Positions 1-64,000 of a stretch of DNA of 64,000 nucleotides are shown here, piece by piece. The stretch covers positions 1,797,125-1,861,124 of the forward strand of contig NZ_CP022522.1 of NCBI RefSeq assembly GCF_002850255.1. The letters are read 5' to 3'. Under the pieces are notes generated by a model. That model was not told the origin of the DNA. It saw nothing but the letters and a program-made list of their open reading frames with translations, and did no database searches. Made by a program: the position numbers and the translations under genes. How positions within the stretch are numbered: position 1 is the first letter of the stretch; every line of letters begins with the position of its first letter. Source of the DNA: Pseudoalteromonas sp. NC201. Its GTDB lineage: Bacteria; Pseudomonadota; Gammaproteobacteria; Enterobacterales; Alteromonadaceae.

Positions 1-676
1 GGTTGATTTGCGAGCGAATATGATTGATTGGATGTTGAATAGAGCGATATAAAGCGAAGCCAACGGCGATTAAGCTCACCAATACAATCACAGAAAAAAT
101 AATGAGCAACAACTTTAGTTGGCTAAATTGTTGCTCGGTTTGCTCCACAATACTGAGTGCGACGTCATTTTGTACCTCGGTGAGAGCTTGTAGTGACGAA
201 GTTAACGGATCGAACTTTTCATAGAGTGCAGTAACAAACTGATTTTGTGGAATCGCTAAAAATGTCCCTTGATTTATCGCGCTTTGGAGCGTGGCAATAT
301 GCGTAAATACGGCCTGCAGTTGGAACTCAATGAGTTCAACTTTGACTTGCTCCGCCGTCACCAAATATGTGTTTAGATAGCTTTGCCAGGCGTCGTTCAT
401 GACCCGAGTAGCATCTGCTATTTGCACCAGCACCTCGTCTTTGGAGACCAGCCCTGCACGATACTTATGAAGTATGTCGACAATCTGAATCGCACCATGA
501 TCTGATACTTTTTTTATTTGAATAAGCGGCACAACACGATCGGCGTATAGAGATTCTACTTCTGACTCAAGGTGAGCGTAACGGTTAAAAGCATATCCAA
601 GCAGTAAGGCAAGCGCAATGATGGGAAACACAATTAGCAGCCATAATTTATGGCGAATATTAATTAGCTCTAGCAC
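1..676 (-). CDS. Methyl-accepting chemotaxis protein, N-terminal part (cut by window edge)
   Basis: The minus strand from 676 down to the window edge is open for 225 codons and reads as the sensory half of a chemoreceptor. There is a short cytoplasmic start, a first membrane segment (about residues 10-25), a periplasmic all-helical region of about 160 residues with the spacing of a four-helix-bundle MCP ligand domain, a second membrane segment (about 190-210), and then the RSIQHPINHIRSQI beginning of a HAMP domain. The signalling domain lies outside the window. The start is a GTG at 676, since the frame has a stop at 701-703 and no ATG before the periplasmic domain; the Shine-Dalgarno sequence is weak. 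Ligand unknown. It could also be a sensor kinase with the same input module, because the output domain is not visible. Confidence 0.82.
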   Translation of the reverse strand, partial: MLELINIRHKLWLLIVFPIIALALLLGYAFNRYAHLESEVESLYADRVVPLIQIKKVSDHGAIQIVDILHKYRAGLVSKDEVLVQIADATRVMNDAWQSYLNTYLVTAEQVKVELIEFQLQAVFTHIATLQSAINQGTFLAIPQNQFVTALYEKFDPLTSSLQALTEVQNDVALSIVEQTEQQFSQLKLLLIIFSVIVLVSLIAVGFALYRSIQHPINHIRSQIN

Positions 677-769
677 TACAGATAACTCATTTTTTATATA
701 TCAACTTGAAGTATAAGTGCTGTTGATAATGTCGCCATTTTTCGTGGTGAAAATTAAAAAAGCACAATA

Positions 770-819
770 TGCGACTTGTGTCGCACTTTTTTGTTTGTTA
801 ATGTGTGACATGTGTCGCA
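770..819. promoter_or_regulatory. Tandem BlaI/MecI-type operators
   Basis: Two dyads lie just upstream of the blaI-like gene. Site 1, at 770-785, is TGCGAC-TTGT-GTCGCA with perfect 6-bp arms. Site 2, at 804-819, is TGTGAC-ATGT-GTCGCA with one arm mismatch. They are 34 bp apart start to start, about three helical turns. BlaI/MecI repressors are known to bind dyads of this size, often in pairs, in their own promoters, so autoregulation of the downstream operon is the likely role. The divergent chemoreceptor gene shares this region. Confidence 0.75.
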
Positions 820-834
820 GTTGTGAGAAAAACA

Positions 835-1215
835 ATGAAACCAAACTCAACCGAACTAATCGTTTTAAAGATCCTTTGGCGTGAACAGCCAAGAACGGGT
901 AAAGAAATTCACACAGAAATAGGATCAAAGCTCAGCTGGAGCTATTCATCAACTCGAAAAACCCTAGAGAGAATGTGTGAAAAGGGTTATCTCGCCGAGC
1001 AAATGCAAGGCAATAAAAAAATATACTCAGCTGTCCTTGCTAAGGTACCGACTCTCGCACTTTATGCCCAAGAGTTTGCAAAGCAAATTATGGAGTTGGA
1101 TGAGCCTCTGCCAATCGCTATGTTTTCAGATAGTAAGTTAATTGCAGCGGATGAATTAGATGAATTAGAAGCCATGTTAGATGAGTTAGCTAAGACGCAA
1201 GGTGATAAAGAGTAA
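835..1215 (+). CDS. BlaI/MecI/CopY-family transcriptional repressor
   Basis: A 126-residue winged-helix repressor. The N-terminal half (about residues 1-75) carries the family pattern ELxVLKILW ... TGKEIH ... SYSSTRKTLERMCEKGYL, the DNA-binding winged helix. The C-terminal half ends in an acidic dimerisation helix (DELDELEAMLDELAK), as in BlaI. In the family, such repressors are inactivated by cleavage triggered by an M56 membrane protease, and exactly such a protease is the next gene, 3 bp downstream. The ATG at 835 is preferred over an in-frame GTG at 805, because the latter lies inside the second operator and adds a non-family extension. Likely autoregulated through the dyads at 770-819. 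Confidence 0.9.
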   Translation: MKPNSTELIVLKILWREQPRTGKEIHTEIGSKLSWSYSSTRKTLERMCEKGYLAEQMQGNKKIYSAVLAKVPTLALYAQEFAKQIMELDEPLPIAMFSDSKLIAADELDELEAMLDELAKTQGDKE

Positions 1216-1218
1216 GGT

Positions 1219-2547
1219 ATGGAACTAATATTACTTTCGGTCTTGCTGTGGGTGGCGCTTAGTGGCTTAACGTACGCGCTTGGAGTGAAATTTTCCGCTC
1301 GGTATGTACAGAATAAAGGACTTTGGTGGGGCGTGCTGGCAGTGACTTTTGTGCCTTGGATCCCACTTGAACACATGGAGCAACACAACGCCATTCCAGC
1401 CGTATTGTTTAATGCCAATTTACAACAATTTGCAGAGCCGCTGCTGGCAATGACGAAGCGCACTCAAGTTGCGTCTGACTGGCTAAACCTGACGCTTATG
1501 GCTGTATTTCTGGTCTATTGCGTTGGGCTAATCGCTCATCTTTTGGTACTTGGGCGACAGTATTGGCGAGTAAAACGCCTCTGTAGCACCGCCTCAAAAA
1601 TAAAGCTCGGTGCACGGAGTTGCTATCAATTGCCAATTACTTGCTCTCCTTTTGTGTTCGGACTGTGGCAACCTAAAGTGTATTTGCCGGTGGAATTTGA
1701 CACGCTACCAGAGGCAGAACAGCAAGCACTTATTCTGCATGAGTTAACCCACATAGATAAAGGCGATCACATTGCCGTCGTAATTTGGCGAATACTCGCG
1801 ACGCTTGCTTGGTTTAACCCGTTCATTGCAAAAATGGAACTGGGCTTTATTCGAGCGATGGAATATTGCTGTGATGAGGTGACGATAGCGAAGCACAGTC
1901 TTGAACCTTTGGCTTATAGCAAAGCATTAATGAACTCTTTAAAACGGGCTGCTGCTCCGCCGAAAACGATGAATATGACAGCAAATTTTGCATCTAACTC
2001 TTTGACTTTAGATGATTATAAAAAGCGTTTTAGCGTTATTCTTAAATCTAAAAAGAAGCCAAGTAACCTTGTGTTGATAGGGTTTTTTGTGTTGCTTAGT
2101 TCAGGTTTAGCCTATGGCAATATTCAATGGACAATGGGAACGGCGATGGTCAGTAAAACATGGACATACCCAGTCGTCACACCTGAAATAACATCAAGGT
2201 TTGGGCATATATCGAACTTTCGTCACAATAAAGCACATCAAGGACTGGATTTAGCTGGCGGCGTTGGTGAACCTGCGATGGCGGTTGCCAGCGGTACGGT
2301 CACGATTGCCGATGATAAAACCTTGCCTGAGAATTACGGTAAAGTGGTGTTGATCCATCATGACAATGGTTATCAAAGTCTTTACGCACATCTTGATAGC
2401 ATTGATGTTGAGGTGGGTGAGCAAGTATCGCAAGGAGAAGTGATCGGTACCATAGGTGAAACCGGTCGAGTCACTGGTCCACATCTACATCTAGAAGCTC
2501 TACATAACAACACGCGCATTGATCCGCTGACCTTATTGGAAAATTAA
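1219..2547 (+). CDS. BlaR1-like M56 membrane metalloprotease fused to an M23 peptidase domain
   Basis: 442 residues with an unusual architecture. The N-terminal part (about 1-245) is a BlaR1/MecR1-type M56 unit, with membrane segments near 3-22, 35-50 and 92-112, then the zinc motif HELTH at 174-178 and the downstream glutamate in MEYCCDE (about 214-220). A further membrane segment spans about 284-300. The C-terminal part (about 320-440) is an M23 lysostaphin/LytM-type domain with the full ligand and catalytic set: H340 and D344 (HxxxD), H391 (YAHL), and H422/H424 (HLH). By analogy with BlaR1, the M23 domain takes the place of the extracellular penicillin-binding sensor, so the protein may sense or bind peptidoglycan and cleave the BlaI-like repressor. 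That role is inference; both domain calls are firm. Translationally close to both neighbours (3 bp and 1 bp gaps). Confidence 0.88.
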   Translation: MELILLSVLLWVALSGLTYALGVKFSARYVQNKGLWWGVLAVTFVPWIPLEHMEQHNAIPAVLFNANLQQFAEPLLAMTKRTQVASDWLNLTLMAVFLVYCVGLIAHLLVLGRQYWRVKRLCSTASKIKLGARSCYQLPITCSPFVFGLWQPKVYLPVEFDTLPEAEQQALILHELTHIDKGDHIAVVIWRILATLAWFNPFIAKMELGFIRAMEYCCDEVTIAKHSLEPLAYSKALMNSLKRAAAPPKTMNMTANFASNSLTLDDYKKRFSVILKSKKKPSNLVLIGFFVLLSSGLAYGNIQWTMGTAMVSKTWTYPVVTPEITSRFGHISNFRHNKAHQGLDLAGGVGEPAMAVASGTVTIADDKTLPENYGKVVLIHHDNGYQSLYAHLDSIDVEVGEQVSQGEVIGTIGETGRVTGPHLHLEALHNNTRIDPLTLLEN

Positions 2548-2548
2548 C

Positions 2549-3898
2549 ATGATTAAAAAGCTTTCTATTGCCATTGTAATGATGGCAACTTTTGGCTGCT
2601 CGAAACAGCCCGAGCAGACTCATTCTGTCAATAAAGCGCAAGAGAATACGCTTGTGTCGGTACAAGCAGAACAAGGTCAAGTTGTTGTACTCAATAGATC
2701 CGCTGAAGACTCAGTCACGGCCCAAATCCAAATCACAGAGGAGCTAAAGCCAGTTCAAGATATTCGTTTACTTGAACTTAAATCGGGTGAGAGTTTAGCT
2801 AATCTTTTAAGTGAGTTTGCATTCAGTGACCGCGATAGTTGGCTGGTGGAACAAGCCGTGAGTACGTGGACATCACTGACTAAGCTCAAGGCTGGACAGT
2901 TAATAGAAGCAGAGCTTGTAGACGGACAAGTACAGCTGATCCGCTTTGAATATGCATTTGCACAGGTTATTGAGATTAAAAGAGCGGATGAACAGTGGCA
3001 TGCATCGCTAAGTGAGCTTGAAACCGTCACGCAAACAAAGCGTTTATCGACAAGCATAGATTCTAGTTTTTTTGTGGACGCCAGCAAAATCGGGGTGCCC
3101 AATGATATTATCAATCAAAGTATTGTGGCCTTATCTCACCTTGTTGATTTTCAAAGAGAAGTATATGCCGGCGATCAAATTTATTTTGTATTTCAAGAAC
3201 AGCAGCTTGTGGTTGCCGAAGAGTTACTCAAGCAAATCTCCAAACCTTTAGCATTACAACATGTTGCGCTACTTTCAGGAAAAGAAAAATACCGCTTATA
3301 CCGGTTTACTGATAATGGCGGAACGACCGCTTTTTACCACTCAGATGGTACCCTCGCGCAAAGCTTTCTAATGAAAACTCCGCTTAACGGTGCTCGATTA
3401 TCGTCAAACTTCGGTAAACGTCATCACCCAGTATTGGGCTATACCCGAATGCACAAAGGGATAGATTTTGGTGCGCCTGTTGGTACGCCTATTATGGCAG
3501 CAGGCTCGGGAAAAGTACTCAAAGCTGGGTGGGGCGGCAGCTTTGGTAATCGCGTAGTGTTAGATCACGGTAAAGGCTATCAAACACTTTATGCTCACTT
3601 AAATGGCTTTGCGAACGGTCTCAAGGCAGGGACGCGAGTAAAGCAAGGAGACGTGATTGGCTACCTTGGTAATACCGGCCTGTCGCAGGCGCGTCACTTA
3701 CATTATGAAGTGCATAAAGACGGAAAAGCCATCAATCCACTCACCCTAAAACAACCAAAAAACACTAAGCTAAGTGACACGCAATTTGATGAATTTAGCG
3801 CGCAGGTTGCACAAATTACCACACTGCTCGATAGCGAAAACACAAAGCTAGCTCACCATGATGGACAGTCGGGCCGCATAGGTAATGCCGATGACTAG
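2549..3898 (+). CDS. M23-family peptidoglycan endopeptidase, lipoprotein
   Basis: 449 residues. The N-terminus is a lipoprotein signal with lipobox ATFGC (Cys17). A linker and a MepM/OapA-like substrate-binding region (about 70-270) lead to a complete M23 domain (about 280-400) with H302, D306, H350, H383 and H385. The family cleaves peptide cross-links in peptidoglycan; the lipid anchor places it at the inner or outer membrane facing the periplasm. It begins 1 bp after the stop of the M56-M23 gene, so it is almost certainly co-transcribed with the blaI-like repressor and probably an output of that circuit. A C-terminal tail of about 50 polar residues follows the catalytic domain. Compared with E. 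coli MepM, the architecture is similar but membrane attachment is by lipid. Confidence 0.9.
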   Translation: MIKKLSIAIVMMATFGCSKQPEQTHSVNKAQENTLVSVQAEQGQVVVLNRSAEDSVTAQIQITEELKPVQDIRLLELKSGESLANLLSEFAFSDRDSWLVEQAVSTWTSLTKLKAGQLIEAELVDGQVQLIRFEYAFAQVIEIKRADEQWHASLSELETVTQTKRLSTSIDSSFFVDASKIGVPNDIINQSIVALSHLVDFQREVYAGDQIYFVFQEQQLVVAEELLKQISKPLALQHVALLSGKEKYRLYRFTDNGGTTAFYHSDGTLAQSFLMKTPLNGARLSSNFGKRHHPVLGYTRMHKGIDFGAPVGTPIMAAGSGKVLKAGWGGSFGNRVVLDHGKGYQTLYAHLNGFANGLKAGTRVKQGDVIGYLGNTGLSQARHLHYEVHKDGKAINPLTLKQPKNTKLSDTQFDEFSAQVAQITTLLDSENTKLAHHDGQSGRIGNADD

Positions 3899-5114
3899 TC
3901 CTGAAAGAAATCGCATTAACAGCCTCGACTTTATTCGCGGGATAGCAATCCTATGTATTTTACTTATCAACATCGAAAGCTTTGCCTATCCCAATCCATG
4001 GGGCAGTTACCAATATGGCTTTATGACGGATATAGACAGTGAGGTAAGGTACTGGGTTTATGTATTTGCTCAGGGCAAGTTTTACGGACTGCTGGCGATG
4101 TTATTTGGCGCTGGCCTTACGATTATTCTTCAAAAACAGCCATTTGAATTTGCTATTAAATTAAGTGCGGCAAGGCTAGTGGCTTTATTTATACTCGGTC
4201 TTGTTCATGCTTATTATATTTGGAGTGGCGACATTCTCTATCACTATGCTGTGATAGGAATGATTGCCACCACCATCATATTACTTGGCACCCGGACCAT
4301 CAAAGCCAGCATAGTAATTTGTTTGGCGTTTATGTTAGTTGCAGGTTTTGGCAGAGCAGAGCGCACCATCGCCCAATACGATGGTTACCAAGCAGCACTC
4401 AATGTGGACGAAGCGTCTCGCACACGAGACCAGCAAAAGGCGATTAATCGGTGGCAGAATAAAACCGAACCACGGACACCCACTCATCGTACTTTGGAAG
4501 AAACGCCAAGCTTAACTGAGTATTGGCAGGAAAACTTTGACAGTCCGCAAGTCCACAAAGGTAAGCTGTTTTATTCAAGTATTTTTTGGTCCACGCTAAT
4601 GATGATGCTGATAGGCTCGCAGCTGTTTCAATGGGGATTGTTCTCAAAGACTAAACTTAGCCCATTTGCGGTAGTGGCACTGCTTTGCTTGATTGCGGTG
4701 TCATGTTATGCCACTCAAGCTCGCTATTTTCATTGGCTACAAAGTTCACATATCCCAGTGTTATCTTACGCTAAACAAATGATCATTGTACTTAACCGGG
4801 AGCTGCAAGCGATTGTTTACTTGGTTTTGTTATCTTTACTATATAACCGTTGGTTGCATCGGTTCAAACCCCTTGAGGCGATAAATCAAGTGGGTCGATT
4901 TGCGCTGAGTAATTACATTGGACAGTCACTGTTATTGGTGGTGATATTTTATGGCTTTGGATTACATAATACGCTAAGTCGCAGTGAGCTCTTGTTCTTA
5001 TGGCTTGTGATTATGGCAGTGCAGCTGCTGTTAAATGTGATTTACGGGCGATTCTTTAAGGTGGGACCCGTTGAACGTGTATGGCGCAAACTAACGATTA
5101 CGTTACATGCATAA
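3885..5114 (+). CDS. DUF418 (YeiB-like) membrane protein
   Basis: 409 residues, polytopic. The opening RINSLDFIRGIAILCILLINIESF matches the start of YeiB/DUF418 proteins, and the C-terminal third shows the typical LSNYIGQSLL segment followed by paired hydrophobic helices. Roughly eight to ten membrane segments are visible, with a long soluble loop around residues 165-220. The family resembles membrane acyltransferases, but its substrate is not established. The start overlaps the preceding M23 gene by 14 bp (ATG at 3885; a second ATG at 3891 is equally possible), indicating translational coupling and membership of the blaI operon. A role in envelope modification would fit the neighbours but is inference. 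Confidence 0.85.
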   Translation: MPMTSPERNRINSLDFIRGIAILCILLINIESFAYPNPWGSYQYGFMTDIDSEVRYWVYVFAQGKFYGLLAMLFGAGLTIILQKQPFEFAIKLSAARLVALFILGLVHAYYIWSGDILYHYAVIGMIATTIILLGTRTIKASIVICLAFMLVAGFGRAERTIAQYDGYQAALNVDEASRTRDQQKAINRWQNKTEPRTPTHRTLEETPSLTEYWQENFDSPQVHKGKLFYSSIFWSTLMMMLIGSQLFQWGLFSKTKLSPFAVVALLCLIAVSCYATQARYFHWLQSSHIPVLSYAKQMIIVLNRELQAIVYLVLLSLLYNRWLHRFKPLEAINQVGRFALSNYIGQSLLLVVIFYGFGLHNTLSRSELLFLWLVIMAVQLLLNVIYGRFFKVGPVERVWRKLTITLHA

Positions 5115-5202
5115 TCGACTCGAATTTTTTACAAAGTCGAACTTCATACCTAAGCTAATTTTGACCTAATATTGAAGTCGATACGTTAGCTTGAGGTAAA
5201 GT

Positions 5203-5787
5203 ATGGAAATAGAAATAACACAAGGATGGGACATTGAGTATGCACAAGCGGCTGCTGAGCTTTATGTTGACGCGTTTGGTAGCAAATTCAAAGCTGCAGT
5301 GCCGGATCGCAATAAGCTGATCACTATTATCGCGAAGAGCTTCATCTCAGAATACTCTTTTGCTGCCTTTGCAGACGGCAAGTTAGTGGGGGTTGCGGGC
5401 TTTCAATATGGCAAAGGCGGTTTTACATCGAATATGGGCTTTACTGGACTCATTGATGAATTAGGCTTGCTAGGCGGGGTTAAAGCCGCAGCGGTGTTTA
5501 CCCTATTTGAGCGAAAGCCTGCGCCCAATGAAGTAGTGATGGACGGCATCGCTGTTGCAAAATCGGTCAGAGGACAAGGTGTTGGCACTGCGCTTCTAGT
5601 GGCACTGCAGCGCTACACCAAACAAAGCGGGTTTCACGCTTTACGACTTGATGTAATTGATTCTAACCCCCAAGCAAAAAAGCTTTATATGAGAATGGGC
5701 TTTGTTACCTCCCATCACGAAGATTTTTCTTATCTCAATTGGTTAATCGGTTTTAGCGGGGCAACAACGATGTTGTGGCGTCCATAA
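5203..5787 (+). CDS. GNAT-family N-acetyltransferase
   Basis: 194 residues. The acetyl-CoA binding loop VRGQGVGTALL (about residues 121-132) and the following DVIDSNPQAKKLYMRMGF segment are the classical GNAT motifs A and B. The AUG is preceded by TGAGGTAAAGT, an acceptable ribosome binding site. It stands alone between the DUF418 gene and the methyltransferase. The acceptor substrate cannot be predicted. Confidence 0.87.
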   Translation: MEIEITQGWDIEYAQAAAELYVDAFGSKFKAAVPDRNKLITIIAKSFISEYSFAAFADGKLVGVAGFQYGKGGFTSNMGFTGLIDELGLLGGVKAAAVFTLFERKPAPNEVVMDGIAVAKSVRGQGVGTALLVALQRYTKQSGFHALRLDVIDSNPQAKKLYMRMGFVTSHHEDFSYLNWLIGFSGATTMLWRP

Positions 5788-5903
5788 GACAGGTTTCCTT
5801 TGTTGCTAAAAATAAACGTGAAAGATAAGCAGGCCTTAACCATTTGCTTTTGCTGTGAAGTAACAAGTAAAATGCCGAACTTTACGCATAACCAGACACT
5901 GAC

Positions 5904-6836
5904 ATGACAGCAATAAACCCTGTATCGACCCTCCTTAATCATCTGCAAACCCAAGCAGTACCAAACGAGCTTAGGCGTCTATTTCATGGACGTGGTCGTT
6001 GCTATGAAGGGCTTGAACAAATCACAGTAGATTGGTTACAAGGTCAGCTCTTAGTCTCTTTATTCAAGGAGCACGACGTTGACCTTATTGCGTCGTTAAA
6101 GCAGGCACTATTATCACTTGTGGAGACCGAAGCGTTTAACGGAAAACTCTCTGCTATTTTGCTGCAACATCGTTATTTGCCTGACTCAGATCTCGAGGTT
6201 TTGTATGGTGAATTAACTGCTATGCCTATCGTTGAAGAAAATGGACTTAAATATGGCCTAAAGCTTGGCGTAAAGCAGAACATGGGACTGTTTTTAGATA
6301 TGCGTTTGGGTCGTGAGTTTGTTAAAGCTCAGTCTGCGGGGGCTCGGGTACTTAATCTGTTTTCTTATACTTGTGGGTTTTCTGTTGCGGCAATTGCGGG
6401 CGGAGCTGCCCATGTTGTGAATCTAGATATGGCAAAAGCGGCGCTCAAGCAAGGCCGAGTCAACCACCAACTCAATGAACACGACTTCAGCAAGGTGTCT
6501 TTTTTAGGCCATGATTTGTTTAAATCTTGGGGGAAAGTACGTAAATATGGGCCGTACGACCTAATCGTAATTGATCCGCCAAGCTTTCAAAAAGGCAGCT
6601 TTGCACTGACCAAAGACTATCAACGTATTTTAAGAAAGCTTCCTGAGTTACTTACGCCAAATGCCCAAGTGTTGGCGTGTGTGAATTCTCCCGATGTTTC
6701 AAGTCAATTCCTCATTGATGAAATGACCAGAGAGGCACCAGCGCTTACGTTTGTTGAACGTTTGCAAAACCCACCTGAATTTAAAGACATTGATGAGCAA
6801 AGCAGCCTCAAGTGTTTACGGTTTAAAGCAAGTTAA
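5904..6836 (+). CDS. Class I SAM-dependent methyltransferase (RlmI/RlmK-like, PF10672 type)
   Basis: 310 residues. The glycine-poor motif I is seen as VLNLFSYTCGFSVAA (about residues 147-161) after NMGLFLDMRLGR, an arrangement typical of the rRNA large-subunit methyltransferase group. The catalytic-side motif DPPSF starts at D224. Members methylate 23S rRNA or remain unassigned; the N-terminal PUA domain of RlmI is absent here, so an exact assignment to rlmI or rlmK is not justified. Single-gene unit; start at ATG 5904. Confidence 0.85.
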   Translation: MTAINPVSTLLNHLQTQAVPNELRRLFHGRGRCYEGLEQITVDWLQGQLLVSLFKEHDVDLIASLKQALLSLVETEAFNGKLSAILLQHRYLPDSDLEVLYGELTAMPIVEENGLKYGLKLGVKQNMGLFLDMRLGREFVKAQSAGARVLNLFSYTCGFSVAAIAGGAAHVVNLDMAKAALKQGRVNHQLNEHDFSKVSFLGHDLFKSWGKVRKYGPYDLIVIDPPSFQKGSFALTKDYQRILRKLPELLTPNAQVLACVNSPDVSSQFLIDEMTREAPALTFVERLQNPPEFKDIDEQSSLKCLRFKAS

Positions 6837-6887
6837 TCTATTTTTTAGCACTTTGACTGGATGTAAAAGTGTGGACTAATACAGATA

Positions 6888-6918
6888 ACCATTTAGCATT
6901 GAAAAGCGACCATTCAGC
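6888..6918 (+). promoter_or_regulatory. LytTR-type direct-repeat operator
   Basis: Two near-identical decamers, ACCATTTAGC at 6888-6897 and ACCATTCAGC at 6909-6918, are spaced exactly 21 bp start to start. LytTR response regulators (BtsR, YpdB, AgrA) are known to bind pairs of short direct repeats with this spacing. A partial third copy (CATTCAG) is at 6921. The element lies about 70 bp upstream of the LytS/LytR pair, so autoregulation is the likely role. Confidence 0.6.
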
Positions 6919-6986
6919 AACATTCAGAGTGCTTTTCGACGCCAAATGCGTACCATGAACGTATTCAGTCACTATTTGTATTGATT

Positions 6987-8009
6987 ATGGTCAATCTCAC
7001 ATTGCAGCGAAATGAACAATTCGCAATTTTAGCCATCGTTGCCGCAATAAGTTTTGCTATCAGTCTTACCGATTGGGTGCAGCGGGGCATGTTGTTGTCA
7101 GCAAATATCGCGCTTTCTTCTATTTTGGCGGTTGTGTTCCTCTACTGGTTACCTATGGTGATAAGTTACGTACTCATCATCCGTTTCAAGATAGGCAATT
7201 GGCCGCTGCAATATATCGGCTTTTACGGACTGATGGTAATGGGCTGTTTATGTTGGGGTGTACTCAGAAGTGGAATGTTAAATACCCATGCATTTTCACT
7301 GTTTGAGGCGCTAACCATCGCACTGCCTTGGTCTAGCGGTATTTTTGTGGTGATTAAGTTCTACCTTTCCCAAAAGTTGTTAAAACAAGAAAAACAGCTT
7401 CGCCAACTAGCTGAAATTAAGTTATTACACAGTCAGTTAAACCCGCACTTTATGTTCAATAGCCTCAACACAATTGCAGCCTTTGTACCAAACCAACCAG
7501 AAGCAGCACGGTCTTTGGTTCATAATCTCGCTGCGGTATTAAGATATTCATTAACGCATTCTGTGACAAGCGGAAAAATACCGAGCAAAGTATCCGTTGC
7601 CGATGAGCTAATTGCACTAAATCAATGGTGCGAGATAGAGCAAGGCCGGTTTGGGGATGCGCTTATCATCGACTTTGATATCGACGATGCATTATTGAGC
7701 GAAGTAATACCGCCAATGATTTTACAGCCACTTTTGGAAAATGCAGTAAAACATGGCAACAGTAGGCCGCTTCACATTGATGTATTAATCAAAAAGTTAG
7801 CGAACCAGTTAGTGTTTAAAATCAGTGACAACGGGGTGGGCTTTAAGGAGCAGGACATATTGAGTTCGTCAGATGCGGGACTCGGTCTTTCGATCACGCG
7901 CTCACGGTTAAAGTTAGAAGAAAATGCTGAACTTAGGCTTGGTAACGACATGCACACAGGTGGTGCTGTTGTCAGCTTTTCACTAACACGAGGAGCAAAG
8001 GAATGTTGA
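6987..8009 (+). CDS. LytS/YehU-type sensor histidine kinase
   Basis: About 340 residues. Four or so hydrophobic segments occupy residues 10-125, followed by a short coiled linker (LLKQEKQLRQLAEIK) and the His_kinase domain with QLNPHFMFNSLN, whose histidine near residue 154 is the phosphoacceptor in this family. The HATPase region shows the N box (LLENAVKHG) and G boxes (DNGVGF, GLGLS). ATG 6987 is chosen; a TTG two codons upstream is possible. It overlaps the response regulator by 7 bp, so the pair is co-translated. The signal is unknown. Confidence 0.9.
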   Translation: MVNLTLQRNEQFAILAIVAAISFAISLTDWVQRGMLLSANIALSSILAVVFLYWLPMVISYVLIIRFKIGNWPLQYIGFYGLMVMGCLCWGVLRSGMLNTHAFSLFEALTIALPWSSGIFVVIKFYLSQKLLKQEKQLRQLAEIKLLHSQLNPHFMFNSLNTIAAFVPNQPEAARSLVHNLAAVLRYSLTHSVTSGKIPSKVSVADELIALNQWCEIEQGRFGDALIIDFDIDDALLSEVIPPMILQPLLENAVKHGNSRPLHIDVLIKKLANQLVFKISDNGVGFKEQDILSSSDAGLGLSITRSRLKLEENAELRLGNDMHTGGAVVSFSLTRGAKEC

Positions 8010-8713
8010 ACATTGCCATTGTGGAAGATGAGCAACCAGCCATTGATAAATTAACTGAACAACTTAGCCAGATCACCAAGCACAACTTGGTACTGACTTG
8101 TAACACGCCATTAGTATTTCTTGATACATATCGAGAACTTGCGATAGATATTGTCTTTGTCGATATTAACTTGCCAGAATGCAATGGTGTTACTTTGGTC
8201 GAGAAACTTCAAGGAACGGGGTTTGCAGGTGCGATAATTTTTACCACGGCCTACAGTGAGTTTGCGGTTGAGGCCTTTACGCTCGGCGCGGTTGATTATT
8301 TGCTCAAACCGTATAGTACTGAACGCTTAGCGTTGGCGCTATCAAGAGTCAATCGTGTTATCGCGACAGGATTCGCCGCTACTTTAACGAGTAAGGTGGC
8401 GGGGAAAACCTCACTAATTGATGTCAGCAGTATCGAACTTATCAAGCTAGAATACGGTCAAGCCATTGCGTTTAGTAATGGACAGCAATATCCCATTGAT
8501 GGCTCCCTTGAGGAGATCCAACAGCAATTGCCAACACATTTCTTAAGAGTTCACCGTAATGCCATTGTAAACCAAAGCGCGATAACGGCGTTTGAACGCT
8601 GGGTTACAGGGGGTTACCTTGTCAAGTTGCGAGATAGCAATTTACAAGTTGTGACCAGCCGGGGCGGTGCAAAACTACTCAAACAACAACTGAGCAACAT
8701 AGGGCTCAGCTAA
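8003..8713 (+). CDS. LytR/AlgR-family response regulator (REC-LytTR)
   Basis: 236 residues. The receiver domain (1-120) has the acidic pair near the start (VEDEQ), phosphoacceptor D54 in VDINLPECNG, and the lysine in LLKPY. The LytTR DNA-binding domain (about 135-235) has the characteristic FLRVHRNAIVN segment. A GGAG ribosome site precedes the ATG inside the kinase gene. It should be phosphorylated by the adjacent LytS-type kinase and is the probable ligand of the 21-bp spaced repeats at 6888-6918. Confidence 0.92.
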   Translation: MLNIAIVEDEQPAIDKLTEQLSQITKHNLVLTCNTPLVFLDTYRELAIDIVFVDINLPECNGVTLVEKLQGTGFAGAIIFTTAYSEFAVEAFTLGAVDYLLKPYSTERLALALSRVNRVIATGFAATLTSKVAGKTSLIDVSSIELIKLEYGQAIAFSNGQQYPIDGSLEEIQQQLPTHFLRVHRNAIVNQSAITAFERWVTGGYLVKLRDSNLQVVTSRGGAKLLKQQLSNIGLS

Positions 8714-8731
8714 CTCAAAAAAGGTAATAAA

Positions 8732-9586
8732 ATGATGAAAACTATAATGCCATTTTCTTTGGTAGGGCTTCTTGCGGCCTGCTCAAACACGACTATACCA
8801 GATGTTAAACGTCAGTTTATCGATGATGGTCAGACTCATCCATTGGTTGTGGTGTTAGGTGGCAGCGAAGGGGGGAATACACTCGCTAATCCTCAGTGGA
8901 AACCATTTTTAGATGGATTTAATGATATTGGTGTCTCAGTAGCTGCACTTGGTTATTATGGCACTGAAAATACATCGAGCAGTGCAGCTGAATTATCTTT
9001 GGATGATATAGCCAAACGGATAAAAGCATTGAGTGCAGACCCAAAGATAAATCCAAATTGCGTAGCGGTGTATGGTTTTTCTAAAGGAGCGGAGCTTGCG
9101 TTATTACTCGGTGCGCACTTTGATGAGATAAACCATGTAGTGTCCGTTATGCCTAGTCACGTAAGCTGGAATGCTGTTAAGACTTTGTCTTCTCGCTCGA
9201 GTTGGACGCTTAGCGGCAATGCTCTGGATTACATTGATGCACCCCTGTTGTCATGGAAAATGCAAAAGGGGAACGTAACGGGAGAGTTTACACCTGCCTT
9301 TGAGGCTGCATTGGCAGAGGCAACGCCTGAAGCAATTGCAGCCGCTCGCATCCCGGTTGAAAACACCAATGGGCCAGTGCTACTGGTCTCTGCCAAACAC
9401 GATGAAATTTGGCCATCGTACAAAATGGCCGGATATATTGAAGCTGGTTTACGCGAAGCTAGTTTTTCTCATCCATTTAAACATATCGCACTTAACTCGG
9501 GTCACTATAGCTTTAACAAAAAAGTGCAAACCGAGGTAAATCAATTTTTAAGCGAAACCTTGGTAGCACGTTGCGCGAATAAGTAG
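8732..9586 (+). CDS. Lipoprotein alpha/beta hydrolase (BAAT/acyl-CoA thioesterase C-terminal type)
   Basis: 284 residues. A lipoprotein signal ends in LLAAC (Cys17). The remainder is an alpha/beta hydrolase fold with an early VVLGGSEGG oxyanion strand, the nucleophile elbow GFSKG (Ser117), an acidic residue in SAKHDEIWPS, and the histidine in NSGHYSF near the end. This matches the C-terminal domain of bile-acid-CoA:amino acid acyltransferase/acyl-CoA thioester hydrolase-like proteins. It begins 18 bp after the response regulator and is likely the third gene of that operon, hence a candidate target or co-sensor of the two-component system. The natural substrate is unknown. Confidence 0.83.
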   Translation: MMKTIMPFSLVGLLAACSNTTIPDVKRQFIDDGQTHPLVVVLGGSEGGNTLANPQWKPFLDGFNDIGVSVAALGYYGTENTSSSAAELSLDDIAKRIKALSADPKINPNCVAVYGFSKGAELALLLGAHFDEINHVVSVMPSHVSWNAVKTLSSRSSWTLSGNALDYIDAPLLSWKMQKGNVTGEFTPAFEAALAEATPEAIAAARIPVENTNGPVLLVSAKHDEIWPSYKMAGYIEAGLREASFSHPFKHIALNSGHYSFNKKVQTEVNQFLSETLVARCANK

Positions 9587-9629
9587 CAATGAATTCACCT
9601 TGCTTTTATATTCTTGGTCGTTGAAAAAT

Positions 9630-10397
9630 TTACCGAGCTGTAGGTAACGTTGTGTCTGCAGCTTTTAGTCGCTTTGTGTATTTTGCCGGTGTGATCTGAA
9701 AGATAGTTTTAAATTCGCGAATAAGATGAGATTGATCAGCGTAGCCGCAATCTAGCGCGAGTTGAGCGATGTTAATGTCAGGTGTTTCTCTCAGTTTTTG
9801 TTTAGCCAATCGAACTCTATAAATGCGAGCTAAATGTTTAGGGGTAATCCCACAATGTATTTTAACTTGTCTCTCTAATTGCCGTTTTCCGATCGGAGTT
9901 TGAGCATATGCTTGCTCTAAAGGAGTCATTGAAACAATATGCTCAAGGAGTGTTTGGGTATGTAGGATAGAATTGTGTCGAGGAATTGGCATATTCAATA
10001 TTGGTTCTAGGAGTTGAAGTAATGCTGTCAGGTTGGCACTACTTTTTTGTAGCGTGTTCAACAAGGGCAATATATTTTTGGGATTTGCTATAGGATGTTG
10101 CAGCGTTTTCAGAAATGCCAGTCCCGCGGGTTTAAAGCGGATCCCGAAAAAACATGCCTGTTCAGAATAGCTGACTTTGCTAGACTGAATGGCAATTGGT
10201 TGTAGATAAAAGGAGGCTGTGAGCTGATTGTCGTTGAAACTAACGAGCCCACAAAGAGGGAAGATAAATCCAGTTGCCCCGTCGCTTGGAAGCCAAGTTT
10301 CTCCGCGCTTGTGTGATTGTGCAAACCAGATAGCTTGCACATAGTTAGCGATTTCACCTGTTGGGTTTATTAATTCAAGCGTTAGATCTGTGCTCAT
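9630..10397 (-). CDS. AraC-family transcriptional regulator
   Basis: 255 residues. The C-terminal AraC/XylS double helix-turn-helix (about residues 150-245) reads IAQLALDCGYADQSHLIREFKTIFQITPAKY, a clear family signature. The N-terminal 130 residues have the GFIFPL ... FFGIRFKPAGL pattern of the DUF6597-type input domain. It overlaps the end of the carboxymuconolactone decarboxylase-like gene by 23 bp and is therefore co-transcribed with it. Confidence 0.92.
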   Translation of the reverse strand: MSTDLTLELINPTGEIANYVQAIWFAQSHKRGETWLPSDGATGFIFPLCGLVSFNDNQLTASFYLQPIAIQSSKVSYSEQACFFGIRFKPAGLAFLKTLQHPIANPKNILPLLNTLQKSSANLTALLQLLEPILNMPIPRHNSILHTQTLLEHIVSMTPLEQAYAQTPIGKRQLERQVKIHCGITPKHLARIYRVRLAKQKLRETPDINIAQLALDCGYADQSHLIREFKTIFQITPAKYTKRLKAADTTLPTAR

Positions 10398-10836
10398 TGA
10401 ACTCTACATTCGGCTTAAACATTTTCACGATCCGATTCCAGCTGTTGATGGCATTAATAGCGATAGTTAACGTAGTCAATTCTTTATCATCAAATTCTAC
10501 ATTGAGTGTTTGATAAAAAGCGTCGTCAATCATTTGTGCGTTTGTCAGCTTTTCACAAAGCGCTAATGCCAGTTTTTCTTTATTGGTGTATAACGGCATG
10601 TCTTGCCATGCACTTAATCCAATAATTCGATTAGTGGTTTCACCATACTCTAGTGCCTGTTTAGTGTGCATTGCAATACAAAAAGCGCATTGATTGATTT
10701 GTGATGCTCTAAGTTTAACGAGCTCCCAGATTGTGACTCCAAAAGTTGTATGTACCTGCTGTTTTAATAATTCCTCTTGTCCCAATAAGTGCTGAATAAG
10801 CTCAGGTGCCTGATTGAAGTAGTCTGCTCTTTTCAT
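10375..10836 (-). CDS. Carboxymuconolactone decarboxylase / AhpD-like protein
   Basis: 153 residues. The redox motif CxxCxxxH is seen at C50, C53, H57 (CAFCIAMHTKQA), preceded by the ELVKLRASQINQ helix typical of the AhpD-like family, which has peroxidase or reductant-relay activity. The start at 10836 is chosen because GAGGATTCAGA lies directly upstream; a longer reading frame to 10941 has no ribosome site and a non-family extension. It forms an operon with the overlapping AraC regulator and diverges from the dioxygenase gene at 10970. Confidence 0.88.
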   Translation of the reverse strand: MKRADYFNQAPELIQHLLGQEELLKQQVHTTFGVTIWELVKLRASQINQCAFCIAMHTKQALEYGETTNRIIGLSAWQDMPLYTNKEKLALALCEKLTNAQMIDDAFYQTLNVEFDDKELTTLTIAINAINSWNRIVKMFKPNVEFNEHRSNA

Positions 10837-10969
10837 TTCTGAATCCTCATGTTTAGTGATACGTATAGTGTAATGAGGTGTAAGCGGTAAAAATTGAAAA
10901 AAAACGTCTTTGTAATAAAATTTTAAGGAAGGAACACACAACTCTAATTTAAAGGATGGTTGTCAAATA

Positions 10970-11977
10970 ATGTGCGATGTAAACCTTGCTCTAGCGCTTT
11001 ATCATTTATCCACACTCAAAAAAATCTGGCTTCAGGCCAACGGCACTTTTACAAATAAACAGCAGCAGGTAGAGCCAGTTAGTTTCGAATTATATAAAGC
11101 GACTTTTGACATACTGGGCTTAAGTTTATCTCAAGCACATCAGTTACAGTTTCAATATGCTCATGATTACGATAGCTTTATTGATGCAATTGTAACAATT
11201 GCTCAGCCAAGTAGTGAAAAAATAGCACTGCTAAAACATGTCACCTGTCATATGCCTTGCCCCGGCAGTTATCAAGAAAAAATAGCAGCTGTTCAAAATA
11301 TGCCGGATGTACTCACTGAGGACGACCTGAAATGCTGGCAGGACAACGGCTATGTCATCGTTAAGAATGCAGTGAGTGCTGAAGGCTGTGCTAATGCGAG
11401 AAACGCCATCCAAGACTATTTGGAGATTGAATTAGCAGAACCAAAGACTTGGTATAAGGTTAACCAAGAAAAAATGAGTCGCAGTATGGTGCATTTGGTA
11501 CAACATAAAGCACTGGAAGACAATCGGAATTCAATAAGAATTCATAAGGCCTTTAGCCAGTTATGGCAAAGCGAACAACTGATAGTTTCAGCCGATCAGT
11601 GTGGGTTCAACCCGCCTGAAACTGCACAATCTAGCTTTCAAGGTCCTGATCTACATTGGGATTTAGATTTCTCTAAGCAACTCACGTTTGGCACGCAAGG
11701 AATTTTGTATCTATCAGACACTGAAGAAAAACAAGGTGCAACAACGGTTGTACCAGGATTTCATACAAAGCTAGAGTCATGGCTTGCAACGGCTCCATGG
11801 GATCCATGTGTTCCAAACACAGAATACTTACATCAACTGGGTTCCAAAGCAATTGCAGCCAATGCAGGAGATATGGTGATTTGGCATCAATTTTTACCCC
11901 ATGGTGGCAGCGCGAACACAGCAAACGCACCTCGTATAGTGCAATACATCAATATGCATCCATTTCCAGAAATGTAG
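10970..11977 (+). CDS. Phytanoyl-CoA dioxygenase (PhyH) family protein
   Basis: 335 residues. After an N-terminal helical extension (about 1-110), the PhyH fold starts at LTEDDLKCWQDNGYVIVKNAV. The Fe(II) site is visible as H229-x-D231 (LHWDLDF) and H311 (LPHGGSANT), followed by the arginine (APRIVQY) that binds 2-oxoglutarate in the family. The family hydroxylates small molecules or lipids. Divergently transcribed from the AhpD-like/AraC operon, which may regulate it. The substrate cannot be inferred. Confidence 0.87.
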   Translation: MCDVNLALALYHLSTLKKIWLQANGTFTNKQQQVEPVSFELYKATFDILGLSLSQAHQLQFQYAHDYDSFIDAIVTIAQPSSEKIALLKHVTCHMPCPGSYQEKIAAVQNMPDVLTEDDLKCWQDNGYVIVKNAVSAEGCANARNAIQDYLEIELAEPKTWYKVNQEKMSRSMVHLVQHKALEDNRNSIRIHKAFSQLWQSEQLIVSADQCGFNPPETAQSSFQGPDLHWDLDFSKQLTFGTQGILYLSDTEEKQGATTVVPGFHTKLESWLATAPWDPCVPNTEYLHQLGSKAIAANAGDMVIWHQFLPHGGSANTANAPRIVQYINMHPFPEM

Positions 11978-12092
11978 AAGGTGAAAAAATCTCTATTTGG
12001 TTAAATTTTGTCTTAACTTGGCGGCGAGCAAACAGTAGTATGATTGTTAAGTTTGGGAGAATGTAGCAACTCACCACAAGGAAAAGCCGTCG

Positions 12093-12563
12093 ATGCAATT
12101 AGCACAACTCAATATAGCCACCGCTAAATACCAAATGGATGCGCCAGAAATCCAATACTTTGTAGAAAGTTTAGACCGCATTAATTCACTCGCAGAGCAA
12201 AGCCCTGGCTTTATTTGGCGCTTAAAAGATGAAACCGGTAATGCAACAGAGATTAAGGCGTTTGATGATCCAAATATTATCGTGAATATGTCTGTATGGC
12301 AGTCGGAGCAAGCGCTCAAAGATTTTATGTTTAAAACCGCGCATAAGGAATTTTTGGCGCGTAAAAAAGAATGGTTTCACCGCGCTGAACAGGAAACCTA
12401 CGTGTTATGGTGGGTTGAAGAGGGCCATATCCCGACGCTAGATGAGGCTAAAGAAAGGCTCGATTACCTGCGTCGTTTTGGAGATTCGGCTTATGCCTTT
12501 ACGTTTAGAAATAGTTTCACCGAACTAGATCTAAGGGAGAGGGAAGCTTGTGAAGAAGATTAA
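12093..12563 (+). CDS. DUF3291 domain protein
   Basis: 156 residues. LAQLNIATAKY at the start, SVWQSEQALKDFMF in the middle and YVLWWVEEGHIPTLDEAKERLDYL near the end are the recognisable landmarks of DUF3291, a small ferredoxin-like alpha+beta barrel family related to antibiotic-biosynthesis monooxygenases. Function is not established. AAGGAA precedes the ATG. It sits between the dioxygenase and two small hypothetical genes. Confidence 0.85.
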   Translation: MQLAQLNIATAKYQMDAPEIQYFVESLDRINSLAEQSPGFIWRLKDETGNATEIKAFDDPNIIVNMSVWQSEQALKDFMFKTAHKEFLARKKEWFHRAEQETYVLWWVEEGHIPTLDEAKERLDYLRRFGDSAYAFTFRNSFTELDLREREACEED

Positions 12564-12682
12564 TCTTGTGCACCGATGAAATGATAATCAACCCTAAGGG
12601 GGGAGAGCCGCGTGGAGTGGTGAATAGCGATGATGTTGGTGGTACACTTATCGCAGATCATGATGTATGGATTTAACCAAAA

Positions 12683-12901
12683 ATGCGCGCGGCACTAAGA
12701 AGCAAGATAATAGAAGTATGTGATAAAAAAATCGCACAAAAAGGAGATAACGTTGGCGTATCATTTTACGCTTTTTTTGCCAATAAAAACACGGACCCTG
12801 CATTACTTATGGAAGCGGCAACTTGGTGGATACAAACTCACGAACTAGACCACTTCGAAAAGGCGTTAAAGATAAAAGCAATGGTTGAAAGTGGAAAATA
12901 G
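12683..12901 (+). CDS. Small hypothetical protein
   Basis: 72 residues, soluble and helical, with no family recognised. Its composition looks like a real protein: a charged amphipathic N-terminus, the segment DPALLMEAATWWIQTHELDHFEKALKIK, and no low complexity. The ribosome site is weak (GGAT about 10 bp upstream). An in-frame stop lies three codons upstream, so the ATG at 12683 is the first possible start. Confidence 0.55.
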   Translation: MRAALRSKIIEVCDKKIAQKGDNVGVSFYAFFANKNTDPALLMEAATWWIQTHELDHFEKALKIKAMVESGK

Positions 12902-12952
12902 GTCTTAAAGGATATTGTCATGGGCCATCAATCGAGATGACCCAACTGGCAG

Positions 12953-13138
12953 TTACAGCGTGTAAAACGAGACAAAAAATACTGCAACAGATGCAAGTGC
13001 AAACATAGTGTACTCGGTGATAGTTTGTTTGCGTTTCTCATCATCAGTTTTAGGGGCTGTCGCTATCATTAGCAGGCTAGTGACAAACATTGCTAATGAA
13101 TATAAACATAAGATTGATAAAGTAGCATCTGTAAACAT
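12953..13138 (-). CDS. Small two-pass membrane protein
   Basis: 61 residues with two hydrophobic helices (about 5-27 and 42-60) separated by a charged loop KTDDEKRKQT. GAGG lies five bases before the ATG, a good ribosome site. The hydrophobic pattern plus the ribosome site support a real gene, but no family is recognised. It diverges from the phzF-like gene at 13285. Confidence 0.65.
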   Translation of the reverse strand: MFTDATLSILCLYSLAMFVTSLLMIATAPKTDDEKRKQTITEYTMFALASVAVFFVSFYTL

Positions 13139-13284
13139 ATAAGCCTCGACTTGGTTCTACTCATTTTAACTACGTGCATCATGGTCACAGAGATCAACCT
13201 CTATACACGTTTATTTAAGTTGTATTCGCTTCTAATTACAGTAAATTATACTGTGTTTTTAGGTGTTTCTGAAAGGAGTAAAAG

Positions 13285-14082
13285 ATGCAAGTCGAATATT
13301 TTGTGGTTGACGCATTTACGCGTAAACGTTTTGGTGGTAACAACGCTGCAATCGTTGAGGTTGAAAACTGGCTTAGCGACGCCTTAATGCAGCAGATAGC
13401 CATCGAAAATAACCTTTCCGAAACCGCCTTTTTGAAGCCAGTTGATAACAATCATTATGAGATCCGGTGGTTTTCTCCAATTACTGAAATTGACTTTTGT
13501 GGTCATGCCACGCTTGGTGCTGCGTATGTACTTTTTAATCACAAGGGAAAGTCAGGTGAAATAAAATTTCAAACTCAAGAAGTCGGAACACTCACTGTTA
13601 AGCAAGTGGCTGATGGTCGCATTGTGATGGAATTTCCGAACTTAGCCCCTGAGTTAACTGAAGCCCCCGACGCACTGCTGGAAGGGCTGAACGTAACACC
13701 GACGCGGGTACTTAAAAATCGCCAAGCGTACTTTGTGATTGTTGAGACTGAGCAACAAGTACGCAGCTGTGAGTACGACAGCGATAAATTGAAAACCCTT
13801 GCGCCTTTTGATGTTGTGGTAACAGCAAAAGGCAATGACGTTGATTTTGTGTCGCGTTACTTTTGGCCTGCAAATGGGGGCGATGAAGATCCGGTTACCG
13901 GTTCAATTCATGCCGGGTTAGCGCCATATTGGGCAAAGGCGCTAAACAAACAGAAACTTCATGCACATCAGGCTTCAAAACGTGGCGGTGAGCTATTTTG
14001 TGAAGTGACGGATACGAATGTCATCGTATCTGGGTTTGGTGTACTTTACGCAAAAGGAATATTCGAAATTGAGGACGAATAA
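13285..14082 (+). CDS. PhzF-family isomerase/epimerase-like protein
   Basis: 265 residues. FGGNNAAIVEV, LSETAFL (catalytic-type Glu46), the FSPITEIDFCGHATLGAAYVLF segment and DEDPVTGSIHAGLAPYWA in the C-terminal half are the standard PhzF-family blocks. The two halves of the fold are both complete. The family includes phenazine-pathway isomerase, but most members have unknown substrates, and there is no phenazine cluster here. AAGGAG precedes the ATG. The next gene overlaps its end. Confidence 0.92.
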   Translation: MQVEYFVVDAFTRKRFGGNNAAIVEVENWLSDALMQQIAIENNLSETAFLKPVDNNHYEIRWFSPITEIDFCGHATLGAAYVLFNHKGKSGEIKFQTQEVGTLTVKQVADGRIVMEFPNLAPELTEAPDALLEGLNVTPTRVLKNRQAYFVIVETEQQVRSCEYDSDKLKTLAPFDVVVTAKGNDVDFVSRYFWPANGGDEDPVTGSIHAGLAPYWAKALNKQKLHAHQASKRGGELFCEVTDTNVIVSGFGVLYAKGIFEIEDE

Positions 14083-14515
14083 GATTCACTTCATACAGGC
14101 AAAAGAAAGTGACTTTGACTACCTAGTGGCGCTGCGTAAAGCGACCATGGTGCCGCACTTAGAAAATGCCGGACTGTTTTTGACTGACGCTGAACATAAA
14201 GCCAGAGTATTATACGAATACCCAAGCTCACATTTGATTTATATAAATGAAAAGTGTGTTGGCTTGGCTAAGTTTAAGCAACGTGAACATGACTATTACC
14301 TCTTTCAGCTGCAAATAGAGCCCCAGCAACAAGGAAAGGGGCTCGGTGCACAAGTCATTAAAAGCTTGATAGAAAACCACTCAACATTGCCTTGGGTATT
14401 GACGGTGCTTAAAGCGAATCCCGCGAAGCGTTTATACGAAAAGTTGGGATTTGTGCAGTTTGCTGACGATGAATATGAGTTTCATTTTAGGCGTGAACCT
14501 AATCCCCAAATTTAG
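14069..14515 (+). CDS. GNAT-family N-acetyltransferase
   Basis: About 148 residues. The acetyl-CoA site is [15 protein letters not shown], followed by [16 protein letters not shown], the usual GNAT tail. A TTG at 14069, with AAGGA about 10 bp upstream, gives the length expected for the family and a 14-bp overlap with phzF; an ATG at 14018 would extend 51 bp further into phzF and adds residues not seen in the family. Translational coupling with the phzF-like gene is therefore likely. Confidence 0.82.
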
Positions 14516-14550
14516 TATTCTCTAGCCAATTTAAATTTAAAAGAGTTGTT

Positions 14551-15009
14551 ATGGCAAAACAAATATGGGTAGATGCCGATGCCTGTCCCGTGGTGATAAA
14601 AGAAATGCTGTTTCGCGCTGCAGTGCGTACTTCTACCACGGTTACATTGGTTGCAAATCAATATCTAAAAACGCCTCCGTCTCCTTTTATTCAAAAGCTT
14701 CAGGTTCCAAAGGGATTTGATATTGCGGATAATGAAATCGTGAAGCGCGTTAATGAAGGTGATTTGGTTATTACCGGCGATATTCCACTCGCAGACGAAG
14801 TCATTGAGAAAAAGTGCACCGCACTTAATACGCGCGGTGAATTGCTGACAAAAGAAAACATAAAATCTCGCTTAAATATTCGTGACTTTATGGACACGAT
14901 GCGTGCCAGCGGCGTACAAACTCAAGGGCCACCACCTTTGTCTCAAGCTGATAAGCAAAATTTCGCCAATCAATTGGATACTTGGATCACCAGAAACACA
15001 AAGGGGTAG
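14551..15009 (+). CDS. YaiI/YqxD-family (DUF188) protein
   Basis: 152 residues. [16 protein letters not shown] at the N-terminus, [29 protein letters not shown] in the middle and [14 protein letters not shown] near the end identify the conserved DUF188 family, which has a PIN-like acidic core (D8, D10). The biochemical activity is unestablished. AAAAGAG is upstream of the ATG. The GFA gene starts 2 bp after its stop, so the two are likely co-transcribed. Confidence 0.92.
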
Positions 15010-15011
15010 GT

Positions 15012-15449
15012 ATGGCTTACAAGGCGAGTTGTTTGTGTAAAGCGGTTCAAGTTGAGATCCGTGGACCAATCAGCGATATCATTCACTGTCATTGCTCCTT
15101 GTGTCGTAAGTCTACAGGCACAGCTTATGCGACCAATGGCTTTGTGCTGTGGAGTGATTTTGTGATTCTATGTGGCGAAGAGGCACTAAACATCTTCGAG
15201 TTTAAACCTGGAAGAAAGCGCCATTTTTGCAAACATTGTGCAAGTCCAATTTTTAGTTCGAACGAAAGCGATCCAAAGCGGGTGAGGTTAAGACTTGGCA
15301 TTTTGGACTCGGATATCAAAGAGCGGCCAATATCACATAATTTTATCTCTTCAAAAGCCAATTGGGACGACTTAGACGCGCCGCTTCCTCGCTACGATGC
15401 ATTTGAGCCTAGCCGCGATCTATCAACAACATCGGGAGGTAATTTGTGA
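15012..15449 (+). CDS. GFA-family (Gfa/CENP-V) zinc protein
   Basis: 145 residues with the zinc pattern C7-x-C9, C26-x-C28-xx-C31 (HCHCSLCRKSTG) and a later CKHC, matching the glutathione-dependent formaldehyde-activating/CENP-V fold. The ATG at 15012 follows AGGGGTAGGT; an upstream in-frame ATG at 14982 lies inside the preceding gene and adds residues before the conserved CLC. The stop overlaps the start of the ACT-domain gene by 4 bp. Confidence 0.9.
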   Translation: MAYKASCLCKAVQVEIRGPISDIIHCHCSLCRKSTGTAYATNGFVLWSDFVILCGEEALNIFEFKPGRKRHFCKHCASPIFSSNESDPKRVRLRLGILDSDIKERPISHNFISSKANWDDLDAPLPRYDAFEPSRDLSTTSGGNL

Positions 15450-15841
15450 CGGGTATTAGTGATTTATCTCAATTATTAAAAGACATTTCCCCGACGCTTG
15501 ATGAAACACCTTTTGTATTTTGTACAGTGCAAAAAAGCCTTGCTGAGTGCGTAATTTTCAATCCAATTGCGACCTTTATGGAGCGCGAGGGGTTAACGCT
15601 GGTAGTCACCAAGCAAATGGCAGATGAACATGGATTGGATTACAGCTGTGTGATGAATAAAATTACTTTGCAAGTGCATTCGAGCCTAGAAGCCGTAGGG
15701 TTAACTGCTGCATTTTCCAATGCGTTAAAAGGTGCTGATATTAGCGCGAATGTAATTGCGGGCTTCTATCATGATCATATTTTTGTGCCCGTAAATGATG
15801 CTAAGCGGGCGGTACTCGCGATACAAACGTTGGCAAAATGA
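15446..15841 (+). CDS. ACT-domain-containing protein (DUF2241 type)
   Basis: 131 residues starting at GTG 15446 with GGGAGG upstream. Two ACT-like halves are visible, ending in ANVIAGFYHDHIFVPVNDAKRAVLAI, which is typical of small stand-alone ACT proteins thought to bind amino acids. It overlaps the GFA gene by 4 bp (GTGA), so it is translationally coupled. Confidence 0.85.
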   Translation: MTGISDLSQLLKDISPTLDETPFVFCTVQKSLAECVIFNPIATFMEREGLTLVVTKQMADEHGLDYSCVMNKITLQVHSSLEAVGLTAAFSNALKGADISANVIAGFYHDHIFVPVNDAKRAVLAIQTLAK

Positions 15842-15872
15842 CATTGATAAATCTCGAAGGTTATTAGGTAGC

Positions 15873-16421
15873 ATGAAAGTTTACTTTAAAAGAATGGCCT
15901 CCAAAGGTGTGTGTCCTCCGAGAAAACCGCTTAAGAAAATCCTTTGGTCATGGGTTGGCGCAATGGTGGGGATCTTGTTGATTACGGTGATTTCTAACCT
16001 CGCTTTACCATATGGTGTTGGCAGCGCATTGCTCATTGGCTCTTTTGGTGCAACTGCTGTTTTACTCTATGGCGCTCCTATGGCAGAGTTCTCTCAACCG
16101 AGGAACTTACTGGGCGGGCATTTCTTTTCAGCTTTACTCGGCGTCAGTATCTTTATTTTGCTTGGAGAAGAGAGTCTGTTTGCAGCACCGCTTGCGGTAT
16201 CGCTCTCAATTGTTGTGATGCACTTTACTCGAACCTTGCATCCACCCGGTGGAGCGACCGCGCTAATCGCCATTATTGGTGGTGAGTCTGTTCATAACTT
16301 GGGATATATGTATGCATTTTATCCCGTGTTGATGGGGGCTCTGCTGATGTTATTGGTCGCGCTGTCTGTGAACAATATGTCGCGCAACCCCAAGCGGCAT
16401 TACCCAGTTTATTGGTTCTAA
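15873..16421 (+). CDS. HPP-family integral membrane protein
   Basis: 182 residues. Four to five hydrophobic helices and the eponymous motif TLHPPGGATALIAIIGG (about residues 123-139) define the HPP family, some of whose members transport nitrite or other small anions. The ATG at 15873 is chosen because it precedes the first family-like residues; an upstream frame extension overlaps the ACT gene. Likely last gene of the 14.5-16.4 kb run. Confidence 0.85.
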   Translation: MKVYFKRMASKGVCPPRKPLKKILWSWVGAMVGILLITVISNLALPYGVGSALLIGSFGATAVLLYGAPMAEFSQPRNLLGGHFFSALLGVSIFILLGEESLFAAPLAVSLSIVVMHFTRTLHPPGGATALIAIIGGESVHNLGYMYAFYPVLMGALLMLLVALSVNNMSRNPKRHYPVYWF

Positions 16422-16452
16422 CTATTTTATATAAAAATTTAAAAGGACAGGC

Positions 16453-16986
16453 ATGTCAAAAATTGAATTCGTCCCTTACCAATTAGTCCCAGCTAGCTTT
16501 AATCCATGGCGTGAAATATTTGTTGAAGTGGCAGAAGAAGTGATGATGGCATTAGCACACCCTGAACTTGAATTTCTACACTTTGGTTCAAGCTCTTTTA
16601 AGGTTGCCGGCAAAGGGATCATCGATATCTCTGTGTTATACAAACCCGGGCAATTAACGCAAGCAGTTGAACATCTTAAAAATGTAGGCTTTAAAGATCA
16701 GCACAGCGATAATCCATTTCCTGATACTCGTCCTAGAAAAGACATCGCGGTGATGTATCAAGGTGAGTTGTTTCAAGTGCATGCTCATGCTATTGAAAAA
16801 GGGAGTGAAGAACATATCAAGCAAGAAAAGTTTAAAGCTTATATGCTCAGTAATCCTGACGCGCGTGCGGAGTATGAAACTCAGAAGCAATTAGTAATAG
16901 CGCAAGGTATAGCCTCCCAAGATGAGTATGGAAAAGCTAAAGCGCCATTTGTAAAGCGCACTTTAAAGGACATCCACTTTAATTAA
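16453..16986 (+). CDS. GrpB-family nucleotidyltransferase-like protein
   Basis: 177 residues. The GSSSFKVAGKGIIDISVLY block is the GrpB/UPF0157 version of the nucleotidyltransferase GS...D-x-D core, here with G-S-S-S and D-I-S. RPRKDIAVMYQGELFQVHAHAI follows, as expected. Substrate unknown. AAAAGGACAGG lies directly upstream of the ATG. Confidence 0.85.
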   Translation: MSKIEFVPYQLVPASFNPWREIFVEVAEEVMMALAHPELEFLHFGSSSFKVAGKGIIDISVLYKPGQLTQAVEHLKNVGFKDQHSDNPFPDTRPRKDIAVMYQGELFQVHAHAIEKGSEEHIKQEKFKAYMLSNPDARAEYETQKQLVIAQGIASQDEYGKAKAPFVKRTLKDIHFN

Positions 16987-17366
16987 CTAAAGTTTGAATA
17001 ACTAATATTTTGCTTGAAGTTAGTGATAAAATTAACTGCTGGTATCCAATCCCAATCGCTCATGGTGATCGCATAAATTATTCATAGTGGAGCACGGTTT
17101 GATGTTGCTCCTAAAACTTGCTAACTAGGCAAGGGGGAAAAGTAAAGATTTGCGTTAAGACAGGAACCTCGCTCACTCTCCGAACAAGCATAAGGAGGTT
17201 AGCGTTTACTGTATTTAAGTATCAAAGAGTAGGTGATAACTGGTAGCATGTAACTAAAAGCATGCAACTAAGGACAGGCATGAACAGATGCAAATGTTTA
17301 CAAATTTGCGACATGGTCTAAGCTTTAATTTCTTCGATTAGCATTGATACGTTCAAGGAGAGAACA
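16987..17366. other. Non-coding region with several short hairpins upstream of the RAYT gene
   Basis: No gene is seen in these 380 bases. Several short inverted repeats stand in series: GGAGCA/TGCTCC (17089-17111), CTTGC/GCAAG (17117-17133) and AACCTC/GAGGTT (17164-17200). An imperfect direct repeat of GCATGTAACTA/GCATGCAACTA follows near 17248-17270. RAYT genes are commonly bordered by REP hairpins, so some of these may be REP-like, but none is repeated elsewhere in the window. Confidence 0.4.
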
Positions 17367-18341
17367 ATGGGCTTAGCTAGGAAGTATCAAATCAACTTGT
17401 CAAATACGCGTTACTATCATTGTGTGTCACGTTGCGTCCGCCGTGCTTTTTTGTGTGGTGAAGATATGTTGACAGGAAAGTCTTATGAGCATCGGAGGGG
17501 CTGGGTTGAAACGCGTTTGCTCTCTCTAGCCAAAATATTTTGCTTGGATGTTTGTGCTTACGCGGTAATGCCTAATCACACCCATGTGGTGTTGTATATC
17601 GATGATAAAAAAGCACAAAGGCTCAATGATAAAGCTATTTTACTACGCTGGAGCAAGCTTTATAAGGTATCTTCACACGCTCAGCAATTTTTACAAGGTG
17701 AATGCTTAAACGAAGGGCAAAAAAGTGAATTAAGCAAAGAAATCAATGAATATAGAAGTCGCTTAGCGAGTATTAGCTGGTTTATGAGAGGGCTCAATGA
17801 GCACATCGCTCGACGTGCTAATCAAGAGGATGAATGTACCGGACACTTTTGGGAAGGGAGATTTAAATCTCAGGCCTTGCTTGATGCTTCAGCCTTGTTA
17901 GCATGCATGGCTTACGTAGACTTAAACCCCATTCGTGCAAAATTGGCTAGTAACCTAGAAGATTCAGAACACACCAGTATAAAACTTAGGTGTGAGTTTG
18001 CAAAAAGATGCAAACAGCCGAATTATCTAGCGCGGTTTTTAGGAAATACCAAAAGACATGTACACAAAGGAATTCCTTTTGAATTACGGTCATACCTAGA
18101 CTTAGTTGATTCAACAGGGAGGTGTATTCGTGCTGGTAAACCCGGGTTTATCGAACCGCGTCAAAAATCTATTTTGGAACAATTAGGTCTAGAAGCACGT
18201 AATTGGCTGAAACTTACTACCCAGCTTGAGCAAACTTTTCACGGTGCGATTGGTAGAGCAGATTCGATTGAGTCTTATTGTGAGCATCGCAATTTACGGC
18301 GACGAAGTAATATTTCGCAAAGCCAGCGACTTTTTATGTAA
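17367..18341 (+). CDS. REP-associated tyrosine transposase (RAYT, Y1_Tnp / IS200-like)
   Basis: 324 residues. The HUH motif is at H71-T-H73 (MPNHTHVVLYID), and the expected catalytic tyrosine is Y183 in MAYVDLNPIRA, preceded by TGHFWEGRFKSQALLD, the typical RAYT block. The full-length domain and intact catalytic residues suggest an active enzyme. Family members are single-copy housekeeping relatives of IS200 transposases that act on REP hairpins. AAGGAG is placed well before the ATG. A C-terminal extension of about 110 residues follows the Y1 domain, which is common in marine gammaproteobacterial RAYTs. Confidence 0.92.
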   Translation: MGLARKYQINLSNTRYYHCVSRCVRRAFLCGEDMLTGKSYEHRRGWVETRLLSLAKIFCLDVCAYAVMPNHTHVVLYIDDKKAQRLNDKAILLRWSKLYKVSSHAQQFLQGECLNEGQKSELSKEINEYRSRLASISWFMRGLNEHIARRANQEDECTGHFWEGRFKSQALLDASALLACMAYVDLNPIRAKLASNLEDSEHTSIKLRCEFAKRCKQPNYLARFLGNTKRHVHKGIPFELRSYLDLVDSTGRCIRAGKPGFIEPRQKSILEQLGLEARNWLKLTTQLEQTFHGAIGRADSIESYCEHRNLRRRSNISQSQRLFM

Positions 18342-18384
18342 TATGAACTTACGTAGACGGCCAATTTAATCCGGTTGTAAGTGT

Positions 18385-18417
18385 CTAACTGCTCGCTCAG
18401 GTTGAGGGAGCAGTTAG
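18385..18417. repeat. Long hairpin downstream of the RAYT gene (REP-like or terminator)
   Basis: CTAACTGCTC (18385-18394) pairs perfectly with GAGCAGTTAG (18408-18417), and the interior CTCA/TGAG extends the stem across a single G-G mismatch. No T-run follows, which argues against a simple intrinsic terminator. The position 44 bp after the RAYT stop fits a REP-type element. Confidence 0.6.
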
Positions 18418-18507
18418 TCGTGCACGTTGTATGATACACTCAATCTTATTTGCACAAAGCCATCGGTCCTACTTTATTTGGCTTTTCAGACTTCCAATTA
18501 ATTGTTT

Positions 18508-20922
18508 CTACAAATTGATTATTTTAACCAGCCTAATCGGTTCACCATCAACGTCAAACTCACCCGTGATCTCAAGTAATCCATTTTTTAATCCTTGTAA
18601 CTTATCTATTTTAATTACTTGTGTTTGATAAGGTAAGAAAGTAACAGGCTGCTGCCAAAGTGACCCTTCATTTTTAAATGATTGATATGGGGTAAAATCG
18701 ACGTGTAATGTGCCACTCGATGCACCTGAATAGGGACCGATTAGCGTAATGGTTATATTGTCACGAATAGTTACTTCCATTTTTACCCCATCAAAAGGTT
18801 TCTCCGGCGTTAGAAGAGATTTTTGTCTTGTTAATCCATTCCAATTAATTACCAAGGTCTGAGAGACTTGTTTTGGCAATAGAACACGGTGTTCACCTGA
18901 AGCTAGAATTTTTTTGTAGTTACCGTAAGTTAGCGCAACTGCATGCTTACTGGGGTTGTTGATGTAGAGATAGTGCATTCCGTCAGAAAAATAGTTCTGG
19001 ATGTTGATACCACTTAGCGTAAAGAGTGCATCGTCGCCAAGTGTTGATTGCCAATTTTGCATCAAATGGTTGAGGGTTTTATTCTCAGTTTCAGTGACTG
19101 TCCTTGATTTCTGCTTGTTAAATATTTCGCGAAGTGGGGTCATACAATCACTTAGCTGAGCGCTATATTCCACACAGGTTTTAAAGGCTCTGCGCAGTAG
19201 CGATGCACCTTTAAAGTGCCAGGGATTAGTGGTTTGTTCATTCGTGATCAAGTAATCATGCGCGGCAAAGTAGGGCGCTATTCTATGATTATTATTTCGG
19301 CCAAGAAGACTTATTTTTTGCAAGCTAAGCGCTGAAATGTCGATTTGGCTCAATTGTAACCTAGCCAGTTGCTCATGGTGTAGTGTTTTCATTTTAATAA
19401 CTAGCGCATCGTTCTGCTTTGAAAGCGTGAGCGCAAGTTGATGATATTGCATGATATCCATGCGTAATTGCGGCAGCAGTGCGATAGACTTTGCGGGAAA
19501 TAATGCTTGATTGCTTGAGACCGTTAACTTTACACCTTCTTGAAGGGTAAATTGCAGCAAGTTATCTTTACTAAAGTCAACTTCTTCAACTTTAGTGCGT
19601 CCAAGACGCGCATCTAAGCTTTGACTTGTTAAGTCAGCGATTAACGCAAAGCCAATTTCTCCACGTTTAATTTGCTCTGGCTCGAAGTCGATTAGTGCTG
19701 CAACACTATTCTCATCAAGTGAGTTGATTAGAGGTGTTTTATCTGATGCGGGAAAATCCATCACGACATGTGTAGAAGAAAAGTTTGGATGAATGTCAAG
19801 ACGATTAAGTGCTTTGCTTTCGGTATTTCTGAGCCAATATGCAGCACCGTTTTGCTCCCAAGGCCCATCGACAATATAAAAACTTGGCGTGGCAGAGCGC
19901 ACAAACGCCGCAAACTGCTGTTCAAGCAGGGGCCAATTGGGGAAGGTCTGTTTTAAGAGTGCATTGGCAGTTGGCAAGGTGTCTTCAGAGTGAGGATTTG
20001 CGTCCATTAATTTGCCGATAAAGCGTTTAAAATATTGATATCGCTCAGGGTCGCTCAATAAAAAATGTACGATAAAAAAGTTGAGCCCGCGTTTGAGTGA
20101 TGGATCATCATTGATTGCTTCAAAAGATGGCTGTCCACTTTGGTGATATTGCTGTAAACCTAAGTGCAGATAGTTCATTGGAGCGCGGTCGAAAACCATC
20201 ACAGTTAGCTGCTTTTTATTTGGATCATATACGTGGCTTGCAATGGCATCTGCCATCCCCTCGGTGATCCAATTGGGTGCCCAAGTTGAGTGACCGTTCA
20301 GAGCCATATGAAACGCATGCATGGTTTCATGGATCACGATGTAGCGCTGGTGATGCTGGCGATGACTCGGAAAGTTGTACCCTGCGCGGTTATAAAACAT
20401 GGTTTCGCCACCAGCCGTTTTATGTACGCCTCGCAAAAAACCGTCGTCCAGCATGGCTTCTTTTGTACGTTGGCGTGAACTGCCATAAACGACAGCAATT
20501 CTCTTTTTATCAATCGCTGCGGGCGCCATACCAAACAATTCAACATAGTGAGGGTAAGACATTTCTAGTAATTCTAAATAGAGTTTTACTTTGTCCTCAG
20601 GAAAGTCACTTTTTAGCGCAAAATGTTTACTCACCCACCAGTCATATCCCCGCGAATTAGCTATTTTTCCATCGCTATAAGTCAGCGGAATTTGTTTACC
20701 AACATGTTGGATATCAATGTGTTTCAGCGTGCTGACTCGACCATTAACGCTTATTTCAGAGCGCATATCAGCGGGGCTTGGAATAGCGGCAATATCGCTT
20801 CGCGTAGTTTTACATCCGCTGAGTAAGGCAAGTATTGCAATTAGAGGAGTAAACCCTAGCCGCGGCTTTTGCATAGAGGGTATTCGCCAATAAAAGGTAT
20901 GGAATAGATAAAATAAAGACAT
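18508..20922 (-). CDS. Secreted lipoprotein with gluzincin-type metalloprotease domain
   Basis: 804 residues. A hydrophobic segment ends in a lipobox LLSGC (Cys37 from the 20922 start). A zincin site HETMH is at 198-202, and the third ligand is probably E221 in ITEGMADAIA, the HEXXH-(18)-E layout of gluzincins. The remaining 550 residues contain beta-rich regions that probably form Ig-like or accessory domains; no exact family is recognised. The start at 20922 has GAGAG about nine bases upstream, but an ATG at 20874 would give a more compact signal peptide; both keep the lipobox. Function: probable surface or periplasmic peptidase. It is divergent from a peptide-type transporter. Confidence 0.72.
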   Translation of the reverse strand: MSLFYLFHTFYWRIPSMQKPRLGFTPLIAILALLSGCKTTRSDIAAIPSPADMRSEISVNGRVSTLKHIDIQHVGKQIPLTYSDGKIANSRGYDWWVSKHFALKSDFPEDKVKLYLELLEMSYPHYVELFGMAPAAIDKKRIAVVYGSSRQRTKEAMLDDGFLRGVHKTAGGETMFYNRAGYNFPSHRQHHQRYIVIHETMHAFHMALNGHSTWAPNWITEGMADAIASHVYDPNKKQLTVMVFDRAPMNYLHLGLQQYHQSGQPSFEAINDDPSLKRGLNFFIVHFLLSDPERYQYFKRFIGKLMDANPHSEDTLPTANALLKQTFPNWPLLEQQFAAFVRSATPSFYIVDGPWEQNGAAYWLRNTESKALNRLDIHPNFSSTHVVMDFPASDKTPLINSLDENSVAALIDFEPEQIKRGEIGFALIADLTSQSLDARLGRTKVEEVDFSKDNLLQFTLQEGVKLTVSSNQALFPAKSIALLPQLRMDIMQYHQLALTLSKQNDALVIKMKTLHHEQLARLQLSQIDISALSLQKISLLGRNNNHRIAPYFAAHDYLITNEQTTNPWHFKGASLLRRAFKTCVEYSAQLSDCMTPLREIFNKQKSRTVTETENKTLNHLMQNWQSTLGDDALFTLSGINIQNYFSDGMHYLYINNPSKHAVALTYGNYKKILASGEHRVLLPKQVSQTLVINWNGLTRQKSLLTPEKPFDGVKMEVTIRDNITITLIGPYSGASSGTLHVDFTPYQSFKNEGSLWQQPVTFLPYQTQVIKIDKLQGLKNGLLEITGEFDVDGEPIRLVKIINL

Positions 20923-20949
20923 GATACTTTTCTCTCGTTATTATTTGTG

Positions 20950-20967
20950 TATATTGTATGCAATATA
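20950..20967. promoter_or_regulatory. Palindromic operator candidate in divergent promoter
   Basis: TATATTG-TATG-CAATATA, with perfect 7-bp arms, lies between the divergent metalloprotease and transporter genes, only 28 bp from one start and 30 bp from the other. It is well placed to control both. No regulator gene is adjacent. The AT-rich arms make chance occurrence possible. Confidence 0.45.
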
Positions 20968-20996
20968 AAATAACAAAGATAACAGGTATTGTCATT

Positions 20997-22742
20997 ATGC
21001 AAAATCAGCAGCAGTGGTGTGAACCAGATCTCAATGAGGCAAATCGGTCAACGTCGCCGTCTGGGTTTGGTCGAACTTTTTACATTGCAAATATCATGGA
21101 AATATTTGAACGACTCGCTTGGTATGGATTTTTCGCCGTGTCATCAATTTATATGACAACACCAAAGTCGCAAGGCGGTATTGGCTTTACTGATATAGAG
21201 CGTGGCGCCGTACAGGGGATTATTCCCTTCTTTTTATATCTTTTGCCTGTTATAACTGGTGCGTTAGGAGATCGTGTCGGGTATAAAAAGATGTTCTTTT
21301 TTGCATTTTTGGTCATGACGCCAAGCTATTATTTATTGGGACAGGCACAGAGTTTTTGGCCGTTTTTTGCTGCGCTGAGCTTTGTTGCCCTAGGTGCCGC
21401 TTGCTTTAAACCTGTGGTCGTTGGCACCGTAAGCCACAGTACAAACGATGGTAATCGTGGTCTTGGATTTGGGATCTTTTATACCATGGTGAATATTGGT
21501 GGATTTTTAGGTCCATTGGTTGCGGGATATATGCGCGCCATTAGTTGGGATGCAGTATTTATGATGTCGGCGATTTGGATTGCCATAAACTTTATTCCCT
21601 TGATGTTATTTTACAAAGACCCCCAAACATTACCTAAAACCAAGCAATCTCTTACTCAAGTATTAAAAACTGCACAGTCGGTGCTGGGTAATACACGTTT
21701 AGCACTTACGCTGTTTGTCGCACTGGCGCTATTGATGTCAGCAGGCGTTGGGTTTTCTAACTACAGTCAAGCGTTTACTTGGATTGCAATATGGTTAGTA
21801 GCTAACTGGGTGTGGGACAGAGTGCTTATAAATCGAGCGCCGACTAAAGCATGGTGGCAACAACCGATGAAGGTGAGTAACCTGCCGTTTGCGTTATATT
21901 TGCTGATCCTTGCAGGCTTTTGGACTGTATATAATCAGCTTTTTTATACTTTACCTGTGTATATCCGTGATTATGCAGATACCCGAGATATATTGGCGTG
22001 GTTTGGCGATTCTGGCGTCGCGTTTTTAGCACATGTTGATATTGATAAGTTAACTGCTGCCATTTTTACGCTGTTCAACGAGCTTAAGGAAAGCGGCGCG
22101 GTATCCATTGAAACCATTAGGCTTGAATGGGTTCACCTCAAAGTGAATGTCCCGCATGAGCAAATACAGTTGATACTACAAACGCTAAATGCGCTTCACG
22201 ATAATGGACAGGCACTTTCACAGCTCCAAGCGCAAGCCCTTGCTGAACAACTCGTACAATATCGTCAAATTAATCCTGAGTATCTCATTAATTTAGACTT
22301 TGCAGCGATTGTGGTCGCACAAATTTTGGTGAGCTTTCTCTGTCAGCGATTTAGACCATTTTATGTGTTAGTCACGGGCTTACTGGTGATGACGGTTGCG
22401 TTTATCGCATTACTTAGCGATAGCGGCTGGTTAAGTGGTCAGCTCATTGTCACTGTCATATTGCTTATCGCGCTTGGTGAAATGCTTGCCTCTCCTAAAA
22501 GCCAAGAATATGTCGCGAGTATCGCGCCTCAATCTCAAGCTGCGTTGTATATGGGGTACTACTTTGTTTCTATGGCGTTGGGCTTCTTATTTGCTGGATT
22601 TTTATCTGGTTGGAGCTATAAAGTGTTGGTGCAAGAAATGGCGGCACCAGAGTTAATGTGGGGGCTATTTGCCGCTATCGCATTTATAACCGCCATTGCA
22701 TTATTCTGGTTTAACACAGTGATAATAGACAGAAAAACATAG
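20997..22742 (+). CDS. POT/PTR2-like MFS transporter
   Basis: 581 residues with about 12 membrane helices. NIMEIFERLAWYGFFAVSSIY near the N-terminus is the POT-family E-x-x-E-R-F/L-x-Y-Y/G signature, followed by GALGDRVGYKKMF (MFS loop 2-3 motif) and a second half beginning LPFALYLLILAGFWTVYNQLFY. POT proteins are proton-coupled di/tripeptide symporters. About 110 residues of mostly soluble sequence (about 325-435) interrupt the second half, which is unusual for the family. ATG 20997 is chosen because the family motif starts about 30 residues downstream. Divergent from a secreted peptidase and followed by a dipeptidase-like amidohydrolase. Confidence 0.8.
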   Translation: MQNQQQWCEPDLNEANRSTSPSGFGRTFYIANIMEIFERLAWYGFFAVSSIYMTTPKSQGGIGFTDIERGAVQGIIPFFLYLLPVITGALGDRVGYKKMFFFAFLVMTPSYYLLGQAQSFWPFFAALSFVALGAACFKPVVVGTVSHSTNDGNRGLGFGIFYTMVNIGGFLGPLVAGYMRAISWDAVFMMSAIWIAINFIPLMLFYKDPQTLPKTKQSLTQVLKTAQSVLGNTRLALTLFVALALLMSAGVGFSNYSQAFTWIAIWLVANWVWDRVLINRAPTKAWWQQPMKVSNLPFALYLLILAGFWTVYNQLFYTLPVYIRDYADTRDILAWFGDSGVAFLAHVDIDKLTAAIFTLFNELKESGAVSIETIRLEWVHLKVNVPHEQIQLILQTLNALHDNGQALSQLQAQALAEQLVQYRQINPEYLINLDFAAIVVAQILVSFLCQRFRPFYVLVTGLLVMTVAFIALLSDSGWLSGQLIVTVILLIALGEMLASPKSQEYVASIAPQSQAALYMGYYFVSMALGFLFAGFLSGWSYKVLVQEMAAPELMWGLFAAIAFITAIALFWFNTVIIDRKT

Positions 22743-22832
22743 CACTATTGAAATGGGAACAGTTATTGGTCGCGATCAGTTTGTTTGCAAGCCATATTCT
22801 TTCTACACTCAAGCAAAAAATGAGGAAGTAAC

Positions 22833-24098
22833 ATGAATAAAAAAATATGGATGAGCACGGCACTCTTTGTTTCAAGTAGCGTGTACGCGCAAACGTATGT
22901 TTTAAATGCTGACTCTGCGATTGATGTGGTGTCAGGCAAGCTTATCTCACCTGCAACTGTGGTCGTTGAAGACAATAAAATTATCTCAGTCGGAAAATCA
23001 AATCGTAAAGCCTATCCAAAAGGCGCAGAGGTGATAGACCTAAGTGGCCACACATTATTACCCGGTCTATTTGATATGCATGTCCACTTAACTTCAGACG
23101 CACATGTTCATGGCTACAAAAGACTGCAACGCACTGCACCGCGTGCGGCAATTACTGGCGTTAGAAACGCCAAGCGCACACTAGATGCGGGCTTTACGTC
23201 TGTTCGCAACCTCGGTGCTGCTGGCTATGCTGACATCGCGCTGCGCGATGCCATTATTGATGGTGACGTATCAGGCCCACGTGTAAACGCAGCAGGCCCT
23301 TCACTTGGGATCACTGGCGGCCATTGTGACAACAACCTCCTAACCCATGAGCATAAAGTATTTTCAGAAGGGGTGGCTGATGGACCTTGGGCAGTAAGGC
23401 AAAAGGTACGTGAAAATATTAAATATGGCGCTAACTTAATCAAGTTCTGTGCAACGGGTGGCGTACTATCTAAAGGCACTAAAGTGGGTGCTCAGCAATA
23501 TTCCCAAGAGGAAATGACAGCGATTGTGACCGAAGCACACTTACGCGGTTTAACGGTTGCTGCCCACGCGCACGGCACTGACGGTATCAAGTCTGCAATT
23601 AAAGCAGGTGTGAACTCAGTAGAGCATGTAAGTTTTGTGGATGATGAAGCCATTCAGCTAGCCAAAGACAAAGGCACGTACTTCTCTATGGATATCTACA
23701 ATACGGAATTTATTCTTGGCGAGGGAGAAAAGGCAGGTATTTTGCCCGAAAGCTTGGATAAAGAACGTAAGGTGGGTGCTACTCAGCGTGCTAGTTTTAC
23801 AAAAGCGGTAAAAGCAGGCGTGAATATGGTGTTTGGCTCTGACGCTGGTGTTTATCCTCACGGTGACAATGGTAAGCAGTTTAGCCGTATGGTGAAATTT
23901 GGTATGACTGAACTACAAGCTTTACAGGCTGCCACTATTAACTCGGCGACGTTACTGAAACAAAATACACAATTAGGCTCGCTTGAGGTGGGGAAACTTG
24001 CTGATATTATTGCGGTTAAAGGCAACCCACTAAAAGACATTAGTGTAATGGAAAACGTCACCTTTGTGATGAAAGACGGCCAAATAGAAAAGCAATAA
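22833..24098 (+). CDS. Secreted amidohydrolase (Xaa-Pro dipeptidase/imidazolonepropionase-related)
   Basis: 421 residues with a cleavable signal peptide (about 1-19, ending VYA). The metal site of amidohydrolases is complete: H83-x-H85 (DMHVH), the carboxylated-type lysine in ANLIKFCATGG, HAHG, SVEHVSF and the aspartate in FGSDAGVYPHG. This subgroup contains periplasmic Xaa-Pro/Xaa-Arg dipeptidases. Placed 90 bp after the POT-like transporter in the same direction, so a role in degrading exported or imported dipeptides is reasonable inference. Confidence 0.87.
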   Translation: MNKKIWMSTALFVSSSVYAQTYVLNADSAIDVVSGKLISPATVVVEDNKIISVGKSNRKAYPKGAEVIDLSGHTLLPGLFDMHVHLTSDAHVHGYKRLQRTAPRAAITGVRNAKRTLDAGFTSVRNLGAAGYADIALRDAIIDGDVSGPRVNAAGPSLGITGGHCDNNLLTHEHKVFSEGVADGPWAVRQKVRENIKYGANLIKFCATGGVLSKGTKVGAQQYSQEEMTAIVTEAHLRGLTVAAHAHGTDGIKSAIKAGVNSVEHVSFVDDEAIQLAKDKGTYFSMDIYNTEFILGEGEKAGILPESLDKERKVGATQRASFTKAVKAGVNMVFGSDAGVYPHGDNGKQFSRMVKFGMTELQALQAATINSATLLKQNTQLGSLEVGKLADIIAVKGNPLKDISVMENVTFVMKDGQIEKQ

Positions 24099-24109
24099 TC
24101 TAGCGACTA

Positions 24110-24136
24110 GCGCAGAGCTTGTTCTAAGTTCTGCGC
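24110..24136 (+). terminator. Weak hairpin after the amidohydrolase gene
   Basis: GCGCAG (24110-24115) pairs with CTGCGC (24131-24136) just after the stop codon; there is no clear T-run. May serve as a terminator for the transporter/amidohydrolase unit. Confidence 0.35.
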
Positions 24137-24149
24137 AGACGCTATGAAA

Positions 24150-24227
24150 CTATTGGAACTCTTTTTTAGCCTTCTCGCTTGCTAGGCTGCCTAAGAGGTT
24201 ATAAGGAGGCTTTCCTGCACTGCCCAT
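24150..24227 (-). CDS. Possible 25-residue small peptide downstream of rebB
   Basis: A short frame on the rebB strand, about 57 bp after its stop, opens with ATG preceded by AAGG at eight bases. The peptide begins MGSAGKPPYNLLGS and ends KKEFQ. Either a small protein or the 5' stub of a lost gene. No family is recognised. Confidence 0.3.
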   Translation of the reverse strand: MGSAGKPPYNLLGSLASEKAKKEFQ

Positions 24228-24284
24228 AGTTTTACCTTACTTTGTATGTTATTTACATTGACTCGGGGAATAGGGTATTTCTTA

Positions 24285-24548
24285 CTATCTGTAAATTTTT
24301 ATAACAACCATTGATGCTGCGGTATCCACATTCATTAGGGTATTCACTCCCTGCGTCAAAGCCGCTTGAGCAGTGACATTGTTATTTTGTTGCACATTGA
24401 TAGCGTTATATGCAGCGTTTGACAATGCTTGGCTCACGGCAAGCATGAGCTTACTCGTTGCTAATGCTGGTGAGTCTCCAAGCACTTTAGCGTTTGTTTG
24501 AGACACTGAATCGGTAACTTGACTATTCACTGCAGTTGGAAATGCCAT
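24285..24548 (-). CDS. rebB: RebB-family R-body structural protein
   Basis: 87 residues. FPTAVNSQVTDSVSQTNAKVLGDSPA at the N-terminus and SQALSNAAYNAINVQQ plus the ending NVDTAAS are the conserved R-body protein blocks. R bodies are insoluble protein ribbons that unroll in response to pH, known from Caedibacter kappa particles and from loci in many proteobacteria, where several reb paralogues occur together. A textbook ribosome site (AAGGAGATATACATG) marks 24548 as the start; a 12-residue upstream extension has none. It is alone here: no second reb paralogue, sigma factor or regulator was found within several kb. The gene symbol marks the family rather than proven orthology. Confidence 0.88.
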   Translation of the reverse strand: MAFPTAVNSQVTDSVSQTNAKVLGDSPALATSKLMLAVSQALSNAAYNAINVQQNNNVTAQAALTQGVNTLMNVDTAASMVVIKIYR

Positions 24549-24947
24549 GTATATCTCCTTTAAATAGCTAATACAAAAAGACACATAACCCGTGAAGTGC
24601 AGAGATACTATTCTCGGCTCAGAGTATGCTTACATTCAGTCTAGTCTCTATATTAGAAAGTGCATTCAACCTTGAAGGTTAGTACAACAATTACCTAGAA
24701 CTGAATGTAAAATTGAGCGGCAGAGGGATGGTCATCTTCGCCGTTATGCGAGCCGCATTTGTTGGCTCTGAGCGTCCTTGGACTTGGGAAAACTGTTGAA
24801 TAATTTTGACGTTATCCGCTGACAAATGAGCTAAAAAGGCGCACAATAGTAGGCGTTGCCAGACAAGGTATTTCATGATGGATTTGAAATACCTAAGTGC
24901 TTTTCCAAGACCTTAGAGTACTTAAGTATTATACTTTTAAGGGCAAC
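24549..24947. other. Intergenic region upstream of rebB and ndh
   Basis: 399 bases containing the promoter region for the divergent rebB and ndh genes. A 61-codon minus-strand frame at 24691-24876 begins with a hydrophobic stretch but has no convincing ribosome site or family, so it is not called. No clear repeat is seen. Confidence 0.5.
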
Positions 24948-26255
24948 ATGATGAATACGCAACTTCCTAAAATCGTGATAGTCGGTGGTGGTGCTGGTGG
25001 CTTAGAGCTGGCAACACAATTAGGGCATAAACTCGGAAAAAAACGCCAAGCGGAAATCTTATTAATTGATAAAAATCGCAGTCATATTTGGAAACCGTTG
25101 CTTCATGAAGTCGCGACAGGGTCTATAGACGCTGACTTAGATGGAGTGGTTTATTCTGCTCATGCAGCAAAGCATTATTATCAGTTTCAGCTCGGCAGTT
25201 TTAGCCACGTAGACTCAATCAATAACACCATCACGCTGAGCGAGCTAAAAGACGAACTCGGTCATCGTATCCTCCCAGAGCGACAGGTCAGCTATGACTA
25301 TTTAGTGCTTGCCATTGGTAGTATTAGCAATGATTTTAATACGCCGGGGGTCAAGGAGCATTGCTTCTTTCTCGATTCAAATCAGCAAGCTGAGCGATTT
25401 CAGCATGCACTCCTCGATAACTTTACACGCTTACACCAAGACGATGATCCAAAGCACTCGTTAACTATCGGTATTGTTGGTGGTGGCGCTACTGGCGTTG
25501 AGCTGTCTGCCGAGCTGTATCATGTATCAGACATGTTGAAAATGTACGGGCTGAATAAAATGACTGCCAAACGCCTTCGTATTGATTTAATAGAAGCAGG
25601 TCCTCGAATATTACCTGCATTACCTGAGCGTATTGCCAATTCAGCTAAACGGGAGCTTGTGAAGCTCGGTGTCACGGTGCGAGAAGGCACTCAGGTAAAG
25701 CAGGCAACTGAAGACAGTTTTATTACTAAAGAAGATGAACAGTTAAAGGCAGACATCAAGGTGTGGGCTGCGGGGGTAAAAGCTCCTGACTTTATTAAAG
25801 AGATTGGGCTGTTCGAGCTTACTCGTAATAATCAAATTAAGGTAAATCAATACTTACAAAGCAGTGTAGATGAGCATATTTATGTCATCGGTGATTGCTG
25901 TGCATTTACCCAAGCGGATGGTACTCAAGTGCCGCCGCGTGCTCAGTCCGCCCATCAAATGGCGCAATGTGTAGAGAAAAATCTAATCGCCACACTAAAA
26001 AATCAACCTTTACAAGAGTTTACCTATAGTGATCACGGCTCTTTAGTGAATTTATCTCGTTATAGCACCGTTGGTAGTTTAATGGGGAACCTAACCAGCA
26101 ATAGCTTTTTTATTGAAGGCAAGATAGCGCGATTCATGTACATCTCATTGTATAGAATGCATCAGCGCGCAATCCATGGTATCGCAAAAACCTTTGCACT
26201 ATGGATAAGCGAAAAGGTGCTAAGAGTGGTACGGCCAAAAATGAAACTGCACTAA
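24948..26255 (+). CDS. ndh: Type II NADH dehydrogenase (NDH-2)
   Basis: 435 residues. The FAD-binding Rossmann motif IVIVGGGAGGLELATQLG is at the N-terminus, and the NADH-binding motif GIVGGGATGVELSAEL is near residue 175. VWAAGVKAP and the Y-V-I-G-D-C (FAD) block near residue 310 complete the two-dinucleotide-fold pattern. The C-terminus has an amphipathic helix (IARFMYISLYRMHQRAIHG) used for membrane attachment. NDH-2 passes electrons from NADH to quinone without pumping protons. Start ATG ATG at 24948 with AAGGGC upstream; an earlier in-frame ATG at 24897 adds 17 non-family residues. Confidence 0.9.
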   Translation: MMNTQLPKIVIVGGGAGGLELATQLGHKLGKKRQAEILLIDKNRSHIWKPLLHEVATGSIDADLDGVVYSAHAAKHYYQFQLGSFSHVDSINNTITLSELKDELGHRILPERQVSYDYLVLAIGSISNDFNTPGVKEHCFFLDSNQQAERFQHALLDNFTRLHQDDDPKHSLTIGIVGGGATGVELSAELYHVSDMLKMYGLNKMTAKRLRIDLIEAGPRILPALPERIANSAKRELVKLGVTVREGTQVKQATEDSFITKEDEQLKADIKVWAAGVKAPDFIKEIGLFELTRNNQIKVNQYLQSSVDEHIYVIGDCCAFTQADGTQVPPRAQSAHQMAQCVEKNLIATLKNQPLQEFTYSDHGSLVNLSRYSTVGSLMGNLTSNSFFIEGKIARFMYISLYRMHQRAIHGIAKTFALWISEKVLRVVRPKMKLH

Positions 26256-26258
26256 GTT

Positions 26259-26440
26259 AACCTGAACTTCAGATAATTAATGTCTTTCTAGCAGCTAGTT
26301 TTAGCGCTAGCTGCGTTGAATTCACGTCCAATAACCAGCTATTGGTGCGTAAATGCGCCTTGCCTAAAGGATGTAGGTACCAGCGTGATGGCAGGGCACG
26401 AGAGCAGAGTTATCCTCAAAACTCTCTGGCTAAGTGAAGC
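26259..26440. repeat. Degraded MITE-like hairpin repeat (copy B)
   Basis: Begins AACCTGAACT and shares with the complete copy at 47498-47694 the blocks TCTAGCAG, CTGCGTTRAATT, CAATA-CCAGCTATTG and CGCCTTG, in the same order. The centre, CCAATA-ACCAGC-TATTGG, is palindromic. The right end is diverged and its limit is approximate. Confidence 0.6.
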
Positions 26441-26459
26441 AATTTTTAGCATTTCAAAA

Positions 26460-26481
26460 GCCGATGAAATTCGGCCTTTTT
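26460..26481 (+). terminator. Rho-independent terminator
   Basis: GCCGA (26460-26464) pairs with TCGGC (26471-26475), followed by CTTTTT. It would end rightward transcription from ndh or the repeat region. A degenerate second copy lies in the duplicated unit downstream. Confidence 0.6.
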
Positions 26482-26607
26482 GCTTTGTTGACTTCGCTAT
26501 TTGAATATCAACTATTAAGTGACTGCCCATGATAACGGCATATGAAATTCGGCTTTTTGCTTTGTTGGCTTCGCTGTTTGAATATCAACTGTTAAGTGAC
26601 TGTCCAC
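26464..26607. repeat. Two-copy diverged direct repeat
   Basis: About 67 bp starting ATGAAATTCGGC at 26464 recurs at 26542 with about 90 percent identity by eye, including TTTGTTGRCTTCGCTRTTTGAATATC and TTAAGTGACTG. The unit carries the T-rich tail of the terminator. No gene is seen in this part of the 488-base gap. Confidence 0.75.
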
Positions 26608-26647
26608 GAAAAGGCCAGATAACCAATGAAAGTTTGATGTAGATTAG

Positions 26648-26731
26648 TGATTAATCATTTCCTCTTTTTTGATTAACGAAAGCTGTCGTGAAGCTTGCAC
26701 ATTTGTCCTAGTATATTAATCAAGTGATTAA
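26648..26731. promoter_or_regulatory. Palindromic operators for the TetR-family regulator
   Basis: TTAATCA-AG-TGATTAA at 26716-26731 is a perfect 7-bp palindrome ending 12 bp before the tetR-like ATG. A related perfect palindrome TGATTAATCA is at 26648-26657. TetR repressors bind palindromes of this type in their own promoters; autorepression of the TetR-HlyD-ABC operon is inferred. Confidence 0.65.
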
Positions 26732-26743
26732 TGGAGTTGAAAC

Positions 26744-27391
26744 ATGACAAATAAGCTAACGGAAGCCGCTGTTACCCCGAGAGAAAAGCTCATCACCGCT
26801 GGTAAGTGTTTGTTTATTAACCGCGGATATAATCGAGTCACGACTAGAGCAATTGCGGACCTTGCTGAGGTAAACATTGCTTTGATTAAGTACTACTTCG
26901 GCGATAAAGCGGGACTGTTTGAAGCGGTATTTCGCGAGGTTGCAGCACCTCTACTGAGCTTGCTTGAAGGGATTAAAAAATCACAGTTACGTGAACTCTC
27001 ACCGCTTATTTTAACTCAGTTTATAGAGCGCTACTTTCAGGTGATGAGCCAATACCCAACGCTACCTAAGATCATTTTTATGGCACTACATGATACGCAC
27101 TCTAAAGAGCATGAAATCATAAAAAAGATTTTCTTTGAGCATGTAGAGAACGGTGTCAGTACTTTAAATTCGACCTTTCAAACGCTTTCGCCTGCAGAGC
27201 CCATTCGAGCTGAATGGTTACTTTTAACCTGCCTTGGCTTGTCGGCATTTCCTTTTTTGGTTCCACCAGTGATGCAGCCGCTACTTGGTATCGAAAACTC
27301 GGATACTGAGCAGTGGCGCTCGCTTGGCAAACATCAGCAAGCTATTTTTAACGTGTTTCTATCCCAGCATATTGAACGGAAAACATTATGA
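26744..27391 (+). CDS. TetR/AcrR-family transcriptional regulator
   Basis: 215 residues. The TetR helix-turn-helix (about 15-62) reads AGKCLFINRGYNRVTTRAIADLAEVN ... IKYYFGDKAGLFEAVFREV, a clear signature. The C-terminal ligand domain is generic. Its stop overlaps the ATG of the HlyD-like gene by 4 bp (ATGA), making it the first gene of the efflux operon it probably represses via the palindromes at 26648-26731. Confidence 0.92.
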   Translation: MTNKLTEAAVTPREKLITAGKCLFINRGYNRVTTRAIADLAEVNIALIKYYFGDKAGLFEAVFREVAAPLLSLLEGIKKSQLRELSPLILTQFIERYFQVMSQYPTLPKIIFMALHDTHSKEHEIIKKIFFEHVENGVSTLNSTFQTLSPAEPIRAEWLLLTCLGLSAFPFLVPPVMQPLLGIENSDTEQWRSLGKHQQAIFNVFLSQHIERKTL

Positions 27392-28329
27392 AAACACCGT
27401 TTTACATCATCAGTTTTGTGTTATTGACGCTTTTGGTTGGTTGTTCTAAACCCGAGCGTAAAATCTTCGGCATTATCGAACGACCGCAGGTGCAGATCAG
27501 CAGCCCAACCGGAGAGTTATTAGTTGAGTTGCTGGTCGAGCGCGGCGATAAAGTGGTAAAAGGACAGCCACTGGCGAAAATCGATGACGTGGTGCAGCAA
27601 CAACAGGTTAATGCTATTGAACAGCAAATCGCGCGCTTGCAAGCGCAATATAGATTGTTACTCTCTGGCACCCGAGTTGAACAAGTCAAACAAGCCAAAG
27701 CAAGGGTCCATGCAGCACAGGCCGCTTGGGAAGAAGCTCAGCGGCAACTTGTTCGACAGAGGCAGTTAATCAAAGACAAGTTGACCTCTCAAGATAGGGT
27801 CGATGCCGCCTCTGCCAATGTCGAGTCGACACTTGGTATCTTGCAAGAGGCCCAAGCGCGTTTGAAAGAGCTTGAAAATGGCACGAGAGAGGAGACAATC
27901 GAACAAGCAAAAATCGCAATTACAGAAGCACAAACACAGCTAATTATTGCCAACAAGCAGCTCGCTGATCTTACCCTTAAAGCACCAACTTCCGGCATTG
28001 TCGAGGATTTACCTTGGCTTGTTGGTGAGCGTCCCATTAAAGGTGCACCGATTATTCTGCTGGCTGCTGACGACAAAACATTCTCTCGACTTTATCTGCC
28101 GCAAACCCAGCTTGCTAAAGTTTCTTTGGGAAGTGTGCTAAATGTGCATTTCGATGGCAGTGATAAAAGTCTACAAGGCACCGTCAGCTACATTAGCCAA
28201 AGCGCGAGCTTCACGCCTTATTTTGCACTTTCACAAGAAGAAAGAGCACGTTTAATGTATGTGGTGGAAGTGGTGCTCACTGATAAAGTGACTGTCCCGT
28301 CAGGCACGCCGGTTTGGGTGGAGCTGTAA
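27388..28329 (+). CDS. HlyD-family membrane-fusion lipoprotein (YbhG-like)
   Basis: 313 residues. A lipobox LLVGC (about Cys19) is followed by a biotinyl-lipoyl half (ISSPTGELLVELLVERGDKVVKGQPLAKID), a long alpha-helical hairpin rich in Gln/Ala (about 70-190), the second lipoyl half (LTLKAPTSGIVEDLPWLVGERP) and a beta-barrel. This is the adaptor of an ABC-type efflux complex. It sits between the TetR regulator and the ATPase, with a 4-bp overlap upstream and a 2-bp gap downstream. Confidence 0.88.
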   Translation: MKTPFYIISFVLLTLLVGCSKPERKIFGIIERPQVQISSPTGELLVELLVERGDKVVKGQPLAKIDDVVQQQQVNAIEQQIARLQAQYRLLLSGTRVEQVKQAKARVHAAQAAWEEAQRQLVRQRQLIKDKLTSQDRVDAASANVESTLGILQEAQARLKELENGTREETIEQAKIAITEAQTQLIIANKQLADLTLKAPTSGIVEDLPWLVGERPIKGAPIILLAADDKTFSRLYLPQTQLAKVSLGSVLNVHFDGSDKSLQGTVSYISQSASFTPYFALSQEERARLMYVVEVVLTDKVTVPSGTPVWVEL

Positions 28330-28331
28330 GA

Positions 28332-29264
28332 ATGACCAAGGAAATCGTGATCCAAAGTGAAGGTTTGGGTAAGCAGTTTAACGACTATTGGGCGGTTTCA
28401 GACCTAGACCTTACCGTAAAACAGGGCGAAATTTATGGCTTTCTAGGGCCAAATGGCTGCGGAAAATCAACTACAATCCGAATGTTGACTGGACTGTTAA
28501 CACCAACCACAGGTCATATCAGTATTATGGGAAAGGATGTGCAGGCACATGGTGAAAGCTTGCGTAATCGATTAGGCTACATGACGCAAAAATTCTCCCT
28601 ATACGAGTCGCTAAGTGTGCTGGAGAATCTCGAGTTTGTGGCGAAAATTTATGGTTTATCACGCAATGATGTTAAGCGTAGAGTGGCTGAGCTGCTACAG
28701 GAATACCAATTAGAAGATAAAAAATCGGTGCAGTCCGGTGCATTGAGTGGTGGACAAAAACAACGCCTCGCGCTTGCCGCCGCTGTTATTCATAAACCAG
28801 AGTTGCTCTTTTTAGATGAGCCGACGTCAGCGGTTGACCCGGAAAATCGTCGTGCATTTTGGGAGCAGTTATTTAGTTTAAGTGCGCAGGGCACGACCAT
28901 TTTAGTGTCTACCCATTATATGGACGAGGCAGAGCGTTGTCACCGCCTTGCTATCTTAGAGCAAGGTGTAAAGCGTGCGGATGATAGTCCCATCGCGCTG
29001 ATGGAACAGTTAAAGGTTTCGGTGTGCGAAGTTGTGGGTGACGACGTTGCGGCATTAAAAACACGTTTAGCTTCATTACCGAGTGTGATTTCCGTCTCCC
29101 AAATAGGTGCTCGCCTAAGGGTGTTGATAAACAAAAAAGAATCACAACCTCTGGCATTATTGCGAGCTGAATCTGGAGGTGGTTACGAAGTGGATTTCAC
29201 TCGCGCTAACCTCGAGGATGTGTTTGTAACGAGCACAGGGAGGGGCTATGCTGAGCTTGCGTAG
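28332..29264 (+). CDS. ABC transporter ATP-binding protein (multidrug/YbhF half-type)
   Basis: 310 residues. Walker A GPNGCGKST, signature LSGGQKQRLALA, Walker B ELLFLDEPTS and the H-loop STHYMDEAERC are complete. A C-terminal tail of about 80 residues fits drug-export ATPases of the DrrA/YbhF type; unlike YbhF only one ATPase domain is present. The start is the ATG at 28332, with GGAG upstream; the ATG at 28314 lies inside the hlyD gene. Its end overlaps the permease by 17 bp. Confidence 0.92.
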   Translation: MTKEIVIQSEGLGKQFNDYWAVSDLDLTVKQGEIYGFLGPNGCGKSTTIRMLTGLLTPTTGHISIMGKDVQAHGESLRNRLGYMTQKFSLYESLSVLENLEFVAKIYGLSRNDVKRRVAELLQEYQLEDKKSVQSGALSGGQKQRLALAAAVIHKPELLFLDEPTSAVDPENRRAFWEQLFSLSAQGTTILVSTHYMDEAERCHRLAILEQGVKRADDSPIALMEQLKVSVCEVVGDDVAALKTRLASLPSVISVSQIGARLRVLINKKESQPLALLRAESGGGYEVDFTRANLEDVFVTSTGRGYAELA

Positions 29265-30390
29265 GTTAAATGCCATCGTCAGTAAAGAGTTTATGCAGCT
29301 GGCACGCGACCGTATTACCTTTGCGATGATTGTGATGTTGCCATTGGCGCAGCTGTTGCTATTTGGTTATGCAATTAATACTGATGTAAGACATGTTTCC
29401 GCAGGTATTGTTGATTTTAGTCAGACTTATCAATCCAGACAGTTGATCCAAACCGCAGCCAACACTCAAGTTGTTGACTTTATCGGCTATTATGATTCAA
29501 TTGCGGCGGCTGAGCAGGCCATTACCAGAGGAAAGGTGAATACGGTGTTGGTTATTCCTGCTGATTTTGTGCGTCGGCAGCTCAATCGTGATTATCAACT
29601 AAGTGGCTATAAAGTGGGTAATAGTACAGCGCAACATAGCGTTGCACAGTGGTTGATTGATGGTTCCGATCCGTTATTGAGTGGTGCCGTGGCGGGACTC
29701 AGCAAGTTGCCAACTAGCATCAAAAGGTTACCTATGCCTGCACTGCCAGACCCAGCTTTTGCGCTGCAAAATTACTTTAACCCAGAGAAACGTTCGTCGG
29801 TTAATATTATTCCCGGTTTGATTGCTATTATATTAACGATGACGATGATCCTATTTACCTCATCAGCGCTGGTTAGAGAGCGTGAGCAGGGTAATATGGA
29901 ATTTCTTATCACCACACCGGTTCGGCCAACCGAACTAATGTTAGGTAAAATTCTACCTTACATTCTTGTTGGCTTTATTCAAATGGCGATAATACTATTT
30001 TTAGGACATTGGCTATTTGATGTACCGCTCAATTTTGATATGCCAAGTTTACTTATCGTGACGTTGTTGTTTATCACCGCGAGCCTTACCTTAGGACTGT
30101 TGATCTCCACCAAAGCCAAGAACCAATTACAAGCAATGCAAATGACGGTTTTTGTGTTACTGCCTGCGATATTGCTATCAGGATTTATGTTCCCATTTGC
30201 CGCGATGCCAAGAGCGGCGCAATACCTTGCAGAGATCTTACCTGCCACACATTACGTACGGTCGATCCGAGCTGTGGTACTTCGAGGCGCGCATTTCAGC
30301 GATTTGTATTTTGATTTACTCTGTTTAGTCGCCTTTAGTGTGATTGGCTTTATGATTGCGACGATGCGCTTTAAAAAGCGATTAGATTAG
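29248..30390 (+). CDS. ABC-2 type permease (YbhS/YbhR-like)
   Basis: 380 residues. One N-terminal membrane helix, a large periplasmic loop (about 45-170), and five helices in the C-terminal half with FTSSALVREREQGNMEFLITTPVRPTELMLGKILPY, the ABC2_membrane hallmark. GGAGGGG precedes the ATG at 29248. The systems best known (YbhFSR) have two different permeases; here only one is present, so it may form a homodimer. Confidence 0.9.
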   Translation: MLSLRRLNAIVSKEFMQLARDRITFAMIVMLPLAQLLLFGYAINTDVRHVSAGIVDFSQTYQSRQLIQTAANTQVVDFIGYYDSIAAAEQAITRGKVNTVLVIPADFVRRQLNRDYQLSGYKVGNSTAQHSVAQWLIDGSDPLLSGAVAGLSKLPTSIKRLPMPALPDPAFALQNYFNPEKRSSVNIIPGLIAIILTMTMILFTSSALVREREQGNMEFLITTPVRPTELMLGKILPYILVGFIQMAIILFLGHWLFDVPLNFDMPSLLIVTLLFITASLTLGLLISTKAKNQLQAMQMTVFVLLPAILLSGFMFPFAAMPRAAQYLAEILPATHYVRSIRAVVLRGAHFSDLYFDLLCLVAFSVIGFMIATMRFKKRLD

Positions 30391-30401
30391 TTGTGTAAAT
30401 A

Positions 30402-30686
30402 TTGAATAGCAAAGGATGGGTATTAGTCTTTATTATGTTTACGCTTTTTAGTGAACAAGCAAATGATACCTTCGGCGCGTTGGGCAATTTAATTCTGGTG
30501 TTATGGCTTGCGATACTCAACATTTTGGTGCATTTGGTGTGGATTAAAGCTGGTGATTTGTTGGCGCGAGTGTCGAATGACCCAAATTATAATAAATGGT
30601 TGAATCGGTTTTACGGCGGCTGTTTGTATCTGGTCGCGGTTTGGTTAATTTTCGATAATGAAATTTGGCGCGAAGGTTTGATCTGA
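30402..30686 (+). pseudogene. Truncated LysE/RhtB-family exporter remnant
   Basis: 94 residues readable from TTG 30402, directly preceded by an in-frame stop at 30396-30398. NSKGW at the start resembles the NPKG(W) motif in the middle of LysE/RhtB exporters, and the ending WLNRFYGGCLYLVAVWLIFD resembles their last helix (R-x-L-N-R-x-x-G-x-x-L). The N-terminal half with the first three helices is absent. Either a broken gene or a short membrane protein; an internal ATG at 30435 is another possible start. Confidence 0.5.
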
Positions 30687-30690
30687 GCAA

Positions 30691-30722
30691 AAATAAAGGC
30701 TTCTAAATTGAAGCCTTTATTT
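30691..30722. terminator. Bidirectional rho-independent terminator
   Basis: AAATAAAGGCTTC pairs perfectly with GAAGCCTTTATTT (13-bp arms, 6-base loop). The A and T flanks allow termination in both directions. It lies between the LysE remnant and the convergent metG. Confidence 0.85.
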
Positions 30723-30742
30723 GTATACAAGTAATAGGGTGA

Positions 30743-32779
30743 TTACATCACTCGCATGCCAGGCTGTGAACCTTCGTCTGGATTTAAGATGTAAATTTCT
30801 TTACCACCAGGGCCTGCAGCCAACACCATGCCTTCTGACATACCAAAACGCATCTTACGAGGTTTTAGGTTTGCAACCATTACTGTTAACTTGCCGATAA
30901 GATCTTCAGGTGAATAAGCAGACTTAATGCCAGCAAACACCTGGCGCGTTTCACCACCTAAATCAAGCGTAAGTTTAAGCAGTTTGTCTGCACCTTCAAC
31001 ATGCTCTGCGTTAGCAATTTTTGCGACACGCAGATCAACTTTGGCAAAATCATCGAATTCGATTTCCGCAGCGATTGGCTCTTTGGCAAGCGGGCTATTC
31101 GGATCTGCTGCTACAGATTGACCACCCACTTTCTTTTCAAGACTTTCTTTCGAAGACTCGATCATCGCATTCACTTTATCAAGTTCAACACGCTGCATTA
31201 GTGCCTTAAACTTATTGATTTCATGATTAACAAGGGCGTTGTCAACGCTTTCCCAACTTAGCTCAGTGTTTAAGAAAGCTTCTACATTTTTCGCCATACC
31301 TGGAAGGATAGGTTTTAAATAAGTCAGTAGTACGCGGAATAGGTTAAGACCCATAGAGCACACTTGATGTGCACGCTCAAGTGTCTCTTCATTCTTTGCA
31401 AGCACCCAAGGCGCTTCGGCATCAATAAACTGGTTTGCTTTGTCAGCAAGGGTCATGATTTCACGCACTGCGCGGCTGTATTCGCGGTTTTCAAAATGTG
31501 TCGCGATTGAATCCTTTGCAGCAACAAAGCTAGTTAGTAGCGCTTCGTCCATAATAGAGCCGCTTAGCTTGCCGTCAAATTTCTTAGTAATAAAGCCTGC
31601 GCAGCGACTCGCGATGTTTACCACTTTGCCCACTAAGTCTGAGTTTACGCGTGCCGCGAAATCTTCTAAGTTGAGGTCTAAATCCGTAACGCCGCTGTTT
31701 AGTTTAGCCGCGTAGTAATAACGTAAATATTCTGGATCTAAGTGTTCAAGGTAGGTACGAGCCTTTACAAAAGTGCCTTTTGACTTAGACATCTTAGCGC
31801 CATTTACGGTGACAAAACCGTGAGCGAATACGTTATTTGGTTTACGGAAATTAGCGCCATCAAGCATTGCAGGCCAAAATAGGCTGTGGAAGTAGATGAT
31901 GTCTTTACCGATAAAGTGATAAAGCTCGGCGTCAGAGCCTTCACCCCAAAACTCGTCAAAGTTTAGGCCTTGTTTCTCGCAAAGGTTTTTGAAGCTTGCC
32001 ATGTAACCGATTGGTGCATCCAACCAAACATAGAAATATTTGCCAGGCGCGCCTGGGATTTCAAAACCAAAATAGGGGGCGTCACGGCTGATATCCCACT
32101 GCTGCAAGCCGTCTGCAAACCATTCGTCTAGCTTGTTCGCCATTTCAGATTGCAGACTACCTGAGCGTAGCCATGTTTTTAGCATGTCTTCGAATGCTGG
32201 TAAGTCAAAGAAGTAATGCTCTGAATCTTTCAAGATAGGTGTCGCACCAGACATCACCGATTTTGGCTCAATCAACTCTGTTGGGCTGTAGGTTGCACCG
32301 CAGGCATCACAGCTATCGCCATTTTGATCTTCAGACTTACAAGTCGGGCAAGTACCAGTAACAAAACGATCTGGTAGGAAAATGCCTTTCTCTGGGTCAA
32401 ATAACTGTGAAATCGTGCGCTTTTTGATATAGCCTTTTTCGTCTAAACGAGTGTAGATAAGCTCGCTTAGTTCACGGTTTTCGTCACTATGTGTGCTGTG
32501 ATAGTTATCAAACTCGATATTGAAGTCTGCAAAGTCACGCTGACGCTCAATACTTACCTGCTTAACCATTTCTTCAGGTGTGATACCTTGCTTCTGTGCA
32601 TTTAGCATGATTGGCGTGCCGTGCGCATCGTCTGCACATACATAATAGGCTTCATGGCCTTGTAACTTTTGGAAGCGAGCCCAAATATCGGTTTGAATAT
32701 ATTCCAGCAAGTGGCCTAAGTGAGTGGGGCCATTTGCGTATGGTAATGCACTGGTAATGAGAATTTTTCTCTTCGTCAT
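30743..32779 (-). CDS. metG: Methionyl-tRNA synthetase
   Basis: 678 residues. The class I HIGH-type motif is THLGH near residue 20, and KMSKS is near residue 330. A zinc knuckle [18 protein letters not shown] lies in the connective domain. The C-terminal 110 residues (about 570-678, [25 protein letters not shown]) are the EMAP/Trbp111-type tRNA-binding domain found in the long bacterial form. It charges tRNA-Met for initiation and elongation. Divergent from apbC, as is usual in gammaproteobacteria. Confidence 0.97.
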
Positions 32780-32981
32780 AACGATTCCATGAATTTAGCG
32801 CGATCTTTCTAATTGATGGTGTTGAATTGGTTGATTATTCACCGAGTTAACACTTGAATGGACAAGTGTGCTTAGTGACTCACCTTCGTTCAGACCATGA
32901 ACCGCGAATTGACTGGTTTTAATGAGTTGAATGTTACATAATTCCGTGGCTATTTTCATCACCCAGAGGAGTTTAATTTGT

Positions 32982-34085
32982 ATGTTTGGACTGGAAAAAT
33001 GGTTTGCCAAGGGGAAAAACACCAAACAGGCAATCATTGAGCTTTTAAATGGCTATCGTAGTGCGGCATTACCAGTAGGTATTGATGCCAATTGGGTCAT
33101 CAAAACGCAAGAGTCAAAAACGCAAATCCAAGTACATATTAATTTCCCGTTTGCTATTCAATGTGATCAAGAAATTGCCAGTTATCTGCAGCAACACTTA
33201 GGTAAGCCCGTTGAGGTGACATCGAAAGTCGTCGTAGTCGGCAGACCAAAATTTAAAGCCATTAAACATATTATTCTTGTTGCCTCGGGTAAGGGCGGGG
33301 TTGGTAAGTCTACCACTGCGATTAATTTGGCGTATGCGCTACGTGCTCAAGGTGCGAAAGTTGGTGTGCTAGATGCTGATATTTATGGCCCTTCGCTACC
33401 TAGTTTACTGGCTCTTGAGGATGAAAAACCTCAGGCGAAAGATGATAAAACCTTACTACCAATTGAAAAGTCGGGTATTAAAGCCATGTCTATCGGCTTT
33501 TTGGTCCCAGCAGAGGACGCCACTGTTTGGCGAGGACCAATGGCTTCTCAAGCGCTTACTCAATTGTTAAATGAAACGGATTGGGGTGAGCTGGATTATC
33601 TGATTGTTGATATGCCGCCAGGCACAGGAGATATCCAACTTACCATGACGCAAAAAGTGCCAGCCAGTGGTGCGGTGATTGTCACTACACCGCAGACCTT
33701 AGCGCTTGCAGATGCACAGAAGGGCATCGCGATGTTTGAAAAAGTGCAGCTCCCTATTTTAGGTTTGGTCGAAAATATGAGTTACTTCAATTGTGAGCAA
33801 TGTGGTAGTCGCAACCATATTTTTGGTCACTCTGGTGGCACCACGCTGGCGAGTCGCTATGGTGTGCCTCTGCTCGCGGAAGTACCGCTTAACGAACAGA
33901 TCAGAACAGCAACAGAGCAGGGCGAAGATATCATTGCCACAGTCCGTGAGCCTAATTCAGAAAGTAAGACTGACAATCATGGTATAGCAGATCACTATGT
34001 TGATTGTGCCCAACTGGTTGCCAGTATGTTATATTACCAATCAGACTCAACATCGGGTGTTGAGATTGTGATGACGGAAGACTAA
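32982..34085 (+). CDS. apbC: Iron-sulfur cluster carrier ATPase ApbC/Mrp
   Basis: 367 residues. The deviant Walker [10 protein letters not shown] (about residue 107), the D-x-x-P-P-G-T-G-D block ([14 protein letters not shown]) and the CEQCG zinc/cluster CxxC motif define Mrp/ApbC. The N-terminal domain is the short DUF59-like segment. It transfers [4Fe-4S] clusters to apoproteins. GAGGAG lies 10 bp before the ATG at 32982. dcd follows 2 bp later, suggesting co-transcription. Confidence 0.93.
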
Positions 34086-34087
34086 GA

Positions 34088-34672
34088 ATGAGATTATCGG
34101 ATACCCATATTCGAGAAGCGATTGAACAACAACGCATAATCATCGAACCTACACCTAAGCCAGATATGATTTCAGGCGTTACCGTGGATTTAAGACTGGG
34201 TAACAAGTTTAGAGTGTTTCAGGACCATGCCGCGCCTTACGTTGATCTCAGTGGTCCTAAAGATCAGATCAATGCCGCGATGGAATCCATCATGAGTGAC
34301 GAAATTGTGTTAGAAGATGGCCAAGCGTTTTTCTTGCACCCTGGTGAGCTGGCGCTGGCAATGACGTATGAAAAAGTAACCCTACCTGCCGACCTTGTTG
34401 GTTGGTTAGATGGCCGCTCGTCGCTGGCAAGGCTAGGTTTAATGGTTCATGTTACTGCGCATCGTATTGATCCCGGTTGGTCTGGAAACATCGTATTAGA
34501 ATTCTATAACTCAGGTAAGTTGCCTTTGGCACTTAGGCCAAACATGAAAATAGGTGCGATGAGCTTTGAAACGATGACAAGTGCTGCGCAATTCCCTTAT
34601 AACGAGCGTAAAGACGCCAAATATAAGGATCAAAATAGTGCGGTTGCTTCGCGTATTAGTGACGACAGTTAA
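34088..34672 (+). CDS. dcd: dCTP deaminase
   Basis: 194 residues, the size of E. coli Dcd. [12 protein letters not shown] at the start, [21 protein letters not shown] and [15 protein letters not shown] with the catalytic glutamate are all present. It converts dCTP to dUTP for dTMP synthesis. Immediately downstream of apbC. Confidence 0.96.
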
Positions 34673-35125
34673 TTGAATAGGTAGGCGAGAGGATTTGTGT
34701 GTAAATAGTTGGCCTATTACAAACAAATCTGACGCTTAGCTTGGGAATAACAGCGGCTGGAGAACAAGTTGTTGTTCCAATCTTATAATTAAATATTTAA
34801 CCCCCTATAACGGCATGCCATCTTTACATTTTTGATCCCCCATCAAATAACCATAACGATTTAAATTCAATAATATTTTTGCATTTGCTTTGATCCAAAC
34901 CATACTTATTGTAATGCGTTTTTTATGTTGTCGGCGAAAGCGTCATGCGAATGACTGCAGTAGACAAAGTGAAATAGGTATTAGTGCGCGAATGGCGTTG
35001 CCTACTGATTTGCAAAGAGAAGCTCATAGCCAATGTTTTCAGGTTGGTGTTTTTCTTGAACGTTAACGCTTGGTTCTTTGCATAACGTGATAAATCACCG
35101 TCAAAGTGACTCAAGGAGAATGGGT
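34673..35125. other. Intergenic region upstream of the EAL protein gene
   Basis: 453 bases with no convincing gene. AT-rich, especially 34780-34920; it probably holds the promoter of the downstream EAL gene. I see no strong dyad or terminator. Confidence 0.5.
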
Positions 35126-37591
35126 ATGTGGCTTAGCGCTGCTAGGTATGCCACACTGATGTTTACGATAATTGTGTGTTGCATCTTTGCGATGTTGGCT
35201 ACTGCTGAAACGCAGCTGGCCGCAGAAACTATAGAAGCAAGACCTTTAATTTCAGTAGGCTATGGTGACTTTTCCGAGGCCCAGTTTAATGTATCGCAAG
35301 AAACGGTAATTATTCCAAAGGGCGTTGCGGTTTGGCTTCGAATCACAAACCTCGTTCGCGATGATCTGTCAGACCAAGTGCTAACAGTCGCACGTCCATC
35401 CATGGGCAGTGTTGAGTTTTTTACCACGGACCCTATTGGAAAATTAACTCAAATCCCCGCAAGTAATAATCATACATCGTTATCCCACTTTTCCCCCCAT
35501 TTGGTAATTGATGCAAATAGCCATATTGAGCCGATCGTTGTTAAAGTTCAATCACCCTATGTTTCCTTGTCTAGAGTGAGTATTGAACCTTATGAAGTTT
35601 ATATAGAAGATACCAATGCTCATCTATTTTTAACAGGGTTGTTTCTAGGGGTGATGTTTTTATTGAGTATTTTCATGCTCAGTACCGGTATTATTTCGAA
35701 ACGCGCAAGCCTGCTTTCGGTTGGTGGCTATTTGCTGTCATTAGCCTGCCTTTACGTCACCCATAAAGGACTCGCTGATATCTTTTTCAGCTACCAAAAT
35801 AGCATTCATTTTTTACATTACAGTGGCAGCTTTGTGTGTTTTGCACTCGGCTTCAGCCTTTTGTTTTTTCATCATTTCCTTACTAAAAATAGGCTTGATA
35901 GAAAGATAAAGCTAACCATCAAGACGACCGCATATATCTACTTACTAAGCGGTGTCATTGTGGCGTTTGCGAAAGTGGATTTACCGTTTGCACTTCAGTC
36001 AATTATGGTTATTGGTGCAATTGTATTAAGTACGATGATTTTGGTAAGTCAAGATAAAGACAGCCGTAAAGAAGTCTATTTTTGCTGCGCAATTTGGTCT
36101 CCTATGGTGGCGGTATTAATTGGTTTTGCTGGGAGTCAATTAATACAACCAAGTGAGCAAATATCAATCGTAAACCATGTGTTGATCAGCCTACATTTAA
36201 TGCTCTTACTACTGTTTGTGGTTTGGCATGATGCGGAAAAGCGGCGTATGTATATTCATTATGCTGAGTTTGATAAAGAGACTGCACTTCCCAATAAATT
36301 CGCCCTGTTTGGTTCGCTCGCTAAGCTTGAGGAGCAAAATAAAGCGCATACATTGTTGCTTTTTAAACCACTGATCCTGCCATCAATAAGACTGAGTTTT
36401 GGCTTAACCTTTGCAAATCAGCACATCAATAAGTTATTCAAAGAGGTCTCTGAGCAAATCAATACTTATGGTAGCGCTGCCGTTGCAAATAAAGGAAACA
36501 CACCTATTTACCGTCTAGAAGACCAAGTGTTTGCCATCGTGCTTGATGGTAAAATAGAGGTCAGTCAAGTTGAGCAATATGTATGTATTTTATCAGCTGT
36601 ATTCGAAGAAGGGGTTGGCTATAAAGACACGCAGATTGTCGATAGTTTAGAGGTTGGGGTTGCGAATTATCCAATGCATGCAAAATCCACTGAGAAGCTT
36701 ATCCAGCGCGCGCTGCAGGCTCTTAATACTAAGTCACACAATGGTCAACGTTGGCATCTATTTGATGTTGAAAGCTCTATTTCGACTGAGCGACAATTAA
36801 AGCTCACCTCGTTTCTTAAAAGTGCGATAGAACATGAACAGTTCAGTTTATTCTTTCAGCCGCAGGTAGACCTCAGGACTGGCAGGGTATTTGGCTCGGA
36901 AGTGCTACTGCGCTGGCTTCACCCTGAACTTGGTTACATACCACCTGACGAATTTATTCCGATTGCGGAGTCTTCAGGGCAAATTTATGAGATCACCGAA
37001 TGGGTGATTGAGCATGCGCTTCATTATCAAGCTGAGATAACCAAGTTATTGCCTGAGCACGTTATTTCAATCAACGTATCTGGTCGTGACTTGAGTAGAA
37101 GAGAGTTGTCGGTACAGCTTATTACGCTTATCAATGAATTATCACTCGCACCTTCTCAAATAATGATAGAGATCACGGAATCTGTAACGATAGGAAAAGA
37201 AGCAGAGCTTAAAGGGGTGTTAGATGATTATCGTTCAATCGGCGTAAAGGTGGCGATAGACGATTTTGGTACTGGATATTCCTCACTTGCATATTTGAGT
37301 AAACTTGGATTTGATGAACTTAAAATTGATAAAAGTTTTGTGATGGATATTGAGACATCTAAGAGCAACCAAACAATTTGTAAAGCGACGTGTGATATGG
37401 CGCACAGTTTAGGATCAAGGGTGGTGGCAGAAGGGGTTGAGGATATCAATAGCTACATTCGTTTGCAGGCCTATGGCTGCGACTTTGCGCAGGGCTATTT
37501 TATTTCACGTCCGTTGCCGTTCACGGAGTTTAAGAGTTGGCTTGGTAAAGTCACCTATGCTGGTGATATAAAATCTTTCCTAGTTCGCTGA
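35126..37591 (+). CDS. 7TMR-DISM sensor with degenerate GGDEF and EAL c-di-GMP phosphodiesterase domain
   Basis: About 821 residues. A signal peptide is followed by a periplasmic 7TMR-DISMED2-like beta domain (about 30-160), seven hydrophobic helices (about 170-370), a GGDEF-like domain that lacks the GG(D/E)EF loop, and a C-terminal EAL domain. The EAL signature reads EVLLRW at residue 592, and the downstream DDFGTGYSSL and E-G-V-E motifs are intact, so phosphodiesterase activity is likely. AAGGAG is seven bases before the ATG at 35126; earlier in-frame ATGs lack spacing. It would lower c-di-GMP in response to an unknown extracellular signal. The last 41 bp overlap the convergent CLCA_X gene. 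Confidence 0.88.
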   Translation: MWLSAARYATLMFTIIVCCIFAMLATAETQLAAETIEARPLISVGYGDFSEAQFNVSQETVIIPKGVAVWLRITNLVRDDLSDQVLTVARPSMGSVEFFTTDPIGKLTQIPASNNHTSLSHFSPHLVIDANSHIEPIVVKVQSPYVSLSRVSIEPYEVYIEDTNAHLFLTGLFLGVMFLLSIFMLSTGIISKRASLLSVGGYLLSLACLYVTHKGLADIFFSYQNSIHFLHYSGSFVCFALGFSLLFFHHFLTKNRLDRKIKLTIKTTAYIYLLSGVIVAFAKVDLPFALQSIMVIGAIVLSTMILVSQDKDSRKEVYFCCAIWSPMVAVLIGFAGSQLIQPSEQISIVNHVLISLHLMLLLLFVVWHDAEKRRMYIHYAEFDKETALPNKFALFGSLAKLEEQNKAHTLLLFKPLILPSIRLSFGLTFANQHINKLFKEVSEQINTYGSAAVANKGNTPIYRLEDQVFAIVLDGKIEVSQVEQYVCILSAVFEEGVGYKDTQIVDSLEVGVANYPMHAKSTEKLIQRALQALNTKSHNGQRWHLFDVESSISTERQLKLTSFLKSAIEHEQFSLFFQPQVDLRTGRVFGSEVLLRWLHPELGYIPPDEFIPIAESSGQIYEITEWVIEHALHYQAEITKLLPEHVISINVSGRDLSRRELSVQLITLINELSLAPSQIMIEITESVTIGKEAELKGVLDDYRSIGVKVAIDDFGTGYSSLAYLSKLGFDELKIDKSFVMDIETSKSNQTICKATCDMAHSLGSRVVAEGVEDINSYIRLQAYGCDFAQGYFISRPLPFTEFKSWLGKVTYAGDIKSFLVR

Positions 37592-38339
37592 AGTAGTGAA
37601 AAATGGGCTCAGCGCATCGTTTTCTATGTTCATGCTTTGGGTAAATCCCCAGTTTTTCTTGTTCTGAACCTTTAATTCCCGCGGCCAAAAATGAATTTGA
37701 TATATCGCTGTGATAGGCAATAATGGCCTCGAACATCCGAGCTGTTAGCTCCTCGGGCAGGGCGTAATATATTTGTTTGTTTGCGCTATCAGCAATCTTG
37801 GCGGTATGAAAATACCGATTTGGTTGTTGATGTTGTTCATCTAAAAAGGTATGCGCAAAAAACGTTGCTAAAGCATTGTTCAGAGGGTGTAATACGGTTT
37901 CAGTAGAAAGTAACCAAGCTGACGATGCAAAAGGCTTTTTTGGCTGTGTTATTAAATGCTGGCAAATATAGTGATCAAATGCATGCCACCATTCGTGGGC
38001 AAGTGCGCCACCGCCGGCATTTTTTGCTAACGCGAGTGTTCTCGTATTTGCCGCGTAATGCGCTTGAATACCTTGTTGCCCGCCTGTACCAAAAGCAAAA
38101 TTAAGTGTTCCCCGAAGGCCAATGACTTCTGGTGGTACCTGTAATATTTGGGCTAGATCTGCGAGGGCATCATAAATGAAATTGGCGGATAAACGGGTTT
38201 CTTCGGGCGTAACCCAATGACCAATGGTCATGGTTTTAAAGCCAAAGGTCTGTTTAATTTCACTGAAATCAACTTGATCGCCGAATCGATAATCGGGTCC
38301 TCGGCGAGTGTATCCGCGCTGTAGTCTCGAGCTTGGCAT
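37551..38339 (-). CDS. CLCA_X-like metalloprotease-type protein
   Basis: 262 residues. The zinc site HEWWH at 115-119, in GGGALAHEWWHAFDHY, and the short N-terminus DYRFGDQVDF ... FGFKTMTIGHWVTPEE resemble the CLCA_X family of gammaproteobacteria. No signal peptide. The function is unknown. The 3' end overlaps the EAL gene by 41 bp on the other strand, and the DTW gene is 9 bp upstream on the same strand. Confidence 0.72.
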   Translation of the reverse strand: MPSSRLQRGYTRRGPDYRFGDQVDFSEIKQTFGFKTMTIGHWVTPEETRLSANFIYDALADLAQILQVPPEVIGLRGTLNFAFGTGGQQGIQAHYAANTRTLALAKNAGGGALAHEWWHAFDHYICQHLITQPKKPFASSAWLLSTETVLHPLNNALATFFAHTFLDEQHQQPNRYFHTAKIADSANKQIYYALPEELTARMFEAIIAYHSDISNSFLAAGIKGSEQEKLGIYPKHEHRKRCAEPIFHYFSELGKILYHQHR

Positions 38340-38348
38340 TTTCTTCCT

Positions 38349-38939
38349 TTAATATCGAGCTTTAACATCATCAGGCATTCGTTTCATCTGCTCTTTCACC
38401 ATACCAGCTTGAAGTTTATAGAGATCCGAAGTTTCGCATTGATCTACAATTTCGAGAAATTGAGCGGCCGCTTCAAGAGTTGATAAACTGTATTCATGTT
38501 TAGATTTACGAATAGTATATTCACTTGCATTGACCGAATCGAACTGAAAACTGGGCAACTGGCTTAGCCACGGGTTGAGCTTATAAAGCTTAGTGGCTTT
38601 CTTCCAAGTACCATCCAATAAGATGATGGCATCAAGCTTTTGAGCGTGATTATGTTCTGTAGTTAAGGTCTTAGCGTGGCTGTTTGGGTAGAGTAGTGCA
38701 ACATGGTTTCCGTTGCAGAAGTTAATCAACTCTTCAAAGTCAGTGGTATTTTCTCCAACATACAGCGCAAAACTGTCTAACTGCAAGGCGAGGAGCTTTG
38801 CGGTATTCTTGGCGACTTTTACTTCGCTTGGGTGCTGCATGATAATAACTTGAGTCGCATTTGGTATCACGTTACCAATATAGGAGCATACGCAAGTTTT
38901 TGTGGGAAACTGACAGACTGGACAGGTATTACGTTTCAT
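38349..38939 (-). CDS. DTW-domain tRNA-uridine aminocarboxypropyltransferase-like protein
   Basis: 196 residues. An N-terminal cysteine cluster CPVC...CVC (residues 6-18) is followed by HPSEVKVAKNTAKLL and the family's D-x-T-W block in LLDGTWKKATKLYKLNPWL. DTW proteins such as TapT add the aminocarboxypropyl group to uridine in tRNA. The position upstream of the CLCA_X gene suggests co-transcription. Confidence 0.88.
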   Translation of the reverse strand: MKRNTCPVCQFPTKTCVCSYIGNVIPNATQVIIMQHPSEVKVAKNTAKLLALQLDSFALYVGENTTDFEELINFCNGNHVALLYPNSHAKTLTTEHNHAQKLDAIILLDGTWKKATKLYKLNPWLSQLPSFQFDSVNASEYTIRKSKHEYSLSTLEAAAQFLEIVDQCETSDLYKLQAGMVKEQMKRMPDDVKARY

Positions 38940-39058
38940 GTTTGATGAGGTGTTTCTTAATATAAGTCATATTTTATCATATCTTGCCCGCATTTACTTT
39001 GCACAAGAAACCAGATTTGGCTAGCATAAGTAATAGAATATTAAATTTAAGGAAAATT

Positions 39059-39403
39059 ATGAGCATCGTAATAGATGAAGGTGCCCTAGAAAACATGCAA
39101 ATGTTGCTGGGCGAGCAATTCGAAGATACGGTTCATTTTTGTTGTTCTGAATTCGAGCGGTTAGAATCGGAGTTGATGCTGAATTTGAATCAGGATCAAG
39201 AAGCTGCCATTCGTCATGCTCACAGTTTGAAATCTAACGCTGCTCAGTTTGGGGCCGCTAGTTTGAGCGATTTAGCAAAGATGATAGAGCATGCCCTTAT
39301 TCAAGGGGAGCAGGATATTGTTGATGATTCTATTGAGAAGCTGGCAGCACAAGTTGCAGGTTCAAAAGCGAAACTGCAGCAGTGGGTGAGTACACAGTCT
39401 TAA
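39059..39403 (+). CDS. Stand-alone Hpt phosphotransfer protein
   Basis: 114 residues. HAHSLKSNAAQFGA contains the phosphorylatable histidine of the Hpt fold, followed by LSDLAKMIEHALIQGE. AAGGAA lies just before the ATG at 39059. It must accept phosphate from a hybrid kinase elsewhere; no partner is adjacent. A hybrid kinase with its own Hpt is at 59.8 kb but is unlikely to need it. Confidence 0.82.
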   Translation: MSIVIDEGALENMQMLLGEQFEDTVHFCCSEFERLESELMLNLNQDQEAAIRHAHSLKSNAAQFGAASLSDLAKMIEHALIQGEQDIVDDSIEKLAAQVAGSKAKLQQWVSTQS

Positions 39404-39432
39404 ATCCAGCATAAGCCAAAGAGCGGAAATGA

Positions 39433-39454
39433 GGTCGTTTATACGGCCTTTTTT
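39433..39454 (+). terminator. Rho-independent terminator after the Hpt gene
   Basis: GGTCGT (39433-39438) pairs with ACGGCC (39443-39448) with one G-U pair, followed by six T. Confidence 0.75.
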
Positions 39455-39601
39455 ATTTTCTGAAACCTAATATTGCGCTTATTTATTCCACCCTAATCAC
39501 TTCATTTTATAAGTTGCTTTTTTGAAGCATAAAAAGTTATCACAAGCATAGAATTTAGACGGCATTGTGATATATGCTTGAGCAAAATGAGGGGGTTATA
39601 G

Positions 39602-40816
39602 ATGCTACAAATAACAAAAAGTAATAAGCTCAATGGTGTGAGTTACGATATTCGTGGTCCAGTATTGGATCAAGCAAGAAAAATGGAAGACGAAGGCATG
39701 AAAGTCCTCAAATTAAATATTGGTAATCCGGCGGCATTTGGCTTTGATATGCCAGAAGATATGCACCGAGATATCATAAAAAACTTATATTCTGCACAGG
39801 GCTATTGCGACTCAAAAGGATTGTATTCTGCCCGAGTTGCCGTGTATCAATATTATCAGCAAAAAAGCTTTCCCAATATTAGTGTCGATAACATCTTCAT
39901 TGGCAATGGCGTCAGTGAATTGATCCAAATGACCGCACAAGCCTTACTCAATGACGGTGACGAAGTGTTGATCCCCGCACCGGATTATCCGTTATGGACT
40001 GCCGCAGTTAAATTATCAGGCGGTAACCCAGTGCATTATCTTTGTGATGAAGAGCAAGACTGGTTTCCAGATATCGAAGATATCAAGCGTAAAATCACGA
40101 GTCGTACAAAGGCATTGGTGCTGATCAACCCAAATAATCCGACCGGTGCTGTATATGACAAAGCATTGCTTGAGGCATTAATTGACGTTGCCAGAGAACA
40201 CAAGCTATTAATACTGAGTGATGAGATCTACGAAAAGATTTTATATGATGATGCGGAGCATTTTTCACTTGCGAGTCTTTGTGATGATATCCCAGTTATC
40301 ACTTTCAACGGCTTAGCAAAAACCTATCGTGCGGCCGGGATCCGCATGGGCTGGATGGTGATCAGTGGTAAGCATTCAGTGATGCGGGACTTGATCACAG
40401 GCTTAGAAATGCTCGCGTCTATGCGATTATGCGCCAATGTTCCTGCACAGTTTGCCATTCAACAAGCGCTCGGAGGCATACAGTCCATCGACCAACTCAT
40501 TGAACCGGGTGGGCGTTTGTATGAGCAGCGTGATATTGCGTTTAAAGGCTTAAACGATATCGAAGGGATAAGCTGTGTAAAGCCAAAGGGCGCGCTTTAT
40601 GCGTTTCCAAAAGTCGACGTGAAGCGGTTTAATATTAAGAATGATGAGCGCATGGTGCTGGACTTGCTCAAAGAAGAAAAAATTCTACTTGTCCACGGAC
40701 GTGCTTTTAACTGGCCCAGTGCGGATCATTTTAGATTAGTGTTTTTACCACATAAAGATGATTTACAGCCTGCAATGGATAGAGTAAAGCGCTTTTTTGC
40801 GCATTACAGTCAGTAA
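39602..40816 (+). CDS. alaA: Glutamate-pyruvate aminotransferase AlaA
   Basis: 404 residues. SYDIRGPVLDQARKMEDEGMKVLKLNIGNPAAFGFD, GYCDSKGLYSAR and LEMLASMRLCANVPAQFAIQQALGG closely follow E. coli AlaA. The PLP lysine is K240 in FNGLAKTYRAAG. It makes alanine from pyruvate and glutamate. The terminator at 40825 follows. Confidence 0.93.
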   Translation: MLQITKSNKLNGVSYDIRGPVLDQARKMEDEGMKVLKLNIGNPAAFGFDMPEDMHRDIIKNLYSAQGYCDSKGLYSARVAVYQYYQQKSFPNISVDNIFIGNGVSELIQMTAQALLNDGDEVLIPAPDYPLWTAAVKLSGGNPVHYLCDEEQDWFPDIEDIKRKITSRTKALVLINPNNPTGAVYDKALLEALIDVAREHKLLILSDEIYEKILYDDAEHFSLASLCDDIPVITFNGLAKTYRAAGIRMGWMVISGKHSVMRDLITGLEMLASMRLCANVPAQFAIQQALGGIQSIDQLIEPGGRLYEQRDIAFKGLNDIEGISCVKPKGALYAFPKVDVKRFNIKNDERMVLDLLKEEKILLVHGRAFNWPSADHFRLVFLPHKDDLQPAMDRVKRFFAHYSQ

Positions 40817-40824
40817 TACCTTGT

Positions 40825-40854
40825 AAAAAAGCTCGGAAATCTCCGAGCTTTTTT
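40825..40854. terminator. Bidirectional rho-independent terminator
   Basis: AAAAAAGCTCGGA pairs perfectly with TCCGAGCTTTTTT around a 4-base loop. It separates alaA from the convergent RND operon. Confidence 0.92.
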
Positions 40855-40874
40855 GTGGGCTAGTAATTTGTTAC

Positions 40875-43800
40875 TTAGGGAGTATTAGAATTTAGCTCCG
40901 GTGTCGTTTGTTGGCTATCAGCCGAGCTTTTACCTTTAAACCATTTGCGGCCAACGCGTTTAACATCTTCAAGTGCCACATATTGACAAGGGATAAGTAC
41001 TAGGGTGATCACCGTGGCAAACAACACACCAAATGCAAGCGAAACCGCCATTGGAATAACAATTTTAGCTTGTAGGCTCGTTTCCATAATGATTGGTACA
41101 AGTCCGATAAAGGTGGTCAACGAAGTGAGCAAGATTGCTCTAAAGCGTTTACATCCGGCCTCGACGGCTGCGGCTTTTAAATCGATACCTTCTTCGCGTG
41201 CTTTATTGACAAAATCAACCATAACCAAAGAGTCGTTCACCACAACCCCAGCTACGGCAATAATACCAAAGAAAGACAAGCTACTCATTGTCATTCCCAA
41301 TACCATATGACCGAATACCGCGCCGACCACACCAAATGGGATCACAGACATGATGATGACAGGCTGAGAATAAGAACGTAGTGGAATTGCCAGTAGTGCG
41401 AAAATAATCATTAATGATAGGGCAAAGTCACGAATTTGCTCAGCAACACTCTCCATTTCTTCTTGTACGCGACCTGCCACTGCACTTTGAACGCTAGGAT
41501 AATTCTTTAATAGACTAGGAAGATATTCGTCACGAACTTGCTTTGCTATCTCAAAAGGTTGTGCGATTTCTGTATCAACTGATGCCCAAACATTAATAGT
41601 GCGTTTGGCGTTTTCTCGGCGAATTCGGTTAACACCGTCTACCAATTTCACGTCAGCCACTTCTACCAACGGCACTTCTGCACCTTGAGGCGTTAAGATA
41701 CGCACGTCCTGAATGTCACTAATGGCATCACGGTGTTCTTTAGGATAACGGATCATTACTTTGATCTCTTCACCATCACGTAAAATACGCTGTGCTTCAA
41801 GGCCGTAATAACTGAAGTTCACTTGGGATGCAACATCCGCCAACGTGAGTCCAAGGCTGTACGCTAATGGTTTAAGCTCAAGCTGCACTTCATCGGTTGC
41901 TGATTGCATAGAGTCATTGATATCACCAACACCTTCAATAGTTGCTAGCTTGTCTTTTAGTTTCTGTGCGACTTCACGAAGCTCTTCTTTGTGTTTACCT
42001 TCTAACCTAAAGCTAATGTCTCCGTCATCACGGCCACCATTCATAATGCTATCTTGAATGTTTAGCGATTTAACACCAGGCAGTGCAGGCATTGTATCAC
42101 GCCAGCGGGCGCTGAGTGCAAAGGTATCGATTGGGCGTGCATCTGGTTCAACCAAGATCACCATAATATTTGCGCTTGTGCGGCCGTTCATATTCACCAT
42201 GTAATCACGGATCATTTTCTTGCCATACTCAGCCTCAATTTCTTTGTCGACATTCAGTACCATTTGCTCAATTTTTTGAATTGACTCAAGCGTCGCGTTT
42301 TCTGACGAAGATAAGTTCATATCAATCGAGATACGTGGAAAATCATGTGGGATTTTTGGGTTAGCAACAAACTTCACTAAGCCACCAGCAAACATCCCGG
42401 CGCTAACAATTAAAATGGTTAAAAAGCCAACAATAACGGTATAGCGGTAGTGAATACAGCGGACAATGAATGGGCGGTACGTGTTTTCAATGAAAGATTG
42501 AAGGCCGCTATCCATTTTTTCTCTGAGGCGGTGGAACGGATTTTTAGGGTTGCTTGGTTTTTCTTTCATCGCTGCTAAATGCGCAGGTAAAACCAGCTTA
42601 GATTCAACCAAAGAGAATAGTAAGCAAAGAATTATTACGCCACCAATTGCTTTAGAAAATGCTGCAGTTGGGCCAGTTGCTAATGTTTGCGGCAAGAAAG
42701 CAGCAACAGTAGTAAGCACACCAAAAGTGGCTGGGATAGCAACACGTTTTACACCACGGACGACATTATCGAGGCTATGACCATGTTTTTCTATTTCAGC
42801 ATGGGCGGATTCACCGACGACTATCGCGTCATCAACGACAATCCCCAACACCAAAATAAAGGCAAAGAGTGAGGCTAAGTTAATCGTTACGTCTAAATAA
42901 CCCATTGGCATCATTAGAAATGCACCTAAGAAACTAACTGGCAACCCCATCATGACCCAAAATGCTAAACGCACACGTAAAAATAGAGCAAGCATTAGCA
43001 TAACTAATACGCCACCTAACGCCATATTTTCTAGCATCATGTTAAGGCGGCCATTGAGGTAATAGGTCAAGTCAATAAAAGGCTCAAGTTCTACGCCTTG
43101 TGGTAATGAGCCTTTCTTTGCCTCAAGATAGTTCTTAATGATATCTGCAACTTTGGTGATGTCTTGGTCTTTTGACGCGCTAACTTCATACACTAGTGAG
43201 TTCTTACCATTGTATTTAGAGTATTGAAGTCCTTCTTCAAAGCCATCGTTAATGGTGGCGACGTCGCCTAAGCTAACCTGTGCGCCGTCTGGTAGTGTTA
43301 GTAAGGGGAGTTTTCTAAACTCGTCACCGCGATAGGCTTGGTTTTCAACTCGCATTGAAATATAGCCATTCTCGGAGCGAATTTGGCCAGCAGACATGTT
43401 CGCTGAGAAGCTCTTTACTGCATCCGAAATTGCTCTAAAACTTAGGCCGTATTCGCGCATTTTATCAGGGCTTATCTCAATAGAGATTTCGTAGTTCAGG
43501 CCACCATCAAAGCGTACAAGGTTAACGCCAGGTAACGACAGCATTTCTTCATGAATGCGATTACCAAGCTCTTTAAGATCATGGGGACTCAAGTCGCCAT
43601 TGAGTGACAACCACATCACTTCTTGGGTTGCTTTGTCGTGACGTACAATAGGGCGTTCCATTCCTGATGGGAAAGTTGAGACGGAGTCTACTTGCATCTT
43701 GACTTCGTCGAGTACTTCTTTAGTGTTGTACTGCTCGTCTACTTCTATCCAAGTTTGCGAGTAACCGCGATTAGAGTAGGTGATCAAGCGTTTGATCCCT

Positions 43801-44045
43801 TCGAGACCTTCCATGGATTCCTCGATCTTAATCGTGATCCCTTCCTCGACCTCTTGAGGTGCCGCGCCCGGATACACAGCTTGAACACTTATCCAGTTAC
43901 TATCGTATTGTGGAAACATTTGCTTGCGGATCGAAAACGCGGTAAGCAAGCCGCCCACAATAATAAATATCATCAATAAGTTTGCTGCGACTGGGTTACG
44001 TGCAAACCAAGCAATTAAGCCTTTTTCTGTACTTTGACTATGCAT
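40875..44045 (-). CDS. RND efflux permease (AcrB/MdtB-like)
   Basis: 1056 residues, 12 membrane helices and two large periplasmic loops. The charged proton-relay pair is visible in LVLGIVVDDAIVVGE (helix 4). RNPVAANLLMIFIIVGG at the N-terminus and the second-half PLVEVADVKLVDGVNRIRREN are RND hallmarks. It uses proton motive force to export substrates with its adaptor and an outer-membrane channel encoded elsewhere. It starts 5 bp after the adaptor gene's stop. Substrates are unknown; the absence of a local regulator is notable. Confidence 0.93.
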   Translation of the reverse strand: MHSQSTEKGLIAWFARNPVAANLLMIFIIVGGLLTAFSIRKQMFPQYDSNWISVQAVYPGAAPQEVEEGITIKIEESMEGLEGIKRLITYSNRGYSQTWIEVDEQYNTKEVLDEVKMQVDSVSTFPSGMERPIVRHDKATQEVMWLSLNGDLSPHDLKELGNRIHEEMLSLPGVNLVRFDGGLNYEISIEISPDKMREYGLSFRAISDAVKSFSANMSAGQIRSENGYISMRVENQAYRGDEFRKLPLLTLPDGAQVSLGDVATINDGFEEGLQYSKYNGKNSLVYEVSASKDQDITKVADIIKNYLEAKKGSLPQGVELEPFIDLTYYLNGRLNMMLENMALGGVLVMLMLALFLRVRLAFWVMMGLPVSFLGAFLMMPMGYLDVTINLASLFAFILVLGIVVDDAIVVGESAHAEIEKHGHSLDNVVRGVKRVAIPATFGVLTTVAAFLPQTLATGPTAAFSKAIGGVIILCLLFSLVESKLVLPAHLAAMKEKPSNPKNPFHRLREKMDSGLQSFIENTYRPFIVRCIHYRYTVIVGFLTILIVSAGMFAGGLVKFVANPKIPHDFPRISIDMNLSSSENATLESIQKIEQMVLNVDKEIEAEYGKKMIRDYMVNMNGRTSANIMVILVEPDARPIDTFALSARWRDTMPALPGVKSLNIQDSIMNGGRDDGDISFRLEGKHKEELREVAQKLKDKLATIEGVGDINDSMQSATDEVQLELKPLAYSLGLTLADVASQVNFSYYGLEAQRILRDGEEIKVMIRYPKEHRDAISDIQDVRILTPQGAEVPLVEVADVKLVDGVNRIRRENAKRTINVWASVDTEIAQPFEIAKQVRDEYLPSLLKNYPSVQSAVAGRVQEEMESVAEQIRDFALSLMIIFALLAIPLRSYSQPVIIMSVIPFGVVGAVFGHMVLGMTMSSLSFFGIIAVAGVVVNDSLVMVDFVNKAREEGIDLKAAAVEAGCKRFRAILLTSLTTFIGLVPIIMETSLQAKIVIPMAVSLAFGVLFATVITLVLIPCQYVALEDVKRVGRKWFKGKSSADSQQTTPELNSNTP

Positions 44046-44050
44046 AAACC

Positions 44051-45226
44051 TTACTCCTCTTTGAGCGCCAATTGGGTGTTTGCGCTTTGCGAAGGAGTAT
44101 CGTCTGTACGTAGTTGCATCCCTTCAGACGGATAGTCCAGCGCTGAAGTAATGATCTGTTGGCCTGACTCAACGCCGTTATCAACGACGACCATGCCATT
44201 GTACTCTCTAATAATATTGACCTTTTTGTAACTCAGCTTGTTATCGTCATCCAATGTTGCAACGCGACCTTCTTTCACTAAGTGATGAGGAAGCATAGTG
44301 GCATTTTGCACTAACAAACCTTGAATATCAGCGTTGATATAAGCGCCAAAACGTAGTGGTTTTACGTTGTTGTGATAAGGCTGTTCGACTTGAGCAACAA
44401 GGTAGGTCATGCGACTTTTGTTATCGATAACGCCTTCACTGCGGACTATTTCACCTTTCCAACTCATCGGTTGACCAGCGACTTCTGCTGTGATCACGAC
44501 ATCGGTGCCAACACCTTGTTGCGGTAGGTATTTCAATTCATTATCGGCAACAGGGAGGCGTACTTCCGCAACAGATGTCGCATTGAGTTTACCAAAGCCA
44601 TTACCGGGATTGACTACACTACCAAGGCTTACGGTGCGAGATTCTATAATCGCATCGTAAGGCGCTTTGATATAAGTACGCTCTAAATTTCGGTTCGCTC
44701 TTTTCACCGCTGCCTGCGCAGCTTTAAAGCTTGCTAACTTTTCAGCGAGCTGAGGTTTTCTTAAATAAAGTTCGGAAGGTATTTTTTCGTTAGCGTTTGC
44801 TTTAATCCTTTGCCATTCTGCTTTTGCTACTTGCACCTGAGCTTGCTCTATTTCTAGCGCTGAGCTGGCTTGTGCTAAAGCCGCTTCGGCTTCAATCAGC
44901 GACGCTTCATAGTCATTCGGGTCGATGCGAGCAAGCACGTCGCCTTCTTTGACAAAGCCACCTTTGACAAACTTGTCAGACAATGAAATGACTTGACCGC
45001 TGACCTGAGCAACAAGCTCAGTACTGTATTTTGGCATCACGATACCGTATGACGATACGTTCAGCCTAATTTGGTCAATATGAATAGGTTGAACCTGTAC
45101 GAGAGGATGTACTATTTCTTCCTTCTTCTCTTCTGGAGGTTGTTTCATTGCAGACATGGCAACAGCCGCTGCAATTCCCACCGCAAGAACGGCAATTGGT
45201 AGAATTATTTGTTTTTTACTAGCCAC
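44051..45226 (-). CDS. RND efflux periplasmic adaptor subunit
   Basis: 391 residues. An N-terminal membrane segment (about 7-26) is followed by a lipoyl domain (YGIVMPKYSTELVAQVSGQVISLS ... GDVLARIDPNDYEASL), a helical hairpin (about 110-180) and beta-barrel/MP domains. It is the MFP partner of the downstream RND permease, with a 5-bp gap. Divergent from the ykgJ-type gene. It lacks a lipobox, so membrane anchoring is by the N-terminal helix. Confidence 0.92.
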   Translation of the reverse strand: MASKKQIILPIAVLAVGIAAAVAMSAMKQPPEEKKEEIVHPLVQVQPIHIDQIRLNVSSYGIVMPKYSTELVAQVSGQVISLSDKFVKGGFVKEGDVLARIDPNDYEASLIEAEAALAQASSALEIEQAQVQVAKAEWQRIKANANEKIPSELYLRKPQLAEKLASFKAAQAAVKRANRNLERTYIKAPYDAIIESRTVSLGSVVNPGNGFGKLNATSVAEVRLPVADNELKYLPQQGVGTDVVITAEVAGQPMSWKGEIVRSEGVIDNKSRMTYLVAQVEQPYHNNVKPLRFGAYINADIQGLLVQNATMLPHHLVKEGRVATLDDDNKLSYKKVNIIREYNGMVVVDNGVESGQQIITSALDYPSEGMQLRTDDTPSQSANTQLALKEE

Positions 45227-45462
45227 GTTAAAATCCTTCCTGTTGAATGATTCTTGATGACCCAGATTAACGGCTCTAGATCATCGATAAGCTTAAGAAT
45301 ACGCGAATAGTTATGTCGAGGTGTTTAAATCCAGACTGAATATGTAACAAAGCTTTGCGTACCTAAATTTATCGTTACATTCTTAAAAGCGATTGATGCT
45401 TTTACGTGTAGTCGATTTTTCGATAAAATGCACCACTTATTGTCAAAATTGCGAGAAACAGA

Positions 45463-45711
45463 ATGGATTGTAGGCTTGGTTGTGGCGCTTGTTGTATAGC
45501 ACCAAGTATTTCAACACCCATTCCCGGTATGCCAAATGGTAAACCTGCGGGGGAGCGGTGTATTCAACTAGATGAAAATAATCTGTGTAAACTGTTTAAC
45601 CAGCCAGAGCGCCCACAAGTGTGTTTGCAATTTAAGGCCATGGAAGATGTGTGCGGTGACAGTAATGAAGCAGCGATGCAGATCATCACAGAACTCGAAA
45701 TGTTGACCTAA
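45463..45711 (+). CDS. YkgJ-family cysteine-cluster protein
   Basis: 82 residues. Cysteines in CRLGCGACCIAPS at the N-terminus, then CIQLDENNLCKLF and RPQVCLQF, match the zinc/iron-chelating CxxxCxxCC family. Function is unsettled. GAGAAA precedes the ATG. Confidence 0.87.
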   Translation: MDCRLGCGACCIAPSISTPIPGMPNGKPAGERCIQLDENNLCKLFNQPERPQVCLQFKAMEDVCGDSNEAAMQIITELEMLT

Positions 45712-45739
45712 CTAGCCTCTGGTTAACTGATAAAAAAAC

Positions 45740-45769
45740 GCCCAGAAACTTACCTGCTAAGTTCTGGGC
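45740..45769 (-). terminator. Rho-independent terminator (leftward)
   Basis: On the minus strand, GCCCAGAACTTA pairs with TAAGTTTCTGGGC (one bulge) and is followed by seven T. It would terminate leftward transcription coming from rsmF, about 200 bp past its stop, and may also work rightward after the YkgJ gene. Confidence 0.75.
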
Positions 45770-45959
45770 CTAGGGAAAGGCTCAAGATTGAGCCGTGCGC
45801 TAACTAAAAACACCTTCTAAGACTGTAGGGAGAAGTAGAAAGTACTGTTAAGTTTAGTTAACCTTTCATTCTTTTTACAAATAAATGAATCATTTATTAA
45901 GTTTATATAAAACAAAGAGTTGTTCTTTATATTCATAATCGGTCTTAAAAATATCAAAA

Positions 45960-45980
45960 GGGTATATTCAGGTTATACCC
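45960..45980 (-). terminator. Hairpin overlapping the rsmF stop codon
   Basis: GGGTATA-N7-TATACCC, perfect 7-bp arms, followed on the minus strand by CTTTTG-like sequence beyond the stem (ACCCTTTTGAT). The stem includes the last codons and stop of rsmF. A weak terminator or 3' stabilising hairpin. Confidence 0.45.
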
Positions 45981-47412
45981 AAGTTATCAACAGGCCGTCT
46001 TTAATTAAATCCCGAGGCAAACTGTTTTTAACTTTGTTTTTTTGCCATTTCCCTAACCCGATGGCACTGCCACATAGCGTGAGGATCACCTCTCCCGTTA
46101 GTTTTGTCACCTCATCTAGGCGTATATCCTTGCCATTAAAGTAATCTTTAGCTTGCTCTTTTGTTAGCCCTAAAGTGTTTTTAGACGCTAAGTGGCCGAA
46201 AGTAGTGGCAAACTCATGCTCTAGTCTTACCCCATTTTTATGGGTAGTACCGATTAAAATCCCTATGCGAGAATATTTGATCTTATCTTGGATTGCTTCA
46301 AAGTTGTCAGGAAATAGCCATACCTCTTTATCGCGCTGCATCAACTTACCGTCAAGTTGGGCAATGCCAAACTGTTTGTTTAGTACAGATAACAATTGTT
46401 GAGTGGTTTTCTTGTCCAGCGCTTCAAAAGGGAAAGCGCCTTTTTTCCGCTTTGGATTTTTAACGGCAACAGAGTGTAACTTCTTAAATCGAGCAATGAA
46501 AAACCCTTCGCTATCATATAGCTGAGGCCACACATGCAAGTATCCTTCGGACGTTGTTGCTTTTTCAGCACCCTCAAATAAAGTTGATAGGTTTTCGACT
46601 GCTACTGCTTGAGGGTAATTATCAATGAGGTGTTGGCATACTTGCTGATTTTCCAATGGTGTTAATGTGCAAGTTGAATACACTAAGGTACCACCTGGCT
46701 TTAAGGCTTGAAATGCACTGTCTATCAGTTGCTTCTGCACTTGTGCTATTTCAACATTAGACTCAATGGACCAGTTTTTAAGGGCATTTGGATCCTTTCT
46801 AACAGTGCCTTCTCCAGAGCATGGTGCATCAAGCAAGATGTTATCAAAACATTCATGCATATAATCGCCAAAGATACAGCCGTCAAAATGAGATAACGCA
46901 ACATTTCGTATGCCCATACGTTTCATATTTGCCGCAAGCGCTTTGAGTCGAGATGAAGATAGCTCATTAGCGATTAGTACGCCGCGTCCATCCATGTAAG
47001 CTGCGAGTTGCGAAGTTTTCGAACCCGGTGCTGACGCCATATCCAAATTAATATCATCACTGCAGATAGTCGACTTCAATGCTGTTGGCGGCAACATAGA
47101 ACTTGCTTCTTGGACATAGATGCAGCCACCTAAATGGATATCTGTGTTGCCTATAGCAAGATTAGCTTCTTCTTGTTCACTTCTTGATATCCAAAACCCT
47201 TCCTCACACCAAGGGATCGGTTCTGCCTGCCAATCACTTTTTTCGCAGTAGGCTAAGAATTCCGTGATAGACATTTTTAGGGTGTTGACTCTGACTGCTC
47301 GGCGTAAAGGAGACTGGCACTTATCTATAAAGTCTTCGATGCTAAGGTGATCTGGTAAGTAGGTTTTTATGTCGTCTAGAAACGCGCTGGGAATATAAGT
47401 TGATTTGTCCAC
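45973..47412 (-). CDS. rsmF: 16S rRNA (cytosine-C5)-methyltransferase RsmF
   Basis: About 480 residues. [15 protein letters not shown] ... [15 protein letters not shown] at the N-terminus matches RsmF. The SAM motif [31 protein letters not shown] and the catalytic cysteine motif [11 protein letters not shown] are complete. The C-terminal PUA-like extension is present. It methylates C1407 of 16S rRNA. The GTG at 47412 gives the family N-terminus; a TTG at 47499 is possible but lies on the edge of the MITE and would add about 29 residues. Confidence 0.88.
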
Positions 47413-47497
47413 GCAGTTACTCAATTTGAAAGCTTTATCACATTTTACACTTTCATGAGTGAAAAATGCATATTTGTTGTGACGATGCTGATTATTC

Positions 47498-47694
47498 AAC
47501 CTGAACTCGGGATAACAACTTGTTCTCTAGCAGTTGTTATTCCTTACTACTGCGTTAAATTTGCTTGCAATAGGCCAGCTATTGACGCACAAATTTGCCT
47601 TGTATTAAGAAATAACTTCTGGCTAGAGTGATATTACACTTTTGAACTTGGATATTTTAGTGGATTAACTCACTTCTTATCCCGGGTTCAGGTT
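47498..47694. mobile_element. 197-bp MITE-like element (copy A)
   Basis: Terminal inverted repeats AACCTGAACTCGGGATAA (47498-47515) and TTATCCCGGGTTCAGGTT (47677-47694) match at 17 of 18 positions. Nested inverted repeats (CTCTAG/CTAGAG at 47525 and 47623, AATAG/CTATT around the centre) make it a long hairpin. It encodes nothing. A related, degraded copy is at 26259. No target-site duplication is clear. Non-autonomous transposable element is the likely identity. Confidence 0.75.
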
Positions 47695-47712
47695 ATTAAG
47701 CAAAACTCATGG

Positions 47713-47741
47713 CTGACAGTAAAAGACTATAGTTATATAAT
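47713..47741 (+). promoter_or_regulatory. Sigma70-type promoter of the sigma54 regulator
   Basis: CTGACA (47713-47718) and a perfect TATAAT (47736-47741) are separated by 17 bp. A start of transcription near 47748 is expected, within the operator at 47743-47760. Confidence 0.75.
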
Positions 47742-47742
47742 G

Positions 47743-47760
47743 CTCGCGAAATGTCGCGAG
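47743..47760. promoter_or_regulatory. Palindromic operator over the regulator start site
   Basis: CTCGCGA-AATG-TCGCGAG, perfect 7-bp arms, starts two bases after the TATAAT box and runs into the ribosome site of the next gene. The same motif recurs as a pair upstream of ccoG. Negative autoregulation by promoter occlusion is inferred. Confidence 0.75.
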
Positions 47761-47767
47761 GATTGCT

Positions 47768-49195
47768 ATGTCTATTATCAAACACTTTTTGGCGGACCCT
47801 AAATTATTATTGAATGCGGTTGGAGAGGGGATCTATGGTTTTGACCTTTCTGGTAACGCTGTTTTTGTAAACCCGGCCGCAGAGCGTATGACTGGGTGGC
47901 AAAGTGATGAGCTTTTGGGGAAAAAAATACATCAGTACCATCATCATAGTCATGCAGATGGGAGTGATTATCCTGCTGATGAATGTAACATCTACAAAAC
48001 GATGTTTGATGGTAAAACACGACAGGTAACCAATGAAGTGTTCTGGCGTAAAGATGGGAGCTGTTTTCCTGTAGAATATACCTCAACCCCAATCTTTAAA
48101 GATCAGCAAATTATCGGTGCAGTCGCGATATTTCGCGATGTGTCGCAACAGCACAAAACTGAAAATGCACTAAGAGAGGCGCTGAATAAAGTTCAAGTAC
48201 TGACTGAGCAACTTAAAGATGAAAATGCCTATCTGCTAGAGACATTAAATGAAAATTGGCAAGACTCGGGTTTGGTGGGTAGTAGCGCAATATTTCAGGC
48301 TATGTTGGCGCAGCTAGAACTGGTTAGTCAGACTGACAGTACGGTATTGGTTTTAGGAGAAAACGGCACCGGTAAAGAGCTTGTTGCTAGAAATCTGCAT
48401 CGTCTTAGTGAGCGCTCATCGCAACCTTTCGTTAAAGTAAATTGCGCTGCTTTTTCACCAACCTTGATTGAATCTGAATTGTTTGGACATGAAAAAGGAG
48501 CATTTACTGGAGCGAATGAAAGACGTAAAGGACGTTTTGAGTTGGCGGATAAAGGGACCATATTTTTAGATGAAATTGGTGAGTTACCGCTAGAAGCGCA
48601 AAGCAAGTTATTACGTGTATTACAAGAGCGAGAGTTTGAGCGTGTAGGGGGAAGTAAGTCGATTCAAGTAGATATACGTATAGTCGCAGCGACCAACAGA
48701 GATTTATGGCAAATGGTCGAGGGTGGGGAGTTTAGAATGGATTTATATTATCGTTTAAACGTTTTTCCTATTCGAGTGCCTGCACTAAGGGAGCGTATAG
48801 AGGATATACCCGTATTGGCCAACAATCTCATCGTGCAGCTCAACAAAAAGCTGGGCAAGCAACTACGCGGGATCTCTAAAAAGGCTATTCATGCGTTACA
48901 GCGTTATGATTGGCCTGGCAATATTCGAGAACTCCAAAACGTGTTGGAGCGCGAAGCGATATTATCTAAAGGTCGTTTAATTGATTTATCTCAAGCACTT
49001 AACGTTACTGAGCAGCATAAATCTGAAAACGGTGAACTGACTTTAGCGCAGGCGGAAGCTGAGCACATATTAAGAGTGCTAGAAATAAGTAACTGGAAGA
49101 TCGCTGGCAGCAACGGGGCGGCTGATAAGTTAGGACTACCCGAAAGTACGCTAAGGTCGAAAATGAAAAAACTAAAAATTGCTAAGCTTTCGTGA
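47768..49195 (+). CDS. PAS-AAA-Fis sigma54-dependent transcriptional activator
   Basis: 475 residues. A PAS domain (about 8-130, [26 protein letters not shown] ... FRDVSQQ) leads to the sigma54 activator AAA+ domain (about 165-390) with Walker [10 protein letters not shown], the sigma54-contact loop GAFTGA near residue 244, Walker [12 protein letters not shown] and arginine fingers ([11 protein letters not shown]). A Fis-type HTH closes it ([15 protein letters not shown]). GAGGA lies before the ATG. There is no receiver domain, so the PAS domain is the likely sensor, perhaps of redox or a small molecule. The twin sites and a sigma54 promoter downstream point to ccoG as its target. Confidence 0.93.
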
Positions 49196-49225
49196 TATTT
49201 CGCGCCTATTCGTGATATTTCGCGA
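49189..49225 (+). promoter_or_regulatory. Twin upstream activator sites for the sigma54 regulator
   Basis: TTCGTGATATTTCGCG occurs at 49189-49204 and again at 49209-49224, spaced 20 bp (about two helical turns). Both match the palindrome on the regulator's own promoter. They centre about 104 bp upstream of the predicted ccoG start, a normal enhancer distance. The first copy overlaps the regulator's stop codon. Confidence 0.75.
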
Positions 49226-49283
49226 TGTTGAAAATATAATAAAAATAAATACGATAAAAATCAAAGTGTTATAAACTTTCAGA

Positions 49284-49300
49284 TTGGTCTGAAAGTTGCA
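49284..49300 (+). promoter_or_regulatory. Sigma54 (-24/-12) promoter of ccoG
   Basis: TTGGTCTGAAAGTTGCA places the invariant GG (49286-49287) exactly 10 bases before GC (49298-49299), as sigma54 promoters require. The -12 half TTGCA is consensus; the -24 half is TGG without CAC. Expected start near 49312, 25 bp before the ccoG ATG. Confidence 0.75.
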
Positions 49301-49336
49301 ATATCAAACTCGTGTATTACCAATGTAGCAAATAAC

Positions 49337-50719
49337 ATGAAGTTTGATATCAAAGAAGAAGACATGATCATTAAGCCCTATAAACAAGAAGGGCCTATTT
49401 ACGTCAGAGAGCAAAAAGGTTTTTTCCAAAAAATAAGAAGAAACCTTGGCTGGTTTTTAATGTTAACTTTCGTTCTCATTCCTTGGATCCCGTACAATGA
49501 GCAGCAGGCCATCTTGCTTGATTTTGGTAAGCAGCAATTTAGGATATTTGGTGCCACCTTTCTCCCTCAAGACTTTATGATTCTAGCCTGGATTTTCATG
49601 GTGGGTGCCTTTGCTTTATTCTTTGTCACGACTTGGCTGGGTCGCGTGTGGTGTGGTTATACTTGCCCACAAACAATTTGGATGCTGATGTTCACTTGGG
49701 TTGAGCACCGAGTGGAGGGGACTCGCAACCAAAGAATAAAGTTGGACAAATCAAACTGGGATAGCAAAAAAGTCGCGAAGAAAACGGCCAAACACGCTAT
49801 TTGGTTGATAATTTCGGTGTTTACTGCCACTTCATTTATGGCCTATTTTATACCTGCAAAAGAGCTGTATCTAGACATGTTTACGCTTGAGTGGACTGGC
49901 CTTACTTCCTTCTGGGTATTTTTGTTCGCACTTTGTACCTATGGAAACGCGGGCTTTCTACGAGAGAAAATGTGTACTGTGGCATGTCCATATTCTCGTT
50001 TCCAATCGGTGATGTTTGACAAAGATACGTTAGTCGTCACTTATGATAGCGAACGTGGTGAAAATAGGGGTCGTCGTAAACGCAAAGAAGACCCAAAACA
50101 GCTGGGGCTCGGCGACTGTGTAGACTGTAATTTATGTGTTGAAGTGTGCCCCGCTGGTATTGATATTCGTAATGGCTTGCAATACGAATGCATTAACTGT
50201 GGTTTATGTATTGATGCGTGCAACGAAACGATGAATAAATTCGGCTATCAGCCAGATTTGATTAAGTATCAAAGTGAGCATCAGCAAGCGGGTAAAAAAT
50301 CCAATCCGTTTAGGTTAAAAATAGTAGGCTATGGTGCTATTACCGTATTGATAGTAGTCACTATGGTGATTTGGGCATTCAATCGAACACCAATAGAAGC
50401 TTCTGTCATTCGCGACCGTAATGCGCTTTATCGTGTTAATTATGAGGGGTTGGTCGAGAACCCATACACCTTAAGTGTAATAAACAAAACACAGCACGAT
50501 TTAACTTACACCGTGAGCTTAAAGGGACTGCCAGATGCGAAACTTACAGCTCCAATCACAACGCATATCGCTGGCGGCGACATGGCGTTAATCCCAGTAA
50601 CAGTGACCGCTGATGGCTATGAGCTTAAAGGTAAGCGCACTCCAATCCAATTCACTATAGAGTCGCAACAAGATGCCAATATTAGCATAACGAAGGACAG
50701 CTACTTCTATAAAAATTAG
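49337..50719 (+). CDS. ccoG: Cytochrome c oxidase accessory protein CcoG
   Basis: 460 residues. Several membrane helices, CGYTCPQTIW (residues about 110-119), CTVACPYSRFQ, then two [4Fe-4S] ferredoxin motifs CVDCNLCVEVCP and CINCGLCIDACN, and a C-terminal periplasmic beta domain. CcoG reduces Cu(II) for delivery to the CuB site of cbb3-type oxidases. Here it is away from ccoNOQP and stands behind a sigma54 promoter with enhancer sites. A terminator follows at 50740. The ribosome site before ATG 49337 is weak. Confidence 0.92.
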   Translation: MKFDIKEEDMIIKPYKQEGPIYVREQKGFFQKIRRNLGWFLMLTFVLIPWIPYNEQQAILLDFGKQQFRIFGATFLPQDFMILAWIFMVGAFALFFVTTWLGRVWCGYTCPQTIWMLMFTWVEHRVEGTRNQRIKLDKSNWDSKKVAKKTAKHAIWLIISVFTATSFMAYFIPAKELYLDMFTLEWTGLTSFWVFLFALCTYGNAGFLREKMCTVACPYSRFQSVMFDKDTLVVTYDSERGENRGRRKRKEDPKQLGLGDCVDCNLCVEVCPAGIDIRNGLQYECINCGLCIDACNETMNKFGYQPDLIKYQSEHQQAGKKSNPFRLKIVGYGAITVLIVVTMVIWAFNRTPIEASVIRDRNALYRVNYEGLVENPYTLSVINKTQHDLTYTVSLKGLPDAKLTAPITTHIAGGDMALIPVTVTADGYELKGKRTPIQFTIESQQDANISITKDSYFYKN

Positions 50720-50739
50720 TTTACACTCCCCCCGACTCA

Positions 50740-50769
50740 AGGCGCTTGTATTATGAAGCGCCTTTTTTT
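50740..50769 (+). terminator. Rho-independent terminator of ccoG
   Basis: AGGCGCTT (50740-50747) pairs with AAGCGCCT (50756-50763), followed by a run of six further T. Confidence 0.9.
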
Positions 50770-50873
50770 GTGTGCATATATGCACAATCTGACGCTAAAT
50801 TTATGGCTTTCTCTCTGAACTTTTAGCGTATAAGCTTACTCTTATTGAGAATGAGTTTTATTAGCTGAATATT

Positions 50874-51449
50874 ATGTTTAAAAATACATCACAACACTAT
50901 GGTTTGTTAGCCATCATCTTTCACTGGGTTAGCGCGCTTGCGGTATTTGGCATGTTTGGTCTCGGGTTGTACATGGTTGAACTCAGTTATTACGATCCTT
51001 TCTACCGTGATGGCTTACATATTCACAAAAGCATAGGAATACTGCTAGCAGCTTTGATAGTACTTAGACTGATTTGGAAGGTTACCAACCCTAGCGTGAA
51101 ACCCGAAAGCGAAGCCACTCCCATGGACAAATTGCAAAACACAATAGCACATGTCGTTCACGTCGTTTTGTATTTAGGTTTGTTTGGGCTGTTTGTCACA
51201 GGTTACTTAATTTCTACCTCAGATGGTAGAGCAATAGAGGTGTTCAACTGGTTTTCTGTTCCAGGTATTGGGGAGCTGTTTGATGAACAAAGTGATATTG
51301 CAGGCACTGTGCATTTATATATTGCTTGGGGGCTCATTGGATTAGTGGCGCTGCACATTGTGGGAGCGCTAAAACACCACTTTATTAATAAAGATTGTAC
51401 CTTAGTTCGAATGCTCAAGGTACCAAACGCTACAAAAGTTGAGGATTAA
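50874..51449 (+). CDS. Cytochrome b561
   Basis: 191 residues with four membrane helices. Heme-type histidines are visible in IIFHWVSALAVFG, GLHIHKSIGILLAALIVLRLIWK, and in the last helix (GLVALHIVGALKHHF). This is the di-heme b561 family, which moves electrons between quinol and periplasmic acceptors. The YceI gene follows 3 bp after its stop; b561-YceI pairs are common in proteobacteria. Confidence 0.9.
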   Translation: MFKNTSQHYGLLAIIFHWVSALAVFGMFGLGLYMVELSYYDPFYRDGLHIHKSIGILLAALIVLRLIWKVTNPSVKPESEATPMDKLQNTIAHVVHVVLYLGLFGLFVTGYLISTSDGRAIEVFNWFSVPGIGELFDEQSDIAGTVHLYIAWGLIGLVALHIVGALKHHFINKDCTLVRMLKVPNATKVED

Positions 51450-51452
51450 AAC

Positions 51453-52025
51453 ATGAAAAAAACAATCATTGCATTAAGCATGGCAGCTATGACCTTATCG
51501 GCCGGAGTAAATGCCGCGGATTATGTAATTGATACTAAAGGTGCACATGCCTTTGTAAACTTTAAAATTAAACATTTAGGATACAGCTGGTTGCATGGTC
51601 GATTTAATAGCTTCGAAGGCGACTTCAGCTATGATGCAAAAAACCCAAATGCGTCAAAAATCAATGTAGTGATCGATACTGCTTCTGTTGATTCGAACCA
51701 TGCAGAGCGTGATAAGCATTTGCGCGGTAATGATTTTTTAAACGTAAAAGCAAACCCTAAGGCGACTTTTAAGAGTAACTCGATTACTTTTAGCGATGAT
51801 ACAAATGCGAAGGTGAAAGGAAGCTTCACACTCAATGGGGTAACAAAGCATATCGAGTTTGATATTAAAAAAGTGGGTGAAGGTAAAGATCCATGGGGCG
51901 GCTACCGAGTTGGCTTTGAAGGTGAAACTCAGTTAAAACTTGCTGATTATGACATCGACTATGATCTAGGCCCAGCATCAACACACGTTACCATCGGTTT
52001 GCACTTAGAAGGTATTCGTAAATAA
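51453..52025 (+). CDS. YceI-family periplasmic lipid/isoprenoid-binding protein
   Basis: 190 residues with a cleaved signal peptide (about 1-21, ending VNAA). YVIDTKGAHAFVNFKIKHLGYSWLHGRF and the repeated beta pattern ending with DIDYDLGPASTHVTIGLHLEG are YceI hallmarks: a lipocalin-like barrel that binds polyisoprenoid quinones. Co-transcribed with cytochrome b561. Confidence 0.93.
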   Translation: MKKTIIALSMAAMTLSAGVNAADYVIDTKGAHAFVNFKIKHLGYSWLHGRFNSFEGDFSYDAKNPNASKINVVIDTASVDSNHAERDKHLRGNDFLNVKANPKATFKSNSITFSDDTNAKVKGSFTLNGVTKHIEFDIKKVGEGKDPWGGYRVGFEGETQLKLADYDIDYDLGPASTHVTIGLHLEGIRK

Positions 52026-52033
52026 TCTCTACT

Positions 52034-52063
52034 AGCACCACGTGTTTCTACATACGTGGTGCT
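52034..52063 (+). terminator. Hairpin terminator after the b561-yceI unit
   Basis: AGCACCACGT pairs perfectly with ACGTGGTGCT over a 10-base loop. Only a short T-run follows, so efficiency is uncertain. Confidence 0.65.
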
Positions 52064-52119
52064 GCGCTTTATATTCTAAGAGGAGCCCACTTTTCAAGCG
52101 CAATATCAGTTTTAGAAAG

Positions 52120-52950
52120 TTAGTTTTTAAAAATACTAGCTAGCTGTGGCTGAAACTGCTCTGGTAACCAACGAGACATAGCCAGTCTAAACTGTTCGTT
52201 TTTATGGGCTTGTTTTAACGCTTCGCTAATTGCAGCTATTTGTTCCTTACCAATCGCATTGTTATTACAGCCTGCATATCCAGCAGTTATCTGCGAGGCG
52301 ATACTCAATCTGACTTGTGTCAATTCATCTTGCTTATCAACATGCAATTTGTGGTAGTGGTGTTCGCTTGGGTATCCAAGTATCACGTCGACTCTTTTTT
52401 TGAGCAGCATGATAGTCAAACTCTCTAATGTATCTCTTCCTGGTCTTACAAGCACTTGCTTGGAAGGCAAACCCGCCAATAACGCATCAATTTCATGGCC
52501 AAACGATCGATTTGCCGCGACACCTACAGTTAGTCCATGCTCAGTTACGAGTTTTTCCAAATCAATTGCGCTGTTGGTAATGCCAAGTGACTGTGCAACA
52601 TCTTTCCTTAGTGCGGCAGAGGTTGATAATCCGATAGTGGAATACTCTTCACTAAAAGCGATATGTCTTTGCCGCTCGACTGTTTTATAGAGGGAGATCA
52701 TACAATATTGGTTGTTGAAATTAGAGAGCTCATGTATGGCCCTAGATGCGGGGAATACTTTATAATTAAAAGTGTAATCGGGCATCTGTTGTTGAATGAG
52801 TTTTATCAATAACTCGTCTCGTCCTTGCCCTTCCAAATCGTCAGCAAGGATATAATAAGGCGCGAAATCTATCGCAATCCAAGTTATTTGTTTTGCAAAT
52901 ACAAAACTGGATTGAAAGGCAATGAAGAGGAGTAAGATGATTTTGATCAA
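52120..52950 (-). CDS. Periplasmic solute-binding protein (SBP_bac_3-like)
   Basis: 276 residues with a signal peptide (about 1-19, FVFA). ITWIAIDFAPYYILADDLEGQGRDELLIKLIQ and the later TVGVAANRSFGHEIDALL, RVDVILGYPSE patterns fit the extracellular substrate-binding type 3 fold. No permease or ATPase is adjacent, so it may be an orphan sensor or binding protein. Confidence 0.8.
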   Translation of the reverse strand: MIKIILLLFIAFQSSFVFAKQITWIAIDFAPYYILADDLEGQGRDELLIKLIQQQMPDYTFNYKVFPASRAIHELSNFNNQYCMISLYKTVERQRHIAFSEEYSTIGLSTSAALRKDVAQSLGITNSAIDLEKLVTEHGLTVGVAANRSFGHEIDALLAGLPSKQVLVRPGRDTLESLTIMLLKKRVDVILGYPSEHHYHKLHVDKQDELTQVRLSIASQITAGYAGCNNNAIGKEQIAAISEALKQAHKNEQFRLAMSRWLPEQFQPQLASIFKN

Positions 52951-53233
52951 ATTGGGTCACTCTTGCTGAACTTACAATAAGCTTAGCATTGTTTGCGATG
53001 TTGATGATTAAATTAATGTTTATTTAATTTGTATTTAATGTTTACAGAGGTTGGCGGTATGCTAGCTTTAAAAGAAGTTTTAGTTTTGGGTAAAAGCATG
53101 CTAGCAAAGCTCAGTTAAGCGATTGAATATAGAGTTTGATTGCAGTGCGTTAATCCAAATATAAGTAGATAAGGCCACATGGCAAGGAAAGTCATAAAAG
53201 CCAATAACGATAAATTATTAATAAGGAAAACCT

Positions 53234-53821
53234 ATGGCTATATTAATCGTTACCGATATTTTCGGTCATACGGATCATATTGATCGTTTTGCTAAATCGC
53301 TTGGAAGTGACGTGCAGGTGCTTTCACCATTTATAGAAGAACCAAATAGTGTCTCAGAGTCGGATTGTTATGAGCTGTTTTTGGCTCAGTGTGGTCATCG
53401 TTTATATGCTGATAAAATATCAGCAGCGATTTCTGAATACAAACCAAAACTTATTATTGGCTTTAGTGCAGGCGGGGCTGCTGCGTGGGTTGCATTGTCT
53501 GAACAAGGTGCATCTCACTCTGTCGAGCAACTTATTGCATTTTATCCCAGCCAAATACGTAACCATCTAAATATTAAGCCCAGCTGCGATGTGTCTATCT
53601 TCTTTGCTCAAGTTGAATCTCATTTTGACGTTGAGCCCGTCATTGAGCAGTTAAAAGATAAAAAAGGGTTGAATTGTATCCGAACGCGGTATTTACACGG
53701 TTTTATGAACAAGCTTTCGGGTAACTATGACGAGTACGCATACTCGCATTATCAGTATTTTTGCCAGCGAGAAGCGCGTAACTATTTTGAGGTTGTGCAA
53801 CAAGAAGCGGAGTTTTCATAA
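53234..53821 (+). CDS. Small alpha/beta hydrolase (dienelactone-hydrolase-like)
   Basis: 195 residues. The nucleophile elbow GFSAGG has Ser78; LTVTDIFG-type first strand (VTDIFGHTDH) and the histidine in RYLHGFMNKLS complete the triad pattern, with an aspartate likely in the SHFDVEPV segment. The AAGGAAAA ribosome site is seven bases before the ATG. First of three same-direction genes with an ADC-like and a flavin oxidoreductase gene (gaps 69 and 114 bp). Substrate unknown. Confidence 0.78.
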   Translation: MAILIVTDIFGHTDHIDRFAKSLGSDVQVLSPFIEEPNSVSESDCYELFLAQCGHRLYADKISAAISEYKPKLIIGFSAGGAAAWVALSEQGASHSVEQLIAFYPSQIRNHLNIKPSCDVSIFFAQVESHFDVEPVIEQLKDKKGLNCIRTRYLHGFMNKLSGNYDEYAYSHYQYFCQREARNYFEVVQQEAEFS

Positions 53822-53890
53822 CAACATACGCAAAAGCGGCTTGAGCGAACTACACTAAACACTAACTTATCATACTTTAAGGAGTGAAAG

Positions 53891-54868
53891 ATGTATCCCG
53901 AGTTGCCTGATTATCAACATTTTTATAGTAATCCGATCGCCAAACCTCCATGCAGAATGCTAAATGCACAAATGTATGGCTTTTTTGTCAAAGGAAAAAA
54001 ATCAACAATCCAAACCTATGTTGATAAAACGCTTAATTCGGTTTCTAGTAGTGAATTTGTATTCAGGGCCCTAACCGATTGGTGCTTATTGACATTTACA
54101 GATATTGAAAATATCGCGTCAAAAGTGCCGCCATTTAGTAACTATGGATATATGCAAGAAACCGATGTCATCATCTGGTTGCCAATTCTGCAAGTCAATC
54201 TCGAAACGTTAAAGGCAGAACATCTATATTGGTATCCAGCATTTATCTCGGTCAACAACATTAACGCACTGATAAATGGTCTAGAAATATGGGGCTACAA
54301 CAAATATTTATGTCGCTACGAAATGCCTGATAACTTTGGTGACCCACTGAGCTTTTCCCTCTCTCTGGAGACCTTTAAGGAATTTGATCCCAACGTCAAA
54401 ATGGCATGGCATGAATTGTTATCCATTGAACCTGAGGATGACGGGGAGTCGTGGTTAAAAGAAGTGTTGGAAGTGGGTGAAGAAATTGCTGAGCTTTTCA
54501 AAGATTCAGTGTCTGATTTAAACGTCGATAGCCAATTTCTTAAGCAGTTCTTATCGGGTTTTACCCACCCGCAAATGGATCAAATATTATTTAAGCAGTT
54601 CCCAGATGGCCATGCCGAGAAGTCTGTATATTCGGCGGTAGTACATTCCCCTTCAGAGGTGAAGAAAATCCACAAAATTGGTTTTATCAAAGATGATTTA
54701 AGCTTGAATCTACAACGAATGGATGCGTTTCCACTCGATAAAATGTTTGGCATTCCATTAGGCAAAAGCGAGGTCAAACTACCTTACTTTGTGAAAATGG
54801 ACTTCGATCAGGCAGGAGTGGAAGAAATTGTTTCCAGTGCTCAGAGTATGGCTAATCTCCATCGTTAG
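53891..54868 (+). CDS. Acetoacetate-decarboxylase-like protein
   Basis: 325 residues. YPAFISVNNINALINGLEIWGYNKYLCRYEMP resembles the central strand-turn of the acetoacetate decarboxylase fold (the G-R-E-x-x-G-F-P-K region), and the length fits fused ADC-like proteins. The Schiff-base lysine is not certain: K at NKYL is the nearest candidate. No signal peptide. Function unknown; grouping with a flavin oxidoreductase and a hydrolase suggests one pathway. AAGGAG is in front of the ATG. Confidence 0.62.
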   Translation: MYPELPDYQHFYSNPIAKPPCRMLNAQMYGFFVKGKKSTIQTYVDKTLNSVSSSEFVFRALTDWCLLTFTDIENIASKVPPFSNYGYMQETDVIIWLPILQVNLETLKAEHLYWYPAFISVNNINALINGLEIWGYNKYLCRYEMPDNFGDPLSFSLSLETFKEFDPNVKMAWHELLSIEPEDDGESWLKEVLEVGEEIAELFKDSVSDLNVDSQFLKQFLSGFTHPQMDQILFKQFPDGHAEKSVYSAVVHSPSEVKKIHKIGFIKDDLSLNLQRMDAFPLDKMFGIPLGKSEVKLPYFVKMDFDQAGVEEIVSSAQSMANLHR

Positions 54869-54982
54869 TGTATTTGTGGCATAAAAAACACGATTTTTTA
54901 CTAAAGCGATATTTGCATGTTTAGTTGTCTTCCTATGTGGCTTTAGATGTTGCTCGTCAACAGGTTAGAAAAAGGAAGGTTT

Positions 54983-57223
54983 ATGAGTAAACAAAAAGTA
55001 GCAATACTTGGCGGCGGTGTTTCGGCAATGACTGCTGCGGTATACATGACTGAACAAGACGATTGGCAAGAGCGCTATGATATTACCGTTTATCAGCAAG
55101 GTTGGCGCTTGGGAGGCAAAGGGGCGAGTGGTCGTAATGCTGAATACGGCGAACGTATTGAGGAGCACGGTCTTCACGTTTGGTTTGGTGCCTATGTCAA
55201 TTCTTTTAGGGCAATAGAGACCGTTTATAATAAGCTTGAGCGCTCAAGTGATATCCCCATTCACACTTGGCAACAAGCACTAAAACCGCATAGTTTGGTG
55301 GTGTTGCAAGAATATATCGACCAGCAATGGCAAACTTGGTCAGTAGATTTCCCTGAGATCCCAGGTAATCCAGCAAATGGCACTCTCGATTTACATTTTT
55401 GGCAGATTTTAAAATTACTTGCGGCTTGGCTACACAAGTGGGTTGATGATTTGGAATGCGAAGTTGAGAAAACCCACAAATCCACACAACTCAAAACTAA
55501 AAAAGAAAGAGACAAAACGCTGCTTGCTCACTTAGGACAGGAAGTTAAAAGCTTTTTTGATAGTGTAGAAGAAAAGGCTAGAGCTCTATTTGATGACGCA
55601 GAAAATCAAGCCCAAGAGGTCGTATCCACACCAAAGCTGTTAATAACGCAACTTAGTAATTTTCTAACGGTACGTGAAGCTGATCATCGTTTAGAAAATA
55701 AGAAAGATCACTTAGTTGTTTGGTATATGGTTCGAAAAATTAGGCGCTGGTTGCAGTCTGAAGTAAATGACTTAATTGATGACAACCCTGTCATTAGACG
55801 TCTATATATATGCATAGATTTAGGTGTTGCGATGACCATTGGCATGCTCCGAGACAAAGTCTATTCACGAGGGTTTGGTTATCTTGATCAATACGATTTT
55901 AAACAGTGGCTCAAGCGCAATGGCGCAAATGAATTGCTGTCTGTGGAGTCTGCACCAGTCCGCGGCTTTTATGATCTCGTTTTTGGCTATGAGAACGGTG
56001 ATTTTAAAAAGCCGAATGTTGAAGCGGGAGTTGCGGCTTTGGCCATGCTTCGGATTATGCTGTGTTATCGCGGTGGTGTGATGTGGAAAATGCAAGCGGG
56101 AATGGGAGATATTATTTTCTCTCCTATTTATGAGCTGCTCAAACATCGAGGCGTTCAGTTTGCGTTTTTTCATCAGGTTGAATCGTTACACTGTACACAG
56201 GATGATGATGGTCATTATGTTGATAGCATTCAATTAATTCAACAGGTTAAACTAAAAGAGACGCAAAGTTACGAGCCTCTGGAATTAGTCAAAGACTTGC
56301 CATGTTGGCCAAGCTCGCCTCTGTGGCAACAAATTGACCCGCAGCAAGTGGCACTACTTAAAGAACATGAGATTAACCTAGAGTCTTACTGGTCTAATTG
56401 GGAGGCGGTTTACCAACAAGCATTTGGACAGAGGTTACCGAGAAAAACACTAAATAAAGGTACTGATTTCGACTTAGTGATTTTTGGGATCTCAGTGGCA
56501 AGTCTTGAGCCACTTTGTCAGCAATTATTGGCTAAAGATAACGGCTTAAAGTTGCAAGCTGAAAAGGTCAAAACTGTTGCGACTCAAGCATTACAGTTGT
56601 GGCTTACTAAAACTGACAGTGAACTGGGTTTTCACGATCCTTCTGGTAGTAATGAGCCACCAATATTAAGCGCATTTTCTCAACCTTTTGACACTTGGGC
56701 CGCGATGTCTAATTTAATTGAGGTTGAAGATTGGCCAAATACACAGCCAAATAACATTGCCTACTTTTGTAGTGCTTTTACCTGCGCAGATTATCCACCT
56801 CCGAGCGATCATGAGTTTCCTGAGCGCATGAAAGCTCAGGTAAAAGAAAACGCATTGCAAAAACTTAGATTACAGATGCAGCCACTGTGGCCAGAGGCTT
56901 ATCATGGTAACGACTTCGACTGGAACGTATTGTTTGATGTTGATAATAACGAAGGTGAAGTTAGGTTCAACACTCAGTATTGGAGGGTGAATGTCGACCC
57001 CAGTGAGCGTTATGTCTTAAGTGTTGTTGATAGCAGTCAATTTCGACTGCCTACGGACGGCTGCATATTCAATAACCTCTACATTACTGGAGATTGGATT
57101 AAAACCGGTGTCAATGCAGGTTGTGTTGAAGCTGCTGTGATGGCTGGCATGCAAACGAGTAGAGCCATCACCGGATATCCTCAAAACATTAGTGGAGAAT
57201 CAGGGTTTGAGCCGTTTAAATAA
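54983..57223 (+). CDS. Flavin-dependent amine-oxidase/desaturase-like oxidoreductase
   Basis: 746 residues. The Rossmann motif VAILGGGVSAMTAAVYMTE is followed by a second dinucleotide block ITVYQQGWRLGGKGASGRN and the E-E-H-G-L-H-V-W-F-G-A-Y segment seen in phytoene/zeta-carotene desaturase and hydroxysqualene dehydroxylase relatives. The C-terminal FAD closure is NLYITGDWIKTGVNAGCVEAAVMAG. A charged, probably helical insertion (about residues 150-220) is not expected in the simple desaturases. Start at 54983 with GGAAGG upstream. Likely acts on a lipid or isoprenoid-like substrate, an inference only. Confidence 0.82.
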   Translation: MSKQKVAILGGGVSAMTAAVYMTEQDDWQERYDITVYQQGWRLGGKGASGRNAEYGERIEEHGLHVWFGAYVNSFRAIETVYNKLERSSDIPIHTWQQALKPHSLVVLQEYIDQQWQTWSVDFPEIPGNPANGTLDLHFWQILKLLAAWLHKWVDDLECEVEKTHKSTQLKTKKERDKTLLAHLGQEVKSFFDSVEEKARALFDDAENQAQEVVSTPKLLITQLSNFLTVREADHRLENKKDHLVVWYMVRKIRRWLQSEVNDLIDDNPVIRRLYICIDLGVAMTIGMLRDKVYSRGFGYLDQYDFKQWLKRNGANELLSVESAPVRGFYDLVFGYENGDFKKPNVEAGVAALAMLRIMLCYRGGVMWKMQAGMGDIIFSPIYELLKHRGVQFAFFHQVESLHCTQDDDGHYVDSIQLIQQVKLKETQSYEPLELVKDLPCWPSSPLWQQIDPQQVALLKEHEINLESYWSNWEAVYQQAFGQRLPRKTLNKGTDFDLVIFGISVASLEPLCQQLLAKDNGLKLQAEKVKTVATQALQLWLTKTDSELGFHDPSGSNEPPILSAFSQPFDTWAAMSNLIEVEDWPNTQPNNIAYFCSAFTCADYPPPSDHEFPERMKAQVKENALQKLRLQMQPLWPEAYHGNDFDWNVLFDVDNNEGEVRFNTQYWRVNVDPSERYVLSVVDSSQFRLPTDGCIFNNLYITGDWIKTGVNAGCVEAAVMAGMQTSRAITGYPQNISGESGFEPFK

Positions 57224-57310
57224 CCGAGTTATTACACTTTAGGCGCTAAACGAACGATTGACTTTTGAACCATTAGTTGTACAACTGTATTAGCTTAACC
57301 TATATTCTAC

Positions 57311-57329
57311 GCCCTGCAATTTGCAGGGC
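57311..57329. terminator. Perfect hairpin after the flavoenzyme gene
   Basis: GCCCTGC-AATTT-GCAGGGC about 90 bp after the flavoenzyme stop. No T-run follows. Terminator or transcript-stabilising hairpin. Confidence 0.45.
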
Positions 57330-57407
57330 TCAAATTCCACCTTGGTATAATTTGTATGTATTATGAACGATAACTTGAACCTTAAAAAGGTAATCGGGTT
57401 CATTTGT

Positions 57408-57450
57408 TTGGGGGTCTTTTTAATTCAGCTATACTGATAGTGCAATTGCA
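57408..57450 (+). promoter_or_regulatory. Putative promoter and palindrome of the TonB receptor
   Basis: TTGGGG (57408-57413) and TATACT (57430-57435) stand 16 bp apart, a moderate sigma70 match. TGCAATTGCA at 57441-57450 is a perfect palindrome at the expected start site, a possible operator. It does not resemble a Fur box. Confidence 0.35.
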
Positions 57451-57473
57451 TGATATAGCTCGGGATTCAAACT

Positions 57474-59714
57474 ATGCCACATCCAAATGTGCTGTTAAAT
57501 ACGATAACACTAACATTACTCTTAGCAGTCTCGATGGAAGCATCAGCACAAGTCGAAGAAGAAATCGAAGTCATTGAGGTATACGCCCAAAAAAGAAAGC
57601 AATCTATCAATGATGTTGCTATCGCTGTTAAACCCATATCCGGACAAGTCATCACTGACGCCGCGCTGAAAGATACGACCGAACTAGGTAGTTTAGTTGC
57701 GAATGTAAAAATCAGTCAAAATGCAGCTGAGGGTACGCCCCCAGCGGTCAGCATTCGAGGTGTCGGACTTGTCGATTATAACACGGCTAACACTTCTCCG
57801 GTTGGGGTGTATTTAGATGGTATATCTGTTGGGTCTGCGAATAATCAAATCATTAACTTGTTTGATGTTGAACAAGTTGAAGTGTTGAAAGGTCCACAAG
57901 GTACACTTTTTGGTAGAAATACCACTGGGGGGGCAATTTTAGTGCGCACGGCGCGCCCAACAGATGGTGATTTTGCTTCTGTCAGTGTAGGGGTCGGTTC
58001 TGACTCTTTATCAAGAGCTCGTGCGACGCTCAATTATAGCCTAGATCAAAATAGCGCGGTGCGACTTGCAGCTAGCCACAATAACTATGAGTACACAACG
58101 TATAACTTACAGCCTGACGCTCCTGAGGCGTATATGGAACAAAATGATGTTCGACTAAGTTATTTTGGCGAGTTTGATAAGTTCAGTGTTTTTGTGAAAT
58201 TAGATTATGGTCATTGGAATGGACTGGTTCAGCCGGTCGGGAATATCGGATTATTCTCAAACCCTTTGGATGGTTCATTATGTTCTCCAGCCCAAGCGGG
58301 CACTAGCAACTGCGTTGATGCGCTTGGCTTTAATATTGGCAGTGACGATTTTTGGGCTGTACGGGTCAATAATTATCAAAAACATCACAGTATAAGCAAA
58401 GGCGTTACAACAGAGGTCGCGTATGCACTGGATGACCGGTCTCAACTTATTTATCTTGGGGCTTTCAATCGCTTAGATAGGATACATGGATTTAATTGTG
58501 ATGGAAGTCCATTTTCATTGTGTGAAGGCGAGTTAGGACTTAAAAATGAAAAGCTGGTGAATGAGCTTAGGTTTGAGCAAAGTATGGAGACCGGCTTTCT
58601 AACGGTAGGTTTATTTCAACTAGAAGAGCGTATTTATCAAGATAATTTTAATGACTTATTACGTGATTTTAGGGGAACCCCTAATGGTGCAAGTGCGGCG
58701 ACCTTTTTCTATGATAATGATATTAAAGTAAAATCAATGGCCTTATTTGGTCAATATGAATATGAAGTTAGTGAGCATACAGATGTACTCGTAGGAGTAA
58801 GATATAGCGATGAAGATGTGAAGTATGACTCTTTTTCCTATTTAAACGTGCCTTTTGGAGGTAATCTCGCTGGCATTTTAGTTCCTGCCTACGACATTGA
58901 GGGAAAAGAGTCCGATAGTAATTTGTCTGGAAAATTGTCGGTTATCCATAAAGTTAAATCGGATAAAAGTGTTTATTATAGTTTATCTAATGGTGTAAAA
59001 AGCGGCGGCTATAACGGTGGCTTCCTTATTTCGAAGGATGCCGCGATACAGGCAAGTTATGGCCCTGAAGAACTAATCGCTCATGAAGTAGGCGCTAAGC
59101 TGTTATTTAATGACCTTAAACTTCGTACAAACTTGGCTGCTTTTTACTATGATTATAAAGATCAACAGGTATTTATGAATCAGGCTTCAGAAGTACCTGG
59201 AGCGCCGCCTTATCAGTTACTTGAAAACGTAGGTAAGTCCAAAATCTATGGTGCTGAGATAGAAAATACTTGGTATCTATCGGAGCAAACTCAGATAGGC
59301 TTAGATGTAGGGTATATACCTGAAGCTAACTTTGAGGAGTTTATCGATCCAGTTGGCGTTGTATTGACCGACAATCGTTTACCGTTTACATCCGAATGGA
59401 ATATCTCTGGGCAAATAAATTATGCATTTAATTGGGATGAAGTTAGTATAAAAAGTAGAATAGCATTTGATTATCAAAGCGAATATTACTTTGACCAAAA
59501 CGAATCTCCGTATGCTAAGCAACCCAGTTATATGCTTTGGAATGCTAATCTACAGCTGGAGTATAGAGACTGGCAGTTAGGTATTTGGGGTAAAAATCTT
59601 CTAGATAAAGAGTATAGCCACCTTAAATTTGACCTGAGTAGTTTTTTGGGAATGTTAGAAGACTTTAAAGGTGAGGGAAGAAGAGTAGGCATGGATGTAA
59701 CATATCGATTTTGA
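57474..59714 (+). CDS. TonB-dependent outer-membrane receptor
   Basis: 746 residues. A signal peptide (about 1-25, ending ASA) is followed by a TonB-box-like segment IEVIEVYAQKR, a plug domain (about 40-160, with the VEQVEVLKGPQGTLFGRNTTGGAILVRT block) and a 22-strand barrel ending in the terminal Phe (VTYRF). The short plug without an N-terminal signalling extension indicates simple transport. Ligand unknown; the placement after the flavoenzyme cluster and before a hybrid kinase may be functional. Confidence 0.93.
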   Translation: MPHPNVLLNTITLTLLLAVSMEASAQVEEEIEVIEVYAQKRKQSINDVAIAVKPISGQVITDAALKDTTELGSLVANVKISQNAAEGTPPAVSIRGVGLVDYNTANTSPVGVYLDGISVGSANNQIINLFDVEQVEVLKGPQGTLFGRNTTGGAILVRTARPTDGDFASVSVGVGSDSLSRARATLNYSLDQNSAVRLAASHNNYEYTTYNLQPDAPEAYMEQNDVRLSYFGEFDKFSVFVKLDYGHWNGLVQPVGNIGLFSNPLDGSLCSPAQAGTSNCVDALGFNIGSDDFWAVRVNNYQKHHSISKGVTTEVAYALDDRSQLIYLGAFNRLDRIHGFNCDGSPFSLCEGELGLKNEKLVNELRFEQSMETGFLTVGLFQLEERIYQDNFNDLLRDFRGTPNGASAATFFYDNDIKVKSMALFGQYEYEVSEHTDVLVGVRYSDEDVKYDSFSYLNVPFGGNLAGILVPAYDIEGKESDSNLSGKLSVIHKVKSDKSVYYSLSNGVKSGGYNGGFLISKDAAIQASYGPEELIAHEVGAKLLFNDLKLRTNLAAFYYDYKDQQVFMNQASEVPGAPPYQLLENVGKSKIYGAEIENTWYLSEQTQIGLDVGYIPEANFEEFIDPVGVVLTDNRLPFTSEWNISGQINYAFNWDEVSIKSRIAFDYQSEYYFDQNESPYAKQPSYMLWNANLQLEYRDWQLGIWGKNLLDKEYSHLKFDLSSFLGMLEDFKGEGRRVGMDVTYRF

Positions 59715-59816
59715 TTTTGCTTAATCACTATACGTATAAGTCACCTGACTTGGGGGTTGAAAACTTGCAGATACAATACCGAATCACAGGTAACTTTACT
59801 GAGGTAACAGGCTAGA

Positions 59817-62498
59817 ATGCGTTTACTCCTGATCATTTTCAGCATAATTCTGGTTTCTAGTTTTGCCTATGCAGATCAGGCTGTGTTGAAATTGACGCAG
59901 CCTTGGCAATATCAAAATTTACACCATGTTGGAAAGGCTTATGAGGCAAATTCTAGTACAAGATTTCCTCAAAACTGGGCTGAATTGAGTGCGTGGGAAT
60001 CTATTCATGAACCACTAAAAAACAGAGCGCTGTTTTCTGGTCGTTATTTCTTGGTTACTAAAGTCAGAAATGAAACACCCTTGAATGAATTTGTGCTTTA
60101 TCCATACAATACGGTATTAAGCAAAGTTGAGTCGAGGATATATACACCGGAAACAGTCTTGCGAGTTTTCTCTGGGGGTAAGGTCGAAAATGAATTTGCA
60201 TTTCATTATGGCAATCAAGTCACGTTAGAGCCTAGTCAAGATTATTATATCGTTACTCTCTTCGAGAGTGATTTCTTTTACACCCCGGTAAAGTTGACCA
60301 TTGAGCCTCTCAGAGACTTTCAGCAGGAAGTGGTCTATGAAAATCTTATTATGACGCTTTGTTTTGGTGTCGGCATTGTTTTGGGGCTGTATAACTTATT
60401 AATCTACATCGGCTCTAAAGATATCACTCATTTTTATTACGCATTATTCACTTGTGTGTGGGTATTTGCGTGGAGCCATTTTTTTCATATTCCCGACGAG
60501 TTATTTGGGTTTTACTCTGCAAACTTACATTGGTTAGGTTTTGCGCTTGCGCCATTAACTAACGCGTTATTTTATATCCATCTTCTAAAACTCAAGGACG
60601 TTCATCCAAACTATGTGTCGATTTCTATTTGGCTTGGTGTGATAGCTGCGCTTGGACTACCGTTTTGTATTCTTTTCCCTGGCTTTGGTTTTATTTGGGC
60701 GACTTTAGTAACGGGGTTAGCGCTTTGCTTCGGACTATTTGTAGGTATTACGCGTTGGACTGAAGGATTTAAGCCCGCTCGCTATTTTGTAATGGCATAT
60801 ATTGCAATGGCGATCCCCAATATGGTGGGTAATTTAACGAACTTAAGTTTGCTGCCTGAATCGTCGAGTAACTTATATCTTTACGGTCTAATAGGTACTG
60901 CGCTTGATGCATTACTGCTGGCCTTCGCAGTTGCGGACAAGTTTAGAATTACCAGTGAAGAAAATATAGAACTCAATAAAAACCTTGAAGCAAAGGTGTT
61001 AAAGCGGACCTATGAGTTAGAGCAGGTGGCCTCAGAACTTAGAGATGCTAGTGAGGCAAAAAGTCGATTTTTGGCAAACATGAGTCATGAAATAAGAACA
61101 CCAATGACGTCAATTATTGGCTATGCCGATGGCATTATGCTCGGAGATATTAAGCCACATGAGCGTAATCACGCTATCTCCGTTATTTTGCAAAACTCGC
61201 GTCATGTACTTGGGCTAATTAATGATATTCTGGATATGTCTAAAATTGAGGCCAATAAACTAGAAGTTGAGTTGGTGGAGTCAAACCTTTTTCAAGCGAT
61301 TGCGCATGTCGATTCATTATTGGGTAAGCAAATTAGAGATAAAGGACTGGAGTTTGCGCTGAATTATCATTTTCCGCTGCCTGATTTTGTGGTTATTGAT
61401 CCCACTCGTTTGCGACAGATATTACTAAATCTCACATCTAACGCAATGAAGTTCACGACGGTTGGTAAAATCTCGATTGATGTGGCGTGTCAAAACGAGC
61501 GTCTCATGATTACAGTGCGAGATACCGGGATAGGAATGACAGCGGACGAGCAAAAAGAATTATTTAGCGCGTTTTATCAAGCTGACTCTTCCACATCAAG
61601 GAAATATGGTGGGACAGGGCTTGGACTAAATATCTCCAAAAGCTTAGCGAGAAAGTTAGATGGTGATATTTCGGTAGAAAGTGAGGTAGGCTCAGGTACT
61701 GCCTTTACTCTTACTGTTGGCCTATATACCACCGAGAAAACAAAGTGGGTGCAAAGTCTCGCTCAAATTGGTGATGTTCGTGAACAAGGCACAATACCTG
61801 ATGAAATAAATCAAGAGCTTAAAGGTGAGGTGTTATTAGCTGAAGATAACACAGACAATAGTAAGCTTATTAAGCGTATTTTAGAGCGTATGGGTTTATC
61901 TGTGACGGCGGTTGAAAATGGTCAGCTAGCGGTACAGGCGGTACTAGATGGTGATTTCGATTTGATATTAATGGATATCCAAATGCCTGTAATGGATGGT
62001 GAGCAGGCGTTTAGCTTTATTCAGGCAACAGGGTGTAGCACGCCTGTGATTGCATTAACTGCCAACACCATGCAGCATGAAATTGAGCGTTACTTAAAAC
62101 TTGGATTTAGTGATCATCTTGCAAAACCTATTGATAGAGTCGTGTTCAGTCAAAAGGTAGCCTATTATTTGGATATCCAAGTCGACGAGGAAGTTGATCT
62201 TCCTGAAGCCGAATTTTATCAGTTAAAACAACAGTATATTTCTGGGCTGCATGAGCAAATCATTCAGATAAAGAATCAAGCTAAGTATCAGGACTACGAT
62301 GCGTTAGCAAGAACAGTTCATGCGATTAAAGGTACTGCTGCGATGTTTGATTGTATTGATATTCATAAAATTGCAAACGAGTTGGATGTTAAGCTGAAGA
62401 ATAAACAACTAGAGTGTGTTGAAGTGCAGCTAACTGAGTTACTTGGTGCGATGACAACCGCTATTGAGTCAGAAAAGCAGCAAACCAAACAAGCTTAG
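59817..62498 (+). CDS. 7TMR-DISM hybrid histidine kinase (HK-REC-Hpt)
   Basis: 893 residues. A signal peptide leads to a 7TMR-DISMED2-like periplasmic domain (about 25-170), seven helices (about 180-380) and a kinase core with phosphoacceptor H424 (NMSHEIRTPMTS), N box (ILLNLTSNAMKF), and G boxes (DTGIGM, GGTGLGL). A receiver (phospho-Asp D720 in LMDIQMPVMDG) and a C-terminal Hpt (H835 in TVHAIKGTAAMF) complete a phosphorelay. No cognate regulator is adjacent. Its sensor module is of the same class as that of the EAL protein at 35.1 kb. Confidence 0.93.
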   Translation: MRLLLIIFSIILVSSFAYADQAVLKLTQPWQYQNLHHVGKAYEANSSTRFPQNWAELSAWESIHEPLKNRALFSGRYFLVTKVRNETPLNEFVLYPYNTVLSKVESRIYTPETVLRVFSGGKVENEFAFHYGNQVTLEPSQDYYIVTLFESDFFYTPVKLTIEPLRDFQQEVVYENLIMTLCFGVGIVLGLYNLLIYIGSKDITHFYYALFTCVWVFAWSHFFHIPDELFGFYSANLHWLGFALAPLTNALFYIHLLKLKDVHPNYVSISIWLGVIAALGLPFCILFPGFGFIWATLVTGLALCFGLFVGITRWTEGFKPARYFVMAYIAMAIPNMVGNLTNLSLLPESSSNLYLYGLIGTALDALLLAFAVADKFRITSEENIELNKNLEAKVLKRTYELEQVASELRDASEAKSRFLANMSHEIRTPMTSIIGYADGIMLGDIKPHERNHAISVILQNSRHVLGLINDILDMSKIEANKLEVELVESNLFQAIAHVDSLLGKQIRDKGLEFALNYHFPLPDFVVIDPTRLRQILLNLTSNAMKFTTVGKISIDVACQNERLMITVRDTGIGMTADEQKELFSAFYQADSSTSRKYGGTGLGLNISKSLARKLDGDISVESEVGSGTAFTLTVGLYTTEKTKWVQSLAQIGDVREQGTIPDEINQELKGEVLLAEDNTDNSKLIKRILERMGLSVTAVENGQLAVQAVLDGDFDLILMDIQMPVMDGEQAFSFIQATGCSTPVIALTANTMQHEIERYLKLGFSDHLAKPIDRVVFSQKVAYYLDIQVDEEVDLPEAEFYQLKQQYISGLHEQIIQIKNQAKYQDYDALARTVHAIKGTAAMFDCIDIHKIANELDVKLKNKQLECVEVQLTELLGAMTTAIESEKQQTKQA

Positions 62499-62563
62499 GA
62501 TTCTACGCCTTGTTAATATTTATAGCGGATAGGCATGATAATGAAAGGATTTTATACAACACC

Positions 62564-63400
62564 TTATCTTAATGGCTGCAGACTGTAGATTTGAGCCTTA
62601 CTTAGGTCAGGGAAGTCCTTCCGCTGTTTATAGTTGGCATATAGATTGGAAAATATGGTGGTTTTGGATAGTTTATCTAGACTCGCAATAAATAAACGTC
62701 CACTGTTACGGTCTCCCGATATTACACTGCCTTTACAACACTGCTGAAATGAGGAGATAAGCGCTCTGATTGTGTTCTTATTGCCCGTATCCAGCAGTGC
62801 AATTTCTGCTTCTATAAAGAATGCAACCCCACTCCAATAGACTCTTTGTTGTGCGTTTAATGACCACATTTGTTCGCTCACTGTTTTAAGTGCTCCTTTA
62901 TTCATTCGCGTATTTTTTGCGCCTCGGCTGAGCCCTGAGATTAATCTTGTACGAAACTCTGCAACATTAAAAATATCGTTCTCTAGCATAATGACATTTT
63001 GTAAATAGGTAGCAAGCCCCTCTGCAAGCCAGAAATCTGAGTGGTCAAGCAACGGGTGATAAAGGTGAGCAATTTCATGGTACAAGGTCCAATCTTTAAT
63101 CAACACTCGGCTTGAGGTAAATCGTTTGATTTGGAGTAGAACAGCGTCGGGTTTGCCACGTTGAACCGTGGCCCATGGCACAGGCTCAGATGCGAATAAG
63201 CTCGGTTCAATGATAAATGGAAGTGTATATTGTTGTAATATTCCCAAGGAACGCTCTGTTGCTTTAACACCGTGTTTTAGCCAAGTTTCCACATGTTGTC
63301 TATCACTGCCACTGATCCAGCTCTTATATTCGATTTCAATTTCGGTTGCCTGAGTGGATGCAATTAAGCCAAACAACAGTATAAACATTAATAATTTCAT
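62564..63400 (-). CDS. Secreted gluzincin-like (peptidase MA-type) protein
   Basis: 278 residues with a signal peptide (about 1-18, TQA). The zinc site is HEIAH (108-112) with E127 in FWLAEGLATYLQ, the HEXXH plus glutamate pattern of gluzincins and MA-like proteases. Only the catalytic half of the domain is obvious. The C-terminal part is helical. Probably a small periplasmic or secreted protease. Divergent from the lipocalin-like gene. Confidence 0.72.
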   Translation of the reverse strand: MKLLMFILLFGLIASTQATEIEIEYKSWISGSDRQHVETWLKHGVKATERSLGILQQYTLPFIIEPSLFASEPVPWATVQRGKPDAVLLQIKRFTSSRVLIKDWTLYHEIAHLYHPLLDHSDFWLAEGLATYLQNVIMLENDIFNVAEFRTRLISGLSRGAKNTRMNKGALKTVSEQMWSLNAQQRVYWSGVAFFIEAEIALLDTGNKNTIRALISSFQQCCKGSVISGDRNSGRLFIASLDKLSKTTIFSNLYANYKQRKDFPDLSKAQIYSLQPLR

Positions 63401-63534
63401 TATTTTCTCTACAATGGTTACTTTGTAAATAGACCTGAGAACGCATTATTTCATTCTTGATGTTGAGATTATCTCAACTGACCTGGTTGGGTGATTGTGT
63501 AAAACTGAATAAAACAACGTTAAAGGGAAATAAG

Positions 63535-63924
63535 ATGAAAGTCACCGCACTTAGTTTATTGTTATTGAGTCCAATTGCTTTGGCAAACCCACTTTTAGGT
63601 ACTTGGGAATTTGTTGAGGGAAAATATGCCACCACAGATGGCATTGTATCAGCGCAAGCGCCTAGCTTGACGTCGATAAAGTTAATTACTGAGGCTCACC
63701 ACAGCTACATTACGCAAAGTGAAGGAAAGTTTAAATACGCTGGTGGAGGGAGTTACAAAATAGAGGGAGATAGATTTATCGAAACCTATGAATATGGAAA
63801 TGTTACTTCCTTACTTGGTCGAACGATGTCATTCAGCTACAAGATTGATGGTAATTTATGGCATCATGAACTGTATGAAGATGGTAAGTTCGTCGAGAAG
63901 GAAGTATGGAAAAAAATTCAGTGA
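63535..63924 (+). CDS. Small secreted lipocalin-like protein
   Basis: 129 residues. Signal peptide (about 1-17, ending ALA), then LLGTWEFVEGKY ... GGGSYKIEGDRFIETYEYG ... KEVWKKI, a beta-strand pattern with the G-x-W of lipocalin-type barrels (DUF4488-like). Function unknown. AAAGGGAAATAAG precedes the ATG at 63535; a longer frame to 63457 lacks this site and the signal peptide. Confidence 0.75.
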   Translation: MKVTALSLLLLSPIALANPLLGTWEFVEGKYATTDGIVSAQAPSLTSIKLITEAHHSYITQSEGKFKYAGGGSYKIEGDRFIETYEYGNVTSLLGRTMSFSYKIDGNLWHHELYEDGKFVEKEVWKKIQ

Positions 63925-63930
63925 TCCCAA

Positions 63931-63962
63931 AGAAGATGCGTTATATCAGTCACGCATCTTCT
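63931..63962. terminator. Perfect 11-bp hairpin at the end of the lipocalin-like gene
   Basis: AGAAGATGCGT pairs with ACGCATCTTCT over a 10-base loop, 7 bp after the stop. No long T-run, so termination is probable but not certain. Confidence 0.6.
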
Positions 63963-64000
63963 CAACTTCAAATCCAGTACACTGAAACACCAACATTGAG

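Follow-up and report, generated by a model that had tools for sequence, protein, structure and literature searches.

The 64,000-nt stretch of Pseudoalteromonas sp. NC201 DNA analysed here (the window) carries a regulator gene in tandem with a ccoG gene, and their sequences suggest that the regulator is probably an autorepressed sigma54 activator with essentially a single target, the accessory cupric reductase CcoG2, whose synthesis it would induce. We consider it very likely that this circuit is real. An earlier proposal (the original prediction) had described a self-contained circuit in which an autoregulated sigma54 activator of the PAS type targets ccoG, and comparative evidence supports such an arrangement: the predicted binding sites occupy conserved positions and are nearly restricted to the regulator-ccoG locus.

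When the window was searched for YTCGYGAYATTTCGCG with up to three mismatches, eight matches were obtained versus 2.35 expected, the maximum of 100 shuffles being seven. Three of these matches are exact (47745-47760 on the minus strand, 49189-49204 and 49209-49224 on the plus strand) and recover the copies that had been placed over the regulator's start and, as a pair 20 bp apart, before ccoG. Another copy, with one mismatch, lies within the regulator coding region at 48122-48137. Although the predicted positions stand, the distinction originally drawn between a palindrome and a pair does not: because the two sites of the pair are imperfect palindromes themselves, all copies represent one kind of site, the 14-bp dyad CRYGAHATWTCRYG, which occurs four times in the window (Table 1). 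Across the 5.38-Mb genome, the unmismatched pattern TCGYGAHATNTCGCG was confined to the 1.6-kb regulator-ccoG stretch.

Table 1. Features of the regulator-ccoG locus (positions in the window).
Feature	Position	Strand	Remarks
MITE-like element	47498..47694	.	inverted repeats 47498-47518 / 47674-47694; adjoins regulator promoter on its 5' side
Probable sigma70 promoter of regulator	47713..47741	+	CTGACA (47713-47718), 17 bp, TATAAT (47736-47741)
Operator O1, dyad CGCGAAATGTCGCG	47745..47758	.	spans expected transcription start of regulator
Regulator	47768..49195	+	475 aa; PAS - AAA+ (GAFTGA) - HTH_8
Intragenic operator, dyad CGCGATATTTCGCG	48124..48137	.	within VAIFRD codons, 379 bp downstream of O1
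Upstream activator site 1, dyad CGTGATATTTCGCG	49191..49204	.	overlaps regulator stop codon
Upstream activator site 2, dyad CGTGATATTTCGCG	49211..49224	.	20 bp from site 1
IHF-consensus site AATCAAAGTGTTA	49259..49271	+	between pair and promoter, at -46
Inverted repeat AACTTTCAGA-TTGG-TCTGAAAGTT	49274..49297	.	10-bp arms, overlaps -24 element
Predicted sigma54 promoter TTGG-N8-TTGC	49284..49299	+	GG 49286-49287, GC 49298-49299
ccoG paralogue (CcoG2)	49337..50719	+	460 aa, cupric reductase family

To follow the arrangement beyond this genome, we scanned 394 genomes from the order, purely at the DNA level, for two dyads arranged as this pair, using the reversed pattern as a control. The pair was found in 16 of them and the control in none (0/394), and all 16 matches sit between a regulator orthologue and a ccoG. 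Regulator orthologues at E<=1e-150 were present in 37 of the 394 genomes, 36 of them with a ccoG downstream within ~1.3 kb; the exception (G242) has a regulator of 52% identity with no ccoG and no 13/14 dyad nearby. With the regulator alone as query we further collected 80 named loci, in 76 of which a ccoG match lay downstream in the fetched stretch, the remaining four being distant relatives with no ccoG in that stretch (L086-L089). ccoG begins at most 470 nt from the regulator in 73 of the 80 and further off in three (L065, L066, L085). Where sequence intervenes between the two genes, as in L154 and L156, the paired dyads stay by ccoG, and by eye the same holds for a degenerate pair in L066. 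The layout, taken as regulator-ccoG adjacency, paired dyads, -24/-12 spacing and an operator upstream of the regulator, is kept in Pseudoalteromonas, Colwellia, Thalassotalea, Motilimonas, a Shewanella locus and a separate genus, f6. A chance motif was ruled out by the window shuffles, the genome uniqueness, the genus scan and the DNA-only search of the order. The cytochrome b561 and YceI genes that follow ccoG in the window (50874-52025) both stand beside ccoG in only 8 of the 80 named loci and are therefore outside the conserved circuit. As separate observations, a gammaproteobacterial MAG has a subunit-III-like oxidase gene after its regulator-linked ccoG (L083, 7054-7671), and an Oleiphilus-like MAG has its ccoG separated from the regulator and the accompanying dyads by two genes, a small one and one resembling a sulfite/nitrite reductase gene (L085, 5714-7811).

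The region before ccoG reads, from its sequence, as classic sigma54 enhancer anatomy, with dyads at -104, an IHF site at -46 and a -24/-12 element. The centre of the paired dyads (49207.5) precedes the GG in the -24 element by 79 bp and the start expected at ~49311 by 103.5 bp, in agreement with the ~104 bp given originally, and the GG-N10-GC sequence named there was likewise confirmed. Among 73 named loci (L065, L066 and L085-L089 omitted), the spacing of the pair was 18-20 bp in 69 and its centre lay 78-82 bp before the GG in 65. GG-N10-GC was present at the best-scoring element in 62 and missing in 11, including at least two (L071, L072) in which the scoring chose the wrong place. Perfect matches to the IHF consensus WATCAANNNNTTR occurred in 26 of the 73 loci versus 0.5% of 1460 shuffles, with imperfect ones in the other 47, and in 50 loci the centre of the best IHF-like site lay 20.5-23.5 bp ahead of the GG. 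The core of the inverted repeat that overlaps the -24 element is kept in 39 of the 73 loci and was not seen by eye in Colwellia-type loci; this repeat is possibly the site of a second regulator.

At the other end of the circuit, O1 lies over the expected start site of the regulator, which suggests autorepression. Of 72 named loci (L011-L082), 70 had a dyad of at least 13/14 in the stretch from 110 nt before the regulator start to 10 nt beyond it, and a -10-like hexamer preceded the operator by 6-14 nt in 38 of 55 Pseudoalteromonas loci versus 26 of 220 background stretches. Directly upstream of this promoter, within 47492-47702, is the MITE-like element, whose 21-nt terminal arms are 90% complementary. 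Among the 43 matches listed for it in the genome, ten are near full length, counting the copy in the window, and many are partial; the nine other near-full copies share 84-95% identity. As two loci (L013, L014) by eye have other sequence upstream of the same regulator promoter, and the element is repeated in this way, we place it outside the conserved circuit.

The original inventory of sites had listed three copies, all of which stand, and had missed both the IHF-consensus site and the intragenic dyad; the intragenic operator is thus an addition to that prediction. As coding sequence, this dyad specifies part of the peptide VAIFRD, where the PAS domain ends. It might be a by-product of codon preference or of an mRNA constraint at this position and no operator at all, a reading we hold to be unlikely. 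The VAIFRD codons happen to permit the dyad, and the peptide is common in PAS domains. To obtain an expectation under codon usage, synonymous codons were sampled from the genes' own usage and a 13/14 dyad was sought within a 30-nt window, in 91 loci (55 named Pseudoalteromonas loci, 19 of genus f6 and 17 other named loci). Against the by-product reading, the dyad was observed in 72 of the 91 loci versus 6.7 expected, in counts that, because related genomes are not independent, are not probabilities. The separate genus f6 contributed 18 of its 19 loci (1.5 expected), Pseudoalteromonas 46 of 55 (4.6 expected) and the other named loci 8 of 17 (0.65 expected), leaving 19 of the 91 loci below 13/14. 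No dyad occurred elsewhere in the 117.7 kb of regulator coding regions scanned in these loci. Moreover, 13 loci carry the dyad solely at a second register 10 bp downstream, about one helical turn on, which also speaks against a by-product, and six carry it at both registers; this pattern resembles a turnover of the site by a single helical turn with the protein sequence kept. Less favourable to an operator, twelve further loci of other genera, which partly overlap the named loci and stand outside the 91-locus count, had the first-register dyad in only three cases (0.25 expected), and two of the twelve (L209, L213) had a 13/14 dyad elsewhere in the regulator gene.

A control was also made within the gene. 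Among 354 six-codon windows ranked by synonymous conservation, the top three overlap the intragenic dyad, with AIFRDV first, although the LDEIGE window, ranked fourth, follows close behind and leaves the by-product reading some room. Taken together, the comparison of sequences indicates that codon choice holds the intragenic dyad in place. In Pseudoalteromonas loci with both sites, O1 is 375-383 bp from the first-register dyad, so that the two sites are not strictly phased on the helix. The intragenic operator might work by looping to O1, or it might form a roadblock.

We then looked at how far the sites extend beyond this locus. The strict form CGYGATATWTCRCG was found in 51 of 60 Pseudoalteromonas genomes, with most matches, by our reading of their positions, at the regulator-ccoG locus. 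The genome scan proposed with the original prediction thus returned few other exact sites in the genus. Ten exact dyads read as off-locus among the 60 genomes were inspected by eye. They lie at TonB-receptor-like genes (L130, L138), at Clp-like genes (L132, L134), in or before other genes (L136, L137) and, in L131, L133, L135 and L144, ~23 bp before a pomA-like motor gene; the four genomes concerned look alike, and the motor gene is a possible lineage-specific second target in them. Because the reversed control pattern also matches many genomes of the genus, we attribute the off-locus dyads mostly to chance. A wider regulon was rejected, as the ten dyads yielded no second conserved target, with the pomA-like case as a possible one. 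In the window genome, a one-mismatch site at 1363539 appears by eye to be inside a dehydrogenase-like coding region.

These distributions also bear on which protein uses the dyads. Palindromes of this kind could suit many HTH dimers, and it is from sequence that binding by the regulator is proposed, so another transcription factor might occupy them while the neighbouring sigma54 activator works elsewhere. We regard this as very improbable: the dyad flanks the regulator's own gene and lies within it, exact sites are mostly at the regulator-ccoG locus across the 60 genomes, two genomes without the regulator (G026, G030) also lack the exact site, and the pair stands at a typical enhancer distance from the -24/-12 element.

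The regulator's best named relatives, at 94-99% identity, are from P. flavipulchra, Pseudoalteromonas sp. HM-SA03, Pseudoalteromonas sp. S2755 and P. piscicida, and the window belongs with the piscicida/flavipulchra group of the genus. Its AAA+ domain matches the sigma54-interaction family (PF00158, E 7.5e-74), and GAFTGA is present in all of 26 aligned regulators, chosen by hand, except L089 (GSFTGA). The C-terminal Fis-type HTH scored 23.8 bits for PF02954 (cut-off 22). As no receiver domain was among its Pfam matches, the protein does not class as an NtrC-type response regulator. It also scored below the cut-offs of the equivalogs for NorR (NF003451 of NCBIfam; 356.8 bits versus 476), NifA (389.4 versus 528.85), NtrC (323.2 versus 558.6) and the formate hydrogenlyase activator (397 versus 830). 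The top structural matches of its AlphaFold model (mean pLDDT 82.7, pTM 0.52) were sigma54 activators. Within the PAS domain, H55, H59, H60 and C73 are invariant among the 26 aligned regulators and H58 is nearly so. However, a His/Cys motif of like kind occurs in 118 of the 120 PAS relatives listed, many of them orthologues (1405 proteins were above threshold), and being so common the cluster gives no pointer to copper in particular.

CcoG2 scored 544.6 bits for the CcoG equivalog TIGR02745 (cut-off 316.7) and contains the domains PF13746 (4Fe-4S dicluster) and PF11614 (FixG_C, Ig-like). It is not the only CcoG of this genome, which has a second, canonical ccoG at 3763871, with 50% identity to CcoG2 and adjoining srkA-like and dsbA-like genes (named by sequence reading). 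As ccoN with its operon is at 2388834 of contig C1 and the CcoG2 gene at 1846461, CcoG2 is outside the cco/fix cluster, although location there is no strict criterion for the CcoG (FixG/RdxA) family. A tree was calculated for 52 hand-picked CcoG proteins. One branch unites 31 that are regulator-linked (support 92/73, short of the starred level), and another (100/98) unites 15 of the 16 that are unlinked; outside both, mostly as long branches, are the unlinked L183 and the linked L083, L084, L085, L090 and L184. From these sequence relationships CcoG2 is read as an accessory paralogue beside canonical CcoG. At least one ccoG was present in all 60 Pseudoalteromonas genomes. One genome (G022) retains CcoG2 beside a regulator reading with one internal stop, and four (G026 and G030 and, judged by E-value and number of matches, G360 and G424) were without regulator and CcoG2. 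No clear FNR box was seen by eye upstream of ccoN.

The original prediction had called CcoG a copper-delivery protein; a study in Rhodobacter describes it instead as a cupric reductase, and reports higher copper tolerance upon CcoG over-production and more sensitivity in its absence (PMC7558416). Such effects on copper tolerance would fit a CcoG2 that serves to detoxify copper or to supply Cu(I) in general, and not to assemble cbb3, with a regulator that senses copper stress, as would the placement of the CcoG2 gene apart from the cco operon and the additional presence of canonical ccoG. We give this reading limited credence, since the company that CcoG2 keeps argues against it. ccoN was present in nine of nine genomes tested, including one (G070) with CcoG2 as its sole ccoG. 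Furthermore, in G057 (L193, C2:431000-441000) downstream of the regulator lie two degenerate dyads (one 12/14, the other lower), an IHF-consensus site and, by eye, a TTGG-N8-TTGC element, after which come a small ORF, ccoG, a ccoH-like gene (our reading, with no NCBIfam match) and a gene for a copper P-type ATPase like CcoI. In this separate lineage the regulator is thereby linked with genes for cbb3 maturation.

From these features we infer how binding of the regulator, repression, activation, the role of IHF and CcoG2 activity may fit together. The regulator would be a one-component bacterial enhancer-binding protein, synthesized at a low level from its sigma70 promoter. By binding the 14-bp dyad it would repress its own gene at O1, aided through a DNA loop or roadblock by the second operator ~380 bp into the gene. 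The two tandem dyads ~104 bp before the ccoG start would hold the regulator as an enhancer, and IHF would bend the DNA between enhancer and promoter. Upon a signal to the PAS domain, the AAA+ ring would open sigma54 polymerase at TTGG-N8-TTGC, and the output would be extra CcoG2, a possible source of Cu(I) both for assembling cbb3 oxidase and for handling copper. That the signal is redox, oxygen or copper state is a guess, made with low confidence. More speculatively, and with more doubt than conviction on our part, the circuit could be a copper- or redox-sensing sigma54 switch of several marine gammaproteobacterial families that provides cupric reductase on demand, its set point fixed by the DNA loop of ~380 bp between O1 at +1 and the intragenic operator.

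That CcoG takes part in oxidase assembly by reducing copper was recognised recently, and to our knowledge the regulation of this step has been described mainly for the FNR/FixK pattern. The marine system described here is small, with one regulator, essentially one target and four dyads, and it allows footprints, start sites and the behaviour of mutants to be predicted exactly. We also know of few operators inside the gene of a sigma54 activator itself, and the present one illustrates a DNA site held under protein-coding constraint. The literature searched, which was thin on subscription journals, held no account of a circuit joining sigma54, a PAS regulator and ccoG. Titles and the starts of abstracts gave none of an intragenic operator in a sigma54 activator gene, a search with the letters of the dyad returned papers that by title were unrelated, and the term ccoG was absent from PMC13377108.

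Several known systems share parts of this design. One is NorR-norVW, a local sigma54 circuit with multiple enhancer sites, negative autoregulation, IHF and a sigma54 promoter; here, too, a one-component AAA+ activator stands beside its target with several sites, an IHF site, a sigma54 promoter and putative autoregulation. However, NorR has a GAF domain where this regulator has PAS, the DNA site is another and the score for NF003451 is below its cut-off. Moreover, the norR and norVW genes are divergent, whereas the genes here are in tandem, with an operator inside the regulator gene and ccoG as the target. Control of fixGHIS by FixLJ-FixK or FNR-type systems likewise regulates ccoG/fixG, there together with the cbb3 genes; it differs in using a CRP/FNR-type activator and in having ccoG inside the oxidase cluster. 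Proteins of known structure such as DmpR, FleQ and NtrC1 have the AAA+ sigma54 activator fold in common with the regulator, and differ in sensing domain and target. The GalR/LacI systems use an auxiliary intragenic operator that aids repression, and a comparable aid from within a coding region is proposed here, although in a sigma54 activator gene and with the operator held by codon choice over several genera. The originally claimed novelty of the ccoG circuit holds to the extent that no description was found, but it has a related precedent in NmpR of Myxococcus xanthus (PMC11841059), the nearest one found. In the part of that paper available, NmpR, a response regulator acting with sigma54, controls an oxygen-use regulon to which an operon for a P-type ATPase and cbb3 oxidase belongs, and ccoG/fixG is not named among its targets there (PMC11841059). 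NmpR resembles the regulator described here in being a sigma54 activator and in the paired dyads that precede a transcription unit related to cbb3; it differs, according to the same part of the paper, in being of the two-component NtrC type, in its GCGCA-N5-TGCGC sites and in having about ten further predicted promoters (PMC11841059).
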